Of a DNA stretch of 64,000 bases, positions 1-64,000 are shown one piece after another. The stretch is from an uncultured Holophagaceae bacterium. Its GTDB lineage: Bacteria > Acidobacteriota > Holophagae > Holophagales > Holophagaceae. The stretch covers positions 1-64,000 of the forward strand of contig CAIPAY010000141.1 in the NCBI GenBank assembly GCA_903863195.1, read 5' to 3'. The notes beneath the pieces are model-generated. The model saw only the letters and a list, made by a program, of their open reading frames with translations, did not search any database and had not been told where the DNA came from. The translations under genes were made by a program, and so were the position numbers. Position 1 is the first letter of the stretch. Each line of letters begins with the position of its first letter.

Positions 1-342
1 CGCCAGACCCGATTTCCCCATAACGGTCTGCTCGGCCCTCGCCGCTACGGGCTTGTTCAACATCGCATTTTGCCGGTGGGCACCGCCGCGCCTACCCACA
101 CCATCAACTCGGTCCCGCCACCGACGAAATGCTCACTGTTCACGGGTGCCTCCGAGCGGCAGGATTGAATAGATCAATAACAGTCCATCCAAGGGAAGGG
201 GCAATCAAAAATACAAACAAGAGCGATATCGCGCAAGGGCTTGTAATCTTCTTTGGTGGGTGCAGGCCAGGGATGCTCCGGCAGCCGGGTGGGCGACCCG
301 AATGGGGAAGCGCGATAGAATCACCCTTTTCGGGCAAAACAC
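1..342. other. Upstream region without a recognised gene
   Basis: I see no convincing coding sequence here; the short open frames have no family resemblance and poor codon use. A weak hairpin (GTGGG at 76-80 pairing with CCCAC at 95-99) could be the end of a transcript from outside the window. A TAGAAT at 316-321 could be the -10 box for ettA, but no good -35 lies at the right distance. The stretch 180-260 is less GC-rich than the genes, as expected of a promoter region. Confidence 0.4.
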
Positions 343-2040
343 ATGGCGAAGCCTTCCTCCCGTCCGGCTACCGAGCAGCCCGAGATCATCTACTCGATGA
401 TGCGGGTCAGCAAGATCTACAACAACAAGCCGGTCATCAAGGACATCTCCCTCAGCTACTTCTATGGCGCGAAGATCGGCGTCCTGGGTCTCAACGGCTC
501 GGGCAAGAGCACCGTGCTGCGCATCATGGCGGGCGTGGACCACGACTTCAACGGCGAGGCTGTGCTCAGCAAGGGCTACACCACGGGCATCCTCGACCAG
601 GAGCCTCAGCTCGACCCTGACAAGACTGTGCTGGAGATCGTTGAGGAGGGTGCTGCCGAGCAGGTGGACTGGCTCAAGGCCTACAACGCCATCAGCGAGC
701 AGTTCGCGGACCCCGACGCGGACATGGATGCCCTGCTGGCCAGGCAGGGCGAGCTCCAGGAGAAGATCGACGCCCATGACTGCTGGGACCTGGACTCGCG
801 CCTGGACCAGGCCATGGACGCCCTGCGCTGCCCGGACCCCGACACCAAGATCGGCGTGCTCTCCGGTGGTGAGCGGCGTCGCGTGGCCCTGTGCCGGCTC
901 CTGCTCCAGCAGCCGGATATCCTGCTGCTGGACGAGCCCACCAACCACCTGGACGCAGAGACTGTCGCCTGGCTGGAGAAGCACCTCCAGGACTACAAGG
1001 GCACGGTCATCGCCGTCACCCACGACCGCTACTTCCTGGACCACGTGGCCGAGTGGATCCTCGAGCTGGACCGGGGCGAGGGCATCCCCTGGAAGGGCAA
1101 CTATTCGAGCTGGCTGGAGCAGAAGCAGGGCCGCCTGGCGCGGGAGGAGAAGTCCGACCAGCGGCGCCAGAAGACCCTGGAGCGCGAGCTGGAGTGGATA
1201 CGCATGTCCCCCAAGGGCCAGCACACCAAGAGCAAGGCCCGCATCGCCAACTACGAGAGCCTGGCCGGTGAGGAAGGCCGCCAGAAGGAGCAGGAGCTGG
1301 AGATCTACATTCCCAGCGGTCCGCGCCTGGGTGACCTGGTGGCGGAACTGGAAGGCGTCACCAAGGCCTATGGCGACCGGGTGCTCTTCGAGAACCTGAC
1401 CTTCGCCATCCCCCGCGGCGGCATCCTCGGCGTCATCGGTCCCAACGGCGCCGGCAAGTCCACGCTGCTGCGCCTGCTCACGAGCCAGGAGGGGCCGGAC
1501 GCGGGCACCATCCGCATCGGCGAGACCGTGCGCATGGCCTATGTGGATCAGCTCCGCTCGAACCTGAAGCTCGACAAGAGCGTCTTCGAGGCCGTCAGCG
1601 GTGGCTACGAGCAGATCGAGCTGGGCGGCAAGCTCATCAACGCCCGCGCCTGGCTGAGCCGCTTCGGTTTCTCCGGAGACTCCCAGCAGAAGAAGATCTC
1701 CGAGCTGAGTGGGGGCCAGCAGAACCGGCTGAACCTGGCCCTCACCCTGAAGAGCGAAGCCAACCTGCTGTTCTTCGACGAGCCCACCAACGACCTGGAC
1801 GTGAACACCATGCGGGCCCTGGAGGAAGCCATCGAGGCCTTCGCCGGCAGTGCGGTGCTGGTGAGCCATGACCGCTGGTTCCTGGACCGGCTGGCCACGC
1901 ACATCCTGGCCTTCGAGGGGGACTCCCAGGTGCAGTTCTTCGACGGGAACTACAGCCAGTACGAGGACTACCGCAGGGACGTCCTGGGCCTCAAGCCCTT
2001 CGACCCGCACCGCATCAAGTACCGGAAGCTGACCCGATGA
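343..2040 (+). CDS. ettA: Energy-dependent translational throttle protein EttA (ABC-F)
   Basis: This is a soluble tandem ABC-F ATPase of 565 residues (about 555 in E. coli). By homology it binds the ribosomal E site and gates the first peptide bond according to ATP/ADP ratio. Walker A motifs are GLNGSGKST at residues 49-57 and GPNGAGKST at 366-374. The signature sequences LSGGERRRVAL and LSGGQQNRLNL and the Walker B motifs LLLDEPTNHLD and LFFDEPTNDLD are all intact. The charged linker between the domains (about 240-325) contains the usual RMSPKGQHTKSKARI stretch. There is no transmembrane segment, so it is not an exporter. Its last codon overlaps the next gene (ATGA at 2037-2040), suggesting translational coupling. 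Confidence 0.96.
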   Translation: MAKPSSRPATEQPEIIYSMMRVSKIYNNKPVIKDISLSYFYGAKIGVLGLNGSGKSTVLRIMAGVDHDFNGEAVLSKGYTTGILDQEPQLDPDKTVLEIVEEGAAEQVDWLKAYNAISEQFADPDADMDALLARQGELQEKIDAHDCWDLDSRLDQAMDALRCPDPDTKIGVLSGGERRRVALCRLLLQQPDILLLDEPTNHLDAETVAWLEKHLQDYKGTVIAVTHDRYFLDHVAEWILELDRGEGIPWKGNYSSWLEQKQGRLAREEKSDQRRQKTLERELEWIRMSPKGQHTKSKARIANYESLAGEEGRQKEQELEIYIPSGPRLGDLVAELEGVTKAYGDRVLFENLTFAIPRGGILGVIGPNGAGKSTLLRLLTSQEGPDAGTIRIGETVRMAYVDQLRSNLKLDKSVFEAVSGGYEQIELGGKLINARAWLSRFGFSGDSQQKKISELSGGQQNRLNLALTLKSEANLLFFDEPTNDLDVNTMRALEEAIEAFAGSAVLVSHDRWFLDRLATHILAFEGDSQVQFFDGNYSQYEDYRRDVLGLKPFDPHRIKYRKLTR

Positions 2041-2654
2041 CCGCGGACCTCTCCCGGTCCCTCTGGCTCACGCGCCTGACGGCGCTGACCGGGCTGTCCC
2101 TCGGGGGTGCCGCGCTGGGCCTGGGATGGACTCAGGGCGGCATCGCCTTCGGGGGGTTTGGTGCGGCCTGCCTCCTGCAAGTCCCGGCGGCCCTCAGCCT
2201 GGGCTCCCGCATCGGGGGCGGGCTTGGCAATGAGGGGCTCGAGCGGGATCGGGTGACCCTGCGGGCCACCGCCCACCTGCTGCGCCTCCTGGCGCTGGGT
2301 CTGGCCGGCGTCGCCCTGCTGGCCCTGCGGGGCGAGTGGATGCCCTCTGCGGATGCCATCACACGGGGGCTGGCCCTGGCGGCCCTGCTGCTGCTGGTCT
2401 GCCTCTGGGGCGCCAAGCGCGGCCTGGCGGGTCTGCATCCGGCGCTGGAGCTGGATGCCGCGCGGTCCCGGGTCCTGCTGGAATTGGCCGTGCTGCTGGC
2501 GGCGGGCACCCTGGTGGGCCTCTGGGTGCCCTGGGCCGATGCGCTGACGGCGCTGGCGCTGGCAATCCGGCTCTTTGTCGCGGGTCAGGGGCTGGCCAAG
2601 GCCACAACCCTCCAGGCTGCCTGCGGAGGCTGTGGCAGCGGCTGCGGCTGCTGA
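2037..2654 (+). CDS. Small CDF-like integral membrane protein with Cys-rich tail
   Basis: This 205-residue protein is mostly hydrophobic, with about five or six predicted membrane segments. The stretch HPALELDAARSRVLLELAV resembles the fifth helix of cation diffusion facilitators, where ADAxHSRxD forms the zinc site. Here the His and second Asp positions read Arg and Leu, so the classical site is lost. The protein ends CGGCGSGCGC, a compact cluster of four cysteines that could bind metal. It overlaps ettA by 4 nt and shares TGATG with the downstream methyltransferase. A transport role is inferred; it may instead be a degenerate paralogue or a metal sensor. Confidence 0.5.
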   Translation: MTADLSRSLWLTRLTALTGLSLGGAALGLGWTQGGIAFGGFGAACLLQVPAALSLGSRIGGGLGNEGLERDRVTLRATAHLLRLLALGLAGVALLALRGEWMPSADAITRGLALAALLLLVCLWGAKRGLAGLHPALELDAARSRVLLELAVLLAAGTLVGLWVPWADALTALALAIRLFVAGQGLAKATTLQAACGGCGSGCGC

Positions 2655-3514
2655 TGCGCGTGCTTGAGCTGTTCTCGGGCCTTGGCGGCTGGCGCTGCGC
2701 CCTCGGGGACCGCGGCCGGGTGGTGGCGGCCTACGACGTGAGCGAGGCCGCCAACGCCACCTACCAGCTGAACCATGGCGAGTTCCCCCGGCCCCAGGAG
2801 CTGGCCTCCGTACCGCAGGCCGCGCTGGCCGCCCACGGGGCCGACACCTGGCTGCTGAGCCCGCCCTGCCAGCCCTTCTGCCGCATGGGGAACCATCAGG
2901 GGCTGGAGGATCGCCGCTCGCGGGCCTTCCGCCACCTCATGGACGTGTTCCGGGAGGCACCGCCGGAGCAACTGGTGCTGGAGAACGTGGCCGGCTTCCT
3001 GGGATCCGACGCCCACGCGCTGCTCTCGGAGCGGATCAGGTCCCACGGCATGCATCAGCTGGATCTCCGGGCCTGCCCCAGCCAGCTCGACTGGCCCAAC
3101 CAGCGGCCCCGCACCTATGTGGTGGCCTCGCGAAAGCCGCTGCAGGCCCTGCCGCTGCCGGTCTTCGCGCCGCGCACCGTGGCAGGGTTCCTGGATGCGG
3201 TGGAGGACGAGCGGCTCTACCTGCCGCTGGAGGTGCTGGCCCGCCACTACGAGGGCCTGGATCTCGTCGAGGCCGGTGACCGCCGCACCGCGTGCTTCAT
3301 CGGCGGCTACGGTCGGCGCTACGTGGGCAGCGGCTCCTTCCTGCGGACGGCGCGCGGCGTGCGCCGCTTCTCGCCCCCGGAGGTGGCGCGCCTGCTGGGT
3401 TTGCCCGAGGGCTTCCGCTTTCCCGCGGCGCAGTCGCTGGAGGTCCGCTACCGCCTGCTGGGCAATGGCCTCTCCATCCCCGTCGCCGCCTGGGCGCTGC
3501 AGCATCTCGCGTAG
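2654..3514 (+). CDS. Dnmt2/TRDMT1-like cytosine-C5 methyltransferase (probable tRNA C38)
   Basis: This 286-residue protein is a SAM-dependent pyrimidine C5 methyltransferase. It has motif I LELFSGLGG near the N-terminus, motif IV SPPCQPFCRMG with catalytic Cys72, motif VI ENVAGF at 110-115, motif VIII NQRPRTYVVA and motif X RLLGNGLS. It resembles the Dnmt2 tRNA methyltransferase more than restriction enzymes. CFIGGYGRRYVGSGSFL from residue 214 matches the Dnmt2 CFTxxYGxYxxGTGSxL block, and RFSPPEVARLLGLPEGF matches its RYFTPKEIANLLGFPxxF block. Small size and lack of a partner nuclease agree. The CFT signature reads CFI. The ATG at 2654 overlaps the upstream stop; longer frames run back into the preceding gene. 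Confidence 0.8.
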   Translation: MRVLELFSGLGGWRCALGDRGRVVAAYDVSEAANATYQLNHGEFPRPQELASVPQAALAAHGADTWLLSPPCQPFCRMGNHQGLEDRRSRAFRHLMDVFREAPPEQLVLENVAGFLGSDAHALLSERIRSHGMHQLDLRACPSQLDWPNQRPRTYVVASRKPLQALPLPVFAPRTVAGFLDAVEDERLYLPLEVLARHYEGLDLVEAGDRRTACFIGGYGRRYVGSGSFLRTARGVRRFSPPEVARLLGLPEGFRFPAAQSLEVRYRLLGNGLSIPVAAWALQHLA

Positions 3515-3523
3515 AATCTCCCC

Positions 3524-4105
3524 ATGCGCCTCATCTTGTCCGCCTTTGCCCCCGAGCTGGGGCCCCTCGCCGCTGCGCCCCCCGCGGGCTGGACTGTGGC
3601 CACCGTGGGCATCGGCGCGGTGACGGCCGCGGCGGCGACCGCGCGGCTGTTGGCCGAGCAGCGGCCCGAGGCAGTGCTCTTCCTGGGCACCTGCGGCCGC
3701 TACGACGAGCGCCTGGCCCTCTTCGAGTGCCTCTGGGCCAGTGAAGCCATCGCCACCTCCTTGGAGGAGCTCCGGGGCGGCGCCTACCGGCCGGGCCTCG
3801 AGCCGACCCGCTGGGCCTCGACCCTGGGTGGTCCCTGGCCCCCCCAGGCCGTGGCCGTGCCCCCGGCCATCACCTCGACCCTGTCGGGCGCGGCCCTGCT
3901 GGGTAGTGTGGCTCCGGCCGAGCACCTGGAGCTCACGGGGGTCTTCGCCGCCTGTCAGGCCGCGGGCGTGCCCTGCGGCGCGGCGCTGGTGGTCGTGAAT
4001 GACGTGGGGCCCGCCGCCCCGGCCCAGTGGCAGGCCAACCACGCCCGGGGCAGCCAGCTGCTGGTGGCGGCCCTCAAGGCTGCGGGCTGGTTCGCAGAGG
4101 CGTGA
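3524..4105 (+). CDS. Nucleoside phosphorylase/hydrolase-like protein (PNP/UDP family)
   Basis: This 193-residue protein resembles MTA/SAH nucleosidases and futalosine hydrolases (MqnB). It starts with a short strand MRLILSAFAPEL, then VATVGIGAVTAAAATARLL, the glycine-rich FLGTCGRYDERL and a C-terminal VVNDVGP followed by a helix. The VxDxG segment corresponds to the catalytic Asp region near the C-terminus of these enzymes. It lies 9 nt after the methyltransferase and probably belongs to the same operon. Its 3' end overlaps the convergent comEC by about 30 nt. I cannot choose between a menaquinone-pathway futalosine hydrolase and another purine nucleosidase; it is shorter than most family members. 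Confidence 0.6.
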   Translation: MRLILSAFAPELGPLAAAPPAGWTVATVGIGAVTAAAATARLLAEQRPEAVLFLGTCGRYDERLALFECLWASEAIATSLEELRGGAYRPGLEPTRWASTLGGPWPPQAVAVPPAITSTLSGAALLGSVAPAEHLELTGVFAACQAAGVPCGAALVVVNDVGPAAPAQWQANHARGSQLLVAALKAAGWFAEA

Positions 4106-6404
4106 AGGCTGCGGCGCCCGCGCCGGTCTGGATGTGCCAGCCGCCGGGCACGGCGGCCACCTGCACCCCGCAGGCTGGGCCCGTAATCCAGGGTGTCAGG
4201 CCGTGGCGGCGGAAGGTCTCCAGGGTCTCGGCGTGGGGGTGCTCGAAGCGGTTGCGGAACCCCGCCGGGATGATGACGAGCTCGGGCTGGAGCGCCGCGA
4301 CCCAGACCGGATCCGAAGCGTTGCGGCTGCCGTGGTGGCCCGCCTTGAGCAGGCGGTGGCGGCCGGGGCCGGGCTCCCCCAGGTCCAGCAGGTCCCGCTC
4401 CTGCACGGCCAGGGCGTCGCCCATGAGCCAGAGCTCCCGGTCCTGCCAGGCCACCCGCAGCACGATGGACACCATGTTGGCGTCGGGCAGGGCGAAGGCG
4501 CCGGGGGGCCAGCGCACGCTGAAGGCGGCCGGTCCGCGCGCCCAGGCATCCTGGCGCAGGAGCCCCACCAGGTCGCTCCCCGCGCTGGGGCGGTAGGGGG
4601 CCCAGGGGTCTTCGTCGTCGGCGGTGACCGGCACGCTCGTGGAGGCCAGAGGCCAGATCCGGGCGAGGGTGGCCCAGCCGCCCGCGTGGTCCCCGTGGGC
4701 GTGGGTCAGCAGCAGGTGCACGGGCTCGCGGACGCCGCGTCGGCTGAGCACCCGCGCGAGGCGGCGGCCGGTCCAGGGCCCCGGCCCGGTGTCGAGGAGG
4801 GTGGCCTCCCCGCCCGGCACCCGCAGCAGCAGGGCGTCGCCCTGGCCGATGTCCACGGACTCCAGCGTGAGGGTGGCCGGACTGCGGCCCGTGCCCCGGG
4901 TGGCGAGCAGCCCCAGGGAGCAGGCCACCAGAACCACGGTCAGGGCCCGGGTGCGCCGCAGCCGCCCCTGCAGGTGGGCCAGGGCCAGCCAGCCGAGGGC
5001 CAGGAGCAGCCAGGGCCAGAGGATTCCGGTGGCCAGCGGCGCGATGCCCGTGAGGGCGGGCACCAGCTGATTCCCCATCCAGTCCAGTAGGGCCCCCGCG
5101 CCCTGGGTGAGCCCCGGCAGAGGCAGCAGGATCAGGGCCAGGCAGATGGGCGTCAGGAAGGCGACGAGGGGCAGCACCAGCAGGTTGGCCAGGACGCCCC
5201 ACCAGGGGGCGCCGCCGTGCAGCAGGGCCAGGAGGGGCAGGGTGGAGAGCCAGGGCGCGGTCAGGCGGGCCAGGGGTAGGGCCAGGCGGCCCAGCAGCGG
5301 GGCCAGCAGGCCCGCCAGGGGCTCCGCTCCCCAGAGGAGGCCGAGCAGGGCCCACCAGGCCAGCAGGAAGCCGGGTTCCACCCCGGCGGCCGGGTGCCCC
5401 AGCAGCCAGAGCAGCAGGGCCAGGTGGAGACCCGCCACGGGCGGCAGCTTCCAGCCGGTGCCGCGCCCGATGGCCCAGGCGAAGCCCATGAAGAGCCCCC
5501 GCCACACCGGGGCGGAGAAGCCCACCAGGGCGGCATAGAGCAGGCCCCCGGCCATGGCCCCGACGGCGGCGCCGCGCAGGCGAAGGCGGCGCAGCAGGGC
5601 CTCCAGGGCCGCCAGGACCAGCGTGACCTGCAGACCCGAGACCACGAGGATGTGGATGGTGCCGCTCTCCGCGAAGACGCTGAAGTGGGCCTCGTCCGCC
5701 GGGGGCATGCCCAGGGCCAGCGCCCCCCACAGGTCCCGGGCCGTCGGGCCCAGGGGCAGGGCGTCGAAGCGGCGCCGGATGAAGGTCTGCAGGCGCAGCA
5801 GCGGACTGGGCGCCGCGGGTCCGGTAGCCTCCAGCAGCTGAGTGGAGGCCAGATGGATGCGGCGCGGGGCCTCGTCGCTCCGAGCGCGCCACAGGGGGCG
5901 TTCCGCCAGGAAGACCGGCCCGGGCTGGACGGGGCGCAGCTCGGCGCGGACCCGGATGGGGGTGCCGGGTGCGGGCGGGGGCTGCTCGCCCTCTGCGGGC
6001 ACCGTGAGGGGCAGGGACAGGCCCTTCAGGGCGGGTGGTGCGGTCAGGTCCAGCTGGCTCCGCAGTCGCTCCCCCTGCGGGGTCCAGGGCAGGCCGATCC
6101 TGCCCTCCAGGGCCTGGAAGCCGGTGGGCAGATTCGTCTCCCACTGGGCCTTCCGAGCCAGTCCCAGGAAGGTGCTGCCCATCAGGCTCAGGGCCAAAGG
6201 CACCAGGAGCCACCGGCGGCGGCGGAGGAGCGGCAGCGAGAGCGCCCAGGCCAGGGCGCCCAGGGCGGTCCACCCTGGCGCCACCTGGCCGCTCCAGCGC
6301 TCGGGAATGAGCCAGGGCACCGAGCAGGCCGCCGCCAGAGCCCAGGCCAGAGGCCAGAGGGGAGCCCCGGAGAGGCGCTGCCAGAGGGTGGACCTGGAGA
6401 GCAT
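4074..6404 (-). CDS. comEC: ComEC/Rec2-family DNA internalisation protein
   Basis: This large inner-membrane protein (about 776 residues) would form the channel passing single-stranded DNA into the cytoplasm during natural transformation. The N-terminal half has a soluble OB-like DUF4131 region between membrane segments. The middle is the polytopic Competence domain, recognisable by FAESGTIHILVVSGLQVTLV. The C-terminal third is a metallo-beta-lactamase fold with SVDIGQGDALLL and the metal ligands THAHGDHAGG at about residue 570, then KAGHHGSRNA. The ATG at 6404 is preferred; an in-frame TTG lies two codons upstream. It is transcribed divergently from a response regulator. A pilus-type secretin operon elsewhere in the window could supply the outer-membrane part of DNA uptake. 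Confidence 0.92.
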   Translation of the reverse strand: MLSRSTLWQRLSGAPLWPLAWALAAACSVPWLIPERWSGQVAPGWTALGALAWALSLPLLRRRRWLLVPLALSLMGSTFLGLARKAQWETNLPTGFQALEGRIGLPWTPQGERLRSQLDLTAPPALKGLSLPLTVPAEGEQPPPAPGTPIRVRAELRPVQPGPVFLAERPLWRARSDEAPRRIHLASTQLLEATGPAAPSPLLRLQTFIRRRFDALPLGPTARDLWGALALGMPPADEAHFSVFAESGTIHILVVSGLQVTLVLAALEALLRRLRLRGAAVGAMAGGLLYAALVGFSAPVWRGLFMGFAWAIGRGTGWKLPPVAGLHLALLLWLLGHPAAGVEPGFLLAWWALLGLLWGAEPLAGLLAPLLGRLALPLARLTAPWLSTLPLLALLHGGAPWWGVLANLLVLPLVAFLTPICLALILLPLPGLTQGAGALLDWMGNQLVPALTGIAPLATGILWPWLLLALGWLALAHLQGRLRRTRALTVVLVACSLGLLATRGTGRSPATLTLESVDIGQGDALLLRVPGGEATLLDTGPGPWTGRRLARVLSRRGVREPVHLLLTHAHGDHAGGWATLARIWPLASTSVPVTADDEDPWAPYRPSAGSDLVGLLRQDAWARGPAAFSVRWPPGAFALPDANMVSIVLRVAWQDRELWLMGDALAVQERDLLDLGEPGPGRHRLLKAGHHGSRNASDPVWVAALQPELVIIPAGFRNRFEHPHAETLETFRRHGLTPWITGPACGVQVAAVPGGWHIQTGAGAAAFTPLRTSPQP

Positions 6405-6432
6405 GGGCAAAGTTTACCAAAGTGTCCAACTC

Positions 6433-6452
6433 TTGACAGGTTCAAATTGAAC
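6433..6452 (+). promoter_or_regulatory. Candidate promoter and operator between comEC and the response regulator
   Basis: TTGACA at 6433-6438 is a consensus -35 hexamer. It is followed by the palindrome GTTCAA-A-TTGAAC at 6440-6452 (6-bp arms around one base), which lies in the spacer. No strong -10 is present at 16-18 bp (the region reads GGAACCC), so an activator or alternative sigma factor may be needed. The site could serve autoregulation of the downstream regulator. This is inference from pattern only. Confidence 0.3.
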
Positions 6453-6467
6453 TGGAACCCTGGGGGC

Positions 6468-7883
6468 ATGCACACAGCCCGGGTTCTTCTGGTGGATGAC
6501 GATCCCACCATCCTTGAGGTGGTCGGCACGCTGCTGTCCCGGCACGGGCATGAGGTGGTCGGCACCGGCTCGGGCCTGCGGGCCGCCCAGTTCCTGCGCA
6601 CCGAGCACTTCGACCTGGCGGTGGTGGACCTCATGCTGCCGGACCTGAGCGGCCTGGAACTGGCCCGCCAGGGGGTCGCCAAGCCGGACACCGTGGTGGT
6701 GGTGCTGTCGGGCACGACCTCGGTGGAAACGGCCCTGCAGGCCATGAAGATGGGCATCTACGACTATGTGCCCAAGCCCTTCCGCACCGAGGAGCTGGAA
6801 CATACTCTGCTCCGCGCCATCGAGAAGTCCCAGCTGAACCAGGAGAACAAGCGCCTGCGCGAGCAGATCCAGGGCAAGCTGACCGGCCCCCAGATGGTGG
6901 GCCGCTCCGAGACCTGGCGCGACCTCCAGTCCCTGCTCCGCCGGGTGGCGCCCTCGCCGTCCACGGTGCTGGTCACCGGCCCTTCGGGCACCGGCAAGGA
7001 GCTGGCGGCCCGGGCCATCCACCAGTGGAGCCCGCGCGCCCAGGGGCCCTTCGTGCCCATCCACTGCGGCGCCATTCCCGAGACGCTGCTGGAGGACGAG
7101 CTCTTCGGCCATGTGCGCGGCGCCTACACCGACGCGCGCACGGACCGGCCCGGCCGGTTCCAGCAGGCCGAGGGCGGCACCCTCTTCCTGGATGAGATCG
7201 GCACCATGCCCATGAGCCTGCAGGTGAAGCTGCTGCGGGTGATCCAGGAGCGGGAGTTCACCCCGCTGGGCTCCACGCGCACGGTGAAGTCGGACTTCCG
7301 GCTGCTGGCGGCGACCAACGAGGACCTGGGCTCCCTCGTGGAGCAGAAGCGCTTCCGGGAGGACCTCTTCTACCGGCTCAACGTGATCCCCATTCAGCTG
7401 CACCCGCTCCGCGAGCACCCCCAGGACATCTCCGTGCTGGTGGCGCACTTCACCCGGAAGTTCGCCCGGGAGCTCGGGCTGCCCCTGAAGCAGGTGGAGC
7501 CGACAGCCCTGCAGGCCATGGAGGCCTATGGCTGGCCGGGCAACGTGCGTGAGCTGGAGAATGCGGTAGAGCGGGCCATGGCCCTGGGCTCGGATCCCGA
7601 GCGCCTGCTGCTCCAGGACCTGCCCGCCTCCATCGCCGGTGTGCTGCCCTCGGTGGCCTTCCCGAGCCTCTCCCAGAACCAGGACCTGGGGCAGTTCCTG
7701 GCAGATCTCGAGCGGCACCTCCTCCTCGAGTCGCTCCAGGCCACGGGCTGGAACAAGAGTGAGAGCGCGCGCCGCCTGGGCATGCGCCGAACGACCCTCC
7801 TGCACCGGCTCCGCGCCCTGGGCATCCCCATGGACCCCCTGGCCGAGGCCGAGTCCACCCTGTCCCAGGAGGGCGGCCAATGA
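6468..7883 (+). CDS. Sigma54-dependent response regulator (NtrC family)
   Basis: The 471-residue protein has three parts. Residues 1-120 are a receiver domain with acidic pocket VDDD and phosphoacceptor Asp in AVVDLMLPDLSG. Residues about 140-375 are a sigma54-interacting AAA+ domain with Walker A GPSGTGKE, Walker B GGTLFLDEIG and arginine-finger region FREDLFYRLNVIPI. The C-terminus is a Fis-type helix-turn-helix (WNKSESARRLGMRRTTLLHRL). The sigma54-contact loop reads GAYTDA instead of GAFTGA: the key aromatic and Thr remain, the second Gly is Asp. No sensor kinase is adjacent, so the input is unknown. The ATG at 6468 follows a weak GGGGG ribosome site; its stop overlaps the next gene by 4 nt. 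Confidence 0.9.
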   Translation: MHTARVLLVDDDPTILEVVGTLLSRHGHEVVGTGSGLRAAQFLRTEHFDLAVVDLMLPDLSGLELARQGVAKPDTVVVVLSGTTSVETALQAMKMGIYDYVPKPFRTEELEHTLLRAIEKSQLNQENKRLREQIQGKLTGPQMVGRSETWRDLQSLLRRVAPSPSTVLVTGPSGTGKELAARAIHQWSPRAQGPFVPIHCGAIPETLLEDELFGHVRGAYTDARTDRPGRFQQAEGGTLFLDEIGTMPMSLQVKLLRVIQEREFTPLGSTRTVKSDFRLLAATNEDLGSLVEQKRFREDLFYRLNVIPIQLHPLREHPQDISVLVAHFTRKFARELGLPLKQVEPTALQAMEAYGWPGNVRELENAVERAMALGSDPERLLLQDLPASIAGVLPSVAFPSLSQNQDLGQFLADLERHLLLESLQATGWNKSESARRLGMRRTTLLHRLRALGIPMDPLAEAESTLSQEGGQ

Positions 7884-8551
7884 TCCAACTCGGCCGTCCG
7901 ATCCTGGCGCTGCTGCTCGCCGGCAGTCCCCTGGGAGCCTGGTCCCCCAAGGTCCACGAGGCCCAGACTGCCAAGGCCATCCGGCTCCTGCCCCGGCCCA
8001 TGGCGGCCCTGCTGCGCGCTCACCCGCAGGTGCTGCTGGAGAGCGCCCGGGGCGTGGCCAACGACCAGCCGCCCACCGTGGAGCAGGTGGAGGCCCAGTT
8101 CCGCACCGTGCTGCGCCTGAGCGAGGAAGGCCGACGTCCCGAGGAGCTCGTCCGGGACCTGGGTGTCCTCGCCCACCAGATCCAGCTGCTGGTGGATCCG
8201 TCGGCCACGGAGGGCATGAGCCCGCTCCGGGAGTCCTTCGAGGCCTACGCGGATCAGCACCTGCCGCACCTGCTGGTGACCCAGGAACCCTACTGGGCTG
8301 CTCAGGGGAGCCTCGATCCGGGCCCGCCCCTGCGCCGGTTCGTGGCCCTCAAGCTGGAGCGCAACCAGCGGCTCCAGGCTCACTTCGACGGGTCCGCAAG
8401 CCGCCGCATCGGCTCTTGGGACGAGCTCTCGCTGCCCTTCGCCCAGCTGCAGCTGGCCTTCTCCAACGGCGTCAACGCCACCGCCAACCTCTGGATCCTG
8501 CTCTGGCGCGCCGCGGGAGATCAGTGGGAGCTTCCCCCGGGCGGCCCCTGA
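7880..8551 (+). CDS. Secreted zinc-phospholipase C / P1-nuclease-like protein
   Basis: This 223-residue protein begins with a signal peptide (hydrophobic core ILALLLAGSPLGA). The predicted mature start, WSPKVHEAQTAKAIRLLP, resembles phospholipase C/P1 nuclease folds, where the N-terminal Trp and a following His bind zinc. A second HxxxxxxD segment (LAHQIQLLVD, about residue 100) fits another pair of ligands. The rest is helical, and I cannot identify all the metal ligands, so enzymatic activity is unproven. It overlaps the regulator stop by 4 nt (ATGA), which ties its expression to that gene. Function should be regarded as tentative. Confidence 0.55.
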   Translation: MIQLGRPILALLLAGSPLGAWSPKVHEAQTAKAIRLLPRPMAALLRAHPQVLLESARGVANDQPPTVEQVEAQFRTVLRLSEEGRRPEELVRDLGVLAHQIQLLVDPSATEGMSPLRESFEAYADQHLPHLLVTQEPYWAAQGSLDPGPPLRRFVALKLERNQRLQAHFDGSASRRIGSWDELSLPFAQLQLAFSNGVNATANLWILLWRAAGDQWELPPGGP

Positions 8552-8567
8552 CCGCCCCGTCTCCCGC

Positions 8568-10433
8568 ATGACCGTCATCACCACCGCTTTCCCGTCACCA
8601 CCCCCCCCCACTGACTTTGTTCCGGAGATGGACATGGGTACCTATTCCCGCCTCGGGTCCTACCTGCTGGCCTCCGAGCTCACCAGCGATCCTTTCGGCA
8701 CCATCCACCGGGCGGTGGTCATCGCAGGGAACGCGTTCGATCGGCACGTCCTGGTGCGCACCTTCTCGGAAGAGCTCTTCCAGGCGGGCATGGACACCCG
8801 GCTGGCCGAGGCCGGGCGGGTGGTGCCTCAGCTGGGCGGCGCGCGCATCTTCGGGGTGGGCTACCAGATCGAGGACGGGAAGACGCCGCACCTGGCCTGG
8901 GACCATGTGGCCGGGCGCAGCTTGGCCCAGCTCATCGAGAAGGCGCGCCAGGAGCAGATCCCCTTCGGGGTCGATCATGCCCTGACGGTGATCCAGGGCG
9001 TGGCCCAGGGCATCGTGCAGCTGCAGGCCAAGGGGCTCAGCCACGGCGTGCTCAGCCCGCACAGCGTCTGGGTGAGCATCGAGGGCTCCACCCAGATCCT
9101 GGACGCGCCCTACGCCCCGCTGGCCAAGAGCCTGCTGGCCAAGGCGCCGGTGCTCCGGCAGAAGCTGGCTCCCTACCTGCAGGGAGCGGACCCGAGTCCG
9201 CTCCAGCAGGATCTCTTCGCCCTGGGCGCGGTGCTCTATGAGCTGCTGACCTTCGAGCCGCTCCCCGTGGGCGGCGACCTCCAGTCCATCCTGGACCAGG
9301 CCACGCTCAAGGCGGCCCAGGAAAACGCGCCGCTGCCGGCGGAGCTCCGGGCCTTCCTCGGCCGGCTGCTGCTGGGCCGCCAGTCCTTCACGACCGTGGA
9401 GGCCTTCAGCGTGGAGCTGGAGCGGGTCCTCTACGACGGCGACTACAGTCCCACCACCTTCAACATGGCCTTCTTCATGCACACGCTGTTCCGGGAGGAG
9501 AACGACCGGGATGCCCTGGCCATCAAGGCCGAGCAGGGGGAGACCTACCAGCCCTACACGGCCGCGGGCGAGTCACTGCGGAGTGGGGCCACGCGGGTCC
9601 TGCCCAGCGAAAGCCAGCCCGAGTTCCCAGCTGGTTCGAAGCACACCCCGCTGCTCATCGTGGGAGGTCTGGTCGCAGTGGTGATCCTGGGTCTGGGCGC
9701 CATGTTCCTGTTCCGCCCGAGGACGGACCCGGCGGTGCAGAAACAGCTGGCGGAGCTGACGGAGCTCTCCCTGCTGAAGAAGCAGCTGGAGCAGCAGAAA
9801 GCCGACCTCGACGCCCGGGCCAAGGCCGAGTCCGAGAAGACCGCTCAGCTGCAGAAACAGCTGGGTGAGACCCGGTCGGCGGAGGACCGGGCGCGCATCC
9901 AGAAGCAGCTGGAGGAGGCCCGCCAGCGCAGCCAGGAAGTGGAGCGCCAGCAGAAGCTGGCGGAGCAGCGACTGGGCGAGCAGAAGGCGGCGGAGCAGAA
10001 GCTGGCCGCCGAAGCCAGGCCCGCCGCACCCGCACCGGCACCGGTCCCGGTGGCGGAGGCCACGCCGACGCCTGCCCCGGAAGCGGCCAGACCGGCGCCG
10101 GCGGCGGCCCCGCAAGCTGCCCCGCCGAGCGCCGCGCCGGTGAGCGAGCCGGCCCGGCTGATGAACCAGGTGGCCCCGGCCTTTCCTCCCCGGGCCGCGC
10201 AGATGCGCTGGGAGAGCAACCTGGATCACGTGGTCCGCCTGAAGGTCTACGTGAGTGAGCAGGGGCAGCCCCTGAAGGTCACCGTGATCGAAGGGGTGCC
10301 TGGCACGTATGGTTTTGACGAGGCCGCCGTCGAGGCCGCCAACAGGTCCACGTTCAGCCCCGCCACGCGGGACGGCAAGTCCGCCCGCGGGTGGACCCCG
10401 GACATCGTCTACCGCTTCCAGAAGCGGCGCTGA
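8568..10433 (+). CDS. Pseudokinase - TM - coiled coil - TonB C-terminal fusion
   Basis: Residues about 27-310 follow the Ser/Thr kinase fold, but the catalytic residues are missing. The VAIK lysine position reads VLVRTF, the HRDLKPxN loop reads HGVLSPHSVWV, and DFG is replaced by LDAPYAP. The helix LFALGAVLYELLTFEPLP matches the conserved DVYSLGxxLYEMLTG segment. A single membrane helix (about 359-381) is followed by a long Gln/Glu/Lys-rich coiled coil (386-480), a Pro/Ala-rich linker and a TonB C-terminal fold (about 530-621) with YVSEQGQPLKVTVIEG and FDEAAVEAA. This suggests a cytoplasmic sensing module joined to a periplasm-spanning tether. It starts 16 nt after the previous gene. Confidence 0.8.
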   Translation: MTVITTAFPSPPPPTDFVPEMDMGTYSRLGSYLLASELTSDPFGTIHRAVVIAGNAFDRHVLVRTFSEELFQAGMDTRLAEAGRVVPQLGGARIFGVGYQIEDGKTPHLAWDHVAGRSLAQLIEKARQEQIPFGVDHALTVIQGVAQGIVQLQAKGLSHGVLSPHSVWVSIEGSTQILDAPYAPLAKSLLAKAPVLRQKLAPYLQGADPSPLQQDLFALGAVLYELLTFEPLPVGGDLQSILDQATLKAAQENAPLPAELRAFLGRLLLGRQSFTTVEAFSVELERVLYDGDYSPTTFNMAFFMHTLFREENDRDALAIKAEQGETYQPYTAAGESLRSGATRVLPSESQPEFPAGSKHTPLLIVGGLVAVVILGLGAMFLFRPRTDPAVQKQLAELTELSLLKKQLEQQKADLDARAKAESEKTAQLQKQLGETRSAEDRARIQKQLEEARQRSQEVERQQKLAEQRLGEQKAAEQKLAAEARPAAPAPAPVPVAEATPTPAPEAARPAPAAAPQAAPPSAAPVSEPARLMNQVAPAFPPRAAQMRWESNLDHVVRLKVYVSEQGQPLKVTVIEGVPGTYGFDEAAVEAANRSTFSPATRDGKSARGWTPDIVYRFQKRR

Positions 10434-10441
10434 GGCCGAAT

Positions 10442-10885
10442 CTAACGCAGGGTCTGGGCCGCCTCGGTGGCGAGGCGGTCCACGCGCTCGTTCTCGGCGT
10501 GGCCCGCATGGCCCTTGACCCAGCGGGCCTCCACCTGGTGCCGCGCCAGCTGGGCGTCCAGGGCCTGCCAGAGGTCCGCGTTCAGGACGGGCTTGCCGTC
10601 CGCCTTCTTCCAGCCGCGACGCTTCCAGTCCTTCAGCCAGGACTGGATCCCCTTCACCACATACTGGCTGTCGCTCTGGAGCAGCACCTCGCAGGGCTTG
10701 GTGAGCGCCTCCAGGCCACGGATGGCCGCGGTGAGCTCCATGCGGTTGTTGGTGGTGTCAGGCTCCGCTTCGGCGGCTTCCTTCTCCTGGACGCCCGAGG
10801 CCAGGCGCACCCGCAGCAGGTAGCCCCACCCGCCGGGGCCCGGGTTCCCGAGGCAGGCGCCATCGCAATACAGTTCGATCTTCAT
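10442..10885 (-). CDS. rnhA: Ribonuclease HI
   Basis: A 147-residue RNase HI that degrades the RNA strand of RNA-DNA hybrids (R-loops, primers). The four catalytic acids are in place: Asp8 in [11 protein letters not shown], Glu in [10 protein letters not shown], Asp in [12 protein letters not shown] and Asp in [11 protein letters not shown]. The basic-protrusion region [10 protein letters not shown] is present. Length matches E. coli (155). Its ATG overlaps the stop of the upstream aminotransferase gene (ATGA), so the two are probably co-transcribed. It faces the pseudokinase gene tail to tail with only 8 nt between the stops. Confidence 0.97.
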
Positions 10886-12222
10886 CCCACCAGAGTAGGC
10901 GCAGTGGCCGCGACTGAGGCAACAGCCTTGCGGAGCAGCTCCACGCCCAGGTCCAGATCCTCGGTGCGGAGGTTCATGGCGGGGCGGAAGCGCAGGCCCT
11001 GCACGCCCGTCGAGAGGATCATCATGCCCTCGTCACGGCCCTTGGCCACCACCGCGTTGCGGAGGTCAGGGGAGGCGATGTCCAGGGCGCAGAAGAGGCC
11101 CCGGCCGCGGGGGTTCGAGGTGAGTTCGGGGAAGTCCCGGTGGATCTCCTGGAGGCCCTTGAGCAGGCGCTCGCCCTGCTTCACACCGTGCTCCAGCAGG
11201 TTCTCTTCGCGGATGACGTCGATGATGCGCGTGCCGCGCACCATGTCCACCAGGTTTCCGCCCCAGGTGCTGTTGATACGGCTGGGCACCTGGAAGACGC
11301 TCTCCACCTCGTCGAGGCGGCGGCTCGCGGCGATGCCGCAGGTCTGGGACTTCTTGCCGAAGGCGAGGATGTCGGGCTGCACGTCGAACCACTGGTGCGC
11401 CCACCACTTGCCCGTGGCGCCGAAGCCGGTTTGCACTTCGTCGAAGATCAGCAGGAACTCGTGACGGTCTGCCAGCACGCGCAGCTGCTGCAGGAACTCG
11501 GCGCGGAAGTGGTTGTCGCCGCCCTCGCCCTGGATGGGCTCGACGATGAGGCAGGCGATGTCATCGGGGTTCTGCGCCACGGCGGCTTCGATGGCGGCGA
11601 TGGACGCAGCCTCGGCGATTTCGACCCTGGCGAGGTCCACGGGGAAGGTCAGCTTGGGGTTCGGCACGCGGGGCCAGGGGAACTTGGGGAAGTACTGGTG
11701 CTTCCGGGGATCCGCCGTGTTCGTGAGGCTCAGGGTGTAGCCGGAGCGGCCGTGGAAGGCCTCGCGGAAGTGGATCACCTGCGAGCCCTTCTCGCCCTTG
11801 CCCGCGGCCAGGTTCTTCCGGACCTTCCAGTCGAAGGCGGCCTTCAGGGCGTTCTCCACGGCCAGGGCCCCGCCGTCGATCCAGAACAGGTGGGGCAGGG
11901 TGGCCGGCGCCGCGTGGGTGCCGAAGGCCTCCACCCACTCCGCATAGGCCGTGGTGTAGATGTCGGAGTTGGCGGGCTTGTGGACCGCGATCTCGCCCAG
12001 GCGCTGGATGAAGGCGGCCTCCCGCAGGCGCGGGTGGTTGTGCCCCAGGGGCGCGGTGGCGAAGAAGGTGTAGAAATCGAGGTATTTACGGCCGTCGCGG
12101 GCATCCACGATCCAGGAGCCGTGGGACTTGTCGAGGTCCATGACCAGGTGGAAGCCGTCCATCAGCATGTGGCGGCCCAGGCTCGCCAAGACGGCGGTGG
12201 GATCGATGTGGGGGCTGGACAT
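10882..12222 (-). CDS. lat: L-lysine 6-aminotransferase (lysine epsilon-aminotransferase)
   Basis: This class-III PLP-dependent aminotransferase (446 residues from the ATG at 12222) resembles lysine epsilon-aminotransferases, which move the 6-amino group of lysine to 2-oxoglutarate. Diagnostic segments are [18 protein letters not shown], the [15 protein letters not shown] region, [19 protein letters not shown] and the PLP lysine in [14 protein letters not shown]. The N-terminal pattern [20 protein letters not shown] is typical of this subgroup. An in-frame TTG 15 nt upstream gives an alternative start. In actinomycetes the enzyme feeds beta-lactam synthesis, elsewhere lysine catabolism to aminoadipate; no beta-lactam genes are nearby, so catabolism is the likelier role. 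Confidence 0.85.
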
Positions 12223-12276
12223 GACGGACCTCTGCAAGCGGTTCAGTGTATGGTTGGGGCTGCAGCGGAGACACGC

Positions 12277-12711
12277 ATGATTCCCTGGATAGCGGTTCAG
12301 GAAGCGCCTCTCGACGGGATGGCTTTACGAAGTGTCATGGAAGATCCCCACGCGGGTGCCCTGGTCCTCTTCGAAGGTCGGGCCCGGGATCACCACGAAG
12401 GTCGTCCCGTGCGGGAGTTGGCCTACGAGGCCTACGTCCCCATGGCTGAGAAGGAGCTGGGCCTCCTGCGGGAGCAGGCCATCGAGCGCTACGGCCTGAC
12501 CCGCTGCGCCATCCACCATCGCATCGGCGTCGTGCCCCTTACCGAGGCCGCCGTCATCGTCGCCACCAGCAGCGCCCACCGCGCCGAGAGCTACCAGGCC
12601 TCCGCCTGGATCATGGACGAGATCAAGCAGCGCGTCCCCATCTGGAAGCGCGAGAAATACCGGGACGGGTCCGAGAGCTGGGTGGAGTGCACGCACCGGT
12701 TTCAGATGTAG
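12277..12711 (+). CDS. moaE: Molybdopterin synthase catalytic subunit MoaE
   Basis: The 144-residue protein is the large subunit of molybdopterin synthase, which with MoaD thiocarboxylate adds two sulfurs to cyclic pyranopterin. Conserved elements are GALVLFEGRARDHHEGRPV, LAYEAYVPMAEKEL, the IHHRIGVVPLTEAAVIV strand pair and the catalytic-lysine segment MDEIKQRVPIWKREKY. Length matches the family (about 150). It stands alone: moaD, moaA and moaC are not in the window. It is transcribed divergently from the lysine aminotransferase gene across 54 nt. A perfect 8-bp-stem hairpin lies about 40 nt beyond its stop. Confidence 0.93.
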   Translation: MIPWIAVQEAPLDGMALRSVMEDPHAGALVLFEGRARDHHEGRPVRELAYEAYVPMAEKELGLLREQAIERYGLTRCAIHHRIGVVPLTEAAVIVATSSAHRAESYQASAWIMDEIKQRVPIWKREKYRDGSESWVECTHRFQM

Positions 12712-12748
12712 CGCAAGGTTCAGGCCCGGACCTTCCGCCGTTACTGCA

Positions 12749-12767
12749 CAAACCGCGCAGCGGTTTG
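12749..12767 (+). terminator. Hairpin after moaE
   Basis: CAAACCGC (12749-12756) and GCGGTTTG (12760-12767) form a perfect 8-bp stem with a 3-nt loop. It is followed by a G-rich stretch and not a T-run, so it is not a canonical intrinsic terminator on the plus strand. It may act with Rho or protect the 3' end. Confidence 0.4.
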
Positions 12768-12879
12768 CGGGGGAGGAGGGATCAGGCTCCCTTCTGCATG
12801 GCCAGGCCTGCCGATCAACCTCGGGTCGGAACCCAAAAGGGCTTCGTTCCCTGGAGGAACCAGCGGATCATCGACGACG

Positions 12880-14127
12880 ATGATCCCCTACCTCCGTGCT
12901 GTTTCCTCGGACCTGCGTGGGCTGGCTCGGCTGGCGGTGGAGGGGACTGTCGGCGTGACGGACCTGGTGGAGGCCATGCACCAGGGCATCCGGCATCCGC
13001 TGACGGAGGGCAAGGCCCGCCATGCGGTCGGGGGCCGGGGCATCAGCGGGCTGGTCTACGGGACCATCCGCGCCCTGACCCGGACCGTGGGTCTCGGAGT
13101 GGAGGCCGCCTTGGCCCCCCTGGAGCCACCGGAAGGGGGGGCAGACCCCTCACCCCAGCGGGAGGCCCTGCTGGCGGCGCTGAACGGTGTGCTGGGGGAC
13201 CATCTGGCCGCCACCGGCAATCCCCTGGCCACACCCATGAGCTTGCACTACCAAGGCCAACCGTTGGTCCTGGAGAGGGCCGCCCTCACGGCGGCGATCC
13301 CGCAGCCCGGCGCCCACCTGCTGGTCCTGATCCATGGGCTGTGCCGGAATGATCGGCAGTGGAGCCAGAGTGGGCAGGACCACGGCGCCGCCCTAGCCCG
13401 GGACCTGGGCTGCACCACCCTCTACCTGCGCTACAACACGGGCCTGCACGTCTCCACCAACGGGAAGGCCTTGGCCGACCTGCTGGAGACCCTGCTCGCC
13501 CAGTGGCCGGAGCCCGTGGAGCGCCTGGACCTCCTCGCCCACAGCATGGGTGGGCTGGTGGCCCGCAGCGCCTGCCACCAGGCCCTGGCGGCCGGGCAGG
13601 CCTGGCCGACTGCCCTCCGGCACCTGATCTTCCTGGGCACGCCCCACCACGGCTCACCCCTGGAGCGGTGGGGGCACTGGTTTGAGCGCGGCCTCGAGGC
13701 CAGCCCTTTCGCCGGCCCCTTGGCGCGGCTGGGGAAGGTCCGCAGTGCCGGCATCACCGACCTGCGGCACGGCAACCTCCTGGAGGAGGACTGGCAGGGC
13801 CTGGACCCCGATGCGGAGGGCGAGGATCGGCGCCGGCCTGTCCCGCTGCCGGAAGGGGTGCGCTGCTGCGCCGTGGCTGGGGCCACGGGAGAGGACGCCG
13901 ACTCCTGGCAGGGCCGCCTGTTGGGGGACGGACTCGTATCCGTGGACAGCGCCCTCGGACGGCACCCGGATCCCCGGCGCTGTCTGGCCTTCCCCGAGGA
14001 GCAGACCTGGATCGGCCAGGGGATGGGCCACCTGGAGCTGCTGACCCGTCCGGAAGTGTATGAGCAGATTCGGTGCTGGCTGCAGACTGCAGAGTCTGGC
14101 CCTGCAGGGGACGCCGGGGGCCGTTAG
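12880..14127 (+). CDS. Alpha/beta-hydrolase, PGAP1/triacylglycerol-lipase-like
   Basis: A 415-residue hydrolase. Residues 1-130 form a poorly conserved helical N-terminal region. The alpha/beta-hydrolase core begins with LLVLIHGLCRNDRQW, which contains the oxyanion HG. The nucleophile elbow is AHSMGGLVAR with Ser222, followed by FLGTPHHGSPLERW, typical of PGAP1/lipase-class proteins that act on acyl esters. GDGLVSVDSA likely carries the Asp and GMGHLELL the His of the triad. There is no signal peptide, so a cytoplasmic location is expected. The start is the ATG at 12880; the gene appears monocistronic. The physiological substrate cannot be read from sequence. Confidence 0.8.
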   Translation: MIPYLRAVSSDLRGLARLAVEGTVGVTDLVEAMHQGIRHPLTEGKARHAVGGRGISGLVYGTIRALTRTVGLGVEAALAPLEPPEGGADPSPQREALLAALNGVLGDHLAATGNPLATPMSLHYQGQPLVLERAALTAAIPQPGAHLLVLIHGLCRNDRQWSQSGQDHGAALARDLGCTTLYLRYNTGLHVSTNGKALADLLETLLAQWPEPVERLDLLAHSMGGLVARSACHQALAAGQAWPTALRHLIFLGTPHHGSPLERWGHWFERGLEASPFAGPLARLGKVRSAGITDLRHGNLLEEDWQGLDPDAEGEDRRRPVPLPEGVRCCAVAGATGEDADSWQGRLLGDGLVSVDSALGRHPDPRRCLAFPEEQTWIGQGMGHLELLTRPEVYEQIRCWLQTAESGPAGDAGGR

Positions 14128-14564
14128 CGCTGCAAGAGGCCGCCCGTGAGAAACGATGGATGGCCAGGCCGCCATCCAGACCTGGACCGTCCTCAACAAC
14201 ACCGATGTCCAGGGCATCAACGCCCTTGCCGGCAACTCCGTGACAGGCATGACCCGGATCGCCCACTTCAGCAGGGAAGCTCCAGCTCGGTCGTGTCCCT
14301 TTCCACTTTCCAGGGCGCGGCTCCCCAGCGCTTCCCCAGACCTCGGGTCTGGCGCACCGTGCACTGACAGAACCCCGCTGGGGCCCAGTCCGCCCGGGGC
14401 GGGACGGGGGCCGTGGGACCGAGAGAGGCCTCCACCCCTGGCGTGGCCTCGCTCGAGCCTGCTCGGGCCCAGAGCCACGCCCTCCTCCTGTCCTGCCCCC
14501 TCGACCCGCCGGAGGGGAGGGGCTCAAGTTATAGCGACAACACCTTTGCCGCTAGACTGATCCC
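14128..14564. other. Gene-poor stretch with a possible short gene remnant
   Basis: This 437-nt stretch has no full gene I can support. From the ATG at 14156, about 40 codons read like real protein (segments WTVLNNTDVQGINALAGN and VTGMTRIAHFS) before the frame becomes a Pro/Arg/Ser-rich composition typical of noncoding GC-rich DNA. A GAGAA ribosome-site-like sequence precedes that ATG. This could be a small gene broken by frameshift, or chance. The remainder (14350-14530) is GC-rich with no recognised motif. Confidence 0.3.
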
Positions 14565-14798
14565 ATGAACATGAAAATCCCAGCGCGTATCTCGGCTCTG
14601 CTCACGGCGATTGTCGCCTTGTTTTGCTACTACCTTGCCTACCGGGGCCGAGTCGATCTGGCGGGGATCACGGATCCAGCTGCGCTCCGGGATGCCCGGG
14701 GCTTCCTGGGCTTCATCCTCTTCCTGGGCACGGTGTTCCTGGCCATCGCAGTCGTGTCCTGGAAGCTCAGCGGCCGTCCGCCCGTGGATGAGGAATAG
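14565..14798 (+). CDS. Small two-TM membrane protein of unknown function
   Basis: The 77-residue product has two hydrophobic helices, about residues 9-27 (ISALLTAIVALFCYYLAY) and 46-66 (GFLGFILFLGTVFLAIAVV), joined by an acidic and basic loop and ending in a short acidic tail (PPVDEE). It may encode a small inner-membrane protein. I recognise no family. The ATG at 14565 is followed by an in-frame ATG two codons on; upstream there is no strong ribosome-binding site. Codon use is consistent with the neighbours, which supports it as a true gene. Confidence 0.55.
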   Translation: MNMKIPARISALLTAIVALFCYYLAYRGRVDLAGITDPAALRDARGFLGFILFLGTVFLAIAVVSWKLSGRPPVDEE

Positions 14799-14899
14799 GC
14801 AGCAACTCCCTAAGTGACAACCGGTTAAACGGCTATCCATTGCCATAAAAGACTCGCCATCAAGGCCTGAAACATTTCGTCCAGGGCCAAGGTCGTGAC

Positions 14900-14927
14900 T
14901 TGTTTTTCGCTAAAAATTCGCCATACT
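14900..14927 (+). promoter_or_regulatory. Candidate promoter of the imuB cassette
   Basis: TTGTTT (14900-14905) and CATACT (14922-14927) are separated by 16 bp in a locally AT-rich stretch just ahead of imuB. A GGAGG ribosome-binding site (14939-14943) lies 6 nt before the GTG start. No LexA box could be assigned because this lineage's LexA motif is not known to me, although such cassettes are normally damage-inducible. Confidence 0.4.
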
Positions 14928-14949
14928 TGGATCCCTTCCGGAGGTCCTG

Positions 14950-16104
14950 GTGCTGGCGATGTGGGTTCCTGAGCTGCCGTTCCAGCTGGCCTGTGGCCGG
15001 GACGGGGCCCTGCGGGACCGGCCCCTGGCCTTCCTGAACCAGGAGACGCCGCGCACGCCCAGCCTCTGGTTCGTGAACCGCCTGGCGCGGGCCGGGGGGC
15101 TGGCGCCGGGTCTGCCCCTGGACCGGGCGCTGCGGGCGGTGCCGGGGCTGCGGGTGCTGGACCCGGCCCCCCAGGTCTGGTGGGAGGCCCAGGTCTCCCT
15201 GGGGGACTTCCTGCAGCAGTGGACCCCCCAGGGGCAGCTGCTGCGCCTGGGCGAGGCGCTGGTGGAGCTCCAGGGCACCCAGGGCCTCTTCGGGCCGCTG
15301 GCAGACACCGCCGAGCGCATCCGGCGGGAGCTGGCCCAGCGGCACGGCTGGGAGAGCCACGGCGGCCTCTCCCTGAGCGCCACCGCCGCCCAGCTCGCCG
15401 CCCGGGCCGAGCACCACCTGGAGCGGGTGGGGGAGGGCGGGGAGGCGGTCTTCCTCGCGCCCCACCCCCTGCGCCGCCTGCCGGACCTGGCCCCGCGCCT
15501 GCAGGAGCGCTTCCAGCGGCTGGGCCTCCGCAGCTTCGGCGACCTCCAGCCCGTGCCCCTGCCGGTGCTGGTGGAGCTGACGAACCCCAAGCTGGCGCCG
15601 GAGCTGCGGGCCCGGGTCCGGGGCGAAGACCGGCCGCGCCTGCCCCTGCTCACGGAGCGCCCGGGCCATGTGCGCCACGGCTGGCGGCTGCAGCCGCCCC
15701 GGCTGCCCGAGGAGGCGGGGCTCGCCGCCCGCTGCCTGACCTGGCTCTGGTCCGATCCCCGCAGCCCCCGCCGCCTGGTGCTGCGGTGGTGGGACGTGGA
15801 CGGGGAGCCCCACACCTGGCGCGCCGCCCCGGAGGACCTCGCGGAGCCGCCCCTGGCCCTGGCCCGCCGCATCCAGCGGGCCTTCCTCGAGGGCACCACC
15901 CGCCGCCTCCTGGTGCGCGAGGTGGAGCTGCGCCTGGCCTGGGGCCTGGGCCGGGAGCGGGGCCTCTTCCTGACCCCCCTCCAGGAGCGCCTCGACCGCC
16001 TGGAGCCCGTCCTGGCCCGCCTCCGCCGCCGCTTCCCCGATCAGGCCGTCCTGCCGGGGTGGGCCGGGCGGGGGCCCCCTTCGGCCCACGAGGCCAGGTC
16101 CTGA
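14950..16104 (+). CDS. imuB: ImuB-like Y-family polymerase homologue (mutasome adaptor)
   Basis: ImuB proteins are Y-family polymerase relatives that lack catalytic residues and link the error-prone polymerase DnaE2 to the beta clamp during damage-induced mutagenesis. The 384-residue product begins LAMWVPELPFQLACGRDG, resembling the ImuB start xLWLPxxPxQxxxR. It keeps the fingers/palm-like segment LSATAAQLAARAE and the little-finger region LRRLPDLAPRLQERFQRLGLRSFGD. The acidic DxD motifs of active Y-family enzymes are absent. It is shorter than typical ImuB (about 500), the C-terminal part being reduced. The GTG at 14950 has a GGAGG 6 nt upstream; an ATG lies 9 nt downstream. dnaE2 follows after a toxin-antitoxin pair; no imuA is seen. 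Confidence 0.8.
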   Translation: MLAMWVPELPFQLACGRDGALRDRPLAFLNQETPRTPSLWFVNRLARAGGLAPGLPLDRALRAVPGLRVLDPAPQVWWEAQVSLGDFLQQWTPQGQLLRLGEALVELQGTQGLFGPLADTAERIRRELAQRHGWESHGGLSLSATAAQLAARAEHHLERVGEGGEAVFLAPHPLRRLPDLAPRLQERFQRLGLRSFGDLQPVPLPVLVELTNPKLAPELRARVRGEDRPRLPLLTERPGHVRHGWRLQPPRLPEEAGLAARCLTWLWSDPRSPRRLVLRWWDVDGEPHTWRAAPEDLAEPPLALARRIQRAFLEGTTRRLLVREVELRLAWGLGRERGLFLTPLQERLDRLEPVLARLRRRFPDQAVLPGWAGRGPPSAHEARS

Positions 16105-16130
16105 CTGGGCGTTGAAGGTTGACGGGGGAG

Positions 16131-16149
16131 ATAAATGTTCTACATTTAT
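16131..16149. promoter_or_regulatory. Operator-like palindrome of the BrnT/BrnA-type module
   Basis: ATAAATGT (16131-16138), TCT, ACATTTAT (16142-16149) is a perfect inverted repeat with 8-bp arms. It is strikingly AT-rich against the surrounding GC-rich genes and sits directly upstream of the toxin ribosome-binding site (GGAGAGG at 16151-16157). Ribbon-helix-helix antitoxins such as BrnA repress their own operons through palindromes like this, so it is the probable autoregulatory operator. Confidence 0.65.
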
Positions 16150-16159
16150 TGGAGAGGGA

Positions 16160-16411
16160 ATGATCTTTCACTGGGATGAAGAGAACCGTCCCCACATCGC
16201 GCGTCACGATGTGTCTGCAGCCCAGGCGGAGGCGGCTTTCCAGGCCGAGGATGCCCAGGTGTTTCCGGACGCCACGCGCCTGAATCGCTGGCTTTTGGAG
16301 GCAACGGTGGAGGAGCGGACGCTCAGGGTGGTCTTCGCCCGCGTCTTCCCTGAAGGCTTCCGGATCATCACCGCGCACTGGATGCACCCCAAACGCAGGA
16401 GAACGCCATGA
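16160..16411 (+). CDS. brnT: BrnT-like toxin
   Basis: The 83-residue product resembles BrnT ribonuclease toxins of the RelE-like fold. Visible family features are the N-terminal FHWDEENRPHIARHDVSAAQAEAAF (DxxKxxxNxxKHGVSFxEA in relatives), a central D-A-T-R-L segment, and the strand pair TLRVVFARVFPEGFRIITAHWMHPKRR. It would cleave RNA and arrest translation when free. The ATG at 16160 follows GGAGAGG by 2-3 nt; an in-frame TTG farther upstream would run through the palindrome and is unlikely. Its stop overlaps the antitoxin start (ATGA 16408-16411), the usual toxin-first order of brnTA. Confidence 0.75.
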   Translation: MIFHWDEENRPHIARHDVSAAQAEAAFQAEDAQVFPDATRLNRWLLEATVEERTLRVVFARVFPEGFRIITAHWMHPKRRRTP

Positions 16412-16746
16412 CCGCCAAGAAAACCAAGCGCATGTCCATGGCCGAGTTTGAGAAGGCCTCCGGTCCCGGCGAACCGCTGGAAGAGCTCCGGGCCCGGCAG
16501 GAAGTTGATGCCGCCTGGGCGGAACGGGCGTTCCGAGGGGAGGAACCCCTGGGCATACCCATCCGCATTCAGCGGGGAAGGCCAAGGGCGGGGGATCCCG
16601 CCGCTCCGACGGTGGTGAAGGCCATCCGGCTACCCGAAACCCTGCTGAAGCAACTTCAGACCCGGGCCAAAGCCGAAGGGCTCTCGCTGAACGCCCTTCT
16701 TCAGACGGCCGCCGCCGAATACCTCGTCCGTCATCGGGGCGCCTGA
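16408..16746 (+). CDS. brnA: BrnA-like ribbon-helix-helix antitoxin
   Basis: The 112-residue protein has an N-terminal region KRMSMAEFEKASGPGEPLEEL and a C-terminal ribbon-helix-helix-type module (VVKAIRLPETLLKQLQTRAKAEGLSLNALLQTAAAEYL). In BrnA the N-terminal part wraps the toxin and the RHH dimer binds DNA. Here the RHH-like strand VKAIRLP and its two helices are well formed. The order toxin then antitoxin, the 4-nt overlap and the upstream palindrome agree with a brnTA operon. After its stop, 91 nt separate it from dnaE2. Confidence 0.72.
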   Translation: MTAKKTKRMSMAEFEKASGPGEPLEELRARQEVDAAWAERAFRGEEPLGIPIRIQRGRPRAGDPAAPTVVKAIRLPETLLKQLQTRAKAEGLSLNALLQTAAAEYLVRHRGA

Positions 16747-16837
16747 ACGCCCAACCAAAAATCAACGCAGAGCCGCGCTGTCTTTTCCCTCTCGGAATCG
16801 CCAGCGGCGATTCCGAGCACCCCCCGATTGGCCCGCC

Positions 16838-19762
16838 ATGTTCGCCCTCGGCATTTCCGATTTCAGTGTGGGAGAAGGGGTCTACCCGGCGGCGCAGCTG
16901 CTGCGGGTGGCCCAGGGCCTGGGCTACCGGGACCTGGTCTGCTGGGACCAGGGCACGGCGGGCTATCCCAAGCTGCGGGAGACCCTGGCGTGGATGCGCC
17001 AGGCCCGGGAGCTGGAGGGCCTGCCGCCGGACCCGGCCTGGACGGACTTCCGCCTGCACCTGGGCAGCCGCTTCACCTGGCGGGGCCACGACTACGGCGC
17101 GCTGCCCTGCTCGGCCGCGGGCCACGGCGCCCTGAACCGGCTGCTCACGGCCCTGGCCCACGAGGCGCGGCCGGAGCTGGCCATCCCGGGCCTGGGCGCG
17201 CCGGAGCCGCCCCGGGACTGCGTGCTGCTGGCGGAGGACCGGGCGGGCCTCGACGCGCTGCTGCGGGAGGGCTTCGAGGCGGTGCTGCTGGGCCATCCCC
17301 GCCGGGCGCAGGAGGCCCGGGCCGCGCTGGCGGCGGGCCTCTCCGTGGCCGCGCCCCAGGTGCTGCGCTTCCGCACGGCCGAGGGCCTGGAGATGCACCG
17401 GCTCAAGCGCGCCATCGCGCAGCAGGCCACCCTGGTCCGCACCGAGTGCCTGTGGGAGCCCGCCGAGGCCGCCGTGCCCCGGCGCGACTGGGAGGCCCGC
17501 TTCCCCTTCGCCGAGCCCGCCGTGGCGCGGACCACCGCCGCCCTGCTCGAGCGCGTGGCGGGCGGGGCCATCCCCTGGGGCGAGTGGGTGGTGGCCCGGC
17601 CCCTGGGACAGGATGAGACGGACTTGGACGCCCTGCTGCGGGAGCGCGTGCAGGCCGGCGTGGCGGCGCGCTTCCCGGTGCTGCGCGGGGACATCCTCGC
17701 CCGCCTGGAGCAGGAGCTGGACCTGATCTCGTACAAGGGGTTCGCACGGTACTTCCTGCTGGTGCAGGACATCGTGCAGGCGCTGAAGCACCAGGGCATC
17801 CCCAGCCGCATCTGCGGCCGGGGCAGCGGCGCGGCCTCCCTGGTGAGCTACGCGCTGCAGCTCAGCAACGTGGATCCCATGGCCACGAACCTGATGTTCG
17901 AGCGCTTCCTCACGAAGGAGCGGAAGGATCCGCCGGACATGGACATCGACTTCGCCTGGGACGAGCGGGACCGTGTCATCCAGGCCGTCTTCGAGCGCTA
18001 TGGCCGCGAACGCGTTGCCATGGTGTCCAACCACGCGTTCTTCAAGGCCAAGGGGGCCCTGCGGGCCGTGGCCCAGGCCCACGGGCGGCCCGAAAATGAA
18101 TTGAAGCAGCTGGCCCGCTATGTCCGCGGCTGGGAGGGCGGCCTGGTCCGCGCCGCGGAGAACCCCGTCTGGGATGCCATCCTGCGCCAGGCCGCGGGGC
18201 TGAAGGGCCACTTCCACCAGTTCTCCGTGCATCCCGGCGGCACCCTCGTCACGCCCGGTCCCCTGTGGGCGCACGCGGCCTTCCAGCCCGCCCCGGCCAA
18301 GGAGGGCGTGTCCATCACCAGCTGGGACAAGGACGGCGTGGAGAACTACGGCCTGGTGAAGATCGACCTGCTGGGCAACCGCAGCCTCGCCGTGCTGCGG
18401 GACGCCTACGCGGTGCTGGGCAGCGCCGTGCCGGCGGACCCCGGCACCCACTCGCGCAACGACCCCGCCACCCAGGCCCTGCTGGCCCGGGGCGACAGCA
18501 TCGGCGTCTTCTACGTGGAGAGCCCCGCCACGCGCCAGCTCCAGCAGCGGGTGGGGAAGGGGGACTTCGAGACCCTGGTGATCCACTCCAGCCTCATCCG
18601 CCCCGCCGCCTACCGCTGGGTGGACCGCTACGTGAAGCGCTCCCGGGGCGAGGAGGCCTGGGAGCCCAGTGATCCCGTCTTTGGACATCTGCTGTCCGAC
18701 AGCCATGGCGTGCTCATCTACCAGGAGGACGTCCTCAAGGTCTGCGTGGAGCTGGCGGGCTGGACCCACCACGAGGCGGACCAGCTGCGCAAGCTGCTGG
18801 GCAAGCCCGGCTGCGAGGTGCGGCTGCCCACCTTCGAGGCCCGCTTCCGCCGCGGCTGCGCCGAGCGGGGCGTGCGCCAGACCGTGGTGGACGAGGCCTG
18901 GGACATGATCCGCACCTTCACGGGCTACTCCTTCTGCAAGCCCCACTCCGCCAGCTACGCGCAGGTCAGCTTCGAGAGCTCGTGGATCAAGGCCCACCAC
19001 CCGGCGGTGTTCTTCGCGGCGGTCATCACCAACCAGGGCGGCTTCTACCCTGCCATCGCCTACCTGGGCGACGCCCGCCGCCACCGGTTGGTGGTGCGCG
19101 GCCCCGACGCCAATGCGTCCCTGTGGCCCTTCGCCGCCGAGGGCGAGCAGGCCCTGCGCGTGGGGCTGATGCAGGTGCAGGGCGCCCTCGCGCCGGAGGT
19201 CCGGGCGCTGCTTACGGAGCGGGAGCGCGGCGGCCCCTTCGCCAGCCTGGACGAGCTGCTGGGCCGGGTGCGGCTCTCGGTGCCCACCGCCGAGGCCCTC
19301 TGCGCCGCGGGGGCCTTCGACCGCTGGGCGCCGGACGGCGACCGCACGCGGCTCATGTGGGCGCGCCTGGGCGGAGTGCCGCCGGGCGTGCGGCCGCGGC
19401 CCACGGATCCCTTCGAGCGCGCCGACCTGGAGATGGCGACCCTGGCCCTCACGCTGGAGCTGCACCCCGCGGCCCTGGCCCGCTTCCGCAAGGGCGGCGG
19501 CCCGGACCGGGCGGCCGATGTGGTGAAACCCGGTCGCCGCCTGCGCTTCTGGGCCCTCGTGGTGGCCGACAAGGAAGTGGCCACGGAGAAGGGCGAGCGC
19601 ATGCAGTTCATCACCTTCGAAGACGAGACCAGCCTCTGCGAAGCCGTGGCTTTTCCGGACGCCATGCGCCGCCGCCAGCGCCCCTTCCGCGTGGGCGACA
19701 TCGTTCCTGTCGTCGGCCGATCCACGCAGCAGGATGGCCTGGCCGTGCTGGAGGTGAGCTGA
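16838..19762 (+). CDS. dnaE2: Error-prone DNA polymerase III alpha subunit DnaE2
   Basis: DnaE2 is a C-family polymerase used in translesion synthesis with ImuB. The catalytic core is intact: GRGSGAASLVSYALQLSNVD, then PPDMDIDF at about 366-373 bearing the paired catalytic Asp residues, and the fingers region GYSFCKPHSASYAQVSFES. A C-terminal OB-fold segment follows (RLRFWALVVADKEVATEKG, FITFEDETS). The N-terminal PHP domain is degenerate: where active PHP domains have HxHSxxSDG, this protein has LGISDFSVGEG, so proofreading-type metal binding is lost. At 974 residues it is slightly shorter than typical DnaE2 (about 1030-1100), mainly in PHP. ATG at 16838. Confidence 0.93.
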   Translation: MFALGISDFSVGEGVYPAAQLLRVAQGLGYRDLVCWDQGTAGYPKLRETLAWMRQARELEGLPPDPAWTDFRLHLGSRFTWRGHDYGALPCSAAGHGALNRLLTALAHEARPELAIPGLGAPEPPRDCVLLAEDRAGLDALLREGFEAVLLGHPRRAQEARAALAAGLSVAAPQVLRFRTAEGLEMHRLKRAIAQQATLVRTECLWEPAEAAVPRRDWEARFPFAEPAVARTTAALLERVAGGAIPWGEWVVARPLGQDETDLDALLRERVQAGVAARFPVLRGDILARLEQELDLISYKGFARYFLLVQDIVQALKHQGIPSRICGRGSGAASLVSYALQLSNVDPMATNLMFERFLTKERKDPPDMDIDFAWDERDRVIQAVFERYGRERVAMVSNHAFFKAKGALRAVAQAHGRPENELKQLARYVRGWEGGLVRAAENPVWDAILRQAAGLKGHFHQFSVHPGGTLVTPGPLWAHAAFQPAPAKEGVSITSWDKDGVENYGLVKIDLLGNRSLAVLRDAYAVLGSAVPADPGTHSRNDPATQALLARGDSIGVFYVESPATRQLQQRVGKGDFETLVIHSSLIRPAAYRWVDRYVKRSRGEEAWEPSDPVFGHLLSDSHGVLIYQEDVLKVCVELAGWTHHEADQLRKLLGKPGCEVRLPTFEARFRRGCAERGVRQTVVDEAWDMIRTFTGYSFCKPHSASYAQVSFESSWIKAHHPAVFFAAVITNQGGFYPAIAYLGDARRHRLVVRGPDANASLWPFAAEGEQALRVGLMQVQGALAPEVRALLTERERGGPFASLDELLGRVRLSVPTAEALCAAGAFDRWAPDGDRTRLMWARLGGVPPGVRPRPTDPFERADLEMATLALTLELHPAALARFRKGGGPDRAADVVKPGRRLRFWALVVADKEVATEKGERMQFITFEDETSLCEAVAFPDAMRRRQRPFRVGDIVPVVGRSTQQDGLAVLEVS

Positions 19763-20170
19763 GGGGGCGCCTCGGATCCCCAGGGACGGATTTTGGAAGT
19801 CGGGAGATCTCGACAGGTGTAGGCAACGGCCGATGCAGTTGGCCACATTCAAGAAAAAGGAGACATTAACTATAATTTCTGGAAATTGCCCCTGCTCCGG
19901 GTAAGTCGTTTTAAATATTAAAATTATAAACCAGTGACTTTGACGTGATTTGACAGGGTTTGGACCTGGACAACATTCAAGGTGGGGAAATTTTTATTAA
20001 AGTTAAATAAATAATTTTTTGTCATATTTGCTAAAAATAATAAAACTTAATTAAACTCAAAACAGATCTTGGTGAGCTGATTTTTATCGGTTTGTCCAGA
20101 TTATTGGGCATTCTGTTTTCGTCGGAATCTCTTAAATTTTTCATTAGACAAATTTTTGAGGGACACCACC
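19763..20170. other. AT-rich leader upstream of the MerR/CarH-like gene
   Basis: The first 90 nt after dnaE2 have normal GC. From about 19860 to 20160 the composition drops sharply, with many A/T runs (for example around 19910-19930 and 19990-20055), and no coding potential. It contains the phased TTTGAC repeats listed separately and a TTGACA (19950-19955) that could be a -35 box. The length and composition suggest a complex promoter or untranslated leader, or DNA acquired with the regulator. Confidence 0.5.
19939..19965 (+). promoter_or_regulatory. Three helically phased TTTGAC repeats
   Basis: TTTGAC occurs at 19939-19944 and again at 19949-19954, followed by TTTGGAC at 19959-19965, so the repeats start every 10 nt. 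CarH-type MerR proteins bind tandem direct repeats head to tail (about 11 bp period in Thermus). The downstream gene encodes such a protein, making this a plausible autoregulatory operator. The link is inference. Confidence 0.4.
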
Positions 20171-21073
20171 GTGACAAAGCCCAGTTTGCTGGACCTGGGG
20201 GGAGCGACCCCCCTTGAATCGACGCCTCTGATGATGAAGCCCCGGCTGCTGAGCATCGGGGAAGTCTGCATGGAAACCGGACTGACCGTGGACGTGATCC
20301 GGGTCTGGGAGCGCCGCTACGGCTTCCCGGTGCCGCTGCGTCTGCCCTCGGGGCACCGGCGCTACCGGATGGCGGACCTCTACCGGCTCCGGCTCATGGC
20401 CGAGGCCATGGCCCGGGGGCATCGGGCCAGCAAGGTGGTCTCCGCAGATGAAGCCACGATCAAGGGGATGCTCCTGCCCCGGGCGAACCCTCGGGTGGAT
20501 GCGCTCTTCGCAGCCGTGCTCGCCGAGGACCTCGATGGCATGCGCTGCCTGATGGTGGAGAGCCTGAGCCAGCTCGGCTGGGCGGATTTTACGCAGCAGC
20601 TGGTCTTTCCGCTGCTGGACCGGGTGAGCCTGGCCTGGGCCGAGGGTTCGATTCGGCCCGAGCACGAGGCGCTGGTCGTCCGGATGCTGGAGGGCCTCCT
20701 GCGCAGGCTGCGCCGGGATTACCACTCGCTGGCGGGCCAGGGCCGGGTGCTGCTCTGCACGCTGCCGGGGGAGAACCGCAACCTTGATCTGCTGCTGGCG
20801 GGTCTGGCCTATGCCGTCCAGGGTGCGCGCACCAACCTGCTGGGGCCAGACGCGTCGATCAACGACATCGCCAGGTCCGCCCGCATCCTGAGGGTTGATG
20901 TGGTGGTGGTTACCCTGTCCGCCCAGAACACGGGGGAATCGGTTCGGAGCATGCTCATGGACCTCAAGGACCGGCTCCCACTGGATTGCCGTCTGCTGGT
21001 CGGTGGCCGGGGTGCGGCCCGCACCCGGAAGGTCCAGGGTGTCGAGCGGATGGATGTGGTGAAGGTGGCCTGA
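20171..21073 (+). CDS. MerR-family regulator with CarH/LitR-like B12-type sensor domain
   Basis: The 300-residue product has a MerR winged-helix at about residues 28-95 (LLSIGEVCMETGLTVDVIRVWERRYG, PLRLPSGHRRYRMADLYRL), a four-helix bundle (about 100-195) with WAEGSIRPEHEALVV, and a Rossmann-like B12-binding-type domain to the C-terminus (GPDASINDIARSARILRVD). This is the layout of CarH/CarA light- or B12-dependent repressors of carotenoid genes. The ExH motif that gives the lower axial His (GERHExG in CarH) reads GENRNLD here, with Arg replacing His. The GTG at 20171 is chosen for the GAGGG 8 nt upstream; a TTG lies 15 nt earlier and an ATG 60 nt later. Targets unknown. Confidence 0.8.
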   Translation: MTKPSLLDLGGATPLESTPLMMKPRLLSIGEVCMETGLTVDVIRVWERRYGFPVPLRLPSGHRRYRMADLYRLRLMAEAMARGHRASKVVSADEATIKGMLLPRANPRVDALFAAVLAEDLDGMRCLMVESLSQLGWADFTQQLVFPLLDRVSLAWAEGSIRPEHEALVVRMLEGLLRRLRRDYHSLAGQGRVLLCTLPGENRNLDLLLAGLAYAVQGARTNLLGPDASINDIARSARILRVDVVVVTLSAQNTGESVRSMLMDLKDRLPLDCRLLVGGRGAARTRKVQGVERMDVVKVA

Positions 21074-21137
21074 TCGACCGTTCTGGACCCGCCGTTCTCG
21101 GGCCCCGCGGACCCTCAAGTCTGAGTAACCTCGGAGG

Positions 21138-21929
21138 ATGGAACCCACGACCCTCCGCGCTGTCATGGCCGCACTCCGCAACCCGGAGAGCGGCTGCCCC
21201 TGGGACCTGAAGCAGGATCACCAGAGCCTGGCCCGCTACCTCCGGGAGGAGGCGGCGGAGGTGCTCGAGGCGCTCGCCGAACACCGGCCGGGCGAAGGCG
21301 TGACCGAGGCCCACCTTTGCGAGGAGCTGGGCGACCTCTACCTGCAGATCGCCTTCCATGCCCAGCTGGCCGAGGATCGCGGGGCATGGGATCTCCATGA
21401 TGTGGAGCGGACCGTGGTGGAGAAGCTGATCCGGCGCCACCCGCACGTCTTTGCCCAGGTGGCGGTCGAAGGGGCTGAGGAGGTGCTCACCAACTGGGCG
21501 GCCATCAAGCGCGAGGAGAAGGGCCATACCCCGGAAACCGAACCCCGGCTGCTGGAGGGCATCCCGGCCACCCTATCCCCCCTGGACGAAGCCCTGGAGA
21601 TCGGTCGCCGCTGCGCCAAGGTGGGCTTCGAGTGGCCGGACCTGGAGGGGGTCCTCGACAAGGTGAAGGAAGAGGTGGCCGAGCTGCAGGCGGAATCCGA
21701 TCCGGTGCGGGTGGAGGAGGAATTCGGCGATGTGCTCTTCAGCCTGATGCAGTGGGCGCGCAAGAAGGGTGTGGACCCTGATGCCGCCCTCCGGCGCCAG
21801 ATGGTCCGCTTCAAGGGACGCTTCCGGGCGGTGGAGGACGACGCCCGCGCCCACGGCGGCTGGGACCAGCGCACCCTGGAAGAGATGGAGGCCGCCTGGC
21901 AGGCGGAGAAGCGGCGGAGCCGGGCCTGA
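21138..21929 (+). CDS. mazG: Nucleoside triphosphate pyrophosphohydrolase MazG
   Basis: MazG hydrolyses (d)NTPs to monophosphates and pyrophosphate, cleaning damaged nucleotides and modulating stress signalling. The 263-residue protein carries two all-alpha MazG modules. The first (residues 1-110) has GCPWDLKQDHQSLARYLREEAAEVLEAL and ELGDLYLQIAFHA; the second (about 145-230) has CAKVGFEWPDLEGVLDKVKEEVAEL and EFGDVLFSLMQWA. The EExxE and ExxD metal ligands are present in both. Length matches E. coli MazG (263). It follows the CarH-like gene by 64 nt on the same strand and may share its transcript. Confidence 0.95.
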   Translation: MEPTTLRAVMAALRNPESGCPWDLKQDHQSLARYLREEAAEVLEALAEHRPGEGVTEAHLCEELGDLYLQIAFHAQLAEDRGAWDLHDVERTVVEKLIRRHPHVFAQVAVEGAEEVLTNWAAIKREEKGHTPETEPRLLEGIPATLSPLDEALEIGRRCAKVGFEWPDLEGVLDKVKEEVAELQAESDPVRVEEEFGDVLFSLMQWARKKGVDPDAALRRQMVRFKGRFRAVEDDARAHGGWDQRTLEEMEAAWQAEKRRSRA

Positions 21930-21948
21930 GCAGATGACGTCTATGTTT

Positions 21949-22054
21949 GAAAAACCAAAATAGATCTAGCCACCAAGGCACCAAGAAAAGCAGCAGATAC
22001 TCCGCTTTGCAGTTCTTGGTGCCTTGGTGTCTTGGTGGTGATCCTTGGTTTTTA
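21949..22054. repeat. Imperfect inverted repeat with CACCAAG microrepeats
   Basis: Between convergent mazG and the dehydrogenase gene, CACCAAGGCACCAAGAA (21971-21987) pairs perfectly with TTCTTGGTGCCTTGGTG (22013-22029), and outer AAAACCAA/TTGGTTTTT blocks extend the dyad. The arms are built of CACCAAG units. It could serve as a bidirectional terminator, and resembles the CACCAAG-type intergenic repeats I know from many bacterial genomes. Local composition is clearly less GC-rich than the genes. Confidence 0.7.
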
Positions 22055-22059
22055 AATGA

Positions 22060-23115
22060 TTACACCGCGTCCGCGATGGCCTGGCCGAGCTCTTTGGTGC
22101 TGGCGGTGCCGCCCATGTCCGGGGTGCGCGGGCCCGTGGCCAGCACCTTCTCGATGGCGGCCATGACCGAAGCCCCGGCCTCGGGACAGCCGAGGTGGTC
22201 GAGCATCATGGCCCCGGCCCAGATCTGGCCGATGGGGTTGGCGATGCCCTTGCCGTAGATGTCCGGCGCCGAGCCGTGGACGGGTTCGAACATGGAGGGA
22301 TACTCCCGCTCGGGATTCAGGTTCGCGCTGGGCGCGATGGCGATGGTGCCCGTGCAGGCGGGGCCCAGGTCCGACAGGATGTCCCCGAAGAGGTTGGAGC
22401 CCACCACCACGTCGAACCAGTGGGGGTTCCGCACGAAGTGGGCCGTGAGGATGTCCACATGGAACTGGTCCACCTTTACCTCGGGATAGGCGGCGGACAT
22501 GGCCTTCACGCGCTCGTCCCAGTACGGCATCGTGATGGCGATGCCGTTGGACTTGGTGGCCGAGGTCAGGTGCTTCTTGGGGCGCGACTGGGCGATGTCG
22601 AAGGCCACCTTCAGGATGCGGTCCACGCCCTGCCGGGTGAAGACGCTCTGCTGCACGGCCATCTCCTGGTCCGTGCCTTCGTAGAGGCGCCCGCCGATGC
22701 TGGAGTACTCGCCTTCGTTGTTCTCCCGCACCACGATGAAGTCGATGTCGCCCACCTGCCGACCCGCCAGGGGGCAGGGCACGCCGGGCATGAGCTTCAC
22801 GGGGCGCAGGTTGGCGTACTGGCGGAAGCCCCGGCGGATGGGGATGAGCAGGCCCCAGAGCGAGATGTGGTCCGGCACCCCGGGGAACCCGACGGCGCCC
22901 AGGAAGATCGCATCGTGGTGGCGGATCTGGTCTAGGCCGTCCTCGGGCATCATGCGGCCGGTCTCGAGATACTGCTCGCAGCTCCAGGGGAACTCCTCCC
23001 AGTGGAAGCGCAGGCCGTGCTTGGCGGCGGCGGCCTCCAGCACCCGGATGCCTTCGGGCACGACCTCCTTGCCGATGCCGTCGCCGGGAATGACCGCGAT
23101 CCTGAAATCCTGCAC
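22060..23115 (-). CDS. dmlA: Tartrate/D-malate dehydrogenase family (isocitrate/isopropylmalate dehydrogenase superfamily)
   Basis: The 351-residue NAD-dependent beta-decarboxylating dehydrogenase resembles tartrate dehydrogenase/D-malate dehydrogenase (TtuC/DmlA), which makes pyruvate and CO2 from D-malate or oxaloglycolate from tartrate. Seen are the N-terminal IAVIPGDGIGKEVVPEG, the substrate-specificity segment LWGLLIPIRRGFRQYANLRPVKL (with the DmlA-like order), IDFIVVRENNEGEYSS, the Lys and Asp ligands in TKSNGIAITM and GSNLFGDILSDLG, and EPVHGSAPDIYGKGIANP. The GTG start at 23115 is set by AGGAGG 6 nt upstream; longer ATG-type frames run into the promoter region. It is divergent from a DASS dicarboxylate transporter, matching tartrate or D-malate use. 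Confidence 0.85.
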   Translation of the reverse strand: MQDFRIAVIPGDGIGKEVVPEGIRVLEAAAAKHGLRFHWEEFPWSCEQYLETGRMMPEDGLDQIRHHDAIFLGAVGFPGVPDHISLWGLLIPIRRGFRQYANLRPVKLMPGVPCPLAGRQVGDIDFIVVRENNEGEYSSIGGRLYEGTDQEMAVQQSVFTRQGVDRILKVAFDIAQSRPKKHLTSATKSNGIAITMPYWDERVKAMSAAYPEVKVDQFHVDILTAHFVRNPHWFDVVVGSNLFGDILSDLGPACTGTIAIAPSANLNPEREYPSMFEPVHGSAPDIYGKGIANPIGQIWAGAMMLDHLGCPEAGASVMAAIEKVLATGPRTPDMGGTASTKELGQAIADAV

Positions 23116-23178
23116 GGTGAACCTCCTCAGGAAAAACCAACCATTTATTTTTTTAAGATGATGAATGGGTCGAAAAAG

Positions 23179-23192
23179 GGCATCAAGATGCC
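23179..23192. promoter_or_regulatory. Palindrome in the divergent dmlA/DASS promoter region
   Basis: GGCATC-AA-GATGCC (6-bp arms, 2-nt spacer) lies midway between the two divergent genes. Just downstream, TTCACA (23195-23200) and TAGACT (23217-23222) with 16-bp spacing form a possible promoter for the transporter. A shared regulator acting here on both genes is plausible but unproven. Confidence 0.35.
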
Positions 23193-23254
23193 TCTTCACA
23201 ATATCTGACTGACGAGTAGACTACGCACGAAATCAAACCCTTTGGAGGCTCCCC

Positions 23255-25039
23255 ATGAGCCCGAACCCTGTGCCCGAAACGCCCGTCGCCAGTGTCCTCC
23301 AGGGCTGGCAAGGGGCCCGCCCCCTGCCGACCCTGGCCACCCTGATCCTGGGGCTGGTGCTCTACTTCGGCCTGCCGAACGTGGTGGCCGTGCCCGACGC
23401 GAAGCTCTTCGCCGGCCAGGTGGCGGCCGGGAAGCCCGCGGCGCCGGCGGCCCCCAAGCCCGCTGCGAAGCCCGAGGCCAAGCCTGCCGCAGCGCCGGTT
23501 GCTACGGTTCCCGCCAAGCCCACTGCCACCAAGCCTGCGACAAAGGCCCAGGCCGAAGCGGCGGCAAAGGCGAAGCTCGAGGCGGACGCCCGGCTCAAGG
23601 TGGAGACCGAGGCCAAGGCCAAGGCTGAGGCCGACGCCAAGGTAAAGGCCGAAGCCGACGCCAAGGCGGAGGCGAAGGCCAAGGCGGACGCCGAGGCCAA
23701 GCGCAAGGCCGACTGGGTGAAGGGTCTCCACCTCTTCGCCATCTTCGTCACCACCATCGCTGGCATCATCATGAAGGCCCTGCCCATGGGCGCCGTGGCC
23801 ATGATCGGCATAGCCGTGACGGCGCTGTCGGGCACGCTCAGCATCACGGACTCCATGAGCGGCTTCATGGACGTGGTCATCTGGCTCATCGTGCTGGCCT
23901 TCTTCATCTCCCGGGGCTTCATCAAGACCGGCCTTGGCGCCCGCATCGCCTACTCCTTCATGGCGCTGCTGGGTCGGCGGACCCTGGGCCTCAGCTATGG
24001 CCTGGCGGCCACGGACCTGGTGCTCGCGCCGGCCATTCCCAGCAACACCGCCCGTGGCGGGGGCATCGTCATGCCCATCATGGCCTCCCTGGCCCGGGCC
24101 TACGGCAGCCACCCGGGCGATGCCAGCGCGAAGAAGATGGGCACCTTCCTGACGCTCACGGCCTACCAGGTGAACTGCATCACCAGCGCCATGTTCCTCA
24201 CGGCCATGGCCGCGAACCCCCTGGCCCAGAAGCTGGCGGGGGATCTCAAGGTGACCATCACCTGGGGCGGCTGGGCCCTGGCGGCCCTGGTGCCGGGGCT
24301 CATCGCCCTGGTCGTGGTGCCCTACCTGGCCTACAAGCTGCTGCGCCCGGAGATCACCGAGACCCCCGAGGCCGTGGAGATGGCCAAGGGCCACCTCCGT
24401 GACCTGGGACCTGTCAAGCGCCAGGAGTGGATGATGCTCGGCGTCTTCGTGATGCTGCTGGTGCTGTGGATCTTCGCCAAGCAGCTGGGGGACCTCAACG
24501 CCACCACCGCTGCGCTCGCGGGCCTCGCGGTGCTGCTGCTGACGGGCGTCCTCAACTGGGACGACATCAAGAACGAGACCGGCGCCTGGGACACCCTCGT
24601 GTGGTTCGCGGCCCTGGTGATGATGGCCAGCTTCCTCAACAAGCTGGGCATGGTGCCCTGGTTCAGCAAGTCCATGGGCGGCATGGTGGCCGGCAAGGGC
24701 TGGATCGTGGCCTTCCTGGTGCTGGCCCTAGTCTACTTCTACAGCCACTACTTCTTCGCCAGCAACACGGCGCACGTGGCTTCGATGTACGCGGCCTTCC
24801 TAGGCGTCTCCATCGCCGCGGGTGCCCCGCCGGTCCTGGCCGCGCTGGTGCTGGCCTTCTTCAGCAACCTCTTCGCGGGCATGACCCACTACGGGACCGG
24901 CCCGGCGCCGGTGCTCTTCGGCACGGGCTATGTGGAGCTGGGCACCTGGTGGCGTATGGGGCTGCTGATCAGCGTCGTAAACATCGTCATCTGGGTCGGC
25001 GTCGGCGGCCTGTGGTGGAAGGTCCTGGGCCTCTGGTAG
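23255..25039 (+). CDS. DASS-family dicarboxylate transporter with long Ala/Lys-rich insert
   Basis: The 594-residue integral membrane protein belongs to the divalent anion:sodium symporter family (2-oxoglutarate/malate translocator, CitT/TtdT-like), which carries C4-dicarboxylates, tartrate or citrate. Family signatures seen are [44 protein letters not shown], and [21 protein letters not shown] with the second SNT site. The odd feature is the N-terminus: a first hydrophobic helix (about 26-47), then about 110 residues of low complexity, first Pro/Ala/Lys, then heptad-like [19 protein letters not shown], before the rest of the transporter starts near residue 155. The ATG at 23255 has GGAGG 6 nt upstream. 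It is divergent from the dehydrogenase gene. Confidence 0.88.
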
Positions 25040-25051
25040 TCGCTCCTCAAA

Positions 25052-25089
25052 CACGAAAAAGCCCCGCCAATGAGCGGGGCTTTTTCGTG
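25052..25089. terminator. Bidirectional intrinsic terminator
   Basis: A perfect 16-bp stem (CACGAAAAAGCCCCGC at 25052-25067, loop of 6, GCGGGGCTTTTTCGTG at 25074-25089) separates the convergent DASS and Dcu transporter genes. The A/T5 runs inside the arms give a T-run on both strands, so it can stop both transcripts. Confidence 0.92.
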
Positions 25090-25101
25090 CGGTGCAAGGG
25101 C

Positions 25102-26436
25102 TCAGGCGAAGAGCTTCGACAGGCCGTAGGCGACGACGGTGGAGGTGCCGACGCCGATGAGGCCGGGGATCATGAAGCTGTGGTTGAGGAGATACTTGCC
25201 GATCCGCGTGGTGCCCGTGCGGTCCATGTTGATGGCGGCCAGGTCGCTGGGGTAGAAGGCGAAGAAGAAGTAGGCGTAGCTGGCGGGGATCAGGCTCAGC
25301 AGCAGGGGCGTGGGCAGGCCCAGCGCATAGCCGAAGGGCAGCATGATGGTGAGCGTGGCGGCCTGGCTCTTCACGAAGGCGGACACGGCGAACATGGCGA
25401 GGGCGAAGGTCCAGGGGGCCATCTGCACCATGGTCTTGATGTTGGCGATGAGGTAGCTCTCGTTGGCCTTGATGAAGGTCTCGCTCATCCAGGCGATGCC
25501 GAAGATGGAGACGACGGCGATCATGCCCGCGATGAAGACGCTGGAGCGGGCGATCTCGGGGGCCTTCACCTTGGTGGCGAACAGGATGAAGCTGCCGAAG
25601 GCCAGCATGACCATCTGCACCACGGTGGTCATGGGCACGGGCTTGCCGTTCACCAGCGGCAGCAGGCCGGGCTTCATGGCGACGAGGATGATGGCCAGCA
25701 CGCCCGCGAAGAAGAGGCCCACGGCGAGCTTGGCCGAGGTGGGGATGACCTTGTCCAGGGTGGTGACGTTGGCGTCCAGGGCCTTGGCGAACTCAGGGTC
25801 CTTCAGGCGCTCGAGATACTCGGGATCCTTGTCGAGGTCGAGGCCGCGGTTGAAGCTCCAGGCCGCCGCCACCAGCACGCCGACGATGCCCGCAGGCAGG
25901 GTGATGCGGATGATGTCGAAGAGGCCCACGGGATGGCCGTTCTTGGCGGCCATGGCCAGGAAGGTGGTGACGGCTGCAGCCACGGGGCTGGCCGTGATGC
26001 CCATCTGGGACGCGACGCTGGAGATGGCCATGGGCCGCTCGGGCCGGATGCGGGTCTTCAGGGCCACATCGGAGATGACCGGCAGCAGGGCATAGACCGC
26101 GTGGCCGGTGCCGACGCAGACCGTGAGAAAGAAGGTGGAGAGCGGGGCGAGGATGGTCACGTACTTCGGGTGGGCCCGGAGCAGGCGTTCGGTGAGCTGG
26201 ACCAGGTAGTCGAGGCCGCCCGAGACCTGCAGGGTCGCCGAGGCGGTCACCACGGCCAGGATGATCAGCATCACGTCGATGGGGGGCGTTCCCGGCGCCA
26301 CCCGGAACCCGAAGACCAGCACCGCCACACCGCAGCCGCCGATGAGCCCCAGGGCGACCCCGCCCTTGCGGATGCCGATCAGGATGGCGCCCAGCACGAG
26401 CACGAATTGGATCCAGAACATCAAGGCGGGGGACAT
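25102..26436 (-). CDS. dcuB: Anaerobic C4-dicarboxylate transporter, DcuA/DcuB family
   Basis: The 444-residue polytopic protein resembles DcuA/DcuB antiporters, which exchange fumarate, malate or aspartate for succinate in anaerobic respiration. Family features are the start ALMFWIQFVLVLGAILIGIRKGGVALGLIGG, PIDVMLIILAVVTASATLQVSGGLDYLV, the TGHAVYALLPVISDVA segment, RPERPMAISSVASQMGITASPVAAA and the tail YFFFAFYPSDLAAINMDRTGTTRIGKYLLNHSFM. Length matches E. coli DcuB (446). The ATG at 26436 follows AAGGAG by about 9 nt. A GntR/FadR-type palindrome lies 25-45 nt upstream. A DcuA assignment is also possible. Confidence 0.88.
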   Translation of the reverse strand: MSPALMFWIQFVLVLGAILIGIRKGGVALGLIGGCGVAVLVFGFRVAPGTPPIDVMLIILAVVTASATLQVSGGLDYLVQLTERLLRAHPKYVTILAPLSTFFLTVCVGTGHAVYALLPVISDVALKTRIRPERPMAISSVASQMGITASPVAAAVTTFLAMAAKNGHPVGLFDIIRITLPAGIVGVLVAAAWSFNRGLDLDKDPEYLERLKDPEFAKALDANVTTLDKVIPTSAKLAVGLFFAGVLAIILVAMKPGLLPLVNGKPVPMTTVVQMVMLAFGSFILFATKVKAPEIARSSVFIAGMIAVVSIFGIAWMSETFIKANESYLIANIKTMVQMAPWTFALAMFAVSAFVKSQAATLTIMLPFGYALGLPTPLLLSLIPASYAYFFFAFYPSDLAAINMDRTGTTRIGKYLLNHSFMIPGLIGVGTSTVVAYGLSKLFA

Positions 26437-26461
26437 AGGGCACTCTCCTTGGGAGCAGAAC

Positions 26462-26480
26462 CCGGTGGTCTGACCACCGG
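26462..26480. promoter_or_regulatory. GntR/FadR-type operator upstream of the Dcu gene
   Basis: CCGGTGGT-CTG-ACCACCGG is a perfect dyad with 8-bp arms. Its core TGGTCTGACCA (26466-26476) fits the TNGTNNNACNA consensus of FadR-subfamily GntR regulators, which often control organic-acid genes. On the minus strand it lies just downstream of a possible -10 (TATTAAT, complement of 26497-26503), where a bound repressor would block transcription of the carrier gene. Confidence 0.5.
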
Positions 26481-26507
26481 ATCGGTGCTGCTTCAATTAA
26501 TAGCAGA

Positions 26508-26513
26508 TATAAT
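26508..26513 (+). promoter_or_regulatory. Consensus -10 box ahead of aroDE
   Basis: TATAAT stands in a short AT-rich segment between the divergent Dcu and aroDE genes. The -35 region at the expected distance (around 26485-26490) is poor, so strength is uncertain. It would give a leader of about 120 nt before the aroDE start. Confidence 0.35.
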
Positions 26514-26638
26514 CATCGTGAATGGGCTGGTCACCCTTTTGGAAGTTGAAAAACCATTCCACTGCCAAGGGTTTGGAGTGCCCGCCCTGGCTCGCCCGGA
26601 GGGGATTCACGGGCCAACCGGCCCCGGGGAAGGGTAGG

Positions 26639-28039
26639 ATGGCCTTTTCCGGATCGACTGCCGTGAGCCACCTTCCCTTCCACCTCGTGACCCTGACCCA
26701 TGCGGACTGGGACTCGGCGCGGGCCTGTGCCCGGCGCCTGGGTGACGACGCCCTGCCGGAGCTGCGCCTGGACCTGTTTCCGGACGAGGACCCCGAGGCC
26801 ATGGTGGACGAGCTGAAGCGGCGCTGCCTGGTCACCTGCCGGAGGGTCTCCGAGGGGGGGCGCTGGCCGGACGAGGACGAGTCCGGCCGCCTGGCCCGAC
26901 TTTTCAAGGCCATCAGGGGGCGGCCCGCCTGGATGGACCTGGAGTGGGAGCTGCCCATCCCGCCGGAGATCCAGGCCGCCCGCACCCATGTCCGCCTGCT
27001 GCGGTCAGTCCATGTGGCGCCCGGGGTCTTCGACCTGGAGGAGCGCCTGCGCGACCTGCCGGACGGGGACGCCTACAAGTGGGTGGGCTGGGCGGGCCGC
27101 CTTGGCGACAGCGGCCGCCTCCGCGCGCCCCTGGCCTGGGCCCGGGACCACGGTCTGGTCCTGGCGGCCTTCCTGATGGGTCCCAAGGGGCTGCCCAGCC
27201 GGGCTCTCCAGGCCGCCTGGGGCGGCGCCTTCACCTTCGCGGCCCCGGACGATGGCCCTCCCGCCGCGCCGGGTCAGCTGCCCCTCTCCCTCCTGCGGGA
27301 GTGGCGCTGCGCGCGGCTCCACCCGGGCTACGGCCTCTGCGGGGTGATCGGAGAGCCGGTCCTGCACTCGCGGGGACCCGCCTTCCACAACCCGCGCTTT
27401 CAGCGGGCGCTCAAGGACCTGCTCTACCTGCCCCTGCCCTGCGGCGAGGCGGGCGAGGCGGTGGAGGCTTTGGAGGCTCTCGGTCTGCTGGGCCTGAGCA
27501 TCACGGCGCCACTGAAGCTCACCCTGCCTGCGGCGCTGGGGCTGGAAGGGCCGCTGAACACCCTCTGGAGGCGCGCGCCCGGGGAGCCCTGGCAGGGCGC
27601 CAACACGGACGCTGAGGCCTTCGGAAAGGCCCTCTCGCAGCTGGCGCCCGGACCCGTCCTCGTCCTGGGCTCCGGCGGCGTGGCCCGCACCAGCACGGCC
27701 CTGCTGGAGGCCGCGGGGCGGCCGGTCCTGCAGGTTTCCCGCCAGGCTCCCGCCACCGCGGGGCAGGTGGCCGCCTTCGGTCCGGTGGGCCTCGTGCAGG
27801 CTACCAGCCTCGGCATGTCCCCGGAGGACCCCGCGCCCTTTCCGGAGTTCCTGGAGGCCGCCAGGGCCACCTGCCGGTGGGCCGTGGAGTGGATCTACAA
27901 GGAGGACACCTCCTTCGCCCTCTGGGCCCGGGAGGCGGGCCTGCAGGTGGTGGCCGGCGCCGCCCTCTTCGAGGCCCAGGCCGTGGCCCAGACCCGGCGC
28001 TTCATCACCGACTGCGGCGGCCTGCCCGCCGAGCTCTGA
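26639..28039 (+). CDS. aroDE: Fused 3-dehydroquinate dehydratase (type I) - shikimate dehydrogenase
   Basis: This 466-residue bifunctional enzyme catalyses steps 3 and 4 of the shikimate pathway. The N-terminal half is a type I dehydroquinase: PELRLDLF, the His segment RSVHVAPGVFDL, the Schiff-base Lys segment DAYKWVGWAG and ending TFAAPDDGPPAAPGQLPL. The C-terminal half is shikimate dehydrogenase: GVIGEPVLHSRGPAFHNPRF, catalytic Lys in TAPLKLTLPA, GPLNTLWRR, GANTDAEAF and the NADP loop VLGSGGVARTST. The substrate-binding SxS pair of AroE is S-R-G here, so one Ser is lost. The ATG at 26639 is chosen; an in-frame upstream extension reads through noncoding sequence. Such fusions are standard in plants and occur in some bacteria. 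Confidence 0.88.
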   Translation: MAFSGSTAVSHLPFHLVTLTHADWDSARACARRLGDDALPELRLDLFPDEDPEAMVDELKRRCLVTCRRVSEGGRWPDEDESGRLARLFKAIRGRPAWMDLEWELPIPPEIQAARTHVRLLRSVHVAPGVFDLEERLRDLPDGDAYKWVGWAGRLGDSGRLRAPLAWARDHGLVLAAFLMGPKGLPSRALQAAWGGAFTFAAPDDGPPAAPGQLPLSLLREWRCARLHPGYGLCGVIGEPVLHSRGPAFHNPRFQRALKDLLYLPLPCGEAGEAVEALEALGLLGLSITAPLKLTLPAALGLEGPLNTLWRRAPGEPWQGANTDAEAFGKALSQLAPGPVLVLGSGGVARTSTALLEAAGRPVLQVSRQAPATAGQVAAFGPVGLVQATSLGMSPEDPAPFPEFLEAARATCRWAVEWIYKEDTSFALWAREAGLQVVAGAALFEAQAVAQTRRFITDCGGLPAEL

Positions 28040-28041
28040 CC

Positions 28042-28100
28042 GCCGACAGCTGATAGCTGACAGCCGACAGCTGATAGCTGACAGCCGATAGCTGATAGCT
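28042..28100 (+). repeat. Tandem 21-bp repeats between aroDE and the regulator
   Basis: The unit GCCGACAGCTGATAGCTGACA occurs twice exactly (28042-28062, 28063-28083) and a third time partially with one change (28084-28100). Internal AGCTGATAGCT dyads could form small hairpins. The array begins 2 nt after the aroDE stop and ends just before the next start, leaving no ordinary ribosome-binding site for the regulator gene. Confidence 0.9.
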
Positions 28101-28107
28101 TTATGCC

Positions 28108-29364
28108 ATGCACCTGCTGCTGGTCGAGGACAAGGACAGTTTCCGCCGCCTGCTGGCGCAGGCGCTGGAAGGGTCGGTCTGGACCGTGCAGGCGGTGGCC
28201 GACCCCCAGGAGGCGCTGCGGGAGCTTCAGGCCCGGCCTTTCCAGGTGCTGGTCACGGACCTGCGCTTGCCGGGCATGAGCGGGCTCGAGCTCATCCGTC
28301 GTGCGCGCCGGCTGCAGCCCGGTCTCCGGGTGGTGCTGATGTCGGCCTTCGGCGAGCCCAGGGACATCGTGGAGGCCATGCGGCTGGGCGCCGACGACTT
28401 CCTGCCCAAGCCCTTCGATCTGGACGTGTTCCTGGCGCTGCTGGATCGGCTCCATGTCCTGGTTGGGGCTCCGCCGCCGGACCCTGCCGAGCTCTGGGTG
28501 GCCCACAGCCCCGCCATGCAGGCTCTGGACGCGGCCCTGGCCCAGGCGGCCGGAACCAAGTTGCCGCTGCTGTTTCGGGGCGAGCGCGGGGCGGGCCGGG
28601 AGCGCTGCGCGCGCCGTCTCCACGTCCTGCGTCACCCCGAGGCGCCCTACCGGAGCCTGTCCGCCGCGACCCTGGGACCGGAGGGGCCCGAGCCGCAGCT
28701 GCTGAGCCTCCTGCGGAGCGGCAGCCTCTACCTGGGCGGACTGGACTTCCTCTCTCCGGAGGCCACGGGGGCCCTGGCCCGTGCCATGGACAGCCCGGCG
28801 GGACAGCAGATCGCCTGGATGGGCGGCATCGATCCCGAGGGCTCCCTGCCGCCGGAGCTGGCGGGACGGCTGGGTTCCCTGGAGCTGCGGGTGCCGCCCC
28901 TGTGCGAGCGCCGGGAGGACCTGCTGACCCTCGCCCGGCTGCTGCTGGAACGGGGCAGCCGCCGGGAGGGCAGGGCCGCCCTCTGGCTGGAGCGCTCCGC
29001 CGAGAAGCAGCTGCTGGACCATCCCTGGCCCGGCAATGTGCGCGAGCTGGAGGCCCTGGTGGAGCAGACGCTGCGCACCAGCGATGGCCACGCACTCCGC
29101 GCCTTTCCTGAGCTTCGGCTCGGCGGTGCCGCGCCGCTCTGCCTCCCCTGGCCGGAGCCAGCTGACCTGGAGACCATGCTGAAGGCCGTGGCCCGGTCCG
29201 CCGAGGGCCAGCTGCTGCAGCGCCAGCTGAACGAGGCCCGAGGCGACCTGCCCCGGGCGGCGGAGGCCCTGGGCCTGACGGTCCGCACCCTGGCCCAGCG
29301 CTTGCGGGACCATGGCATCTCTCTGGAAGATGGAGAAGGTCCTCTTCCCCGAAAGGCGCCATGA
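28108..29364 (+). CDS. NtrC-like response regulator with degenerate AAA+ domain
   Basis: The 418-residue protein looks like a sigma54 activator whose ATPase has decayed. The receiver domain (1-118) is intact, with phosphoacceptor Asp in VLVTDLRLPGMSG and the conserved Lys in LPKPFD. In the AAA+ region Walker A reads GERGAGRERC (the invariant Lys is Arg), Walker B DE is replaced in GSLYLGGLD, and the segment that should hold GAFTGA is deleted. Later parts remain: VPPLCERREDLLTL, HPWPGNVRELEALV and a Fis-type HTH (GDLPRAAEALGLTVRTLAQRL). It probably binds DNA and responds to phosphorylation without activating sigma54. Its stop overlaps moxR (ATGA). Confidence 0.85.
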   Translation: MHLLLVEDKDSFRRLLAQALEGSVWTVQAVADPQEALRELQARPFQVLVTDLRLPGMSGLELIRRARRLQPGLRVVLMSAFGEPRDIVEAMRLGADDFLPKPFDLDVFLALLDRLHVLVGAPPPDPAELWVAHSPAMQALDAALAQAAGTKLPLLFRGERGAGRERCARRLHVLRHPEAPYRSLSAATLGPEGPEPQLLSLLRSGSLYLGGLDFLSPEATGALARAMDSPAGQQIAWMGGIDPEGSLPPELAGRLGSLELRVPPLCERREDLLTLARLLLERGSRREGRAALWLERSAEKQLLDHPWPGNVRELEALVEQTLRTSDGHALRAFPELRLGGAAPLCLPWPEPADLETMLKAVARSAEGQLLQRQLNEARGDLPRAAEALGLTVRTLAQRLRDHGISLEDGEGPLPRKAP

Positions 29365-30329
29365 CCCAGCTCCCGCCCATCCTCGTCCCGCCGATGCGCG
29401 ATCCGGACCCGGTGCGGCCGGCGGCCCGGGCCGGACTGGCGGCGCTGCAGGCGGTGGTGGTGGGCAAGGAGACCCAGGTCCGGCGGGCCTTCGCGGCCAT
29501 GCTGGCCGGAGGCCACGTGCTGCTGGAGGACCTGCCCGGCGTGGGCAAGACCACCCTCGCCAAGGGCCTGTCCCGCATCCTGGGCGGCAGCTTCCAGCGG
29601 GTGCAGGGCACCAATGACCTGCTGCCATCGGACCTGCTGGGCGTGCACCTCTGGGATGCCAAGGAGCAGACCTTCCGGTTCCAGCAGGGCCCCGTGTTCT
29701 GCCATGTGCTGCTGCTGGACGAGCTGAACCGCATCGGCCCCAAGACCCAGAGCGCCATGCTCGAGGCCATGGTGGAGGGCCAGGTCACCCTGGACCGCAG
29801 CACCCACCGTCTGCCCGATCCCTTCTTCGTCATCGCCACCCAGAACCCCCTGGACCACGCGGGCACCTTTCCGCTGCCGGAGAGCCAGCTGGACCGCTTC
29901 TCCTGCACGATCCACCTGGGCTATCCCGACCGCGCGGCCGAGCGCCGCATCCTTACGGGCGAGGCCGGCGCCGAGCTGCTGGATTCCCTCGTGCCGGTCC
30001 TGGATCTTGATGGTTGGCGGCAGGCCCGGGCCGCCGTCCGGCAGGTGCGGGTGGCCGAGGCCGTGCTGGACTATGTCGAGCGGATGGTGAGCCAGATCCG
30101 GGCCGGCGGCGGGTTCTGCTCCACCCGGGCCGCCAAGCACTGGCTGGCCCTGGCCCAGGCGGAGGCCTGGCTGGCCGGCCGGGACTTCATCACGCCCGAT
30201 GACCTGCAGGACACCCTCGCGGACACCATGGCCCACCGGGGCAGCCTGGATGACCGCCGCCTCAACCGCAGCGAACGGCGCGAGCAGCTGGCCCGGATGC
30301 TGAAGGACGTGCCCGTGGGATGGGCCTGA
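29361..30329 (+). CDS. moxR: MoxR-family AAA+ ATPase
   Basis: MoxR ATPases are chaperone-like AAA+ proteins that help mature metalloenzymes or von Willebrand-domain partners. The 322-residue protein has Walker A DLPGVGKTT, the MoxR-specific RVQGTNDLLPSDLLG (RIQFTPDLLPSDxxG in relatives), Walker B LLLDELNRIGPKTQSAMLEAM, sensor 1 FFVIATQNPLDHAGTFPLPE and arginine-finger region SQLDRF. The usual DUF58 and VWA partners do not follow; instead a RodZ-like gene and an unknown gene do. It starts at 29361 within the upstream stop and overlaps the next gene by 10 nt, so all four genes form one operon. Confidence 0.93.
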   Translation: MTQLPPILVPPMRDPDPVRPAARAGLAALQAVVVGKETQVRRAFAAMLAGGHVLLEDLPGVGKTTLAKGLSRILGGSFQRVQGTNDLLPSDLLGVHLWDAKEQTFRFQQGPVFCHVLLLDELNRIGPKTQSAMLEAMVEGQVTLDRSTHRLPDPFFVIATQNPLDHAGTFPLPESQLDRFSCTIHLGYPDRAAERRILTGEAGAELLDSLVPVLDLDGWRQARAAVRQVRVAEAVLDYVERMVSQIRAGGGFCSTRAAKHWLALAQAEAWLAGRDFITPDDLQDTLADTMAHRGSLDDRRLNRSERREQLARMLKDVPVGWA

Positions 30330-31132
30330 TGCTGGAAGAGGCCACGGTCGGCCACCTGCTGCAGCAGGCACGCGAAGCGAGAGGCCTCAGCCGGGAAGCC
30401 CTGGCCCTGGAGCTCAAGCTACCTCTGCGCCACCTGGACGCCATCGAGGGCGATGACTGGTCCTCGCTGCCGCCGGGCCGGGCCCGGCCGCTGGCCCGGC
30501 AACTGGCCGAGCGCCTCGGGGTGGACCTGGAGTCCCACACCGGGGCCTTCCAGGTGGTGCCGGGCGTGCAGGAACTGGAACCTCCGGATCCCCGGCGGGA
30601 GCGGCTCGAGCGGCTGGTGATGGGGGCCCTGACCGGCGCGTCAGTGCTGGTGGTGCTGTGGCTGGTGGTGCCCGGCCCCAGCCTGGGCCGCAAGGCCGCC
30701 AGCAGCCGCCTAGGAACCCTGCCCAAGCTGTCGCTGCCCCCGCCGCCGCCACCTTCGAGTGCACCCTATCCCGTGCTGGGAGAGATGCTGCCCGAGGCCC
30801 CCATCGACGAGCAGGGCATCCTGGTCAGCCTCCGGGTCATGGACGCCTGCGGCGCGCGCATCGAGCCCGAAGGCGGCGCGCCTCAGGCCCGGGCCCTGCA
30901 AGTCTCGGAGCCCTGGCGCCTTCGCGTGAAGGGCTCCTTCAGCCTGGTGCTGGACAACGCGGGCGTGGTGAATGTGGAGGTGGCGGGCCGCCGCATCGCC
31001 CATGGCCAGAGTGTCGGCCAAGCCTGGACGGGCCGCTTCGACGCCGAGGGCCGCTGGCTGCGGCCCGTCGCCCCGGAGCTGCCGGATGAGCCTGCGGTGC
31101 CGGATGATGACGAAGAAGGCGGCGAGTCATGA
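30320..31132 (+). CDS. RodZ-like protein (HTH, single TM, C-terminal DUF4115-like)
   Basis: The 270-residue protein has the RodZ layout. Residues about 8-75 are a helix-turn-helix (GHLLQQAREARGLSREALALELKLPLRHLDAIEGDDW), followed by a juxtamembrane basic stretch, one membrane helix (about 100-118, GALTGASVLVVLWLVV) and a periplasmic part with a Pro-rich linker and a beta-rich domain (WRLRVKGSFSLVLDNAGVVNVEVAGRRI). In RodZ the HTH binds MreB and links the cytoskeleton to wall elongation. No mreBCD genes are nearby. An in-frame ATG 9 nt downstream (30329) is an equally good start. A regulatory role via the HTH is possible. Confidence 0.72.
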   Translation: MGLMLEEATVGHLLQQAREARGLSREALALELKLPLRHLDAIEGDDWSSLPPGRARPLARQLAERLGVDLESHTGAFQVVPGVQELEPPDPRRERLERLVMGALTGASVLVVLWLVVPGPSLGRKAASSRLGTLPKLSLPPPPPPSSAPYPVLGEMLPEAPIDEQGILVSLRVMDACGARIEPEGGAPQARALQVSEPWRLRVKGSFSLVLDNAGVVNVEVAGRRIAHGQSVGQAWTGRFDAEGRWLRPVAPELPDEPAVPDDDEEGGES

Positions 31133-32238
31133 CCCTGCATCCGATCGTCCAGCGCTTCCTCCAGGGGTCCCTGCCCGAACCCATGGTCATGGCCCTGGTC
31201 GGGGGCAGCCTCCCACTGCCCACCCTGGACCTGCTACAGGCCCTGGCCCATGCCGGGCTGCAGGAGACCCCCTACCGGCAGCGGGCCCTGGCCTTCTTCG
31301 AGACCATGCCGGAGTCCCTGCTGGCGGGCGCTTTGGCCGAAGCCATCGATCCGCCGGCCCCTTTGCAGCTGGTCCTCTGCCACCGCAAGGAAGCAGCGCT
31401 CCTCGAGACGGTGCTCCTGAACCCGTCCATCACCCCGGCCATCGTCGAAGCTTCCATCCCCAGCCTGCCGGGCTCGGTGCTGGAGATCGTGCTGAACAAC
31501 CAGGTGCTCTGGCTGCAGCAGCCGCGCATCCTCGACCTCCTGGAAGAGCATCCCGAAGGCGAGTACGTCATCAAGCGGCGCATCAATGAGTTCCGCTTCG
31601 AGGTGCTGGGCCTCATCCCAGAGGAGGTCAAGCAGGACCGTCTGGCGATCATCGACGAGGTGGAGGCGGGGCACCTGGATCGCGCCTGGTCGGAGCTGCC
31701 CCTGCCCAAGGCCCCCTCCCCCGAGGAGGCCGAAGCTGAGGTGGAAACCGAGGAAATGGCCGCCGAGCGTCGGCTGCTGGCCCTGCGGCCACCGGTGGAT
31801 CACGAGGGCGTGGAGATCAACCTCACCGTCACCCAGCGCGTGGCGAAGCTGAGCACCAACCAGAAGATCATGCTGGCGATCAAGGGCGGCAAGGAAGAGC
31901 GCACCCTCCTCATCCGCGAGGCGAACCGGCTCATCCAGGTGAACGTCCTGCGCAACGGCCGCATCACCGAAGGCGAGATCGCGCACATCGCCCAGATGCG
32001 CACCATCAACGAGGAGGTGCTCCGCATCATCTCCAACAGCCGCGAGTGGATGAAGAAATACCCCATCACCAAGGCGCTGGTCATGAATCCCCGGACGCCG
32101 CTCCCCGTGGCCCTGACCCACTTCAAGCGGCTCTTCGAGAGCGACCTGAAGCTGCTCATGAAGGATCGCAACGTCCCCGAGCTTCTCCGCCGCGAGGCCA
32201 AGCGCATGGTCGAGATGAAGGCGCAGGGGAAGGGGTAG
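31129..32238 (+). CDS. Conserved helical protein of unknown function
   Basis: This 369-residue soluble protein is the last gene of the regulator-moxR-rodZ operon (ATGA overlap at 31129). It is almost entirely alpha-helical and has two parts. The N-terminal part (1-195) reads like repeated short helices (ALLETVLLNPSITPAIVEASI, LLEEHPEGEYVIKRRINEF), resembling HEAT or LRV repeats. After an acidic linker (about 198-215), the C-terminal part (NLTVTQRVAKLSTNQKIMLAIKGGKEERTLL and MRTINEEVLRIISNSREWMKKYPITKALVMNPRTP) repeats the same kind of motif, including NPxxP turns. I recognise it only as a type seen in Acidobacteria and deltaproteobacteria; no function is known to me. Confidence 0.75.
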   Translation: MTLHPIVQRFLQGSLPEPMVMALVGGSLPLPTLDLLQALAHAGLQETPYRQRALAFFETMPESLLAGALAEAIDPPAPLQLVLCHRKEAALLETVLLNPSITPAIVEASIPSLPGSVLEIVLNNQVLWLQQPRILDLLEEHPEGEYVIKRRINEFRFEVLGLIPEEVKQDRLAIIDEVEAGHLDRAWSELPLPKAPSPEEAEAEVETEEMAAERRLLALRPPVDHEGVEINLTVTQRVAKLSTNQKIMLAIKGGKEERTLLIREANRLIQVNVLRNGRITEGEIAHIAQMRTINEEVLRIISNSREWMKKYPITKALVMNPRTPLPVALTHFKRLFESDLKLLMKDRNVPELLRREAKRMVEMKAQGKG

Positions 32239-32276
32239 CGTCGCCTCCTGCGAGTTCAATCCCAAATCAGTCCTGT

Positions 32277-32325
32277 CTCCACTACCGAACAGGCCCACCG
32301 CTGGTGGGCCTGTTCGGTAGTGGAG
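32277..32325. repeat. 49-nt perfect palindrome abutting tRNA-Gly
   Basis: A 23-bp perfect stem with a GCT loop runs from 32277 to 32325; its core arms are ACTACCGAACAGGCCCACC (32281-32299) and its complement at 32303-32321. The last bases of the right arm are the 3' end of the tRNA gene (including the encoded CCA). No T-run follows on either strand, so it is not a standard intrinsic terminator, although it may stop or stabilise the transcripts. Confidence 0.85.
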
Positions 32326-32395
32326 CGGGCGATCGGGATTGAACCGACGACATTCAGCTTGGGAAGCTGACGTTCTACCACTGAACTACGCCCGC
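32321..32395 (-). tRNA. tRNA-Gly (anticodon CCC)
   Basis: Read on the minus strand, the gene begins GCGGGCGTAGTTCAGTGGTA and ends with GCCCGCTCCA, giving a 7-bp acceptor stem and encoded CCA. The anticodon arm is TCAGC-TTCCCAA-GCTGA, so the anticodon is CCC, reading GGG. The T arm GTCGGTTCAATCCCGAT is normal. It lies between the unknown helical gene and livF. Confidence 0.95.
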
Positions 32396-32445
32396 GGCAG
32401 GGGTCCATCCTAGCGCAAGTGGGACGGCGCTGCCAGAGTCGGCCC

Positions 32446-33162
<717 letters not shown>

Positions 33163-33173
33163 GGATCGCTCCT

Positions 33174-35129
33174 TCACGCGGGCAGCGGCTCGGCGCCGCC
33201 GGGAAGCTCGGGTTGCGGGGGCTGACCCAGGTAGGCTTCGACCACCTTCGGGTGGCGCTTGACCTCGTCCGGGGTGCCCTCGGCGATGATCCGGCCGCCG
33301 TCCAGCACCGTCACGGTGTCGCAGAGCTCGCTCACCACGTCCATGTGGTGCTCGATCAGGATGATGGTGATGCCGCGCTGGTGGATGCGCTGGATGAACT
33401 CGATCTGCTGGAGCACGTCCGGGTGGGCCAGCCCGGCGGCGGGCTCGTCCAGGATGAGCAGGTCGGGCTTGCGGGCCAGGGCCCGGGCGATCTCGAGGAA
33501 GCGCTGGGCACCGTAGGTGAGGTCCTTGGCCTTGACGAGGGCCTGCTCCCGGAGCCCGATGAGCTCCAGCAGGGCCAGTGCCTGGGCCTGGGCGGCGCGC
33601 TCCTCGCGGCGGGCGAGGCCCAGCAGCACCATGGGCAGGGGATTCCGGTAGACGCCCTTGAGGGCCACCAGGACATTCTCCAGGGCCGTGAGCTCTCCGA
33701 AGAGCTGCAGGTTCTGGAAGGTGCGGGCCACTCCGGCCTGGGCCACGCTGTAGAGGCTCCCGATGGGCAGGGGCACGCCCCGCAGCTGCATGGTTCCGGC
33801 GGTCGGTGTGTAGAGGCCGGAGATCACGTTGACGACGGTGCTCTTGCCCGAGCCGTTGGGCCCGATGAGCCCGTGGATGGTGCCGGCGCGAACCGTCATG
33901 GTGAGGCCGTCCACGGCCTTCACTCCGCCGAAGTAGCGCTTGAGGTCGTCGAGGACCAGCAGGGCCGAGCCGTCCGCGGGGCGGACCGGCAGCAGGGTGT
34001 CGAGGTCTGCGGGTTCCGGCAGCGGGGCGTGGGGAACCCGGAAGAGCTTGGCCAGGAAGAGGGCCAGGAAGCCCATGATGCCCTCGGGCAGACCCACCAC
34101 CACGGAGAAGAGCATCAGCGCGAAGATGGCCTTGCGCCAGTCCTCGGTGTTCTCCACGAAAAGGCCGCCGACCACAAGGAGGCCCATGGCCACCACGGGG
34201 GCCAGGGCCTGGAAGGGACGAGTGGTCTTCTTAACTAGGCCCTGCACGCCCGCGGCCAGGGCCCCAGCGAAGCCCAGGCCCGAGAAGATCTGGAAGAGCA
34301 GGCGGTTCGACAGCAGGTTGGGCAGGAGCACGATGACGGTGGCCCCCACGAAGGCTCCCCAGAGGCTCTTGCGGCCACCCAGGACCACGCCCAGGAGGAG
34401 GATGATCATCAGGTCGTAGGTGAAACTCTGGGGCTGGAGGTACTGGAAGTTGAAGGCGTAGAGGCCCCCGGCGAGGCCGCCGAGGCTGGAGCCCAGCGCG
34501 AAGGCCGCCACCTTGTGCTTGTAGGTGCCCACACCCATGGCGTCGGTGGCGATGGGGCTGTCCCGCAGGGCCTCGAAGGCCCGGCCCCACTGGGAGGCCA
34601 GCAGGTTCCGCATGAGCATCCAGACCACGGCCAGCAGCACCATGCAGAGCCAGTAGAAGAGGGGCGGTGTCAGCGCGTGGCCGAGGATGGGAGGCCGGGA
34701 CAGGCTGAGGCCCTGGGCGCCGCCCGTGAGGGCTTCGAGCTCGTTCAGGGCGGTGGTGCTGAGGGCGGCGAAGCTGAGGGTGGCCAGGGCGAACTGGGGG
34801 CCCTCCAGGCGCAGGGCGGGCAGGGCCAGCAGGCCACCCAGCACCAGGCCCACCAGGGTGGCGGCCAGCAGCGCGGGCACCATGCCCAGGCCCAGCTTGG
34901 TGACCACGAGGCCTGCGGCGTAGGCGCCCAGGCCCAGGAAGGCCACGTGGGCGAGGTTCACCTGCCCGAGGTAGCCCACGGTGACGTCCAGGCCAATGAG
35001 GAGGATGCCGTAGATGGCCAGCAGCGTGAGCAGGCCCAGGGCGTAGGGATTCACCACCAGCAGCGGGATCGTGGCGAGGAAGGCGAAGACGACGAGCTCG
35101 GCGCCGCGGAGGAGGAGAATTCTTTTCAT
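33174..35129 (-). CDS. livMG: Fused LivM permease - LivG ATPase
   Basis: One 651-residue chain combines the LivM inner-membrane permease and the LivG ATPase, normally separate. Residues 1-375 are permease: GYLGQVNLAHVAFLGLGAYAAG near the N-terminus and FVGATVIVLLPNLLSNRLL, ending GLPEGIMGFLALFLAKLF, with an extra pair of hydrophobic helices around 305-330. After a short linker, residues about 395-640 are the ATPase: Walker A GPNGSGKST, ARTFQNLQLFGELTALENV, signature LTYGAQRFLEIARAL, Walker B LLILDEPAAGLAHPD and the LivG end AEGTPDEVKRHPKVVEAYLG. The signature reads LTYGAQ instead of LSYGxQ. It starts 1 nt after livH and ends 11 nt before livF. Confidence 0.94.
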   Translation of the reverse strand: MKRILLLRGAELVVFAFLATIPLLVVNPYALGLLTLLAIYGILLIGLDVTVGYLGQVNLAHVAFLGLGAYAAGLVVTKLGLGMVPALLAATLVGLVLGGLLALPALRLEGPQFALATLSFAALSTTALNELEALTGGAQGLSLSRPPILGHALTPPLFYWLCMVLLAVVWMLMRNLLASQWGRAFEALRDSPIATDAMGVGTYKHKVAAFALGSSLGGLAGGLYAFNFQYLQPQSFTYDLMIILLLGVVLGGRKSLWGAFVGATVIVLLPNLLSNRLLFQIFSGLGFAGALAAGVQGLVKKTTRPFQALAPVVAMGLLVVGGLFVENTEDWRKAIFALMLFSVVVGLPEGIMGFLALFLAKLFRVPHAPLPEPADLDTLLPVRPADGSALLVLDDLKRYFGGVKAVDGLTMTVRAGTIHGLIGPNGSGKSTVVNVISGLYTPTAGTMQLRGVPLPIGSLYSVAQAGVARTFQNLQLFGELTALENVLVALKGVYRNPLPMVLLGLARREERAAQAQALALLELIGLREQALVKAKDLTYGAQRFLEIARALARKPDLLILDEPAAGLAHPDVLQQIEFIQRIHQRGITIILIEHHMDVVSELCDTVTVLDGGRIIAEGTPDEVKRHPKVVEAYLGQPPQPELPGGAEPLPA

Positions 35130-35130
35130 C

Positions 35131-36009
35131 TCACACCTTCCTGATGGTGGCTTTGCCGAACACGCCGTTGGGGCGCAGGGCGAGGGCCAGGATCAGCAGG
35201 ATGAGGCCGGGGGCCTCGCGCCAGCCGCTGCCCAGATAGAAGCTCGCGAGGCTCTCCAGGGCGCCCAGGAACATGCCCACCAGCACCACGCCGAAGCCCG
35301 AGTCGAGCCCGGCGACCACGGCCACGGAGAAGGCCTTCAGGATCAGGGCCGAGGCCATGGTCGGACCCACGGTGGTGATGGGGGAGACCAGGATGCCCGC
35401 CAGGGCCGCCACCGAGCCGGACAGGCCGTAGGAGAGCATGACGGTGCGGGTGGAGGAGATGCCCATGAGCTCGGCCGCGTCGCGGTCCGCCGAGACGGCC
35501 TCGAAGGCCTTGCCCAGCAGGGTGCGGCGCTTGAAGAGCTCGATCAGGCCCATGATGGCGAACACGCCCACGGCGACCGAGAGCTCCAGGCGGGTGACGT
35601 CCACGCCCAGGATGTGGATGGGGTCGGCGGAGATCGGCGTGGGGAAGGGGCGGTCGTCCCGGCCCCAGATGTTCTCGGCCGCCGAGAAGAAGAACAGACC
35701 GATGATGATGCTGAGCAGGATCCAGCCTTCGCTCTTCTGCTCCAGGGCCAGCCGCACGCCGGCGCGCTCCACCACCAGGCCCATCAGCGCCCCGAAGAGC
35801 AGCCCGCCGGGCACCATGGCCCAGTAGGGGAACCCCAGGTTGGTGAGGGTGAGGCTGAAGAAGGCGGAGATCATCACCAGCTCGCCCTGGCCGAAGTTGA
35901 TGCTCTTGCTGGTGGCGAAGGTGAGCTGGAAGCCGTAGGCGATGAGGGCGTAGACCAGCCCCATCAGCGCGCCGCTGACGGCCATCTGACCAATGATCTG
36001 TGCATTCAT
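35131..36009 (-). CDS. livH: Branched-chain amino-acid ABC transporter permease LivH
   Basis: LivH pairs with LivM to form the membrane channel. The 292-residue protein begins QMAVSGALMGLVYALIAYGF with the family segment SKSINFGQGELVMISAFF. It keeps the EAA-like cytoplasmic loop LGKAFEAVSADRDAAELMGI and the C-terminal GLILLILALALRPNGVFGK. The ATG at 36009 matches the normal LivH N-terminus; longer open frames upstream run through the terminator hairpin between livK and livH. About eight membrane helices are predicted. Confidence 0.95.
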   Translation of the reverse strand: MNAQIIGQMAVSGALMGLVYALIAYGFQLTFATSKSINFGQGELVMISAFFSLTLTNLGFPYWAMVPGGLLFGALMGLVVERAGVRLALEQKSEGWILLSIIIGLFFFSAAENIWGRDDRPFPTPISADPIHILGVDVTRLELSVAVGVFAIMGLIELFKRRTLLGKAFEAVSADRDAAELMGISSTRTVMLSYGLSGSVAALAGILVSPITTVGPTMASALILKAFSVAVVAGLDSGFGVVLVGMFLGALESLASFYLGSGWREAPGLILLILALALRPNGVFGKATIRKV

Positions 36010-36034
36010 GGGGGGCCTGCCTGGGTGACGGGCG

Positions 36035-36063
36035 AAAAAGGCCGGGGGGCCGAAGCCCCCCGG
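36035..36063 (-). terminator. Intercistronic attenuator/terminator between livK and livH
   Basis: On the minus strand CCGGGGGGC, a TTCG tetraloop and GCCCCCCGG (36042-36063) are followed by CCTTTTT (run complement of 36035-36039), a canonical intrinsic terminator. It lies inside the liv operon after livK. Partial readthrough would make far more binding protein than permease, a known expression strategy for ABC importers. Confidence 0.8.
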
Positions 36064-36077
36064 GTTGGCGGTGAGGC

Positions 36078-37334
36078 CTACTTCTTCTTGGTCTTGCTGG
36101 TCTTGGCGGGCGTGACCGTGGTGGCGGACTTGATGAGGCGGGCGCGGTCGGCATCGTTGCCGAAGACCACGCGGCCATCCTTCACCATGCCCATGACCAC
36201 CTGCTCGCGGCGGAAGGCCTCGTGGGTGGTGACATCCGCGGGATCCCACTTGGTGTAGGGGTGGCTCCAGGTGGCGATGACGCCCTTCACGGGCTCCTTC
36301 AGGTCTTCCAGGGCTTCCTTGATCTTCTTGGTGTCGGTGCTGCCGGCCTGCTTCACGGCGGCGGCCAGGATGTAGAGCGCGTCATAGCCCTGGGCCGCGG
36401 CCACGGCGGAGGGGATGCGGTCCACCTTGTAGGCCTTGTGGTAGCCGTCGATGAAGCTCTTGGCCTTGGGGGTGATGGCCTCCTCGATGAAGGTCTGGGG
36501 CATGAGGGTGCCGTTGCCGTTCTTGCCCGCGTTGTCGATGTAGTTGGACATGGAGAGCGTCCAGCCGCCGATGAGGGGCGCCTTCATGCCGATCTTGGCC
36601 TCGCCGTTGGACACGGCGGCCAGCTCGGGGCCGATGGCCCAGATGAGGATGGCCTGGGCTCCTGCAGACTTGGCGCGCAGCAGTTGCGCGGTCATGTCCT
36701 TGTCGCCGATGTTGAACTTCTCCTGGGCCACCACCTCGAGCTTGTTGCCCTGTTTCTTGATCTGCTCCAGCATGTCGTCGCGGCCGGAGACGCCATAGTT
36801 CGTGGAGTCGAAGACCACGGCCACCTTGGTGAACTTGCGGTTGATGGCCTCTTCCACCACCATGGCCGCCTGGATGCCGTCGTAGGCCGCGAAGCGGAAG
36901 ATGGAGTTGTCCTTCACGCCGGCCTTGCTCCACTGGGTCATGGAGGCGGAACCCGCAGCCGGGCAGATGATCTTGGTGATGCCCTTCTCCTGCAGGTGCT
37001 TGTCGCCCGCGAGGCAGACGCCGGTGTTCACGGTGCCGATGACGCCGGAGAGGTCGCTCATGGCGGCCAGCTCCTGGGCGATGAGGGCGCCGCGCTCGTT
37101 CTTGGCCTCGTCATCGCGCTCGATGACCTCGATCTTCATCTTCTTGCTGCCCACCTGGATGCCGCCTGCGGCATTGATCTCGGCGATGGCCAGCTTGGAG
37201 CCGTCCCGCGCGGAGGTGCCCATGGGCGCAGAGCCGCCGCTGAAGGGGCCGGTGAGGGCGATCTTTACCGTGTCGGCTGCCTGGGCGCCCGAGGCCGCCA
37301 CCAGGAGCAGTCCGCAAAGGGTCTGCCTGAACAT
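36078..37334 (-). CDS. livK: Branched-chain amino-acid periplasmic binding protein
   Basis: The 418-residue precursor has a signal peptide (RQTLCGLLLVAASGAQA, cleavage before ADTVKIAL). The mature part is a type I periplasmic binding protein: VKIALTGPFSGGSAPMG, SKLAIAEINAAGG, the hinge-region KIICPAAGSASM and a C-terminal YTKWDPADVTTHEAFRREQ. It ends in a Lys-rich tail (KTSKTKKK) after an unusual Thr/Ala segment. It would capture leucine, isoleucine, valine or related amino acids for the LivHMGF importer. The ATG at 37334 has AGGAGG 6 nt upstream. A terminator hairpin follows it. Confidence 0.93.
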   Translation of the reverse strand: MFRQTLCGLLLVAASGAQAADTVKIALTGPFSGGSAPMGTSARDGSKLAIAEINAAGGIQVGSKKMKIEVIERDDEAKNERGALIAQELAAMSDLSGVIGTVNTGVCLAGDKHLQEKGITKIICPAAGSASMTQWSKAGVKDNSIFRFAAYDGIQAAMVVEEAINRKFTKVAVVFDSTNYGVSGRDDMLEQIKKQGNKLEVVAQEKFNIGDKDMTAQLLRAKSAGAQAILIWAIGPELAAVSNGEAKIGMKAPLIGGWTLSMSNYIDNAGKNGNGTLMPQTFIEEAITPKAKSFIDGYHKAYKVDRIPSAVAAAQGYDALYILAAAVKQAGSTDTKKIKEALEDLKEPVKGVIATWSHPYTKWDPADVTTHEAFRREQVVMGMVKDGRVVFGNDADRARLIKSATTVTPAKTSKTKKK

Positions 37335-37445
37335 CGTTTCCTCCTGTGATGCATTGGTTTGAGAGGGAGTTCTGGACGAAAGCATAACGGTCCTTGGGCT
37401 GCCGGGGAAGGCTGCCTCTTTTATTCCAAGCCCGCGTAGGAAAGT

Positions 37446-38474
37446 TCAGATGAGCACGGCCAGAATCCAGGCCAGGAGAGCTTCTCCATTTATGACTTTT
37501 TGATCTGCAAAATAGAGTGGCAGCTCCAGTATCCGGGCGTGTGCCGGGGTCAGTTTCACGGCGTCTTTCTGAGTGCAGACCAGCCAGCCAGCCCCCTCGG
37601 AGCGGGCCCGGACCTGCAGCCGCTGCAACTCGGCGGGCGAGGGCCCGCGGTGGTCGGGAAAGCTCTCGGAGCCGCACCAGGGCTGACCCGCCAGCAGCAG
37701 GTCGGCATAGAAGGCCTCCGGGTGGCCCAGTCCGCACCAGGCGAAGGCGGGACCCTGGTCCGGGAGCGGCAGGGGAACGGACTCCCCAGTGTCCCAGCGG
37801 CGAAGGGCGCCCAGGGTGAAGTCCACCCAGAAGATCGGCCCGTCAGAGCCATGGCGGGACCACCAGGCCTCGATGCGGTCCCGGTCCTGCACCCGACCCG
37901 CCCGGGTCACCACGAGGGCATGCGCCCGCCGGACGCTGTCCACCGGCTCACGCAGGTCGCCCAGGGGCAGCATCCGGCTGTTTCCCCAGGTGCGGACGCC
38001 GTCGAGCACCAGCAGGTCCAGGTCGCGGTGCAGCGCCCGGTGCTGGAAGCCGTCGTCCAGCAGCAGGCAGCGCAGGTCCGGCCGCTGGGAGAGGGCGCGC
38101 AGGGCCGCGGCGTGGCGCTTCCGGCCCACGACCACCCGGTGGGTTCCGAGTGCCTGGGCCATGAGCAGGGGCTCATCCCCGGTCTGGCGGGGATCCGAGT
38201 CCGGCTCGACGCTCATGGGATCCACGGACCGGCGTCCGCCATAGCCCCGGGACAGCACCGCGTTGGCCCAGCCCGCGGCTTCCAGTCCCTTTGCGAGGAA
38301 CAGCGTCAGGGGTGTCTTGCCCGTGCCACCCGCACTGAGGTTGCCCACGGAGATCACGGGTACGGGAACTTGCTCCGCCCGCTCGGGATGGGCATCGAAG
38401 CTGCGGTTCCGCGCACGCACCACCGCCCCGTAGAGGGGTGCCAGCGGGGCGGCCAGGTAGCGCAGAATGGACAT
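37446..38474 (-). CDS. lpxK: Tetraacyldisaccharide 4'-kinase LpxK
   Basis: LpxK phosphorylates the 4' position of the lipid A disaccharide at the inner membrane, which shows that this organism makes lipid A. The 342-residue protein has the N-terminal membrane-associated segment (RYLAAPLAPLYGAVVRARN), Walker A-like SVGNLSAGGTGKTPLT, AVLSRGYGGRR, and the catalytic segment LLLDDGFQHRALHRDLDLLVLDG, then WCGLGHPEAFYADLL. Length matches the family (about 330). The ATG at 38474 starts MSILRYLA. It lies upstream of livK on the same strand with a 111-nt gap. Confidence 0.95.
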   Translation of the reverse strand: MSILRYLAAPLAPLYGAVVRARNRSFDAHPERAEQVPVPVISVGNLSAGGTGKTPLTLFLAKGLEAAGWANAVLSRGYGGRRSVDPMSVEPDSDPRQTGDEPLLMAQALGTHRVVVGRKRHAAALRALSQRPDLRCLLLDDGFQHRALHRDLDLLVLDGVRTWGNSRMLPLGDLREPVDSVRRAHALVVTRAGRVQDRDRIEAWWSRHGSDGPIFWVDFTLGALRRWDTGESVPLPLPDQGPAFAWCGLGHPEAFYADLLLAGQPWCGSESFPDHRGPSPAELQRLQVRARSEGAGWLVCTQKDAVKLTPAHARILELPLYFADQKVINGEALLAWILAVLI

Positions 38475-38540
38475 GGCTTAGAGTGTCCAACCAAACCCCG
38501 GCGAGGTCACGACGAATCCAGGCAGTCAACGGAGGTAGTG

Positions 38541-39047
38541 ATGAGCGAAGGCATCCTGCTCGCGAAGGTGGCCCGGGGCACCCTGCTCCCGGAGGTCGAT
38601 CGGGTGGCGCGGCTCGACCTGGCCCTGCCCCAGATCCGGGCTGCCGTGGCGGGTGAGACCGACGAGGTGGCGCTCCAGGCCACCCTCGCCTGCCTGCTGT
38701 GGGAGACCCTCGTTCAGACCAACTGGTGCGGGTTCTATCGGCAAGTGGAGCCGTCCCTGCTGGCGGTCGGTCCCTACCAGGGCGGCATGGGCTGCCTCCG
38801 CATCCCCTTCGACAAGGGCGTCTGCGGGGCCTGCGCCCGGACCGGCGCCACGCAGCTGATACCCGATGTCCACGCCTTCCCGGGGCACATCGCCTGCGAC
38901 GGGGCGACCCGCAGCGAACTGGTGATTCCCGTCAGGGTTGGGGGTCGGGTGATTGCGGTCCTGGATCTGGATTGTCCGCACCTGGACGGCTTTTCCCCTG
39001 CCGAAGCCAGGATTCTAGAGGATCTGCTGGGCGGCACCTTCGGGTGA
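38541..39047 (+). CDS. msrC: Free methionine-(R)-sulfoxide reductase (GAF-type fRMsr)
   Basis: The 168-residue GAF-domain enzyme reduces free methionine-R-sulfoxide, part of oxidative-damage repair. The three family cysteines are seen in QGGMGCLRIPF, FDKGVCGACARTG and FPGHIACDGATRSELVIPV, matching Cys84/94/118 of E. coli MsrC. Other conserved parts are TNWCGFYRQVEPSLLAVGPYQG and GVLDLDCPxxxxFxxxD as VLDLDCPHLDGFS. The ATG at 38541 is preceded by GGAGG (38531-38535). It is transcribed divergently from lpxK. Confidence 0.95.
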   Translation: MSEGILLAKVARGTLLPEVDRVARLDLALPQIRAAVAGETDEVALQATLACLLWETLVQTNWCGFYRQVEPSLLAVGPYQGGMGCLRIPFDKGVCGACARTGATQLIPDVHAFPGHIACDGATRSELVIPVRVGGRVIAVLDLDCPHLDGFSPAEARILEDLLGGTFG

Positions 39048-39113
39048 CGCCCGCACGGCGAAGTTCCTCCAGGCTTGCCCCTGGGGTAACCTAGGACCAA
39101 CTCCGGGACCCTG

Positions 39114-39839
39114 ATGGCCGAACCCAGCTTCATCGAACAAAGCAAGCTGCGCTTCCGCGAGGGGGAGATCATCTTCCGCAAGGGGGAGATGGCCCAGCAG
39201 ATGTATGTCATCCTCGCGGGCCGGGTCCGGCTGTACGTCTCGGAGGAGCCCACGGGCGAGTGGGCCGAGGAGCTGTCCAAGGGGGACTTTTTCGGCGAGG
39301 GCAGCCTCCTGGAGGCCCTGTCGCGGCAGCACACGGCGCTGGCCCTGGAGGACTCGGACCTGATCGCCATCAACCGCGGCACGTTCCTGCGCATGATCCG
39401 CCAGAACCCGGAAGTCTCTGTGAAGATGATGCAGCGCCTCGTCCAGCGCCACCGGGAGCTAGGGGAACGTGTCGAGGCCATGGATGCCAGCCGTCCGGCC
39501 AAGGCCCCCGTGGGCGGGCCTGTGGCCAGCCTGGTGTCCGTTCTCAGTGGCAAGCCGCACCCGATCCTCTCCCACGGGTCCCTCATCGGGCGCTTCGACC
39601 CCACCACCGGGGTGCATCCGGACATCGACTTGACGGAAGAGGACCACAACCTGAGCGTCTCCCGCCGCCACGCCCGCATCCTCTGTGAACATGGCCGCTA
39701 CTTCATGCTGGAGGAGCCCGGCGTGGCCAACGGCACCTTCGTACGCGGCGAGCGGATCCTGCCGGGCGAGCCCCGCGAACTGAAGCCGGGCGACCGGGTG
39801 GGGTTCGGCATGGTGGTGCTCTTCTTCGAAAAGACCTAA
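39114..39839 (+). CDS. Cyclic-nucleotide-binding plus FHA domain protein
   Basis: The 241-residue cytoplasmic protein has an N-terminal cNMP-binding-type fold (about 8-115; FREGEIIFRKGEMAQQMYVIL, LSKGDFFGEGSLLEALSRQHTALA) and a C-terminal FHA domain (about 150-240; LIGRFDPTTGVHPDIDL, LSVSRRHARILCEHGRYFM, ANGTFVRGERI). The FHA residues that bind phosphothreonine (GR, SRRHA, NGT) are present. The phosphate-binding cassette FGExxLL(x)nxxR(T/S)A is partly kept as FGEGSLLEALSRQHTA. It probably couples a second messenger or kinase signal to a partner, with no DNA-binding domain. The ATG start at 39114 follows GGGACCCTG. Confidence 0.85.
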   Translation: MAEPSFIEQSKLRFREGEIIFRKGEMAQQMYVILAGRVRLYVSEEPTGEWAEELSKGDFFGEGSLLEALSRQHTALALEDSDLIAINRGTFLRMIRQNPEVSVKMMQRLVQRHRELGERVEAMDASRPAKAPVGGPVASLVSVLSGKPHPILSHGSLIGRFDPTTGVHPDIDLTEEDHNLSVSRRHARILCEHGRYFMLEEPGVANGTFVRGERILPGEPRELKPGDRVGFGMVVLFFEKT

Positions 39840-39875
39840 CTTCTCCTCTGCAGGATGAAGTCCGGAGGTGAGGCC

Positions 39876-40103
39876 ATGGGAACCGATCTACATGTCGAGG
39901 CTTGGCAGGATGAGCACGGCTGTCTAAGGGAGCTGGTGCAGTTCGCCCTGGATGAGATCGGCGGCTCCTGCATCATCCGGGAGCGCAACAGCCTGGATGC
40001 GCTGGATGGTGACGCCAACGAAGGCGATACCGTCGTCGCGCGCTTCGGCGATCCCGAGGATGCCCGGGAGTTCCTCCGCGACGAAGGGTTCGAGCCGCTG
40101 TAA
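39876..40103 (+). CDS. Small conserved protein of unknown function
   Basis: The product is a 75-residue acidic protein with an alternating hydrophobic pattern (HVEAWQDEHGCLRELVQFALDEIGG, then EGDTVVARFGDPEDAREFLRDEG), suggesting one helix and a small beta sheet. I recognise no family. The ATG at 39876 is chosen for GGAGGTG 5 nt upstream; an ATG seven codons earlier is possible but has no ribosome site. It sits 36 nt after the FHA gene and may be in the same transcript. Confidence 0.55.
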   Translation: MGTDLHVEAWQDEHGCLRELVQFALDEIGGSCIIRERNSLDALDGDANEGDTVVARFGDPEDAREFLRDEGFEPL

Positions 40104-40136
40104 CCTTGGCCTGGCGCACGTTTCAGGAGCCAGCCC

Positions 40137-40586
40137 ATGAACTCACTCTTCACGCCGACCGATCGGGAAGCGCTGTCGCTGCGCCTGGCTACCCTGGAGC
40201 CCGGCACGCCGCGCCGCTGGGGCACCATGGAGCCCGCGCAGATGCTGCTGCACTGTTCCATCGGCCTGGAGGTGGGCACCGGAGACCGGCCCATGCGCCA
40301 GGTCTTCCTCGGGAAGCTCCTCACGCCCTTCCTCCGCGGTCGGGTCTTCGGCGAGCAGCCCTTCATGCGGAAGGTGCCGACCGATCCGAGCTACGTGGTG
40401 CGTGGTGCCCGGGACTTCGAGGCGGAGCGCACCCGCCTGGCTACCCTCATCGACCGTTTCGTCCAGCGCGGCCCCGAGCGTGCCGCCCAGTTCACCCACC
40501 CCTTCTTCGGCCAGCTCCAGGGACACGAGTGGGGCATCCTGATGTACAAGCATCTGGATCATCATCTGAGGCAGTTCGGGGTGTAG
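40137..40586 (+). CDS. DUF1569/DinB-like protein
   Basis: The 149-residue protein resembles DUF1569, a DinB-like four-helix bundle: TPRRWGTMEPAQMLLHCSIGLEVGTGDRP near the N-terminus, FMRKVPTDPSYVV in the middle, HPFFGQLQGHEWGILMYKHLDHHLRQFGV at the end. The His in MLLHC and the two His of HLDHHLRQF occupy the metal-ligand positions of DinB folds. The function of the family is not known; some relatives act as thiol-linked transferases. An intrinsic-type hairpin follows the stop. Confidence 0.8.
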   Translation: MNSLFTPTDREALSLRLATLEPGTPRRWGTMEPAQMLLHCSIGLEVGTGDRPMRQVFLGKLLTPFLRGRVFGEQPFMRKVPTDPSYVVRGARDFEAERTRLATLIDRFVQRGPERAAQFTHPFFGQLQGHEWGILMYKHLDHHLRQFGV

Positions 40587-40591
40587 CCCTG

Positions 40592-40633
40592 CTCCAGAAC
40601 GAGGCCAGGCAGTCGCCGGGCCTCGTTCTGGAG
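40592..40633 (+). terminator. Hairpin terminator after the DUF1569 gene
   Basis: CTCCAGAACGAGGCC (40592-40606) pairs exactly with GGCCTCGTTCTGGAG (40619-40633) around a 12-nt loop. A T-run is missing. It lies 5 nt after the stop codon and likely marks the end of the small-gene transcript. Confidence 0.65.
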
Positions 40634-40831
40634 ATAGGCAAAGCCTGGGGGGGCCAAGTTGAGCCAGGGCCCAGGCACTCATAGTGAAGAGCGTGCGATT
40701 CATAAAGAAACGGAAGCCCAGGCCCCGGGGTTTGCAACCATCCCGGAGTGCCGGACCAGATCTCGCGGACCATCCTTGGGTGGATAACACAGGCTCCGGG
40801 AGGACGAGGCCCACAGCCGATCATTCCAAAT

Positions 40832-40874
40832 CTCCAAAAAACGGGCCCGGCAACCGCCGGGCCCGTTTTTGGAG
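40832..40874. terminator. Bidirectional terminator after etfA
   Basis: A strong GC stem (CGGGCCCGGC 40842-40851, loop AACC, GCCGGGCCCG 40856-40865) is flanked by A6 and T5 runs, extended by CTCC/GGAG. On the minus strand it ends the etfBA transcript 14 nt beyond the etfA stop; on the plus strand it also has a T-run. Confidence 0.92.
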
Positions 40875-40887
40875 CGGGGAACAAATT

Positions 40888-41859
40888 CTAGTTGGTGCCA
40901 ATCCCCATCGCCTTCGCGGCCTTGGTGAGTTCGGGAACCACCTCGAACAGATCCCCAACAATGCCGTAGCTGGCCAGCTTGAAGATGGGGGCCTCGGGGT
41001 CCTTGTTGATGGCGACGATGAACTTCGAGCCGCTCATGCCGGCAATGTGCTGGATGGCGCCGCTGATGCCGCAGGCGATGTAGAGGGTGGGGCTGACGAC
41101 CTTGCCGGTCTGGCCCACCTGCATGCTGTGGGGCAGGCCCCAGCCTGCGTCCACGGCCGCGCGGGAGGCGCCCACCACCCCGCCGATGGCGTCGGCGAAG
41201 TCTTCGAGGAGCTTGAAGTTGGCACCGTCCTTCATGCCGCGCCCGCCGCTCACGATGACGTTGGCTTCACTCAGGTCCAGCTTGCCGCCGGCCTTGGCCA
41301 GGATCTCCTTGACCATGGACTTGAAGTCGCCGGTAGGAGCCGCCAGGGCCTCCACAGCACCCGCGCCAGCCTTCTCGGCGGCGGGGAAGACGTTGGGACG
41401 CGTGGTGGCCACCTGGACCGCGCTGGCGAAGCTGGTGGTGGCGAAAGCCTTGCCGGCGTAGACCGGGCGCACGGCCTGGAGCTTGCCGTCCACGATGGAG
41501 AGGGCGGTGACGTCGGAGGCGTAGCCGGCAGCCAGTCGGGCGGCGGTGCGGGGCGCCACGTCCTTGCCCACGGCGGTGGCGGCGGCGAGCAGCACGGTGG
41601 CGCCCTTGGCCTTGACGGCATCCGCCACGACTTGGGCGAAGGCGTCACTGGAGTAGGAAGCCAGGGTGCCGCCCTCGGCGGTGAGGATCACATCGGCGCC
41701 GTACTTGGCGGCGTCGGCGGCGCCGGCGCTGGAGGCGCCGACGAAGAGGGCGCCCAGCTGCTTGCCGCTGGCGTCCGCCAGGCGGCGGCCTTCGCTCAGG
41801 GCCTCAGCGCTGGGCTTGCGGAGCTGGCCATCCTTCAGTTCGCAGAATACGAGAATCAT
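40888..41859 (-). CDS. etfA: Electron transfer flavoprotein subunit alpha
   Basis: EtfA with EtfB forms the FAD-binding electron carrier that takes electrons from acyl-CoA dehydrogenases. The 323-residue protein has the family FAD-binding C-terminal module: [71 protein letters not shown], and [32 protein letters not shown]. Length is normal. It lies 33 nt after etfB in one transcript that ends at the hairpin beyond the stop. Confidence 0.97.
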
Positions 41860-41892
41860 GGAGTCGTCCTTTCGAGTCGGAAGTCGGGAAGG

Positions 41893-42642
41893 CTAGAAGA
41901 CCTTGGCTTCATCCTTGAGGGCCTGGAGCAGAGCCTGGGCCTGGGCGGCGGGTTCGCCTTCCAGCTTGCGGCCGGCGGGACGCTCTGGAGGCAGAGCCAG
42001 GGCGCTGACTTGGGCGCCAGCCACGGCCGGGGCCGCGTCCAGCTCTTCGATGGTCTTCTTCTTGGCGGCCATGATGCCCTTGAGGCTGGCGTAGCGGGGC
42101 TCGTTGAGGCCCTTCTGGGCGGTGATCACCGCGGGCAGCGCGCCGACCACGAGCTCGGAACCGCCATCGGTCTCGCGCTCGGCGGTGAAGGTGCCTTCAC
42201 CGAGCTCGAGCTTCACGACCACATTGGCCTGGGCCACGCCGAGCAGCTCCGCCAGCATGGGACCCATGGCCGCGTTGTCGCCGCCGAGGCCCTTGTTGCC
42301 GCAGAGGATGAGGTCGAAGCCCTTGTCCTTGACGTAGGCCGCGATCATCTGGGCCACGGCGAAGGCATCGCCCTGGCCATCGCCCTTGAGCAGCACGGCG
42401 GTGTCCGCACCCAGCGCGAGGGCGTTCTTGAGGACGTCCTTGGCGGCATCGGTGCCGACCGAGAGGGCCACCACTTCCGCGCCCTTGGCTTCCTTGATGC
42501 GGATGGCCTCTTCCAGCGCGTACTCATCGTAGGGGCTGGTGATCCACTTCACGTCCGCGGGATCGAGCGAGCGACCATCCGCTGCGACCTTTATCCGGCT
42601 CTCGGTGTCGGGGACCTGTTTGAGGGCGACGAGGATCTTCAT
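41893..42642 (-). CDS. etfB: Electron transfer flavoprotein subunit beta
   Basis: The 249-residue EtfB is the AMP-binding partner of EtfA. Visible motifs are MKILVALKQVPDTESRI at the start, SPYDEYALEEAIRIKE, the CGNKGLGGDNAAMGPMLAELLG nucleotide loop and the dehydrogenase-recognition segment near LPAVITAQKGLNEPRYASLKGIMAAKKK. The ATG at 42642 gives the standard N-terminus; longer frames are not supported. Its promoter must lie in the 164-nt gap shared with divergent murG. The pair is likely used in fatty-acid or amino-acid oxidation. Confidence 0.97.
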   Translation of the reverse strand: MKILVALKQVPDTESRIKVAADGRSLDPADVKWITSPYDEYALEEAIRIKEAKGAEVVALSVGTDAAKDVLKNALALGADTAVLLKGDGQGDAFAVAQMIAAYVKDKGFDLILCGNKGLGGDNAAMGPMLAELLGVAQANVVVKLELGEGTFTAERETDGGSELVVGALPAVITAQKGLNEPRYASLKGIMAAKKKTIEELDAAPAVAGAQVSALALPPERPAGRKLEGEPAAQAQALLQALKDEAKVF

Positions 42643-42806
42643 GGGCGCTCCCTGATGCGTCATAAGACAGGTCGGCGAATGGCCGACCCCAAGGTAGAGT
42701 TTAACCAGACTAGGGGCTTCCCTGGTTCGTTTTTGCAGCGATTGAACCCCCCAATGCAACCTTGCCTTCGGGTAGGTTTCTCCCCCTCGGGTAAGGTGAA
42801 CGGAGC

Positions 42807-43889
42807 ATGCGCGAGACACCGCCGAATTTCCAGGATGCGCTCGTCCTCACCGGGGGCGGGACCGGGGGGCACTTCTTTCCGGCCATCGCCCTGGCGGAAG
42901 GGGCCCGGGTGCGGTGGCCAGGGCGGCCGGTCGTCTTTGTCGGGGCCTGTCGGGGCATTGAGGCCCGGGAGCTGCCGGGCAGCGCCTGGTCGCACCTGTT
43001 GCTGGACGTCGAGGGGATCGTGGGGCGCTCCCCGCTGCGGGTGGGGCGCTCCGCCTGGAAGCTCTGGAAGGCGACCCGCCACCTGAAGGCCCTGTGGGGG
43101 CAGCAGCGGCCCTGGGCCGTGCTCGGCACCGGCGGCTACGGCGCGGCCCCGGCTCTGCTGGCCGCCCGGGCCCTGGGCATCCCCTACTTCCTGCACGAGA
43201 GCAACGCGGCGCCCGGCGCGCTGGTGAAGCTGGTGGCGCCCAAGGCGCGGCGGGTGTGGTGCGGCATGGAGGCCGTGCGTCCCCTGCTGCCCGGGGCCGA
43301 CTGCCGGGTGGTGGGCACCCCGGTCCGGGATGCTTTCCTCCAAGCCTTCCATCCGGCTGGGGACCTTTCCGCCCCCTTCCGGCTGCTGGTGCTGGGCGGC
43401 AGTGGCGGGGCGCGCTCCCTCAACGAGGCGCTCCTGGAGCTTGCCCCGGCCCTGCTGGAGGCGCTGCCGGACTGGGAGATCCTGCACCAGGTCGGGCCTG
43501 CGGAGATGGAGCGCCTTCGGGACCGCTCCCGGCACGTGCGCCATGAACTGGTGCCCTTCATCGCGGGCATGGCAGAGGCCATGGAGTCCGCCAGCCTGGT
43601 GCTCAGCCGCGCCGGCGCCAGCACCTGCGCAGAGCTCAAGGCCGCCGGGCGGGGTGCCCTCCTGGTTCCGCTGCCCACCAGCGCCAACGGCCACCAGCGC
43701 ATGAACGCCCGGGCCATGGTCGCCGAGGGCCGCGCCCGGCTGCTGGAGCAGGGCGAGGGGTTCTCCCTGCGCATGGATGAGGTGCTCCGGGAGTTGATGA
43801 GCAGTGCGCTGCAGCGACAGGCTCTGTCCAAGGCGCCCGAGCCCAACCGCGCCGTGGCGCAGTGCCTGGATGACCTCGAGGGGCTCTGA
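42807..43889 (+). CDS. murG: MurG N-acetylglucosaminyltransferase
   Basis: MurG adds GlcNAc to lipid I to make lipid II on the inner face of the membrane. The 360-residue protein has the G-loop LTGGGTGGHFFPAIALAEG, GIEARELPG, the loop VLGTGGYGAAPALLAARALGIPYFLHESNAAPG, LVLGGSGGARSLNEALLEL and the UDP-GlcNAc pocket SRAGASTCAELKAAGRGALLVPLPT. Length is normal. It lies outside a dcw cluster, which is unusual, because no mur or fts genes are adjacent. The ATG at 42807 follows CGGAG. Confidence 0.96.
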   Translation: MRETPPNFQDALVLTGGGTGGHFFPAIALAEGARVRWPGRPVVFVGACRGIEARELPGSAWSHLLLDVEGIVGRSPLRVGRSAWKLWKATRHLKALWGQQRPWAVLGTGGYGAAPALLAARALGIPYFLHESNAAPGALVKLVAPKARRVWCGMEAVRPLLPGADCRVVGTPVRDAFLQAFHPAGDLSAPFRLLVLGGSGGARSLNEALLELAPALLEALPDWEILHQVGPAEMERLRDRSRHVRHELVPFIAGMAEAMESASLVLSRAGASTCAELKAAGRGALLVPLPTSANGHQRMNARAMVAEGRARLLEQGEGFSLRMDEVLRELMSSALQRQALSKAPEPNRAVAQCLDDLEGL

Positions 43890-44004
43890 GGTCCGTGTGG
43901 AATCGGAGCGGGAAAGAAAACACTCTCGCGGAGAAAGGACGAAGGGGCGGAGGGACGCGGAGATAGACCTGCCGGAAGCATGGCCCCAGGCCAGCCTTTG
44001 CTGT

Positions 44005-44078
44005 TATCCCCTTTATCCCCTGCATCCCTGTTTCTTTGCTTTTCCTTGAAAACAGGGATGAAGGGGATGAAGGGGATA
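44005..44078. repeat. Imperfect inverted repeat with GGGGATGAA microrepeats
   Basis: The 29-nt arms 44005-44033 and 44050-44078 match at 27 positions, with a 16-nt loop. Each arm is made of short ATCCCCTT (or AAGGGGAT) units. Just before it, 43910-43965 is a purine-rich block (GGACGAAGGGGCGGAGGGAC-type). The element fills most of the 294-nt gap between murG and tatC and probably ends their convergent transcripts. Confidence 0.8.
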
Positions 44079-44183
44079 GGCCGCTCTGGTCCTCGCGCAA
44101 CAGTGATCATCCATCGATGAATTCAGAAGTGATGGGGGCGTTATCCGCTCTCCTCCATGTCCTTCCAGCCTGTTTCGCTCGGC

Positions 44184-44954
44184 CTACTTGGGCTGTCTGG
44201 GCTCGGCGGCCCAGGCGACGAGGATGGAGATGAAGTAGAGGCCCAGCAGCACCACGCTGAAGAAGATGGTGGTCACCACCACGTCACCGGGCGTGAAGAA
44301 GGCGCTGAAGATCAGGATGGCCATGGTGGCGTGGCGCCAGTACTTCAGCATCAGCCGCGCGGTCACGATGCGGAACTTGGCCAGGAAGAAGAACAGCACC
44401 GGCAGCTCGAACATGATGCCGGTGATGAGCAGGGTGGAGATGAACAGGTCCAGGTAGTCCGAGACGTGCAGGTTGGCCCGCAGCCCCGCGGAGGCCGCCT
44501 CCTGGAAGAGGATGTCGCCCAGGAACTTGAAGGCCTGGTAGTAGGCGAAGGCGGCGCCCCCGAGGAAGCAGCCCGACGTCACGACCACGAAGGGGATGAC
44601 CAGCCGGCGCTCTTTCGGCAGCAGGCCGGGCCGGATGAAGGCCCACAGCTGATAGAACAGGAACGGCGCGACGAGCAGCGCAGCGGCCCACAGCGAGAGC
44701 CGCATCATGCTGAAGAAGGGCTCGGTGAGGTCCGTGAAGGCGAAGGGGTCGAGGGCCGAGATGGGCTTGCCGGTCTGCCGGGCCATGGCCTCGAGGAAGG
44801 GCTTCTGGGCCAGGGCCCACAGCTTGAACCGGAAGGCGTAGGTGACGGCGAAGCCCACTGCCACGATGAGCAGGGACCGCACGATGCGGACCCGCAGTTC
44901 CTGGAGGTGTTCCCAGAAGCTCATCTTGTCGGGCGGGGTGTCCGGAAGTGCCAT
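44184..44954 (-). CDS. tatC: Sec-independent translocase TatC
   Basis: TatC is the six-helix receptor of the twin-arginine pathway, exporting folded proteins. The 256-residue protein begins with MSFWEHLQELRVRIVRSLL, the family signature SFxxHLxELRxRl, and retains DPFAFTDLTEPFFSMMRL (with the conserved Glu), FVVVTSGCFLGGAAFAYY and FELPVLFFFLAKFRIV. Length is typical. It follows tatA by 69 nt. No TatB gene is present, so TatA may serve both roles. Confidence 0.97.
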   Translation of the reverse strand: MALPDTPPDKMSFWEHLQELRVRIVRSLLIVAVGFAVTYAFRFKLWALAQKPFLEAMARQTGKPISALDPFAFTDLTEPFFSMMRLSLWAAALLVAPFLFYQLWAFIRPGLLPKERRLVIPFVVVTSGCFLGGAAFAYYQAFKFLGDILFQEAASAGLRANLHVSDYLDLFISTLLITGIMFELPVLFFFLAKFRIVTARLMLKYWRHATMAILIFSAFFTPGDVVVTTIFFSVVLLGLYFISILVAWAAEPRQPK

Positions 44955-45023
44955 GGTCCTCGGGGTGCGGGGTGCAGCAAGGGAGAGGCCCCGGGAAGGA
45001 GCCTGGGACGGAAGGGCCGGGGC

Positions 45024-45233
45024 CTACTTCTTGTCCTGTTCCTTGTCCTTCTCCTTGTCCTTGTCCGTGGTGACGTCTTCCTTTACTGCATCCGTCAGCT
45101 CGCGGCTGGCCTTCTTGAATTCCTGGATGCCCTTGCCCAGGCTCTTGCCGAGCTCCGGCAGCCGGGAGGGGCCGAAGAAGATCAGCAGCGCGATGCCGAT
45201 CAGCAGGATCTCCATCATTCCGAGGTTGCCCAT
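45024..45233 (-). CDS. tatA: Sec-independent translocase subunit TatA
   Basis: The 69-residue protein has the short TatA N-terminal membrane helix (MEILLIGIALLIFFGPSRLPELG) with the hinge FGPSRLPELG and the amphipathic helix KSLGKGIQEFKKASRELTDAV, then an acidic/basic tail (DKDKEKDKEQDKK). It forms the translocation element with TatC. The ATG at 45233 gives the normal start; an upstream in-frame extension lacks support. The gene precedes tatC on the same strand. Confidence 0.95.
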   Translation of the reverse strand: MGNLGMMEILLIGIALLIFFGPSRLPELGKSLGKGIQEFKKASRELTDAVKEDVTTDKDKEKDKEQDKK

Positions 45234-45462
45234 GGTGCGCTCCGAGTTCGTCTGGCGGGAATCAGGGTTGCGGATCACCCGGCGACAGGACGCCAGGCAG
45301 GTCGAGCTTCATTCTAAGCAGGCCTTGCGCGGGTGTGTTGCCCTGGGAGTTGGCATTTCCTGCCTTGGCTGCCATCCCGGCCCGGGCCACCTTGGAATGC
45401 CTTGTTCATAAAAGATGTGTCGGCATGATTAAAGTGCACTGCGAAGCCTGGGCTGAGGTCGC

Positions 45463-46818
45463 TCAAGAGCCTTCCACGGCCCGGCGGCCCAGGGACTGGT
45501 AGGTCCAGCCCGCGGCCTCCATGGCTTCGGGGCGGAAGAGGTTGCGGCCATCGAAGATGCGGCGGGCCTTGAGGGCCCTGCCCACGGCTTCGAGGTCCGC
45601 CTTGCGGTAGTCGGCCCACTCGGTGGCGATGAGCAGCGCGTCGGCGCCCTCGCAGGCCTCCAGCGGCGTGGCGGCGTAGCGCACCTTGTCGCCGATGCGG
45701 GCCTTCACGGCATCCATGGCGGCGAAGTCGTGCACCACCACCTCGGCGCCCAGGTTCACGAGCCCTTCGATGAGCTCCAGGGCCATGCTCTCGCGGATGT
45801 CATCGGTGTCCGCCTTGAAGGCCAGGCCCCAGAGGGCGAAGCGGCGGCCCTTCAGCGGGGCCGGCACGCCGGACTGCACGCCGAAGTGCGCCTTCACCTT
45901 GCGCAGGAGCACCTGCTTCTGGTGGCGGTTGGCTTCCACCGTGGCGGCGAGGGTCAGGAGCGGGTGGCCCTGCTCGCGGCCAACCTTCAGAAGGGCCTGC
46001 AGGTCCTTGGGGAAGCAGGAGCCGCCGAAGCCGGGTCCGGGGTTCAGGAAGGCGGGACCGATGCGGTGGTCGGCGCCGATGGCGGTCTTCACGTGGTCCA
46101 CGTCGGCGCCCACGGACTCCGCCAGGTTGGCGATCTCGTTGATGAAGCTGATGCGCAGGGCCAGCATGGCGTTGGCGGCGTACTTTGTGAGCTCGGCGCT
46201 GGGGGGATCCATGCGGAACCACTTGCCGCCGCTGCGGTCCAGGAAGGACTGGTAGAGCCCCTTCATGACGGCCTCGGCGTGGTCCGAGCGGCAGCCCACC
46301 ACCACGCGGTCTGGCACCAGGAAATCGCCAAGGGCCGAACCCTCGCGCAGGAACTCGGGGTTGCTCACCACCTCGAAGGCGCGGTCCGTGTGGGCGGCGA
46401 TCTCGGCATGGACCCGGGCGGCGGTCCCCACGGGAACCGTGCTCTTGTCCACCACCACGAGGGGCTTGGCGTCCCTGGCGCGCAGGGCCATGGCGTCGCC
46501 CAGCTGCCCCGCCACTGCCAGCACGTACTTCATGTCGGCGCTGCCGTCCTCGCTCTGGGGGGTGCCCACGCAGATGAAGGCGGCATCAGCGTCGGCGATG
46601 CCGACGCGGAGGTCCGTGGTGAAGCTCAGGCTGCCCGAGGCCAGGTGCTTCTTTAGCAGCTCGTCGAGGCCGGGCTCGAAGATGGGCGACTCGCCCCGGG
46701 CCAGGGTGGCCACCTTGGCCGCGTCCACGTCCACGCCGAGGATGCGGTGACCCGCCTCCGCGAAGCACGCGGCGGCCACCAGCCCCACATATCCCGAACC
46801 GATGACCAGCACCTGCAT
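45463..46818 (-). CDS. ugd: UDP-glucose 6-dehydrogenase
   Basis: This 451-residue enzyme oxidises UDP-glucose to UDP-glucuronate, a precursor of capsule and exopolysaccharide. It has the N-terminal NAD loop VIGSGYVGLVAAACFAEAGH, DAAFICVGTP, the linker VDKSTVPVGTAARV, NPEFLREGSALGDFLVPDRVVVG, catalytic Cys in GPGFGGSCFPKDLQALL and C-terminal LWGLAFKADTDDIRESMAL. The ATG at 46818 is the family-consistent start; an alternative lies five codons upstream. It is divergent from tolQ across about 70 nt. Confidence 0.96.
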   Translation of the reverse strand: MQVLVIGSGYVGLVAAACFAEAGHRILGVDVDAAKVATLARGESPIFEPGLDELLKKHLASGSLSFTTDLRVGIADADAAFICVGTPQSEDGSADMKYVLAVAGQLGDAMALRARDAKPLVVVDKSTVPVGTAARVHAEIAAHTDRAFEVVSNPEFLREGSALGDFLVPDRVVVGCRSDHAEAVMKGLYQSFLDRSGGKWFRMDPPSAELTKYAANAMLALRISFINEIANLAESVGADVDHVKTAIGADHRIGPAFLNPGPGFGGSCFPKDLQALLKVGREQGHPLLTLAATVEANRHQKQVLLRKVKAHFGVQSGVPAPLKGRRFALWGLAFKADTDDIRESMALELIEGLVNLGAEVVVHDFAAMDAVKARIGDKVRYAATPLEACEGADALLIATEWADYRKADLEAVGRALKARRIFDGRNLFRPEAMEAAGWTYQSLGRRAVEGS

Positions 46819-46887
46819 GACGACTCCGTGCAAACCTGTCGAGTGTATCGCGTTCCAGGGTTGGTATCATGGCGCCACGGAGACAGC

Positions 46888-47583
46888 ATGGCGATTCTGG
46901 CGACACCCACGGGCAACGAGGTCAACCTCCTGGAAGTCATGCTCCATGCGGGTCCGGTCGCCAAGGTGGTCATGGTCATCCTGGTCACCTTCTCGCTCCT
47001 GAGCTGGGTGGTGATCATCCGCAAGGCGCTGCTCTACCAGCGCTGCCGCAGCGTGTCCGAGCAGTTCCGGGGCGCCTTCAAGCGCGCCACGGACTGGCGG
47101 GAGTTCAAGCAGCAGGTGGAGAAGTTCGCGCTCAGCCCCCTGGTGGGGCTCTTCGTGGCGGGCTACAGCGAGGTGACCTACCAGCTGCGGCAGGTGGGCC
47201 AGGACGGCAAGTCGCAGCTGCGCAGCATGGAGGCCGTGGAGCGTGCCCTCCAGCGGGCCAGCGTGGTGGAGATGGGTCGCCTGGAGCGCTCCCTCGGGGG
47301 CTTGGCCACGGTGGCTGCTGTCAGTCCTTTCATCGGTCTGTTCGGCACCGTGTGGGGCATCATCGACGCCTTCCGCGGCATCGGGGCCACGGGCAACGCG
47401 AACCTGGCGACGGTGGCTCCCGGCATCTCCGAGGCCCTGGTGGCCACGGCGGCGGGCCTGGCGGCGGCCATTCCCGCGCTCATGGCCTACAACTTCTTCC
47501 AGGGCCAGCTCAAGCAGTTCCAGACCGAGTTGGATGACTTCTCCCTGGAGTTCATCAGCCTCTCCGAGCGGAACTTCACCTGA
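46888..47583 (+). CDS. tolQ: TolQ/ExbB/MotA-family proton-channel protein
   Basis: The 231-residue protein has the three-helix layout of TolQ/ExbB, which uses proton motive force to energise Tol or TonB systems. Helix 1 is VVMVILVTFSLLSWVVIIRKALLY; helices 2 and 3 are the pair LGGLATVAAVSPFIGLFGTVWGIIDAF and SEALVATAAGLAAAIPALMAYNFF. The GLFGTVWGI and the Thr/Ala-rich channel helix are diagnostic, as is YQRCRSVSEQF. Length fits TolQ better than ExbB. The ATG at 46888 has GGAG 5 nt upstream. No tolR, tolA or pal follow; the next gene appears to overlap its stop. Confidence 0.85.
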   Translation: MAILATPTGNEVNLLEVMLHAGPVAKVVMVILVTFSLLSWVVIIRKALLYQRCRSVSEQFRGAFKRATDWREFKQQVEKFALSPLVGLFVAGYSEVTYQLRQVGQDGKSQLRSMEAVERALQRASVVEMGRLERSLGGLATVAAVSPFIGLFGTVWGIIDAFRGIGATGNANLATVAPGISEALVATAAGLAAAIPALMAYNFFQGQLKQFQTELDDFSLEFISLSERNFT

Positions 47584-48398
47584 GCATTCGCCGGCTGCCC
47601 CTCTCCCTGGACTGGGAGGACTGGTTCCAGCTCTGCTGCCCGCCCTACGACCAGCCCGAGGCTCTGGACCGCTTCGAGTGCCGCCTGCCCCTGGCCACCG
47701 AGAAGGCCCTGGAGCTCTGTGCGGACCTGGGCGCCCAGGCCACCTGGTTCTGCCTGGCAGACCAGGCCCGGCGCCACCCGGACCTGCTGCGCCGGATCGT
47801 TGGGCAGGGCCACGCCATCGGCCTGCACGGGCTCACCCACCGCCGGGCCTTCGAGCAGGACCGGGCCACCTGGCAGGCCTCGCTGCGGGAGGGGAAGGCC
47901 CTCCTGGAAGACTTGGCCGGCACGGCCGTGGTCGGCTACCGCGCCCCGGAGTGGAGCCTCCGCGGCGCCGCCGCGGACTGGTGGCGGGACCTGCCGGCCC
48001 TGGGTTTCCGCTACGACTCCAGCCGGGTGCCCCTGGCGGTCATCGGCGATCCCGCGTGGCCCCGCCGCCCCCACCGGCTGGCCGAGGACCTCTGGGAGCT
48101 GCCGCCCCCGGTGCTGTGGTCCGGGCCGCCCCGTTCCCCCCTCTGGGGGTGGGGGCTGCGGGTGCTGCCCTTCAGCCTAGTGCGGCGGGCGCTGGAGACC
48201 CTGGCCCTGGAGGACGCGGGCACGCCCCTGCTGCTGCATCCCTGGGAACTGGACGAGGGCCAGCCGGACCTGCCCGGCGCCAGCTTCGGCCACCGCTTCG
48301 CTCACGGCGCGGGCCTGCGCGGCCACGGCGACCTGCTGCGGGACCTGTTCGCGGGCTTCCAGCTGGTGAGCCTTGAGGCCTGGGTGGCCTCCCGATGA
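47580..48398 (+). CDS. Polysaccharide deacetylase with apparent CTG start
   Basis: Frame reading gives a 272-residue NodB-fold protein. LSLDWEDWFQ (metal-binding Asp), ATWFCLAD, PDLLRRIVGQGHAIGLHGLTH with the HxxxH metal ligands, YRAPEWSLRG (motif 3) and LLLHPWELD (motif 5 His) are all present, resembling PEP-CTERM/EPS-associated deacetylases. No ATG, GTG or TTG is available after the in-frame stop at 47535 until a TTG at 47913, which would delete the first half of the active site. The CTG at 47580 overlaps the tolQ stop (CTGA); ATT at 47586 is another candidate. Likely role: deacetylation of a cell-wall or exopolysaccharide sugar. Confidence 0.8.
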   Translation: MSIRRLPLSLDWEDWFQLCCPPYDQPEALDRFECRLPLATEKALELCADLGAQATWFCLADQARRHPDLLRRIVGQGHAIGLHGLTHRRAFEQDRATWQASLREGKALLEDLAGTAVVGYRAPEWSLRGAAADWWRDLPALGFRYDSSRVPLAVIGDPAWPRRPHRLAEDLWELPPPVLWSGPPRSPLWGWGLRVLPFSLVRRALETLALEDAGTPLLLHPWELDEGQPDLPGASFGHRFAHGAGLRGHGDLLRDLFAGFQLVSLEAWVASR

Positions 48399-49117
48399 AG
48401 GCCCTGCCGCTCATCCTGCTCGCCCCCTCAGAGGACAAGGCTCCTGGGGGCGTGGTGGGTCGGCTGACGGAGACCCAGGATCAGCGCTGGGTGCGGGAGC
48501 GGCTGGTGGCCCTGGCGCGGGCGGGCTCCCCCGAGGCCCTGAAGAAGGCCTTCGAGGTCAAGGAGCTGGCCCTGGCCAAGGCCCGGAGCGAGGCCCTGGC
48601 CCTCTGCGGCGCTGTGCCCCTCCTGCCGGCCCTGGCCCGCTACACCGGCGTGGCCTTCCAGGCCCTGGACGCGGCCACCCTGCCTCCGGCGACCTGGACC
48701 CAGGTGCACATCCTGTCCCTGCTCCGGGGCCTGGTGCGCGGTGACGAGCTGGTGCCGCCCTACAAGCTGAAGCCCGCGGCCATCCACGGCCTCAAGGCCC
48801 ATTGGCGGCAGGCGCTGCCAACGCGGCTAGAGGCGCTGCCTGCCGGCCCCCTGTGGGAGCTGCTGCCGGGCGATTCCGCAGACCTGCTCCGGGGCTGGAC
48901 CCGGCCCCGCCACACGGTCGAGATCTTCGACGCCAGCGGCCGCGCCGTGAGCCACTTCTCCAAGAAATACCGGGGCCTGGTGGCGCGCTGGCTGCTGACG
49001 CACCAGGAGGGCGATCCCCGCAAGGTGCTCAAGGGCCGCCTCCCCGGCTGCCAGTGGGCCGGGGTCTCGGAGAATGACCGGGGTGGCTTCGCCCTGCGCC
49101 TGCTGGTGGAGCCATGA
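48395..49117 (+). CDS. yaaA: YaaA-family peroxide stress protein
   Basis: YaaA proteins lower free iron during hydrogen-peroxide stress and bind DNA. The 240-residue protein begins LPLILLAPSEDK, the family PSExK motif, and has ALARYTGVAFQALDAATLPP, the strand VHILSLLRGLVRGDELVPPYKLKP (family LSGLYGxLxPxDxIxPYRLEM) and VEIFDASGRAVSHFSKKYRGLVARWL at the C-terminus. Length matches (258 in E. coli). It overlaps the deacetylase stop by 4 nt and the next gene start by 4 nt (ATGA at 49114), continuing the operon. Confidence 0.9.
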   Translation: MKALPLILLAPSEDKAPGGVVGRLTETQDQRWVRERLVALARAGSPEALKKAFEVKELALAKARSEALALCGAVPLLPALARYTGVAFQALDAATLPPATWTQVHILSLLRGLVRGDELVPPYKLKPAAIHGLKAHWRQALPTRLEALPAGPLWELLPGDSADLLRGWTRPRHTVEIFDASGRAVSHFSKKYRGLVARWLLTHQEGDPRKVLKGRLPGCQWAGVSENDRGGFALRLLVEP

Positions 49118-49890
49118 GCGACGCCTGCAACCGCACCCCCTTCTGGCAGCGCCAGCCGCTGCTGCCCCGGGCCGTCCAGGAGGTGCTCCGGAGCCGGCTC
49201 GAAGCGGCCCTGGCCGATCCCGGAGCCCGCGAGCACCTGGTCTGGCCCACGGTCCTGGCCGCCCCGCGGGTGCGTAGCGAGCACCCGGGCGGCCTGCCGG
49301 AGCCGCTGCTGCTGAACCTCGCCGCCCGGATGCTGGGGGCGCTGGGCCAGCACGATCCGGCCGGGGCCTGGCAGCGCCACCGGGCTGCCTGGCCGGACAC
49401 GGCGGACGCGGGGGCCGAGGGCTGGCTGCCCGGGGCCTCCTGGGGCGCCTGGGGGCCCCTGGTGAGCCTGCGCTGCGGCTGGCAGCTGGCTGCGCTCACA
49501 TCGCTGCCCCTGGGCGAGCGGTATCCCCTGGCTTGTGGTGTGTCCCTCTTCAACCACGGGCTCTTCCACGAGTGCCACGATGCCCTGGAGCCCCTCTGGG
49601 ACCGTGCCAGCGGAGACCTTCGGGAGCAGCTGCAGGGGCTCATCCTGCTGGCCGGGGGCTACCACCACCTGCAACAGCACAACCTGGCAGGGGCGCTCGC
49701 CCTCTGGCAGGAGGCGCTGGAGCGGCTGCGGGCCCGCGGCGGCAGCTTCGCAACGCCCTGGGGCGAGGTCCGGGCCGCTACGGCCCTGGATCTGACGGCC
49801 CGGCGACTGGACCAGGGCCGACGGATGGACGATGATACGGACCTCGCGCCCCTGTGGGCCCTGGACCGTCCCACCTGGGAGTTGGCATGA
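49114..49890 (+). CDS. DUF309 domain protein with long N-terminal extension
   Basis: The C-terminal half carries a DUF309 helical core: LFNHGLFHECHDALEPLWD, then REQLQGLILLAGGYHHLQQHNLAGALALWQEALERL. The FHE and HD pattern and the GLIxLAxGYxHL segment are diagnostic; the Glu and His residues could bind a metal. Standalone DUF309 proteins have about 120-150 residues; this one has 258, with an N-terminal part (1-140) that I do not recognise. It is between yaaA and nadB with ATGA overlaps at both ends. Function unknown. Confidence 0.72.
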   Translation: MSDACNRTPFWQRQPLLPRAVQEVLRSRLEAALADPGAREHLVWPTVLAAPRVRSEHPGGLPEPLLLNLAARMLGALGQHDPAGAWQRHRAAWPDTADAGAEGWLPGASWGAWGPLVSLRCGWQLAALTSLPLGERYPLACGVSLFNHGLFHECHDALEPLWDRASGDLREQLQGLILLAGGYHHLQQHNLAGALALWQEALERLRARGGSFATPWGEVRAATALDLTARRLDQGRRMDDDTDLAPLWALDRPTWELA

Positions 49891-51461
49891 CGATGACGGC
49901 AGACCTGCTGGTGCTGGGCGCGGGGATCGCCGGCTGTTCGGCGGCCCTCCGTGCTGCGGACCTGGGCGCCTCCGTGGTGCTGGTGGCCAAGGATGACCTG
50001 GGCGGCAGCAACACCTCCTGGGCTCAGGGCGGGATCATCGGCCTGGCGCCGGCGGAAGAGGGGGACTCCCCGGACCTGCTCGCGGCGGACATCGAAGCGG
50101 CGGGCGCGGGCCTCTGCCGGCATGAGGCTGTGCGGCTGCTGGCGGAAGAGGGTCCCCGGCTGTGCCGGAGCTTCCTCTGGGAGCGGTTGGGCGTGCCCTT
50201 CGACCTGGGGCGGGACGATGCCCCGGATGCCATCGCCGAGGCCGCCCACAGCGCCAAGCGCATCTACCACGCCAAGGACGCCACGGGGCTGGCGATCCAG
50301 ACGGCCCTGAGCCAGGCGGTGCGCAGCCACCCGAACATCCGGGTGCGGGAGCGCCTCTGTCTCGTGGACCTCATCACCAGTCCCCACCACTGCCTGAGCC
50401 CCGTACGGGTCTACGATCCCATCCAGGTGCATGGGGCCTTCCTCTACGACCCGGCCACGGGCCAGGTGGAGGGTGCCCTGGCCCATCGGACGCTGCTGGC
50501 CACAGGCGGGCTGGGCTACCTCTACCTGCACACCACCAACCCGCCCGGCGCCACCGGGGATGGTCTGGCGGCGGCCTACCGGGCCAGCGCCCGCATCGTG
50601 AACTGCGAGTATCTCCAGTTCCACCCCACGGCCCTGTATGCACCGGGCAAGCCGCGGACCCTGCTCACCGAGGCTCTGCGTGGTGAAGGGGCCTGGCTGG
50701 TGAACCGGAAGGGCGAGCGCTTCATGGCCAAGTACGCGCCGGAGCACCTGGAGCTGGCGCCCCGGGATGTGGTCAGCCGGGCCATCTTCCAGGAGATGGC
50801 AGCCAGCGGCGACGCCAGCGTCTACCTGGACCTGGCGCCCGTGGCGGCGAAGCTGGACCTGGAGTCCCACTTCCCCACCGTGGTGGCGGCCTGCCGGGCC
50901 GAGGGCATGGATCCGCTCCACCAGCCCATCCCCGTGGTGCCCGCGGCCCATTACTTCTGCGGGGGCGTGCTGGTGGACCTGGACGGACGGACCAGCCTGC
51001 CCGGGCTCTTCGCGGCGGGCGAGGTGGCCTGCACGGGCCTTCACGGAGCGAACCGTCTGGCCTCCACCAGCCTGCTGGAAGGCCTCGTCTGGGGCCTGCG
51101 GGGGGCCGAGGCGGCCGTGGCCGAGCTGGGCGAATCCAGCCTGCCCGAAGCCAGCGACATGGCCCAGTGGCAGATGCCGGAGGCCAGCGAGGAGACCGAC
51201 CCGCTGCTGATCGACCAGGACTGGGGGCTCATCCGCAGCACGCTCTGGAACTATGCGGGGATTGTCCGGACGGGTGCCCGCCTGCACCGCGCCAAGGCCG
51301 ACATCCAGTACCTGGCCCACCGCATCGACCGCTTCTACCACGAGGCGCCCCTGAGCCGGGAGCTCCTGGAACTGCGCAGCGGCATCCTCTGCGCCCAGCT
51401 CATCCTGAAGGCCGCCCTGCAGAACCCCGAGAGCCGGGGCTGCCACTACCGGGTGGACTGA
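49887..51461 (+). CDS. nadB: L-aspartate oxidase
   Basis: NadB oxidises aspartate to iminoaspartate, the first step of de novo NAD synthesis. The 524-residue flavoprotein has the FAD loop GAGIAGCSAALRAADLG, the NTSWAQGGIIGL segment (NTxxAQGGI), the flavin-linked RIYHAKDATGLAIQTAL, the active-site regions EYLQFHPTALYAPG and LTEALRGEGAWLVN, and MGGVxVD-like HYFCGGVLVDLDGRTSLPGLFAAGEVACTGLHGANRLASTSLLEGLVWG. The ATG at 49887 overlaps the upstream stop. nadA and nadC are not in the window. Confidence 0.94.
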   Translation: MTMTADLLVLGAGIAGCSAALRAADLGASVVLVAKDDLGGSNTSWAQGGIIGLAPAEEGDSPDLLAADIEAAGAGLCRHEAVRLLAEEGPRLCRSFLWERLGVPFDLGRDDAPDAIAEAAHSAKRIYHAKDATGLAIQTALSQAVRSHPNIRVRERLCLVDLITSPHHCLSPVRVYDPIQVHGAFLYDPATGQVEGALAHRTLLATGGLGYLYLHTTNPPGATGDGLAAAYRASARIVNCEYLQFHPTALYAPGKPRTLLTEALRGEGAWLVNRKGERFMAKYAPEHLELAPRDVVSRAIFQEMAASGDASVYLDLAPVAAKLDLESHFPTVVAACRAEGMDPLHQPIPVVPAAHYFCGGVLVDLDGRTSLPGLFAAGEVACTGLHGANRLASTSLLEGLVWGLRGAEAAVAELGESSLPEASDMAQWQMPEASEETDPLLIDQDWGLIRSTLWNYAGIVRTGARLHRAKADIQYLAHRIDRFYHEAPLSRELLELRSGILCAQLILKAALQNPESRGCHYRVD

Positions 51462-51502
51462 GACGGACTTTCTTCATGCAGTTGCACTCACCCGGAGTCC
51501 CC

Positions 51503-52270
51503 ATGCGACGAACCGCTGCGCTCCTCCTGGCTGTTCCAGCCTTCCTCTCCGCCCAGGCGCCCCTGCCGGATGACGGCCGACTCGACGCGGCCTGGTTCGG
51601 TCCCGCCGCGGAGCTCCAGGCTTCGAAGGCCCTGGGGTTCCAGTGGCTCAAGACGGGCCTCACCCTTGGCCACCGGTCCCTCCGCCTCAAGGCCTGGGAG
51701 CCAGCGACCTGGCTGCTGGGCAAGCGCGCCACCAAGGATCAGCTCATGCTGGCGCGGCTCGAGGACACGCTGGTGCCGGGGCTGGCCAGGGGCCTGCAGA
51801 AGGGCCTGAAGGGCACGCTTCCTGTCTCTCTCGCAGAGGGGGATCTCGTCCTGGTGGGCCGGGTGGTGGATGTCGTGGGGGAGGATGGCGACGCCATGTT
51901 CTCGGGTCCGTCCTTCCTGTCCCTGGACTTGAAGCTGGTGGACGCCGACTCGGGGGAGCTGCTGGGTGCCTTCCACACCACGCTCCGTGGCCTGGGCGCC
52001 GACAGCCTCGCCATCCAGTACGCCCAGTGGTGCGAGAGCCTGGGCCGGCTCCTGGCCCCCCTGGCGAAGCCCCTGCCCGTCGCGGGGGCAGTCCCAACCG
52101 GCGCGGCGAAGCCCGTGCCTCCGTCGGCCGCGGTCCCGGCCTTCGACCTGGAGGGTGCGCTGCGCCGCATTGAAGGCCTCAAGCGCGATGGCCTGCTGAC
52201 CGAACCGGAGTGCCAGGTGCTGCGCCTGAAGGCCGCCGAGCGGGCGAAGGCGCCTGCCGAAACGAAGTGA
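51503..52270 (+). CDS. Secreted protein of unknown function with SHOCT-like C-terminus
   Basis: The 255-residue product has a signal peptide (RRTAALLLAVPAFLSAQA). The mature protein has a central region with alternating beta-strand pattern (LVLVGRVVDVVGEDGDAMF, SLDLKLVDADSGELLGAFHTTLRG) that resembles lipoprotein-type beta sandwich domains such as DUF4410. An Ala/Pro linker precedes a short helical hairpin (LRRIEGLKRDGLLTEPECQVLRLKAAERAKA), similar to SHOCT motifs, which usually assist oligomerisation. The ATG at 51503 follows GGAG. It may be periplasmic; it lies 41 nt after nadB. Confidence 0.6.
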   Translation: MRRTAALLLAVPAFLSAQAPLPDDGRLDAAWFGPAAELQASKALGFQWLKTGLTLGHRSLRLKAWEPATWLLGKRATKDQLMLARLEDTLVPGLARGLQKGLKGTLPVSLAEGDLVLVGRVVDVVGEDGDAMFSGPSFLSLDLKLVDADSGELLGAFHTTLRGLGADSLAIQYAQWCESLGRLLAPLAKPLPVAGAVPTGAAKPVPPSAAVPAFDLEGALRRIEGLKRDGLLTEPECQVLRLKAAERAKAPAETK

Positions 52271-52873
52271 TCAGACGGGCCAGAGCCCCGCGCCCTGCCG
52301 CACCAGCACAGGCTCCTCGCCGCTCAGGTCCAGGATGGTGCTGGGCACGCCCTCGGGCTGCCCGCAGTCCACCACCAGATCCAGGGCGTGGCCCAGCTCC
52401 TCCTCGAGCTCCCAGGCCGTGTTGAGCACGGTCTGGCCGGGCAGCACCACGCTGGTGGTGATGATGGGCTCCCCGAGCAGCGTGAGCAGCGCCCGGCAGA
52501 AAGCGCTGTCTGGGATGCGCAGCCCCACCACCTGCTTGTTCTGCAGGTAGCGCGGCACCTCACGGCTGGCGGGCAGCAGCACCGTGTAGGGACCGGGCAG
52601 CAGCTGCTTCAGGATGCGGAAGGTGGGCGTCTCCAGGTGCCGCGCGTAGCGGGAGAGCATCTCCATGTCGGCGCAGAGCATCGACATGGGCTTCTTGGGA
52701 TCGCGGACCTTCAGCTGCTGGACACGGTCCACGGCCTTCTTCCGTGAGGCCAGGCAGCCCAGGCCGAAGAGGGTGTCGGTGGGGTAGGCGATGACCCCGT
52801 CCCGCCGCAGCAGGTCCGCGATGCGCTCGAGGTGGCGCAGCTGCGGAGTGTCCGGATGCAGGCTGAGGATCAT
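52271..52873 (-). CDS. Sua5/YciO/YrdC-family L-threonylcarbamoyladenylate synthase
   Basis: The 200-residue YrdC-fold protein resembles TsaC/YciO, making L-threonylcarbamoyl-AMP for tRNA t6A37. It begins IADLLRRDGVIAYPTDTLFGLGC, has the nucleotide-binding LKVRDPKKPMSMLC (KxRP(x)KP), LLPGPYTVLLPASREVP and GLRIPDSAFCRALLTLLGEPIITTS, and the C-terminal STILDLSGEEPVLVRQGAG. KxR and SxN-type residues are largely kept (the N is replaced in TTSVVLPG), which is more like YciO than TsaC, so t6A synthesis is uncertain. The ATG at 52873 is the family-consistent start, and it overlaps the NUDIX stop by 4 nt. Confidence 0.85.
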   Translation of the reverse strand: MILSLHPDTPQLRHLERIADLLRRDGVIAYPTDTLFGLGCLASRKKAVDRVQQLKVRDPKKPMSMLCADMEMLSRYARHLETPTFRILKQLLPGPYTVLLPASREVPRYLQNKQVVGLRIPDSAFCRALLTLLGEPIITTSVVLPGQTVLNTAWELEEELGHALDLVVDCGQPEGVPSTILDLSGEEPVLVRQGAGLWPV

Positions 52874-53544
52874 GGCGCGTCCAGGGCGGCCCACCGGGCG
52901 CGGCCGCGGGAGGGATGGGCTTCGGTGCGCTGGAAGAAACGCTGGGCGAGGGCCGGCTCCAGCGGCGCGTCCACGCCGCTGCGCCGGGCCTGGAGGGCCA
53001 GCAGCGCCATGACCGTGAGGCTGTCCGTGAGCTCGCCGCACAGCACCCGGCGCAGGCAGTCCTGGAAGGGCTCGCGGTGCAGCAGCAGTTCCTCATCATC
53101 CTCGGCCTGGTGCCCCTCGCTGGGGCCGAGGTCCGTGGCGAGGAACAGAAACGCCTCCTCCTCGGTGGAGGAGTTGCTGGGGTGGAAGAAGGCCAGGGGC
53201 TCCCAGATCTTGGCGGTGATGCCCGCCTCTTCGGCGAGCTCCCGGGTGATGGCCTCGAAGGGACTCTCGGAGGCATCGCCGCCCCCCTCGGGGATCTCCC
53301 AGGAGTAGGCCTCCAGCGGGTAGCGCCACTGGCCCACGAGCACGACGCGATCCTGCTCGTCGAGGGCAAGCACGCCACAGGCCGTGCGCACGAAGCCACA
53401 GACGGCATAGCGGCCGGCGGCGCCCCGGCGGTGCTGGAACTGGTCCTCCCGGATGCGGATCCAGGGTGAGTCGTAGAGAAACCGCCGGTCGAGAACGGTG
53501 TAGGGATTCGGGTGCTCGGGACAGGGCAGGGGCTTCAGGTCCAT
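52870..53544 (-). CDS. NUDIX hydrolase (ADP-ribose pyrophosphatase-like)
   Basis: The 224-residue protein resembles ADP-ribose pyrophosphatases: PYTVLDRRFLYDSPWIRIREDQ near the start, RYAVCGFVRTACGVLALDEQDRVVLVGQWRYPLEAYSWEIPEGG, and the complete Nudix box GGDASESPFEAITRELAEEAGI. EIPEGGG (ExPxGxx) is typical of the ADPRase branch. The ATG at 53544 is used; a longer frame would start inside the rpsO terminator hairpin, so it is rejected. It lies after rpsO on the same strand, separated by the terminator. Confidence 0.87.
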   Translation of the reverse strand: MDLKPLPCPEHPNPYTVLDRRFLYDSPWIRIREDQFQHRRGAAGRYAVCGFVRTACGVLALDEQDRVVLVGQWRYPLEAYSWEIPEGGGDASESPFEAITRELAEEAGITAKIWEPLAFFHPSNSSTEEEAFLFLATDLGPSEGHQAEDDEELLLHREPFQDCLRRVLCGELTDSLTVMALLALQARRSGVDAPLEPALAQRFFQRTEAHPSRGRARWAALDAP

Positions 53545-53560
53545 TCTTTGAACATAACGA

Positions 53561-53587
53561 AAAAACGCCCGCATTTGCGGGCGTTTT
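53561..53587 (-). terminator. Intrinsic terminator of rpsO
   Basis: AAAACGCCCGC (53562-53572), loop ATTT and GCGGGCGTTTT (53577-53587) form an 11-bp stem. On the minus strand the arm ends in TTTT(T), a typical intrinsic terminator 17 nt past the rpsO stop. It separates rpsO from the NUDIX gene. Confidence 0.92.
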
Positions 53588-53603
53588 GGGGATCGGGAGG
53601 AGC

Positions 53604-53873
53604 CTAGCGGCGCAGGCCGAGGCGCTCGATGAGGGTGGCGTAGCGCTCCTTGCTCTTCTTCTTGAGGTAGTCGAGCAGACGGCGGCGCTGGCCGACCATG
53701 ATCATGAGCCCGCGGCGGCTGTGGTAGTCCTTGCTGTGGATCTTGAAGTGCTCGGTCAGGTCATTGATGCGCTTGGTCAGGATGGCGACCTGCACCTCGG
53801 GCGAACCCGTGTCCGACTCGTGCTGCTTGAAGTCGTCGATGATGATCTTCTTCTGGTCTACGTTGAGGGCCAT
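53604..53873 (-). CDS. rpsO: 30S ribosomal protein S15
   Basis: S15 binds the central domain of 16S rRNA. The 89-residue protein has the normal size and the family segments [66 protein letters not shown]. The ATG at 53873 has GGAGCC upstream (AAAAGGAGCCACC). Unlike many genomes, pnp does not follow; a terminator and a NUDIX gene do. Confidence 0.98.
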
Positions 53874-54061
53874 GGTGGCTCCTTTTCGGGGGTTCTCCCG
53901 TCACCCGCTGCCAACGCTGCGCGTTGCCAGATATCGCCTGCGGCGAAAATCCTCAGTCCCGTACCAAGGAAGGGTCGAACCTGGAAGAGGCCAGGCGCCT
54001 GTTATCAACCTGCTTCTGATCTTTTCTTCTTCACCATTTTTTGCGGCGTAGCCGAGAAAAA

Positions 54062-54147
54062 TGGTGCGGATAGAGGGACTCGAACCCCCACGTCTTGTGA
54101 ACACTAGTACCTGAAACTAGCGCGTCTACCAATTCCGCCATATCCGC
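54062..54147 (-). tRNA. tRNA-Leu (anticodon CAG)
   Basis: On the minus strand the gene starts GCGGATATGGCGGAATTGGT and ends ATCCGCACCA with encoded CCA. The anticodon stem-loop CTAGT-TTCAGGT-ACTAG gives CAG, reading CUG, the main Leu codon of a GC-rich genome. A long variable arm (GTTCACAAGAC) is characteristic of a class II tRNA. Confidence 0.97.
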
Positions 54148-54233
54148 GTGAAAGATCGTGCCGGGCCCCGAAGGTTCCGGATGTGCCGAACTCCAAGACT
54201 AGCGCGAGAACCGCGGAGAGGCAACAGCGTTTC

Positions 54234-54692
54234 TTACCACTCTCGGTAGGGGATGCCATTCATCCCGGTGCCCTGGTGCAGGGTGTAGACATCGTAGACG
54301 TGGCCCCCGCCCCAGCTGGTGCTGGTGACGTCGTCGTTGGTGTTGCGCATGCCCCACTCCGGCTTGCCGCTGAAGGGATCCACGGGAATGCGGCGGAGGA
54401 AGCGCATCTTGCGGCTCAGGGAACCGGCCATGGGCACGCCCTCCACCAGGATCTCGAGGCTCTCCGGGTAGAAGTTGGCATCCGCGGGTGGAGCCTTGAT
54501 CTTCTGCATCTCCGCCTGTTTCTTGTAGTCGTCGATGGCGAGGCGCATCTCCCGGAGGGCCCGGCGAAGCTCCAGCTCCTGCTGGCGCTTGAAGCCGTTG
54601 CGGGCGAGGGGCACGACCACGGACGCCAGGATCATGAGTACGGTGGCGGTGACCACCAGCTCCAGCAGGGTGAAGCCGCCCTGGCGCTTCAC
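54234..54692 (-). CDS. Type II secretion/type IV pseudopilin (GspG-like)
   Basis: The 152-residue prepilin has a short leader and the cleavage/methylation motif GG-FTLLELVV, with Glu5 and the hydrophobic helix LVVTATVLMILASVVVPLA. The mature body has the GspG-like pattern RRALREMRLAIDDYKKQ and then RRIPVDPFSGKPEWGM, where DP(F/W)G is a GspG hallmark. It overlaps the secretin gene by 4 nt and ends the leftward operon. It would be a minor or major pseudopilin for the pilus or secretion machine. Confidence 0.86.
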   Translation of the reverse strand: MKRQGGFTLLELVVTATVLMILASVVVPLARNGFKRQQELELRRALREMRLAIDDYKKQAEMQKIKAPPADANFYPESLEILVEGVPMAGSLSRKMRFLRRIPVDPFSGKPEWGMRNTNDDVTSTSWGGGHVYDVYTLHQGTGMNGIPYREW

Positions 54693-57052
54693 TGCACCGT
54701 CACGAGCGCGTTGGACCAGCGTCCGGAGATGGGTCCGGTGCCGATGAGGAACTGCCCGCTCTGGATGAGGACAGGCGCATTCCCGGCTGTCAGGCCCTCG
54801 AGCTCCAGCGTGGCGAAGGGCCCGGCGTCGGTGCCGGTGGCGCTGCGCCGGAAGACCAGCTTGAGGAGGCCGTCCTTGCCGGGGAACTGCTCGAGGCCGC
54901 CGCCCTCGCCCGAAAGGAACTCGCCGGGGGTGACGCTCTGGAGCCGCAGGCCCGGGGGCAGGCGGAGCTCGAGAATGCCGGAGGTGAGGCCCTGGCCGCC
55001 GCTGACGGTGAGGGTGATGCGGGCCTTCTGCCCGGCCTTGATCTCCGAGGCCACGGGTGACATGAAGATCACCAGGTCCGAGGGGGCGGGCGGTGCTTCG
55101 CTCGGGACTCCCGGCTTCTTGTCCTGGATGGCGTCCGAGGGGGGGACCGGGGGCGGGATGGGCTGCGCCTGCTGGTCTGCTGGGTTCGGGGTGGCCGGTA
55201 ATGCAGGGGTGGCCTCGGCTCCAGGGGCGACCGACGGGGCGGCTGGCTTGACGGCGGGGGCGGTCGGCACCACCGGCTTGGGCGGGACCACCGGCGGGAC
55301 AGGCTTGGGGGCGGGCGCCTTCTTGACAGGCTCGGGCGAGAAGGGCCCCGCCTTGGAGGCCGCATCCTCGGGATTGAAGGGGGCCATGTCCTGTTCGGTC
55401 AGGACCGGCTTGCGCACCAGCACCGCGCGGATGGTGAGGATCACGTCCGTCTTGGCCTTGCTGTTGTTGGTGTTGCCCAGCAGGCGGCCGATGAGGGGAA
55501 TGTCCGTGAGTCCCCAGATCCCCTGCAGGCCCTTCTGCTCTTCATCCTTGAGCAGGCCGCCGAAGATGGCGGTCTCGCCGTCCCGCAGGCGGGCCATGGT
55601 CTTGATCTGGCGCTTGCCGAGGTCGGGGCGGCCCGGGGTGGACCCGGACTTGAGAGTCGTGACCTCGCTGTCGAGCTCCAGGGTGATCTCGCCGTTGTTG
55701 TGGACGCGGGGCTTGACCTTGATCTTCACGCCGACGTCCTCGTAGGAGAAGGAGGTCTGACCTACGCCGCCGAGCAGGGAGGACGCCGAGGCCGTGGTGG
55801 CGGTGGTGCCGGTGGTGGGCAGGGAGAGCTGGCTCTGGGTGGTGGAGATCTTCTCGCCGATGTTCACTTCGCCGGACTCGCCGGAGAGCACCCGCACGTT
55901 GGGACTGGCCACCAGCCGGGCATCGCCATTGCTCTTGAGGAAGTCCAGGGCGAGATTCGGGAACAGTACGCGGATGTCCGCCGTGTGGATCTTGGTGAAG
56001 CCGGAGTTGGTGTTCATGCCCGAGGTGTTGTTCACGGTGGTGGCGCCCAGGCGGTAGGTGCCGGAGGTGTCGGAGGCATTGACCACGGGCAGCAGGCCCG
56101 CATGCTCGAGGCTGTTCTCGGTGACTTCCATCAGCTCGAGGTAGACCATGACCTCGGCCTTGGCCTTGTCCAGGGTGCGGATCACCTGATCCACGATGGC
56201 GAGCTCGAGGGGCTTGGCCTTGACGATGAGCGCGTTGATCCGCTTGTCCGTGAAGACACGCAGCTGGGGGTTGATGGTCGTGAGTGTGGACCGCAGCTCG
56301 TTGGGGTCCGCGTGCGAGAGGTAGTAGGTCTTGATGATCTGGTTCTCGTACTGCTCCCGGTTCTGGGGCGTGGCCTTGAAGACCATGATGGTGTTCTTGT
56401 CTATCACCTTGAAGAACAGGTCGTTCTGGAGCATCAGCGTGTCCAGCACCCGCTGGAAGGGCAGGCCGCGCAGGTCGATGGAGATCGTCTGATCCTGGAA
56501 AGAGGAGTGGGCGATGATGTTCACGCCGGAGGCCTTGCTCAGGGTGCCGAAGATCTCCTTGAGGCTGGTGCGCCGGCTGAAGTTCAGGTCGATGCCGTCG
56601 ATGGAGCGGGGGTTCAGCTGGACGACGTTGGTGGCATCCGCCTTGACCTTCATCAGGTCGAGGTCTTCGGCGGAGTCCGCCTCGGCCTTCTCCCGGGCAA
56701 GCTTCTGCTCCATCTTGATGAGCCAGTCCTGGGCGATCTGGTTGTCGGGATCCAGCACCAGGGCCTTCCGCACCTCCGAGAGCACCGTGTCGGTGTAGCC
56801 CTTCATCTCAGCCTGGCGGGCCAGGGTCAGGTGCGCCTCGGCGGCCCGCTGGGACGCGCGCTTGATGCCGATCCGGGCCTTGGTGTTGGTGGGATCGCTC
56901 CGGAGGGCGGACCGGTATTCGGCCACGGCCTCGTCGTAGCGCCCCTCGTCGAAGGCCTTGTTGGCCCGGTGCAGGCTGCAGCCTAGGGCCAGCAGCAGGA
57001 TAGCGGCCACCATCAGGGGTTTGCGGAGCAGGGCGAAGGAGGGAGTCGGCAT
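54689..57052 (-). CDS. Secretin (PilQ/GspD-like) lipoprotein with C-terminal cohesin-like domain
   Basis: The 787-residue outer-membrane channel has a lipoprotein signal (lipobox ALGC, Cys25), TPR-like repeats (about 30-125: YDEAVAEYRSALRSDPTNTKARIG), an STN/N0 domain (NFSRRTSLKEIFGTLSKASGVNI), an N1 domain and the secretin domain (about 440-590; VASPNVRVLSGESGEVNIGEKI, DVGVKIKVKPRVHNNGEITLELDSEV, KTMARLRDGETAIFGGLL). A Pro/Ala-rich linker follows, then residues about 690-787 resemble a cohesin-type beta domain (LVIFMSPVASEIKAGQKARITLTV, GILELRLPPGLRL). The ATG at 57052 has AAGGA upstream. The pseudopilin follows with a 4-nt overlap. Confidence 0.9.
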   Translation of the reverse strand: MPTPSFALLRKPLMVAAILLLALGCSLHRANKAFDEGRYDEAVAEYRSALRSDPTNTKARIGIKRASQRAAEAHLTLARQAEMKGYTDTVLSEVRKALVLDPDNQIAQDWLIKMEQKLAREKAEADSAEDLDLMKVKADATNVVQLNPRSIDGIDLNFSRRTSLKEIFGTLSKASGVNIIAHSSFQDQTISIDLRGLPFQRVLDTLMLQNDLFFKVIDKNTIMVFKATPQNREQYENQIIKTYYLSHADPNELRSTLTTINPQLRVFTDKRINALIVKAKPLELAIVDQVIRTLDKAKAEVMVYLELMEVTENSLEHAGLLPVVNASDTSGTYRLGATTVNNTSGMNTNSGFTKIHTADIRVLFPNLALDFLKSNGDARLVASPNVRVLSGESGEVNIGEKISTTQSQLSLPTTGTTATTASASSLLGGVGQTSFSYEDVGVKIKVKPRVHNNGEITLELDSEVTTLKSGSTPGRPDLGKRQIKTMARLRDGETAIFGGLLKDEEQKGLQGIWGLTDIPLIGRLLGNTNNSKAKTDVILTIRAVLVRKPVLTEQDMAPFNPEDAASKAGPFSPEPVKKAPAPKPVPPVVPPKPVVPTAPAVKPAAPSVAPGAEATPALPATPNPADQQAQPIPPPVPPSDAIQDKKPGVPSEAPPAPSDLVIFMSPVASEIKAGQKARITLTVSGGQGLTSGILELRLPPGLRLQSVTPGEFLSGEGGGLEQFPGKDGLLKLVFRRSATGTDAGPFATLELEGLTAGNAPVLIQSGQFLIGTGPISGRWSNALVTVQ

Positions 57053-57069
57053 CGGGGGCGTCCTTCGGA

Positions 57070-57732
57070 TCAGAATTGGTTCGTCACGGCAGTGCCGCCG
57101 GAGGCCTCGCGGACCTCCAGGACCACGCGGAGGTCCGGATACTTGGTGTTCTGGAATTCGGCCTTGGTGTCGAGGATGGAGACCAGCTTCCAGCGTTCCC
57201 TGAGGAGGGCGCCCTGGGTCAGGGTGACGGGCTCCTCGCCCTTCATGAATGCGCCCACGGAACCGGAGGGGCTGCCCTTGAAGAACCCGAGGTACCGGAG
57301 GTCTTGGGGGCGTCCCGCAAACTCCGCGGACTTGGCCTGGGCCAGCCGCTGGGCCTCGAGCTCCGCAGCGGTCGGCGGAGGCGGGGGTGGCGGTGGTGGT
57401 GGTGGCGGCTTGGTCGGCGGCGGAATCGGGGACTCGAACACGAAGAGGTCCCGCAGGATCTTGGGCTTCGGCGGCAGCTCGCCCGCCTTGTCGAGGGCGG
57501 CGAGATCCGGCAGCCGCCGCAGCCCTTGCAGCTGTCGGGAGTCGAGGTTGGCGGCGGCGCGTGCTTCGCCGGGGCGGCGGCCCTTGGGCGCATCCGGGGC
57601 GAAGACCGTATAGAGGAAGTAGCCGATGACCACGGCAAAGCCGGCGAGGGCCAGCTGGGTCTTGCGGTTGGAGCGGAGCTCCTGGAGCATGCCCTGAAGG
57701 TCCGTACCGTGGGCGGGGGTGGCGGCGCTCAT
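57070..57732 (-). CDS. PilP-like pilus assembly protein
   Basis: The 220-residue protein has a single membrane helix (about residues 27-45, LALAGFAVVIGYFLYTVF), a Lys/Pro spacer with a run of prolines (PPTKPPPPPPPPPPPP), and a C-terminal beta-type domain (FAGRPQDLRYLGFFKGSPSG, WKLVSILDTKAEFQNTKYPDLRVVLEV). Position between PilO-like and secretin genes, single TM and periplasmic C-domain agree with PilP, which couples the inner-membrane platform to the secretin, though residue identity is weak. Confidence 0.65.
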   Translation of the reverse strand: MSAATPAHGTDLQGMLQELRSNRKTQLALAGFAVVIGYFLYTVFAPDAPKGRRPGEARAAANLDSRQLQGLRRLPDLAALDKAGELPPKPKILRDLFVFESPIPPPTKPPPPPPPPPPPPTAAELEAQRLAQAKSAEFAGRPQDLRYLGFFKGSPSGSVGAFMKGEEPVTLTQGALLRERWKLVSILDTKAEFQNTKYPDLRVVLEVREASGGTAVTNQF

Positions 57733-58310
57733 GCTTCGCCCTCCTCGCGCTCGGGGGCGCCCGCCTTCCGGAAGGCCCGGAGCACGATGTTGAGCCGGGC
57801 TCCCTCGGGACTCTCTTCGAGGCGCCCGTCGCGGACCGCGAAGGGCAGACCGGAGCCCTCGAGCTCAAGCATGAAGGCCTTGTGGTTGGCGTAGAGGCCC
57901 AGGGCGACGAACTCGACCTCCACCGCCTCGAGGTCGGTGCCGCGGGCACCCTCGCGGCTGGGCAGGCCGTATTTCACGTTCTGCAGGCGCAGCCCATGCT
58001 TCTTGGCCAGCAGGTGCAGGGTCTTGCTGAGGCTCCACTGAAGCTCTCCCGCCGAGCCGCGGGGCAGGCGGATCTCCAGGTCGGCCAGGGTCTCCCGGCC
58101 GCGCCGGATCCGGTCCGCCAGGCGCTGCAGTTCCTGGAGCTGCTGGACCTGCTGGTTCCGGGCGAGCTCGGCTGCGCGCCGGGCCTTCAGCTGCTGGTTC
58201 AGCTGCTGGGAGGCGTCTGGCAGGAGGAACAGGGCCACGCCCAGGCCGAGCACCGCGCCCAGGGCGCCCAGGGCGAGGCGTAGGCGGCTCGCGCGCAAGG
58301 GGCTGGTCAT
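57729..58310 (-). CDS. PilO-like pilus assembly protein
   Basis: The 193-residue protein has an N-terminal membrane helix (LALGALGAVLGLGVALFLL), then a long coiled coil (LNQQLKARRAAELARNQQVQQLQELQRLADRI) and a small alpha/beta domain (LQWSLSKTLHLLAKKHGLRLQNVKYG, VEVEFVALGLYANHKAFMLELEGS). This is the PilO layout. It overlaps the genes on both sides by 4 nt (ATGA/TGATG). It probably pairs with the PilN-like protein in the inner-membrane alignment complex. Confidence 0.75.
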   Translation of the reverse strand: MTSPLRASRLRLALGALGAVLGLGVALFLLPDASQQLNQQLKARRAAELARNQQVQQLQELQRLADRIRRGRETLADLEIRLPRGSAGELQWSLSKTLHLLAKKHGLRLQNVKYGLPSREGARGTDLEAVEVEFVALGLYANHKAFMLELEGSGLPFAVRDGRLEESPEGARLNIVLRAFRKAGAPEREEGEA

Positions 58311-59101
58311 TGCGGGATCCTCGGTTCAGGGGGGCGTACTCGGACGCGGCGGGGCCGAACCGGGCCTTCGTCCTCGTTGGGGGGGGGTGGAGCGGGAGGA
58401 GCCGGCTTTGCGACTGGAGCCACCGGCGTCGGCGTGGGACGGAGGGGGGCGGCGACGGCCACGGGGCGCGTGCTGGCCTTGGCCATGGGCGGAGCGGTGA
58501 GGCCCGGCTTGATCACCTTGACCTGGAAGGGCGGCGGAACGGGCGCGGCGGGCAGGCTGAGCTCGAAGTCCCAGCCGCCGCCGGCGCGCTCGGACTCGCG
58601 CTCCAGCACCACCTGGGCGAAGACAGGCGTGGCTCGCAGGGCCTCGACGAAGGCGGCTTCCGCCTCGCGGGTCCGGGCCTCGCCCTTGAGCTTCATGAGC
58701 ACCTGCTGGTTGTTGCTGCGGGCGCGCTGGATCCCCTTGAGCCGCATGTCGGGCACCATGCACTGCTCCAACTCGGCGGTAAGGCGGGACCAGGGCAGGC
58801 TGCGCTCCTGGAGGATCTTCTCAGCGAGCTTCCAGCGGGATTGTTCCTTGCCCGCGTCCATGTCCTGGAGGGAGCTCTGGAGCTGCTGCTCCTGCCGGGA
58901 GGCGCGCTTGGCCTCTTCAGTGAGGCTGACCGCATCCCGACCAGCGCGGCTAGCCTGGGAATACGCTCGCCAGGTAAAGCCGATGCTCCCGAGCAGGAGC
59001 AGGCTCCCGAGGCCAATGGCGGCCCACCCGAGGGCCTTGTGCCGCTGGCGCCAGAGGCTGGGCCTGGGGGCCAGATTGAGGGGGAGGACAGGAACGGCCA
59101 T
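58307..59101 (-). CDS. PilN-like pilus assembly protein
   Basis: The 264-residue protein begins PVLPLNLAPRPSLWRQRHKALG, resembling the PilN cytoplasmic tail (INLLPWR-type, which binds PilM), then a membrane helix (AAIGLGSLLLLGSIGFTW) and a coiled coil followed by a ferredoxin-like domain (LPWSRLTAELEQCMVPDMRLKGIQRARS). After a beta region it has an unusual Pro/Ala/Lys-rich tail (TPTPVAPVAKPAPPAPPPP) with an Arg-rich end. The order and overlaps match pilMNOPQ operons. Confidence 0.75.
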   Translation of the reverse strand: MAVPVLPLNLAPRPSLWRQRHKALGWAAIGLGSLLLLGSIGFTWRAYSQASRAGRDAVSLTEEAKRASRQEQQLQSSLQDMDAGKEQSRWKLAEKILQERSLPWSRLTAELEQCMVPDMRLKGIQRARSNNQQVLMKLKGEARTREAEAAFVEALRATPVFAQVVLERESERAGGGWDFELSLPAAPVPPPFQVKVIKPGLTAPPMAKASTRPVAVAAPLRPTPTPVAPVAKPAPPAPPPPNEDEGPVRPRRVRVRPPEPRIPQ

Positions 59102-59874
59102 CAGCGCGTCTCCCCGAGCGCGAACCGCTCGTCGAGGTAGCGGATGGGCAGGCTGCTCTCAGGCCAGGCGGTAGCGCCCCAGATCAGCAGCTGCTGTGGC
59201 GTGCGGGACTCCCGCTGGAGGAAGGCGGCGCTGGGCGCGATGCGCTCCTCCAGCCAGCCTTCGGGGTCCAGGGGTTCAGACCACTGGCGCAGCAGGCAGA
59301 GGGTCCGGCCCCAGGCGACGAGGGTTCCCGCATAGCGCCCGCCTTCCGTGGGACTCAGCGACAGCAGCATGCCGGGCAGGGTGAGCGACGGGGCCAGCAG
59401 GTTGTAGAGGTGGAGCCAGCGGGGCGTGAGGCTGTGCAGGGTGCGGTCCAGGCGGAAGCCCAGCTGCAGGATGCTCTCCCGGAAGTCCTCCCGGATGCCC
59501 GCGGCCAGCCAGGTGCCGGGTTCCACCTCCAGGGCCTGGACGAAATGGGGTGCGTCCAGGGCCAGGGCCTGGGTGAAGCGCCAGCGGAGGAAGGCCTCCT
59601 GAGCCTCGGCGCCTTTGGGGAGCTCCGTGAGGTCCCGCAGCAGCAGCGAGGGCGTCCAGAGATCATCCACCACCCACTTGGTGGGGCCGGCGGGCAGGGC
59701 GGACAGGGCCGGCAGCAGCTGGGCCTCGTCGGGAAGCCCCTGGACGGGCCCTCGGAAAGGGCCGGCCATCACGCGGTGAGCCTCCAGCCAGAGCAGAGAA
59801 GCATCGGGAGGGGCAAGCAGGGAGAACTTCACCGGCGGTCCCGGGTAGGGACGCTGCCAGCCTCGGTCCGACAC
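59101..59874 (-). CDS. PilM/GspL-like pilus assembly protein
   Basis: This 257-residue protein is the first gene of the pil-type operon. The sequence is diverged: a FtsA-like fold is suggested by strands WVVDDLWTPSLLLRDLTELPKG and SILQLGFRLDRTLHSLTPRWLHLYNLLAP, followed by GGRYAGTLVAWGRTLCLLRQWS, typical of the second actin-like subdomain. ATP-binding residues of PilM are not obvious, so it may be closer to GspL. The GTG at 59874 has GGAGG 7-8 nt upstream. It abuts the PilN-like gene (shared base at 59101). Confidence 0.65.
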   Translation of the reverse strand: MSDRGWQRPYPGPPVKFSLLAPPDASLLWLEAHRVMAGPFRGPVQGLPDEAQLLPALSALPAGPTKWVVDDLWTPSLLLRDLTELPKGAEAQEAFLRWRFTQALALDAPHFVQALEVEPGTWLAAGIREDFRESILQLGFRLDRTLHSLTPRWLHLYNLLAPSLTLPGMLLSLSPTEGGRYAGTLVAWGRTLCLLRQWSEPLDPEGWLEERIAPSAAFLQRESRTPQQLLIWGATAWPESSLPIRYLDERFALGETR

Positions 59875-60088
59875 CCATGAGCCTCCGCCCGGACAGGGGG
59901 CACAGGATCAGTGTGGGGGGCTGGGTACGGCTGCACAGGTATCTCCTGACGGGCCTGGGAACACCCGAGTCTACCGGGCTTCCGGTCGATTCCAAAGGGG
60001 CCCTTGGGCTCCCCCGGGCAGAAGTCCTCTCAGGTGTGAAATGATGGGGGCAGATGTTCCCAGCCACCCTCTCCGGAGCGCCCCTCCC

Positions 60089-63000
60089 GTGCGCCTGATC
60101 TCCCTCGAACTCCACGGCTTCAAGTCCTTCGCCGATGCCCAGAAGCTCAGCTTCCCGGGGGGCATGACGGCGGTGGTGGGGCCGAACGGCTGCGGGAAGT
60201 CGAACATCTCGGACAGCCTAGCCTGGGTGCTGGGGGAACAGCGGCCCTCGATGCTCCGGGGTTCCGAGATGGCGGACGTGATCTTCAGCGGCACCGCCCA
60301 GCGCCGGCCCATGGGCCTAGCCGAGGTCAAGCTCGTCCTGGAGATGCCCGATCCGGCCCTGCCCGGCGCGGCCCGGGAGGTGACCATCTCCCGCCGACTC
60401 TACCGCGACACGGGCAGCGAATACCGCATCAACAGCCGGGAGGCCCGGCTCAAGGATGTCCAGGACCTGCTGCTCGACACGGGCATGGGTACCCGCGCCT
60501 ACAGCTTCATCCAGCAGGGCCAGATCGACCTCATCCTGAGCAGCAAGCCCAAGGACCGCCGCCTCCTGCTGGAGGAGGCAGCTGGCATCACGCGCTACAA
60601 GCTGCGCCGCGCGGAAGCGGAGAAGCGCCTGGATGAGACCCGGGCCAACCTGCAGCGTCTGGACGACATCCTCTACGAGCTGAACAAGCAGATGGACTCT
60701 CTGCGCCGCCAGGCCTCCCGGGCCCGCCGGGCCAAGGACCTGGACACGGAGATCAAGGCCACCCAGCGCATCCTCCTTGCGGGCAAGGCGGTGGAGCTGG
60801 AGGCGGCCAAGCAGCGCATCCTCGACCAGCTGGACCAGACCGAGCGCCGGGTGGCCGAGCTGACCGCGCAGGTCTCCGAGAAGGCCTCCGAGGTCGAGAC
60901 CCTGCGCCTCTCCGTGGACGAGCAGCAGCAGGCCCAGGCCCGGCGCGCCAGTGCCATCCTCGGCCTGGACCAGCGCCTCCAGCTGGCCGACCAGGAGCGG
61001 AGCTTCCAGGAGGAGCGGCGCACCGAGGCCCAGGCGCAGCGGAGCCGCCTGCAGGAGCGGATCCAGGCCCTTGTGGACCGGCTCGCGGAGTCCGGGGACT
61101 CTTTCACGGCCCTGGAGGCTCTGCTCAAGGATGCCGCGGAGCGGCTCGCCGGGCGGGAAGGAGAGCTGACCCTGGCCGAAGAGGGCGTGGCCCTGGCCCA
61201 GGGGGCGCTGCGCCACCGGGAAGCGGAGCTGCAGGGTCTCCGGGAGCAGAAGGCCGAGAACCAGAAGGAGGCCCTGGCGCGCCAGAAGCAGCGGCTGGCC
61301 TTCCAGAGCCAGATTGCCCAGCTGGAGGGGCGCCTCGACGCGCTCAACCACGAGGAGTCCATCCGGGCGCCCCGCCTGGAGGGGCTGGAGGCCGAGGCCA
61401 CCCAGGTGGGACGGAGCCTCGAGGGGCTCCTGGGGCAGCTGGAGCAGGCGGAAGAGGCGGCCTTCGACCAGCGCCGCCGGGCCGAGGCGCTGGAGGAAGC
61501 CCAGCGGACCCTCGCCCAGGACCACCACCGGGCCGAGTCCGAGCTGGACGCCGCTGAGCGGCGCCTGCGGCAGATCTCGGACCTGCTGGCCAAGAGCTTC
61601 GGCGACGCCGAGCTGCAGAAGGGCCTCACCTGGCTCAAGGAGCAGGGCTTCCGGCCGGAGGCGCTGGTGGAGCAGCTGGCGGTGGACGAAGAGCGGCGCC
61701 CGGATCTTGAGCGCCTGCTGGGGGTCTGGCTGCAGTCCCTCTCTGCCGACGCCGCGCTGGCCCTGTGCGCCTCAGCCGCCCCGGGGCACCTGCTGCTGGC
61801 CCTGGAGTCCACCCTGCCGCCGCCCCCCGCGCCCGCGGGCTGCGAGGCCCTGCGCGACCGGGTGCGCTGGTCCGGTGCGGGACGGCCCCTGGGCGCCCTG
61901 CTGGACCGCGCCTTCCACTGCGGGGACGCAGACCTGCCCGCCCTGGCCCAGGCCCATCCGGACCTGGCCTTCGTCTCACCCGCCTTCATCCGCCTGCCCT
62001 TCGGTCCCCTGCAGCTGGGCGTCTCCGCCCCCGCCGCCTCGCCCTTGAAGCTGCGGGCCGAGCAGGAAGAGGCCAGGGGCACCCGCGAGGCGCTGCTGGA
62101 CCGCCTGGAAGACCTGGAGGCCCGGCGCGGGCTGGGGGGCGATGAGGCCCGGGCCGCCCGCGAACGCTCCCTCGAGATCGACGAGGACCTGCGGACCCTG
62201 CATCGGCGGGTCGAGGGCCAGAAGGCCCAGCAGGCTTCCATCGAGGGCCAGCTGGCCGAGATCCGCGCCGCCAGCGAGCGCGCCGACACGCTGTGGGAGC
62301 AGATCGAGAACGAGATCAAGCGGCTCCAGGGCCTGCTGCGCGAGCTGGATGAACATCCCGAGGAGGCTGGCGATGCCGCGCTGGAGGCCGCCATCCTGGC
62401 TGCGGAGGACGCGGTGCGCGAGGCGCGCCACCGCCTGGACGGGTCCCGGGACCAGCGCATGGAGGCTGCCCGCAGCCGGGACGCTGCCTGGGCCGAGCGG
62501 GACGGCCACGAGCGCCACCTGCAGCTCACCCAGCGGGGCCGCTTCGACCTGGAGGCCGAGCGCCTGCGGCTGGAGGCCGAGTCCGCAGAGCAGGCCGAGC
62601 GGGCCGAGGTCTGCACCGTCCGCCTGGCAGAGCTCGAGCGCGATTCCCAGACCCTGCTCCAGGAGCGGGAGGTCGTCCAGGCCCAGGCCCAGGAAGCCCA
62701 GCCCCGGCTGGAGCTGGGCATGGAGACCCTGCGCGTGCAGGAGCGGAACGCCCGCGACCTGCAGGAGGCCCTGGAGAACGCCCGGGCTCAGCACCAGGAA
62801 GTGCTGCTCCACGGGGCCCAGGTGCAGGGCAGCCAGGAGGCTCTGGCCAAGGAAGTCGAGCTGGCGCTGGGGCTGGAGGTCCCGGCCTTCCTCGCGGGCC
62901 TGAGCGAGGCCGAGCGGGAGGCCTGGGAGGAAGGCGAGCTGGTCTACCAGACCCGCCTGAACGAGCTGCAGGGTCGGCGCATGGAGCTGGGCGGCGTGAA

Positions 63001-63598
63001 CCCCCTGGCCATCCAGGAGCTGGAGGAGGCGGAGACCCGGCTGGCGTTCATGGACGAGCAGCGCGCGGATGTCACCAAGGCCATCGGCAACCTGGAGGCC
63101 ACCATCCAGGAGATCAACGTCACCAGCGAGGAGCGCTTCCGGGAGGCCTTCGACTACGTGAACCTGCGCTTCCAGGAGGTCTTCCGGGAGGCCTTTGGCG
63201 GAGGCAGCGCCCACCTCAGCCTGGAAGATCCCAAGAACCTGCTCGAGTGCGGCATCGAGATCACCGCCCAGCCCCCGGGCAAGTCCGCCAAGGCCCTTAC
63301 CCTGCTGAGTGGCGGGGAGAAGGCGCTGACGGCCATCTCGCTGCTCTTCGCCATCTTCCACTTCAAGCCCAGCCCCTTCTGCGTGCTGGACGAGGTGGAC
63401 GCGCCCCTGGATGAAGCCAACGTCGGCCGCTTCGCCGCCATGGTCCAGAAGATGAAAGCCGACACGCAGTTCATCGTCATCACCCACCAGAAGCCCACCA
63501 TGGTCGCCGCCGACACACTCTACGGCGTCACCATGGAGGAGGCTGGCTGCTCCCGGTTGGTCAGCGTGCACCTCCGGGAAGCGGAGGCATTGGTCTGA
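60089..63598 (+). CDS. smc: Chromosome partition protein SMC
   Basis: SMC is the ABC-type ATPase that compacts and segregates the chromosome with ScpA and ScpB. From the GTG at 60089 the protein has 1169 residues and starts RLISLELHGFKSFADAQKL. Walker A is GPNGCGKSNISDSLAWVLGEQ, the signature is LLSGGEKALTAISLLFAIF and Walker B is FCVLDEVDAPLDEANV. A long Glu/Arg/Gln-rich coiled coil separates the heads, with a hinge-type globular section around 525-640 (LERLLGVWLQSLSADAALAL). An in-frame ATG at 60041 is also possible; GTG fits the family N-terminus. No scpA or scpB follow. Confidence 0.95.
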   Translation: MRLISLELHGFKSFADAQKLSFPGGMTAVVGPNGCGKSNISDSLAWVLGEQRPSMLRGSEMADVIFSGTAQRRPMGLAEVKLVLEMPDPALPGAAREVTISRRLYRDTGSEYRINSREARLKDVQDLLLDTGMGTRAYSFIQQGQIDLILSSKPKDRRLLLEEAAGITRYKLRRAEAEKRLDETRANLQRLDDILYELNKQMDSLRRQASRARRAKDLDTEIKATQRILLAGKAVELEAAKQRILDQLDQTERRVAELTAQVSEKASEVETLRLSVDEQQQAQARRASAILGLDQRLQLADQERSFQEERRTEAQAQRSRLQERIQALVDRLAESGDSFTALEALLKDAAERLAGREGELTLAEEGVALAQGALRHREAELQGLREQKAENQKEALARQKQRLAFQSQIAQLEGRLDALNHEESIRAPRLEGLEAEATQVGRSLEGLLGQLEQAEEAAFDQRRRAEALEEAQRTLAQDHHRAESELDAAERRLRQISDLLAKSFGDAELQKGLTWLKEQGFRPEALVEQLAVDEERRPDLERLLGVWLQSLSADAALALCASAAPGHLLLALESTLPPPPAPAGCEALRDRVRWSGAGRPLGALLDRAFHCGDADLPALAQAHPDLAFVSPAFIRLPFGPLQLGVSAPAASPLKLRAEQEEARGTREALLDRLEDLEARRGLGGDEARAARERSLEIDEDLRTLHRRVEGQKAQQASIEGQLAEIRAASERADTLWEQIENEIKRLQGLLRELDEHPEEAGDAALEAAILAAEDAVREARHRLDGSRDQRMEAARSRDAAWAERDGHERHLQLTQRGRFDLEAERLRLEAESAEQAERAEVCTVRLAELERDSQTLLQEREVVQAQAQEAQPRLELGMETLRVQERNARDLQEALENARAQHQEVLLHGAQVQGSQEALAKEVELALGLEVPAFLAGLSEAEREAWEEGELVYQTRLNELQGRRMELGGVNPLAIQELEEAETRLAFMDEQRADVTKAIGNLEATIQEINVTSEERFREAFDYVNLRFQEVFREAFGGGSAHLSLEDPKNLLECGIEITAQPPGKSAKALTLLSGGEKALTAISLLFAIFHFKPSPFCVLDEVDAPLDEANVGRFAAMVQKMKADTQFIVITHQKPTMVAADTLYGVTMEEAGCSRLVSVHLREAEALV

Positions 63599-63946
63599 TA
63601 CTTATGTGTAACAAAAAAGGGTTGACGAGCCTGTTTTCGCCCCATTGAACGGTGATTAAGGGGCTTTCGCCTCGTCCAGGCGAAAGAAAGCGAAGAATGT
63701 GGAAAACCCGATTTCTGGACACATCGTCAGATCCTGCGATCAGTATCAATTTAAATATTGATAATACATGATTTGTAATCAGGCGAATTTGCCCATTTCA
63801 CACCTGGAAATCCATATCTAGACAAGGTTTAGAACCTTCCAACCAGGCAAATCCGCAGGCTTTTCCACACCGGCCAGAGGTCGGTTTGGAAACGCTTGGA
63901 AACAACCGGGTGACGAAACCGTGACCAGACGGGCAAGACCGTGAGG
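63599..63946. other. AT-rich intergenic region after smc
   Basis: This 348-nt stretch holds no supported gene. A 9-bp stem (CTTTCGCCT 63664-63672, AGGCGAAAG 63678-63686) lies 66 nt after the smc stop but lacks a T-run. From 63720 to 63850 the sequence is AT-rich (TAAATATTGATAATACATG-type), as expected of a promoter. The palindrome listed separately lies here. Whether the region serves the partial leftward gene's terminator or another promoter cannot be told. Confidence 0.4.
63744..63763. promoter_or_regulatory. AT-rich palindrome downstream of smc
   Basis: TATCAAT (63744-63750) and ATTGATA (63757-63763) are perfect inverted 7-bp arms around TTAAAT. It lies in the AT-rich segment. No gene starts close to it, so its role is unknown. 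Confidence 0.25.
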
Positions 63947-64000
63947 TCAAGCCTCGGCTTCCATGAATTCGGGACGGAGCCACTCGCGGATGCTGTCTTC
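63947..64000 (-). CDS. Partial C-terminus of a gene entering from the right edge
   Basis: On the minus strand an open frame enters from the edge and ends with a TGA at 63949-63947. The visible part is 17 codons, reading EDSIREWLRPEFMEAEA. The acidic, helical composition and good codon use support a true gene end, but 17 residues are too few to name a family. The frame can be lengthened only with sequence beyond the window. Confidence 0.45.
   Translation of the reverse strand, partial: EDSIREWLRPEFMEAEA

Follow-up and report, generated by a model that had tools for sequence, protein, structure and literature searches.

In a 64,000-nucleotide stretch of a contig from an uncultured Holophagaceae bacterium (CAIPAY010000141.1, positions 1 to 64,000; hereinafter, the window), we identified a gene whose product joins a kinase domain with a dead catalytic loop, through a single transmembrane (TM) helix, to a TonB C-terminal domain (TonB_C). 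The same architecture is conserved in many Acidobacteriota, where it co-occurs with a catalytically intact paralogue. We see about an even chance that an uncharacterised signalling pair operates in Acidobacteriota and that this protein is its pseudokinase, the non-catalytic partner that spans the envelope.

The gene was initially delineated as a 621-aa open reading frame (ORF) at 8568-10433 of the forward strand, which keeps 40–92% identity in 47 Holophagaceae-type loci. A start at 8568 would add 22 residues that are not conserved in the alignment of orthologues. Since the Holophagaceae orthologues align from MGTY or MATY, and a GGAG precedes the corresponding ATG by six bases, Met23 is likely the true start. 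From the N- to the C-terminus, the protein comprises the pseudokinase domain, a helical tail, the TM helix, a long helical region of about 95 residues, a Pro/Ala linker, and TonB_C (Table 1). In the full-length AlphaFold model, the region past the TM forms two long helices (residues 388–434 and 438–482). The PF03544 match spans residues 536–613 and scores 41.7 bits, against a curated cut-off of 24.6. Thus, the single TM, the coil, the linker, and the TonB C-terminal fold proposed in the earlier note are all confirmed by hydropathy, AlphaFold, and PF03544. A chance architecture is excluded, because the layout recurs across the phylum and TonB_C is matched in 34 of 36 diverse family members at E 0.01 or better. 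The Pfam search found no FHA match in the protein, and no model specific to this family was found in Pfam and NCBIfam.

Table 1. Features of the pseudokinase-TonB locus (window coordinates; residues are numbered in the 621-aa ORF)
Feature	Position	Strand	Evidence
NtrC-type sigma-54 response regulator, upstream context	6465..7883	+	PF00158 9e-68, PF00072 4e-23
223-aa protein without a known family, encoded between regulator and pseudokinase	7880..8551	+	no Pfam match
Pseudokinase-TonB gene	8634..10433	+	likely start Met23: orthologues start MGTY/MATY; GGAG at 8624-8627, six bases 5' of ATG 8634
Pseudokinase domain, residues 23-289	8634..9434	+	AlphaFold pLDDT 87, pTM 0.87; Foldseek PknA/PknB; PDB sequence matches StkP/PknB
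R64, VAIK Lys position	8757..8759	+	R in 42/45 Holophagaceae; R/K/N/H/L in distant members
HGVLSPHS (159-166), in place of the HRD catalytic loop; Asp, Lys, Asn missing	9042..9065	+	position 161 never Asp in 45 + 34 homologues
D179-A-P, DFG equivalent, Asp kept	9102..9110	+	D in 45/45 Holophagaceae, 5/34 distant members
Tail motif GDYSPTTFNMAFFMHTLFREENDRD (within 290-323), family hallmark	9435..9536	+	residues 290-310 mean column identity 0.71; two helices
Single TM helix, residues 362-382	9651..9713	+	hydropathy; nearly every homologue has a single TM
Long, charged helical region, residues 388-482, probably a coiled coil in the periplasm	9729..10013	+	AlphaFold helices pLDDT ~75; 52% E/K/R/Q
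Pro/Ala linker, residues 484-534	10017..10169	+	65% P+A; mostly pLDDT <50 (disordered)
TonB C-terminal domain, residues 535-621	10170..10430	+	PF03544 E=1.7e-10; TIGR01352 E=5e-10; pLDDT ~90

For the window protein on its own, the kinase match is weak by sequence (Pfam E = 0.006–0.012; StkP and PknB in the PDB, E = 1e-6 to 1e-5). The AlphaFold model of the kinase domain, built from 40 orthologues, has a bilobal kinase fold (pLDDT 87), and its best Foldseek matches are PknA and PknB (E 6e-11 to 4e-10, probability 1.00), which bears out the kinase fold presumed in the earlier note. That note further held that the VAIK Lys, the HRD Asp, and the DFG Asp had all been replaced. The first two losses stand (R64 and V161, respectively), while the third was rejected: the segment ...QIL-D179-A-P ends the strand after the HRD-equivalent loop, its Asp aligns with the Asp of StkP and PknB, and it is invariant in 45/45 Holophagaceae. 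In the loop itself, HRDLKPxN reads HGVLSPHS, so that the HRD Asp has become Val and the Asn at HRD+5 has become Ser. Arg or Lys occupies the beta-3 (VAIK Lys) position in 43/45 Holophagaceae sequences, and the VAIK Lys is present in 4/34 distant homologues. Among the distant members, the DFG Asp is lost in 29/34, and helix F keeps its structural Asp in 29/34. Orthologues with an intact catalytic apparatus were sought inside the family and none was seen: no HRD Asp occurs among the 45 Holophagaceae and 34 distant homologues, and catalytically intact sequences group separately. Judged on the catalytic loop, all members of the family qualify as pseudokinases.

The most conserved stretch of the family, with the consensus YSPTTFNxAFFMHxLFR, is located in the tail immediately following the kinase domain. 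Phylum-wide, the mean column identity of residues 290–310 (the GDYSPTTFNMAFFMHTLFREE region) is 0.71, compared with 0.28–0.56 in other regions, nucleotide-site loops included, and F298 and A301 are invariant in this alignment. The kinase-domain model places helices at residues 297–307 and 309–323. Hence, the constraint falls not on the pocket, but on the tail, which is likely a docking or dimerisation element, and on parts of TonB_C.

A scan of bacterial genomes turned up the protein, complete or in part, at 47 loci, of which almost all are labelled Holophagaceae, Geothrix, or Acidobacteria, and a segment search detected pseudokinase-TonB in 79 of 297 Acidobacteriota genomes. The search for the same architecture across the phylum, suggested in the earlier note, did recover it: a profile (A3) built from the end of the kinase domain and the tail, run over 396 Acidobacteriota genomes, gave strong matches in 115 of them, representing 28 GTDB families, mostly in a single copy. 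In most loci that were read, the match covers the kinase, TM, coil, and TonB_C. In 248 genomes of the L054 phylum (Bacteroidales), only weak matches to the end of the kinase C-lobe were obtained, ending ahead of the tail motif or shortly after its beginning. A plasmid collection gave no match. Pseudokinase-TonB is an old family. Additional copies were observed, namely, a tandem pair of pseudokinase-TonB genes, the second highly divergent, in one genome (G200:C60, L102:1527-3639 and 3635-5600), and a second, divergent copy in two Holophagaceae genomes (L112:3768-5810 in G115; L158 in G347).

The weaker A3 matches, situated in ORFs of 850–1170 residues, are kinases with intact VAIK, HRDVSPQN, and DFG motifs. 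These active paralogues resemble the pseudokinases in the order of kinase, tail, one TM, and C-terminal TonB_C, as well as in the position and sequence of the tail (xLAxFMxxLF). They differ by the intact catalytic residues, by an extra N-terminal receiver-like domain, and, in the genome of the window, by the lack of TonB_C. The full-length pseudokinase profile matches them at E down to 1e-134; this match and the shared architecture indicate a common origin of the two proteins. Pfam recognises a receiver domain at the N-terminus of the active paralogue in 8/9 scanned proteins. Since the phospho-acceptor Asp is replaced in 24/25 aligned domains, it is a pseudo-receiver. An observation from the neighbourhood of the active kinase-TonB gene is an adjoining conserved Glu/Lys-rich protein of about 80 residues and no clear family (L196:3767-4018, L202, L197, L193, L200).

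The window's genome contains one active copy (G000:C247:37632-39803, 724 aa), with intact catalytic residues, which stops directly after the TM and has no TonB_C. The active kinase is single-copy in 36/41 Holophagaceae genomes, most matches stop near the same point, and no TonB_C ORF of the expected 900–1100 residues occurs in Holophagaceae among the matches listed. In this family, only the pseudokinase keeps the TonB arm, and the active paralogue ends after the TM. An unrooted tree built from 95 kinase domains separates the pseudokinases from all other sequences by a branch with 100/100 support and places the active kinase of the window's genome among the TonB-linked active kinases; being unrooted, it is silent on an origin of the pseudokinases inside the active TonB-linked clade.

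The active-kinase profile has a two-peaked distribution of best-match E-values over the 396 genomes (118 reach ~1e-97 or better, and all others are far weaker), and the gap in the match distribution, judged by eye, served as the presence threshold for both genes. With these thresholds, both genes are present in 106 genomes, the pseudokinase only in 9, the active kinase only in 12, and neither in 269 (Fisher 1e-70, a value inflated by shared ancestry). At the level of GTDB families (~87), the respective numbers are 27 with both, 1 with the pseudokinase only, and 5 with the active kinase only (Fisher 2e-16, likewise inflated by shared ancestry). The streamlined Holophagaceae genomes G182 and G324 have neither gene. 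G276, G246, and G152 are among the genomes in which one gene was found without the other; some genomes of this category are incomplete.

Given that these genomes hold a dead kinase, with its near-invariant tail and envelope-spanning arm, as well as a similarly built active paralogue, a kinase-pseudokinase pair is the simplest account. The cytoplasmic pseudokinase would have lost the catalysis of phosphotransfer and, together with its invariant helical tail, would dock on a partner, for which the active paralogue or a substrate of that kinase is the likeliest candidate. The TM, the long periplasmic helix, and TonB_C could reach through the peptidoglycan to a target in the outer membrane or the wall, so that a mechanical or scaffolding link might couple the state of the envelope with the activity of the kinase, or its output. 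In Holophagaceae, the pseudokinase would supply the arm-less active kinase with a TonB arm across the periplasm. The physical pairing, the direction of signalling, and the contact with the outer membrane are what we infer here. Points against the pairing are that the two genes are not adjacent in the loci examined, that the co-occurrence partly reflects shared ancestry, and that 9 + 12 genomes, some of them incomplete, have one gene only. The reading of the earlier note, in which a pseudokinase linked via a TM to a periplasmic TonB domain acts as a scaffold or relay, is retained as the best one, although it had missed the tail and the active sister kinase.

Several known systems show partial similarity to this protein. 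GltG and NfsG of Myxococcus xanthus, in which an FHA domain is placed on a TM-TonB_C arm, and also GltJ, share with it a cytoplasmic signalling domain, one TM, a periplasmic helical region, and TonB_C (PMC3169522, PMC5349195, PMC2875238), and GltG binds the TolQ-type protein AglR (PMC3169522, PMC5349195). GltG (FHA-TM-TonB) is an earlier example of a TonB arm that carries a cytoplasmic signalling domain. In contrast, GltG and NfsG carry FHA where the Acidobacteriota protein has a pseudokinase, no aglRQS or glt neighbours were recognised here, and a role in motility is not indicated. MviN (ActPs3) of Mycobacterium features a scaffolding pseudokinase in an envelope protein involved in wall control, and thus is similar in having a cytoplasmic bacterial pseudokinase with a scaffolding role; however, it is an actinobacterial wall-synthesis TM protein of another kind, with an activation-loop deletion and no TonB_C (PMC12599244). 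EssB/YukC of type VII secretion combines a pseudokinase, a single TM, and an extracytoplasmic part in a structural role (PMC12599244), but comes from Firmicutes, has no TonB_C, and belongs to a secretion system. PknB and StkP, the closest solved kinase domains by sequence, likewise consist of an intracellular kinase plus a TM; unlike the pseudokinase, they are catalytically active and have PASTA ectodomains in place of TonB_C.

The described families of bacterial pseudokinases are ActPs1-3, GLW, CP1, DYD, and DLHK (PMC12599244). Going by their descriptions, the HGxLxP motif fits neither GLW (in place of HRD) nor ActPs3 (activation-loop deletion), and the review text on these families mentions neither TonB nor Acidobacteria (PMC12599244). 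In the open-licence PubMed Central literature, we found no description of a kinase-TonB fusion in Acidobacteria or of this kinase-pseudokinase pair. The parts, a pseudokinase and a TonB_C arm, are of known kinds; their combination and the pair appear to be new.

In most Holophagaceae loci, the same-strand upstream neighbour of the pseudokinase gene is a regulator of the NtrC type. In about a dozen distant loci, MltG/YceG is found just upstream on the same strand, as judged from ORF clusters that include spurious antisense frames; two members of the MltG/YceG cluster were confirmed by Pfam, and in one, L091, the gene is convergent rather than upstream. The window's genome encodes four MotA/ExbB-family proteins, one of them within the window. 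A TolQ/ExbB-type gene lies at window positions 46747-47583 (PF01618 4e-35), approximately 37 kb from the pseudokinase gene, and no ExbD-like ORF was recognised directly behind it. Other TonB-related arrangements were seen in passing. At L193:12288-14661 (G200:C13), genes for ExbB, two ExbD, and TonB are followed by that of a DUF4388 protein, the one channel and two ExbD recalling AglRQS. An LptD homologue with TonB_C (PF03544 6e-14) after LptD_N/LptD is encoded about 3 kb from the pseudokinase gene (L091:13851-16439, +); eight related loci are known, the fusion being Pfam-checked in L091 only. Finally, a 690-residue ORF contains three consecutive TonB_C matches (G405:C192:9955-10884).

An explanation that dispenses with the active kinase is that the protein is a force transducer of the GltG or TolA type, moved by an ExbB/TolQ-type proton motor, with the pseudokinase only docking cytoplasmic regulators. 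It has a modest chance, owing to the layout common with GltG/NfsG (PMC3169522, PMC5349195, PMC2875238), to the MotA/ExbB-family genes of the genome and the window, and to the ExbB-ExbD-ExbD-TonB cluster of G200, which lies 1.4 kb from an active kinase-TonB gene. However, positive support for coupling to ExbB/TolQ or to TonB-dependent receptors did not emerge, and in the loci examined neither exbB/exbD nor tolQ/tolR could be recognised as neighbours of the pseudokinase gene. The TM His or SxxxH is absent from 81/81 family members, a weak test, as the genome's own canonical, exbB-linked TonB (contig C252) lacks it too. A regulator of peptidoglycan assembly on the model of MviN (PMC12599244), in which a phosphoprotein is brought in by the cytoplasmic domain and enzymes of the wall are the target of the TonB arm, would agree with the MltG/YceG neighbourhood; we assign it a small chance, as this linkage was not seen in Holophagaceae loci, and in other clades the pseudokinase gene is accompanied by the ATP synthase operon or unrelated genes.

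Nucleotide binding, or an atypical activity of the SelO type instead of a pure scaffold, might explain why Holophagaceae retain the DFG Asp and a basic beta-3 residue. Yet the HRD Asp and the +5 Asn are lost, most distant members have no DFG Asp, and the nucleotide-site columns are far less conserved than the tail, which leaves this reading a slim chance. The co-occurrence of a catalytically active sister kinase makes a kinase-pseudokinase pair likelier than a stand-alone nucleotide sensor. The loss of catalytic residues is also what a decaying relic kinase without function would display, but there is hardly any chance of that: such a gene was rejected on phylum-wide constraint, as the protein is kept over the phylum, mostly in a single copy, with a near-invariant tail, helix F Asp, and TonB_C glycines.

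Extended to the phylum, the kinase-pseudokinase pair suggests, tentatively and with somewhat more doubt than confidence, that an envelope-spanning Ser/Thr kinase-pseudokinase complex may be widespread in Acidobacteriota, with TonB-type arms joining cytoplasmic phosphorylation to contact with the outer membrane or wall, and with the arm on the pseudokinase alone in Holophagaceae. For most families of bacterial pseudokinases, no function is known; the present one combines a conserved architecture with a topology that likely spans the envelope, and it has an active sister kinase. As the family is present in cultured Geothrix species, its function is directly testable. If the pair is real, bacteria would have a counterpart of the eukaryotic kinase-pseudokinase pairs, in the form of a Ser/Thr kinase system that extends in the direction of the outer membrane.
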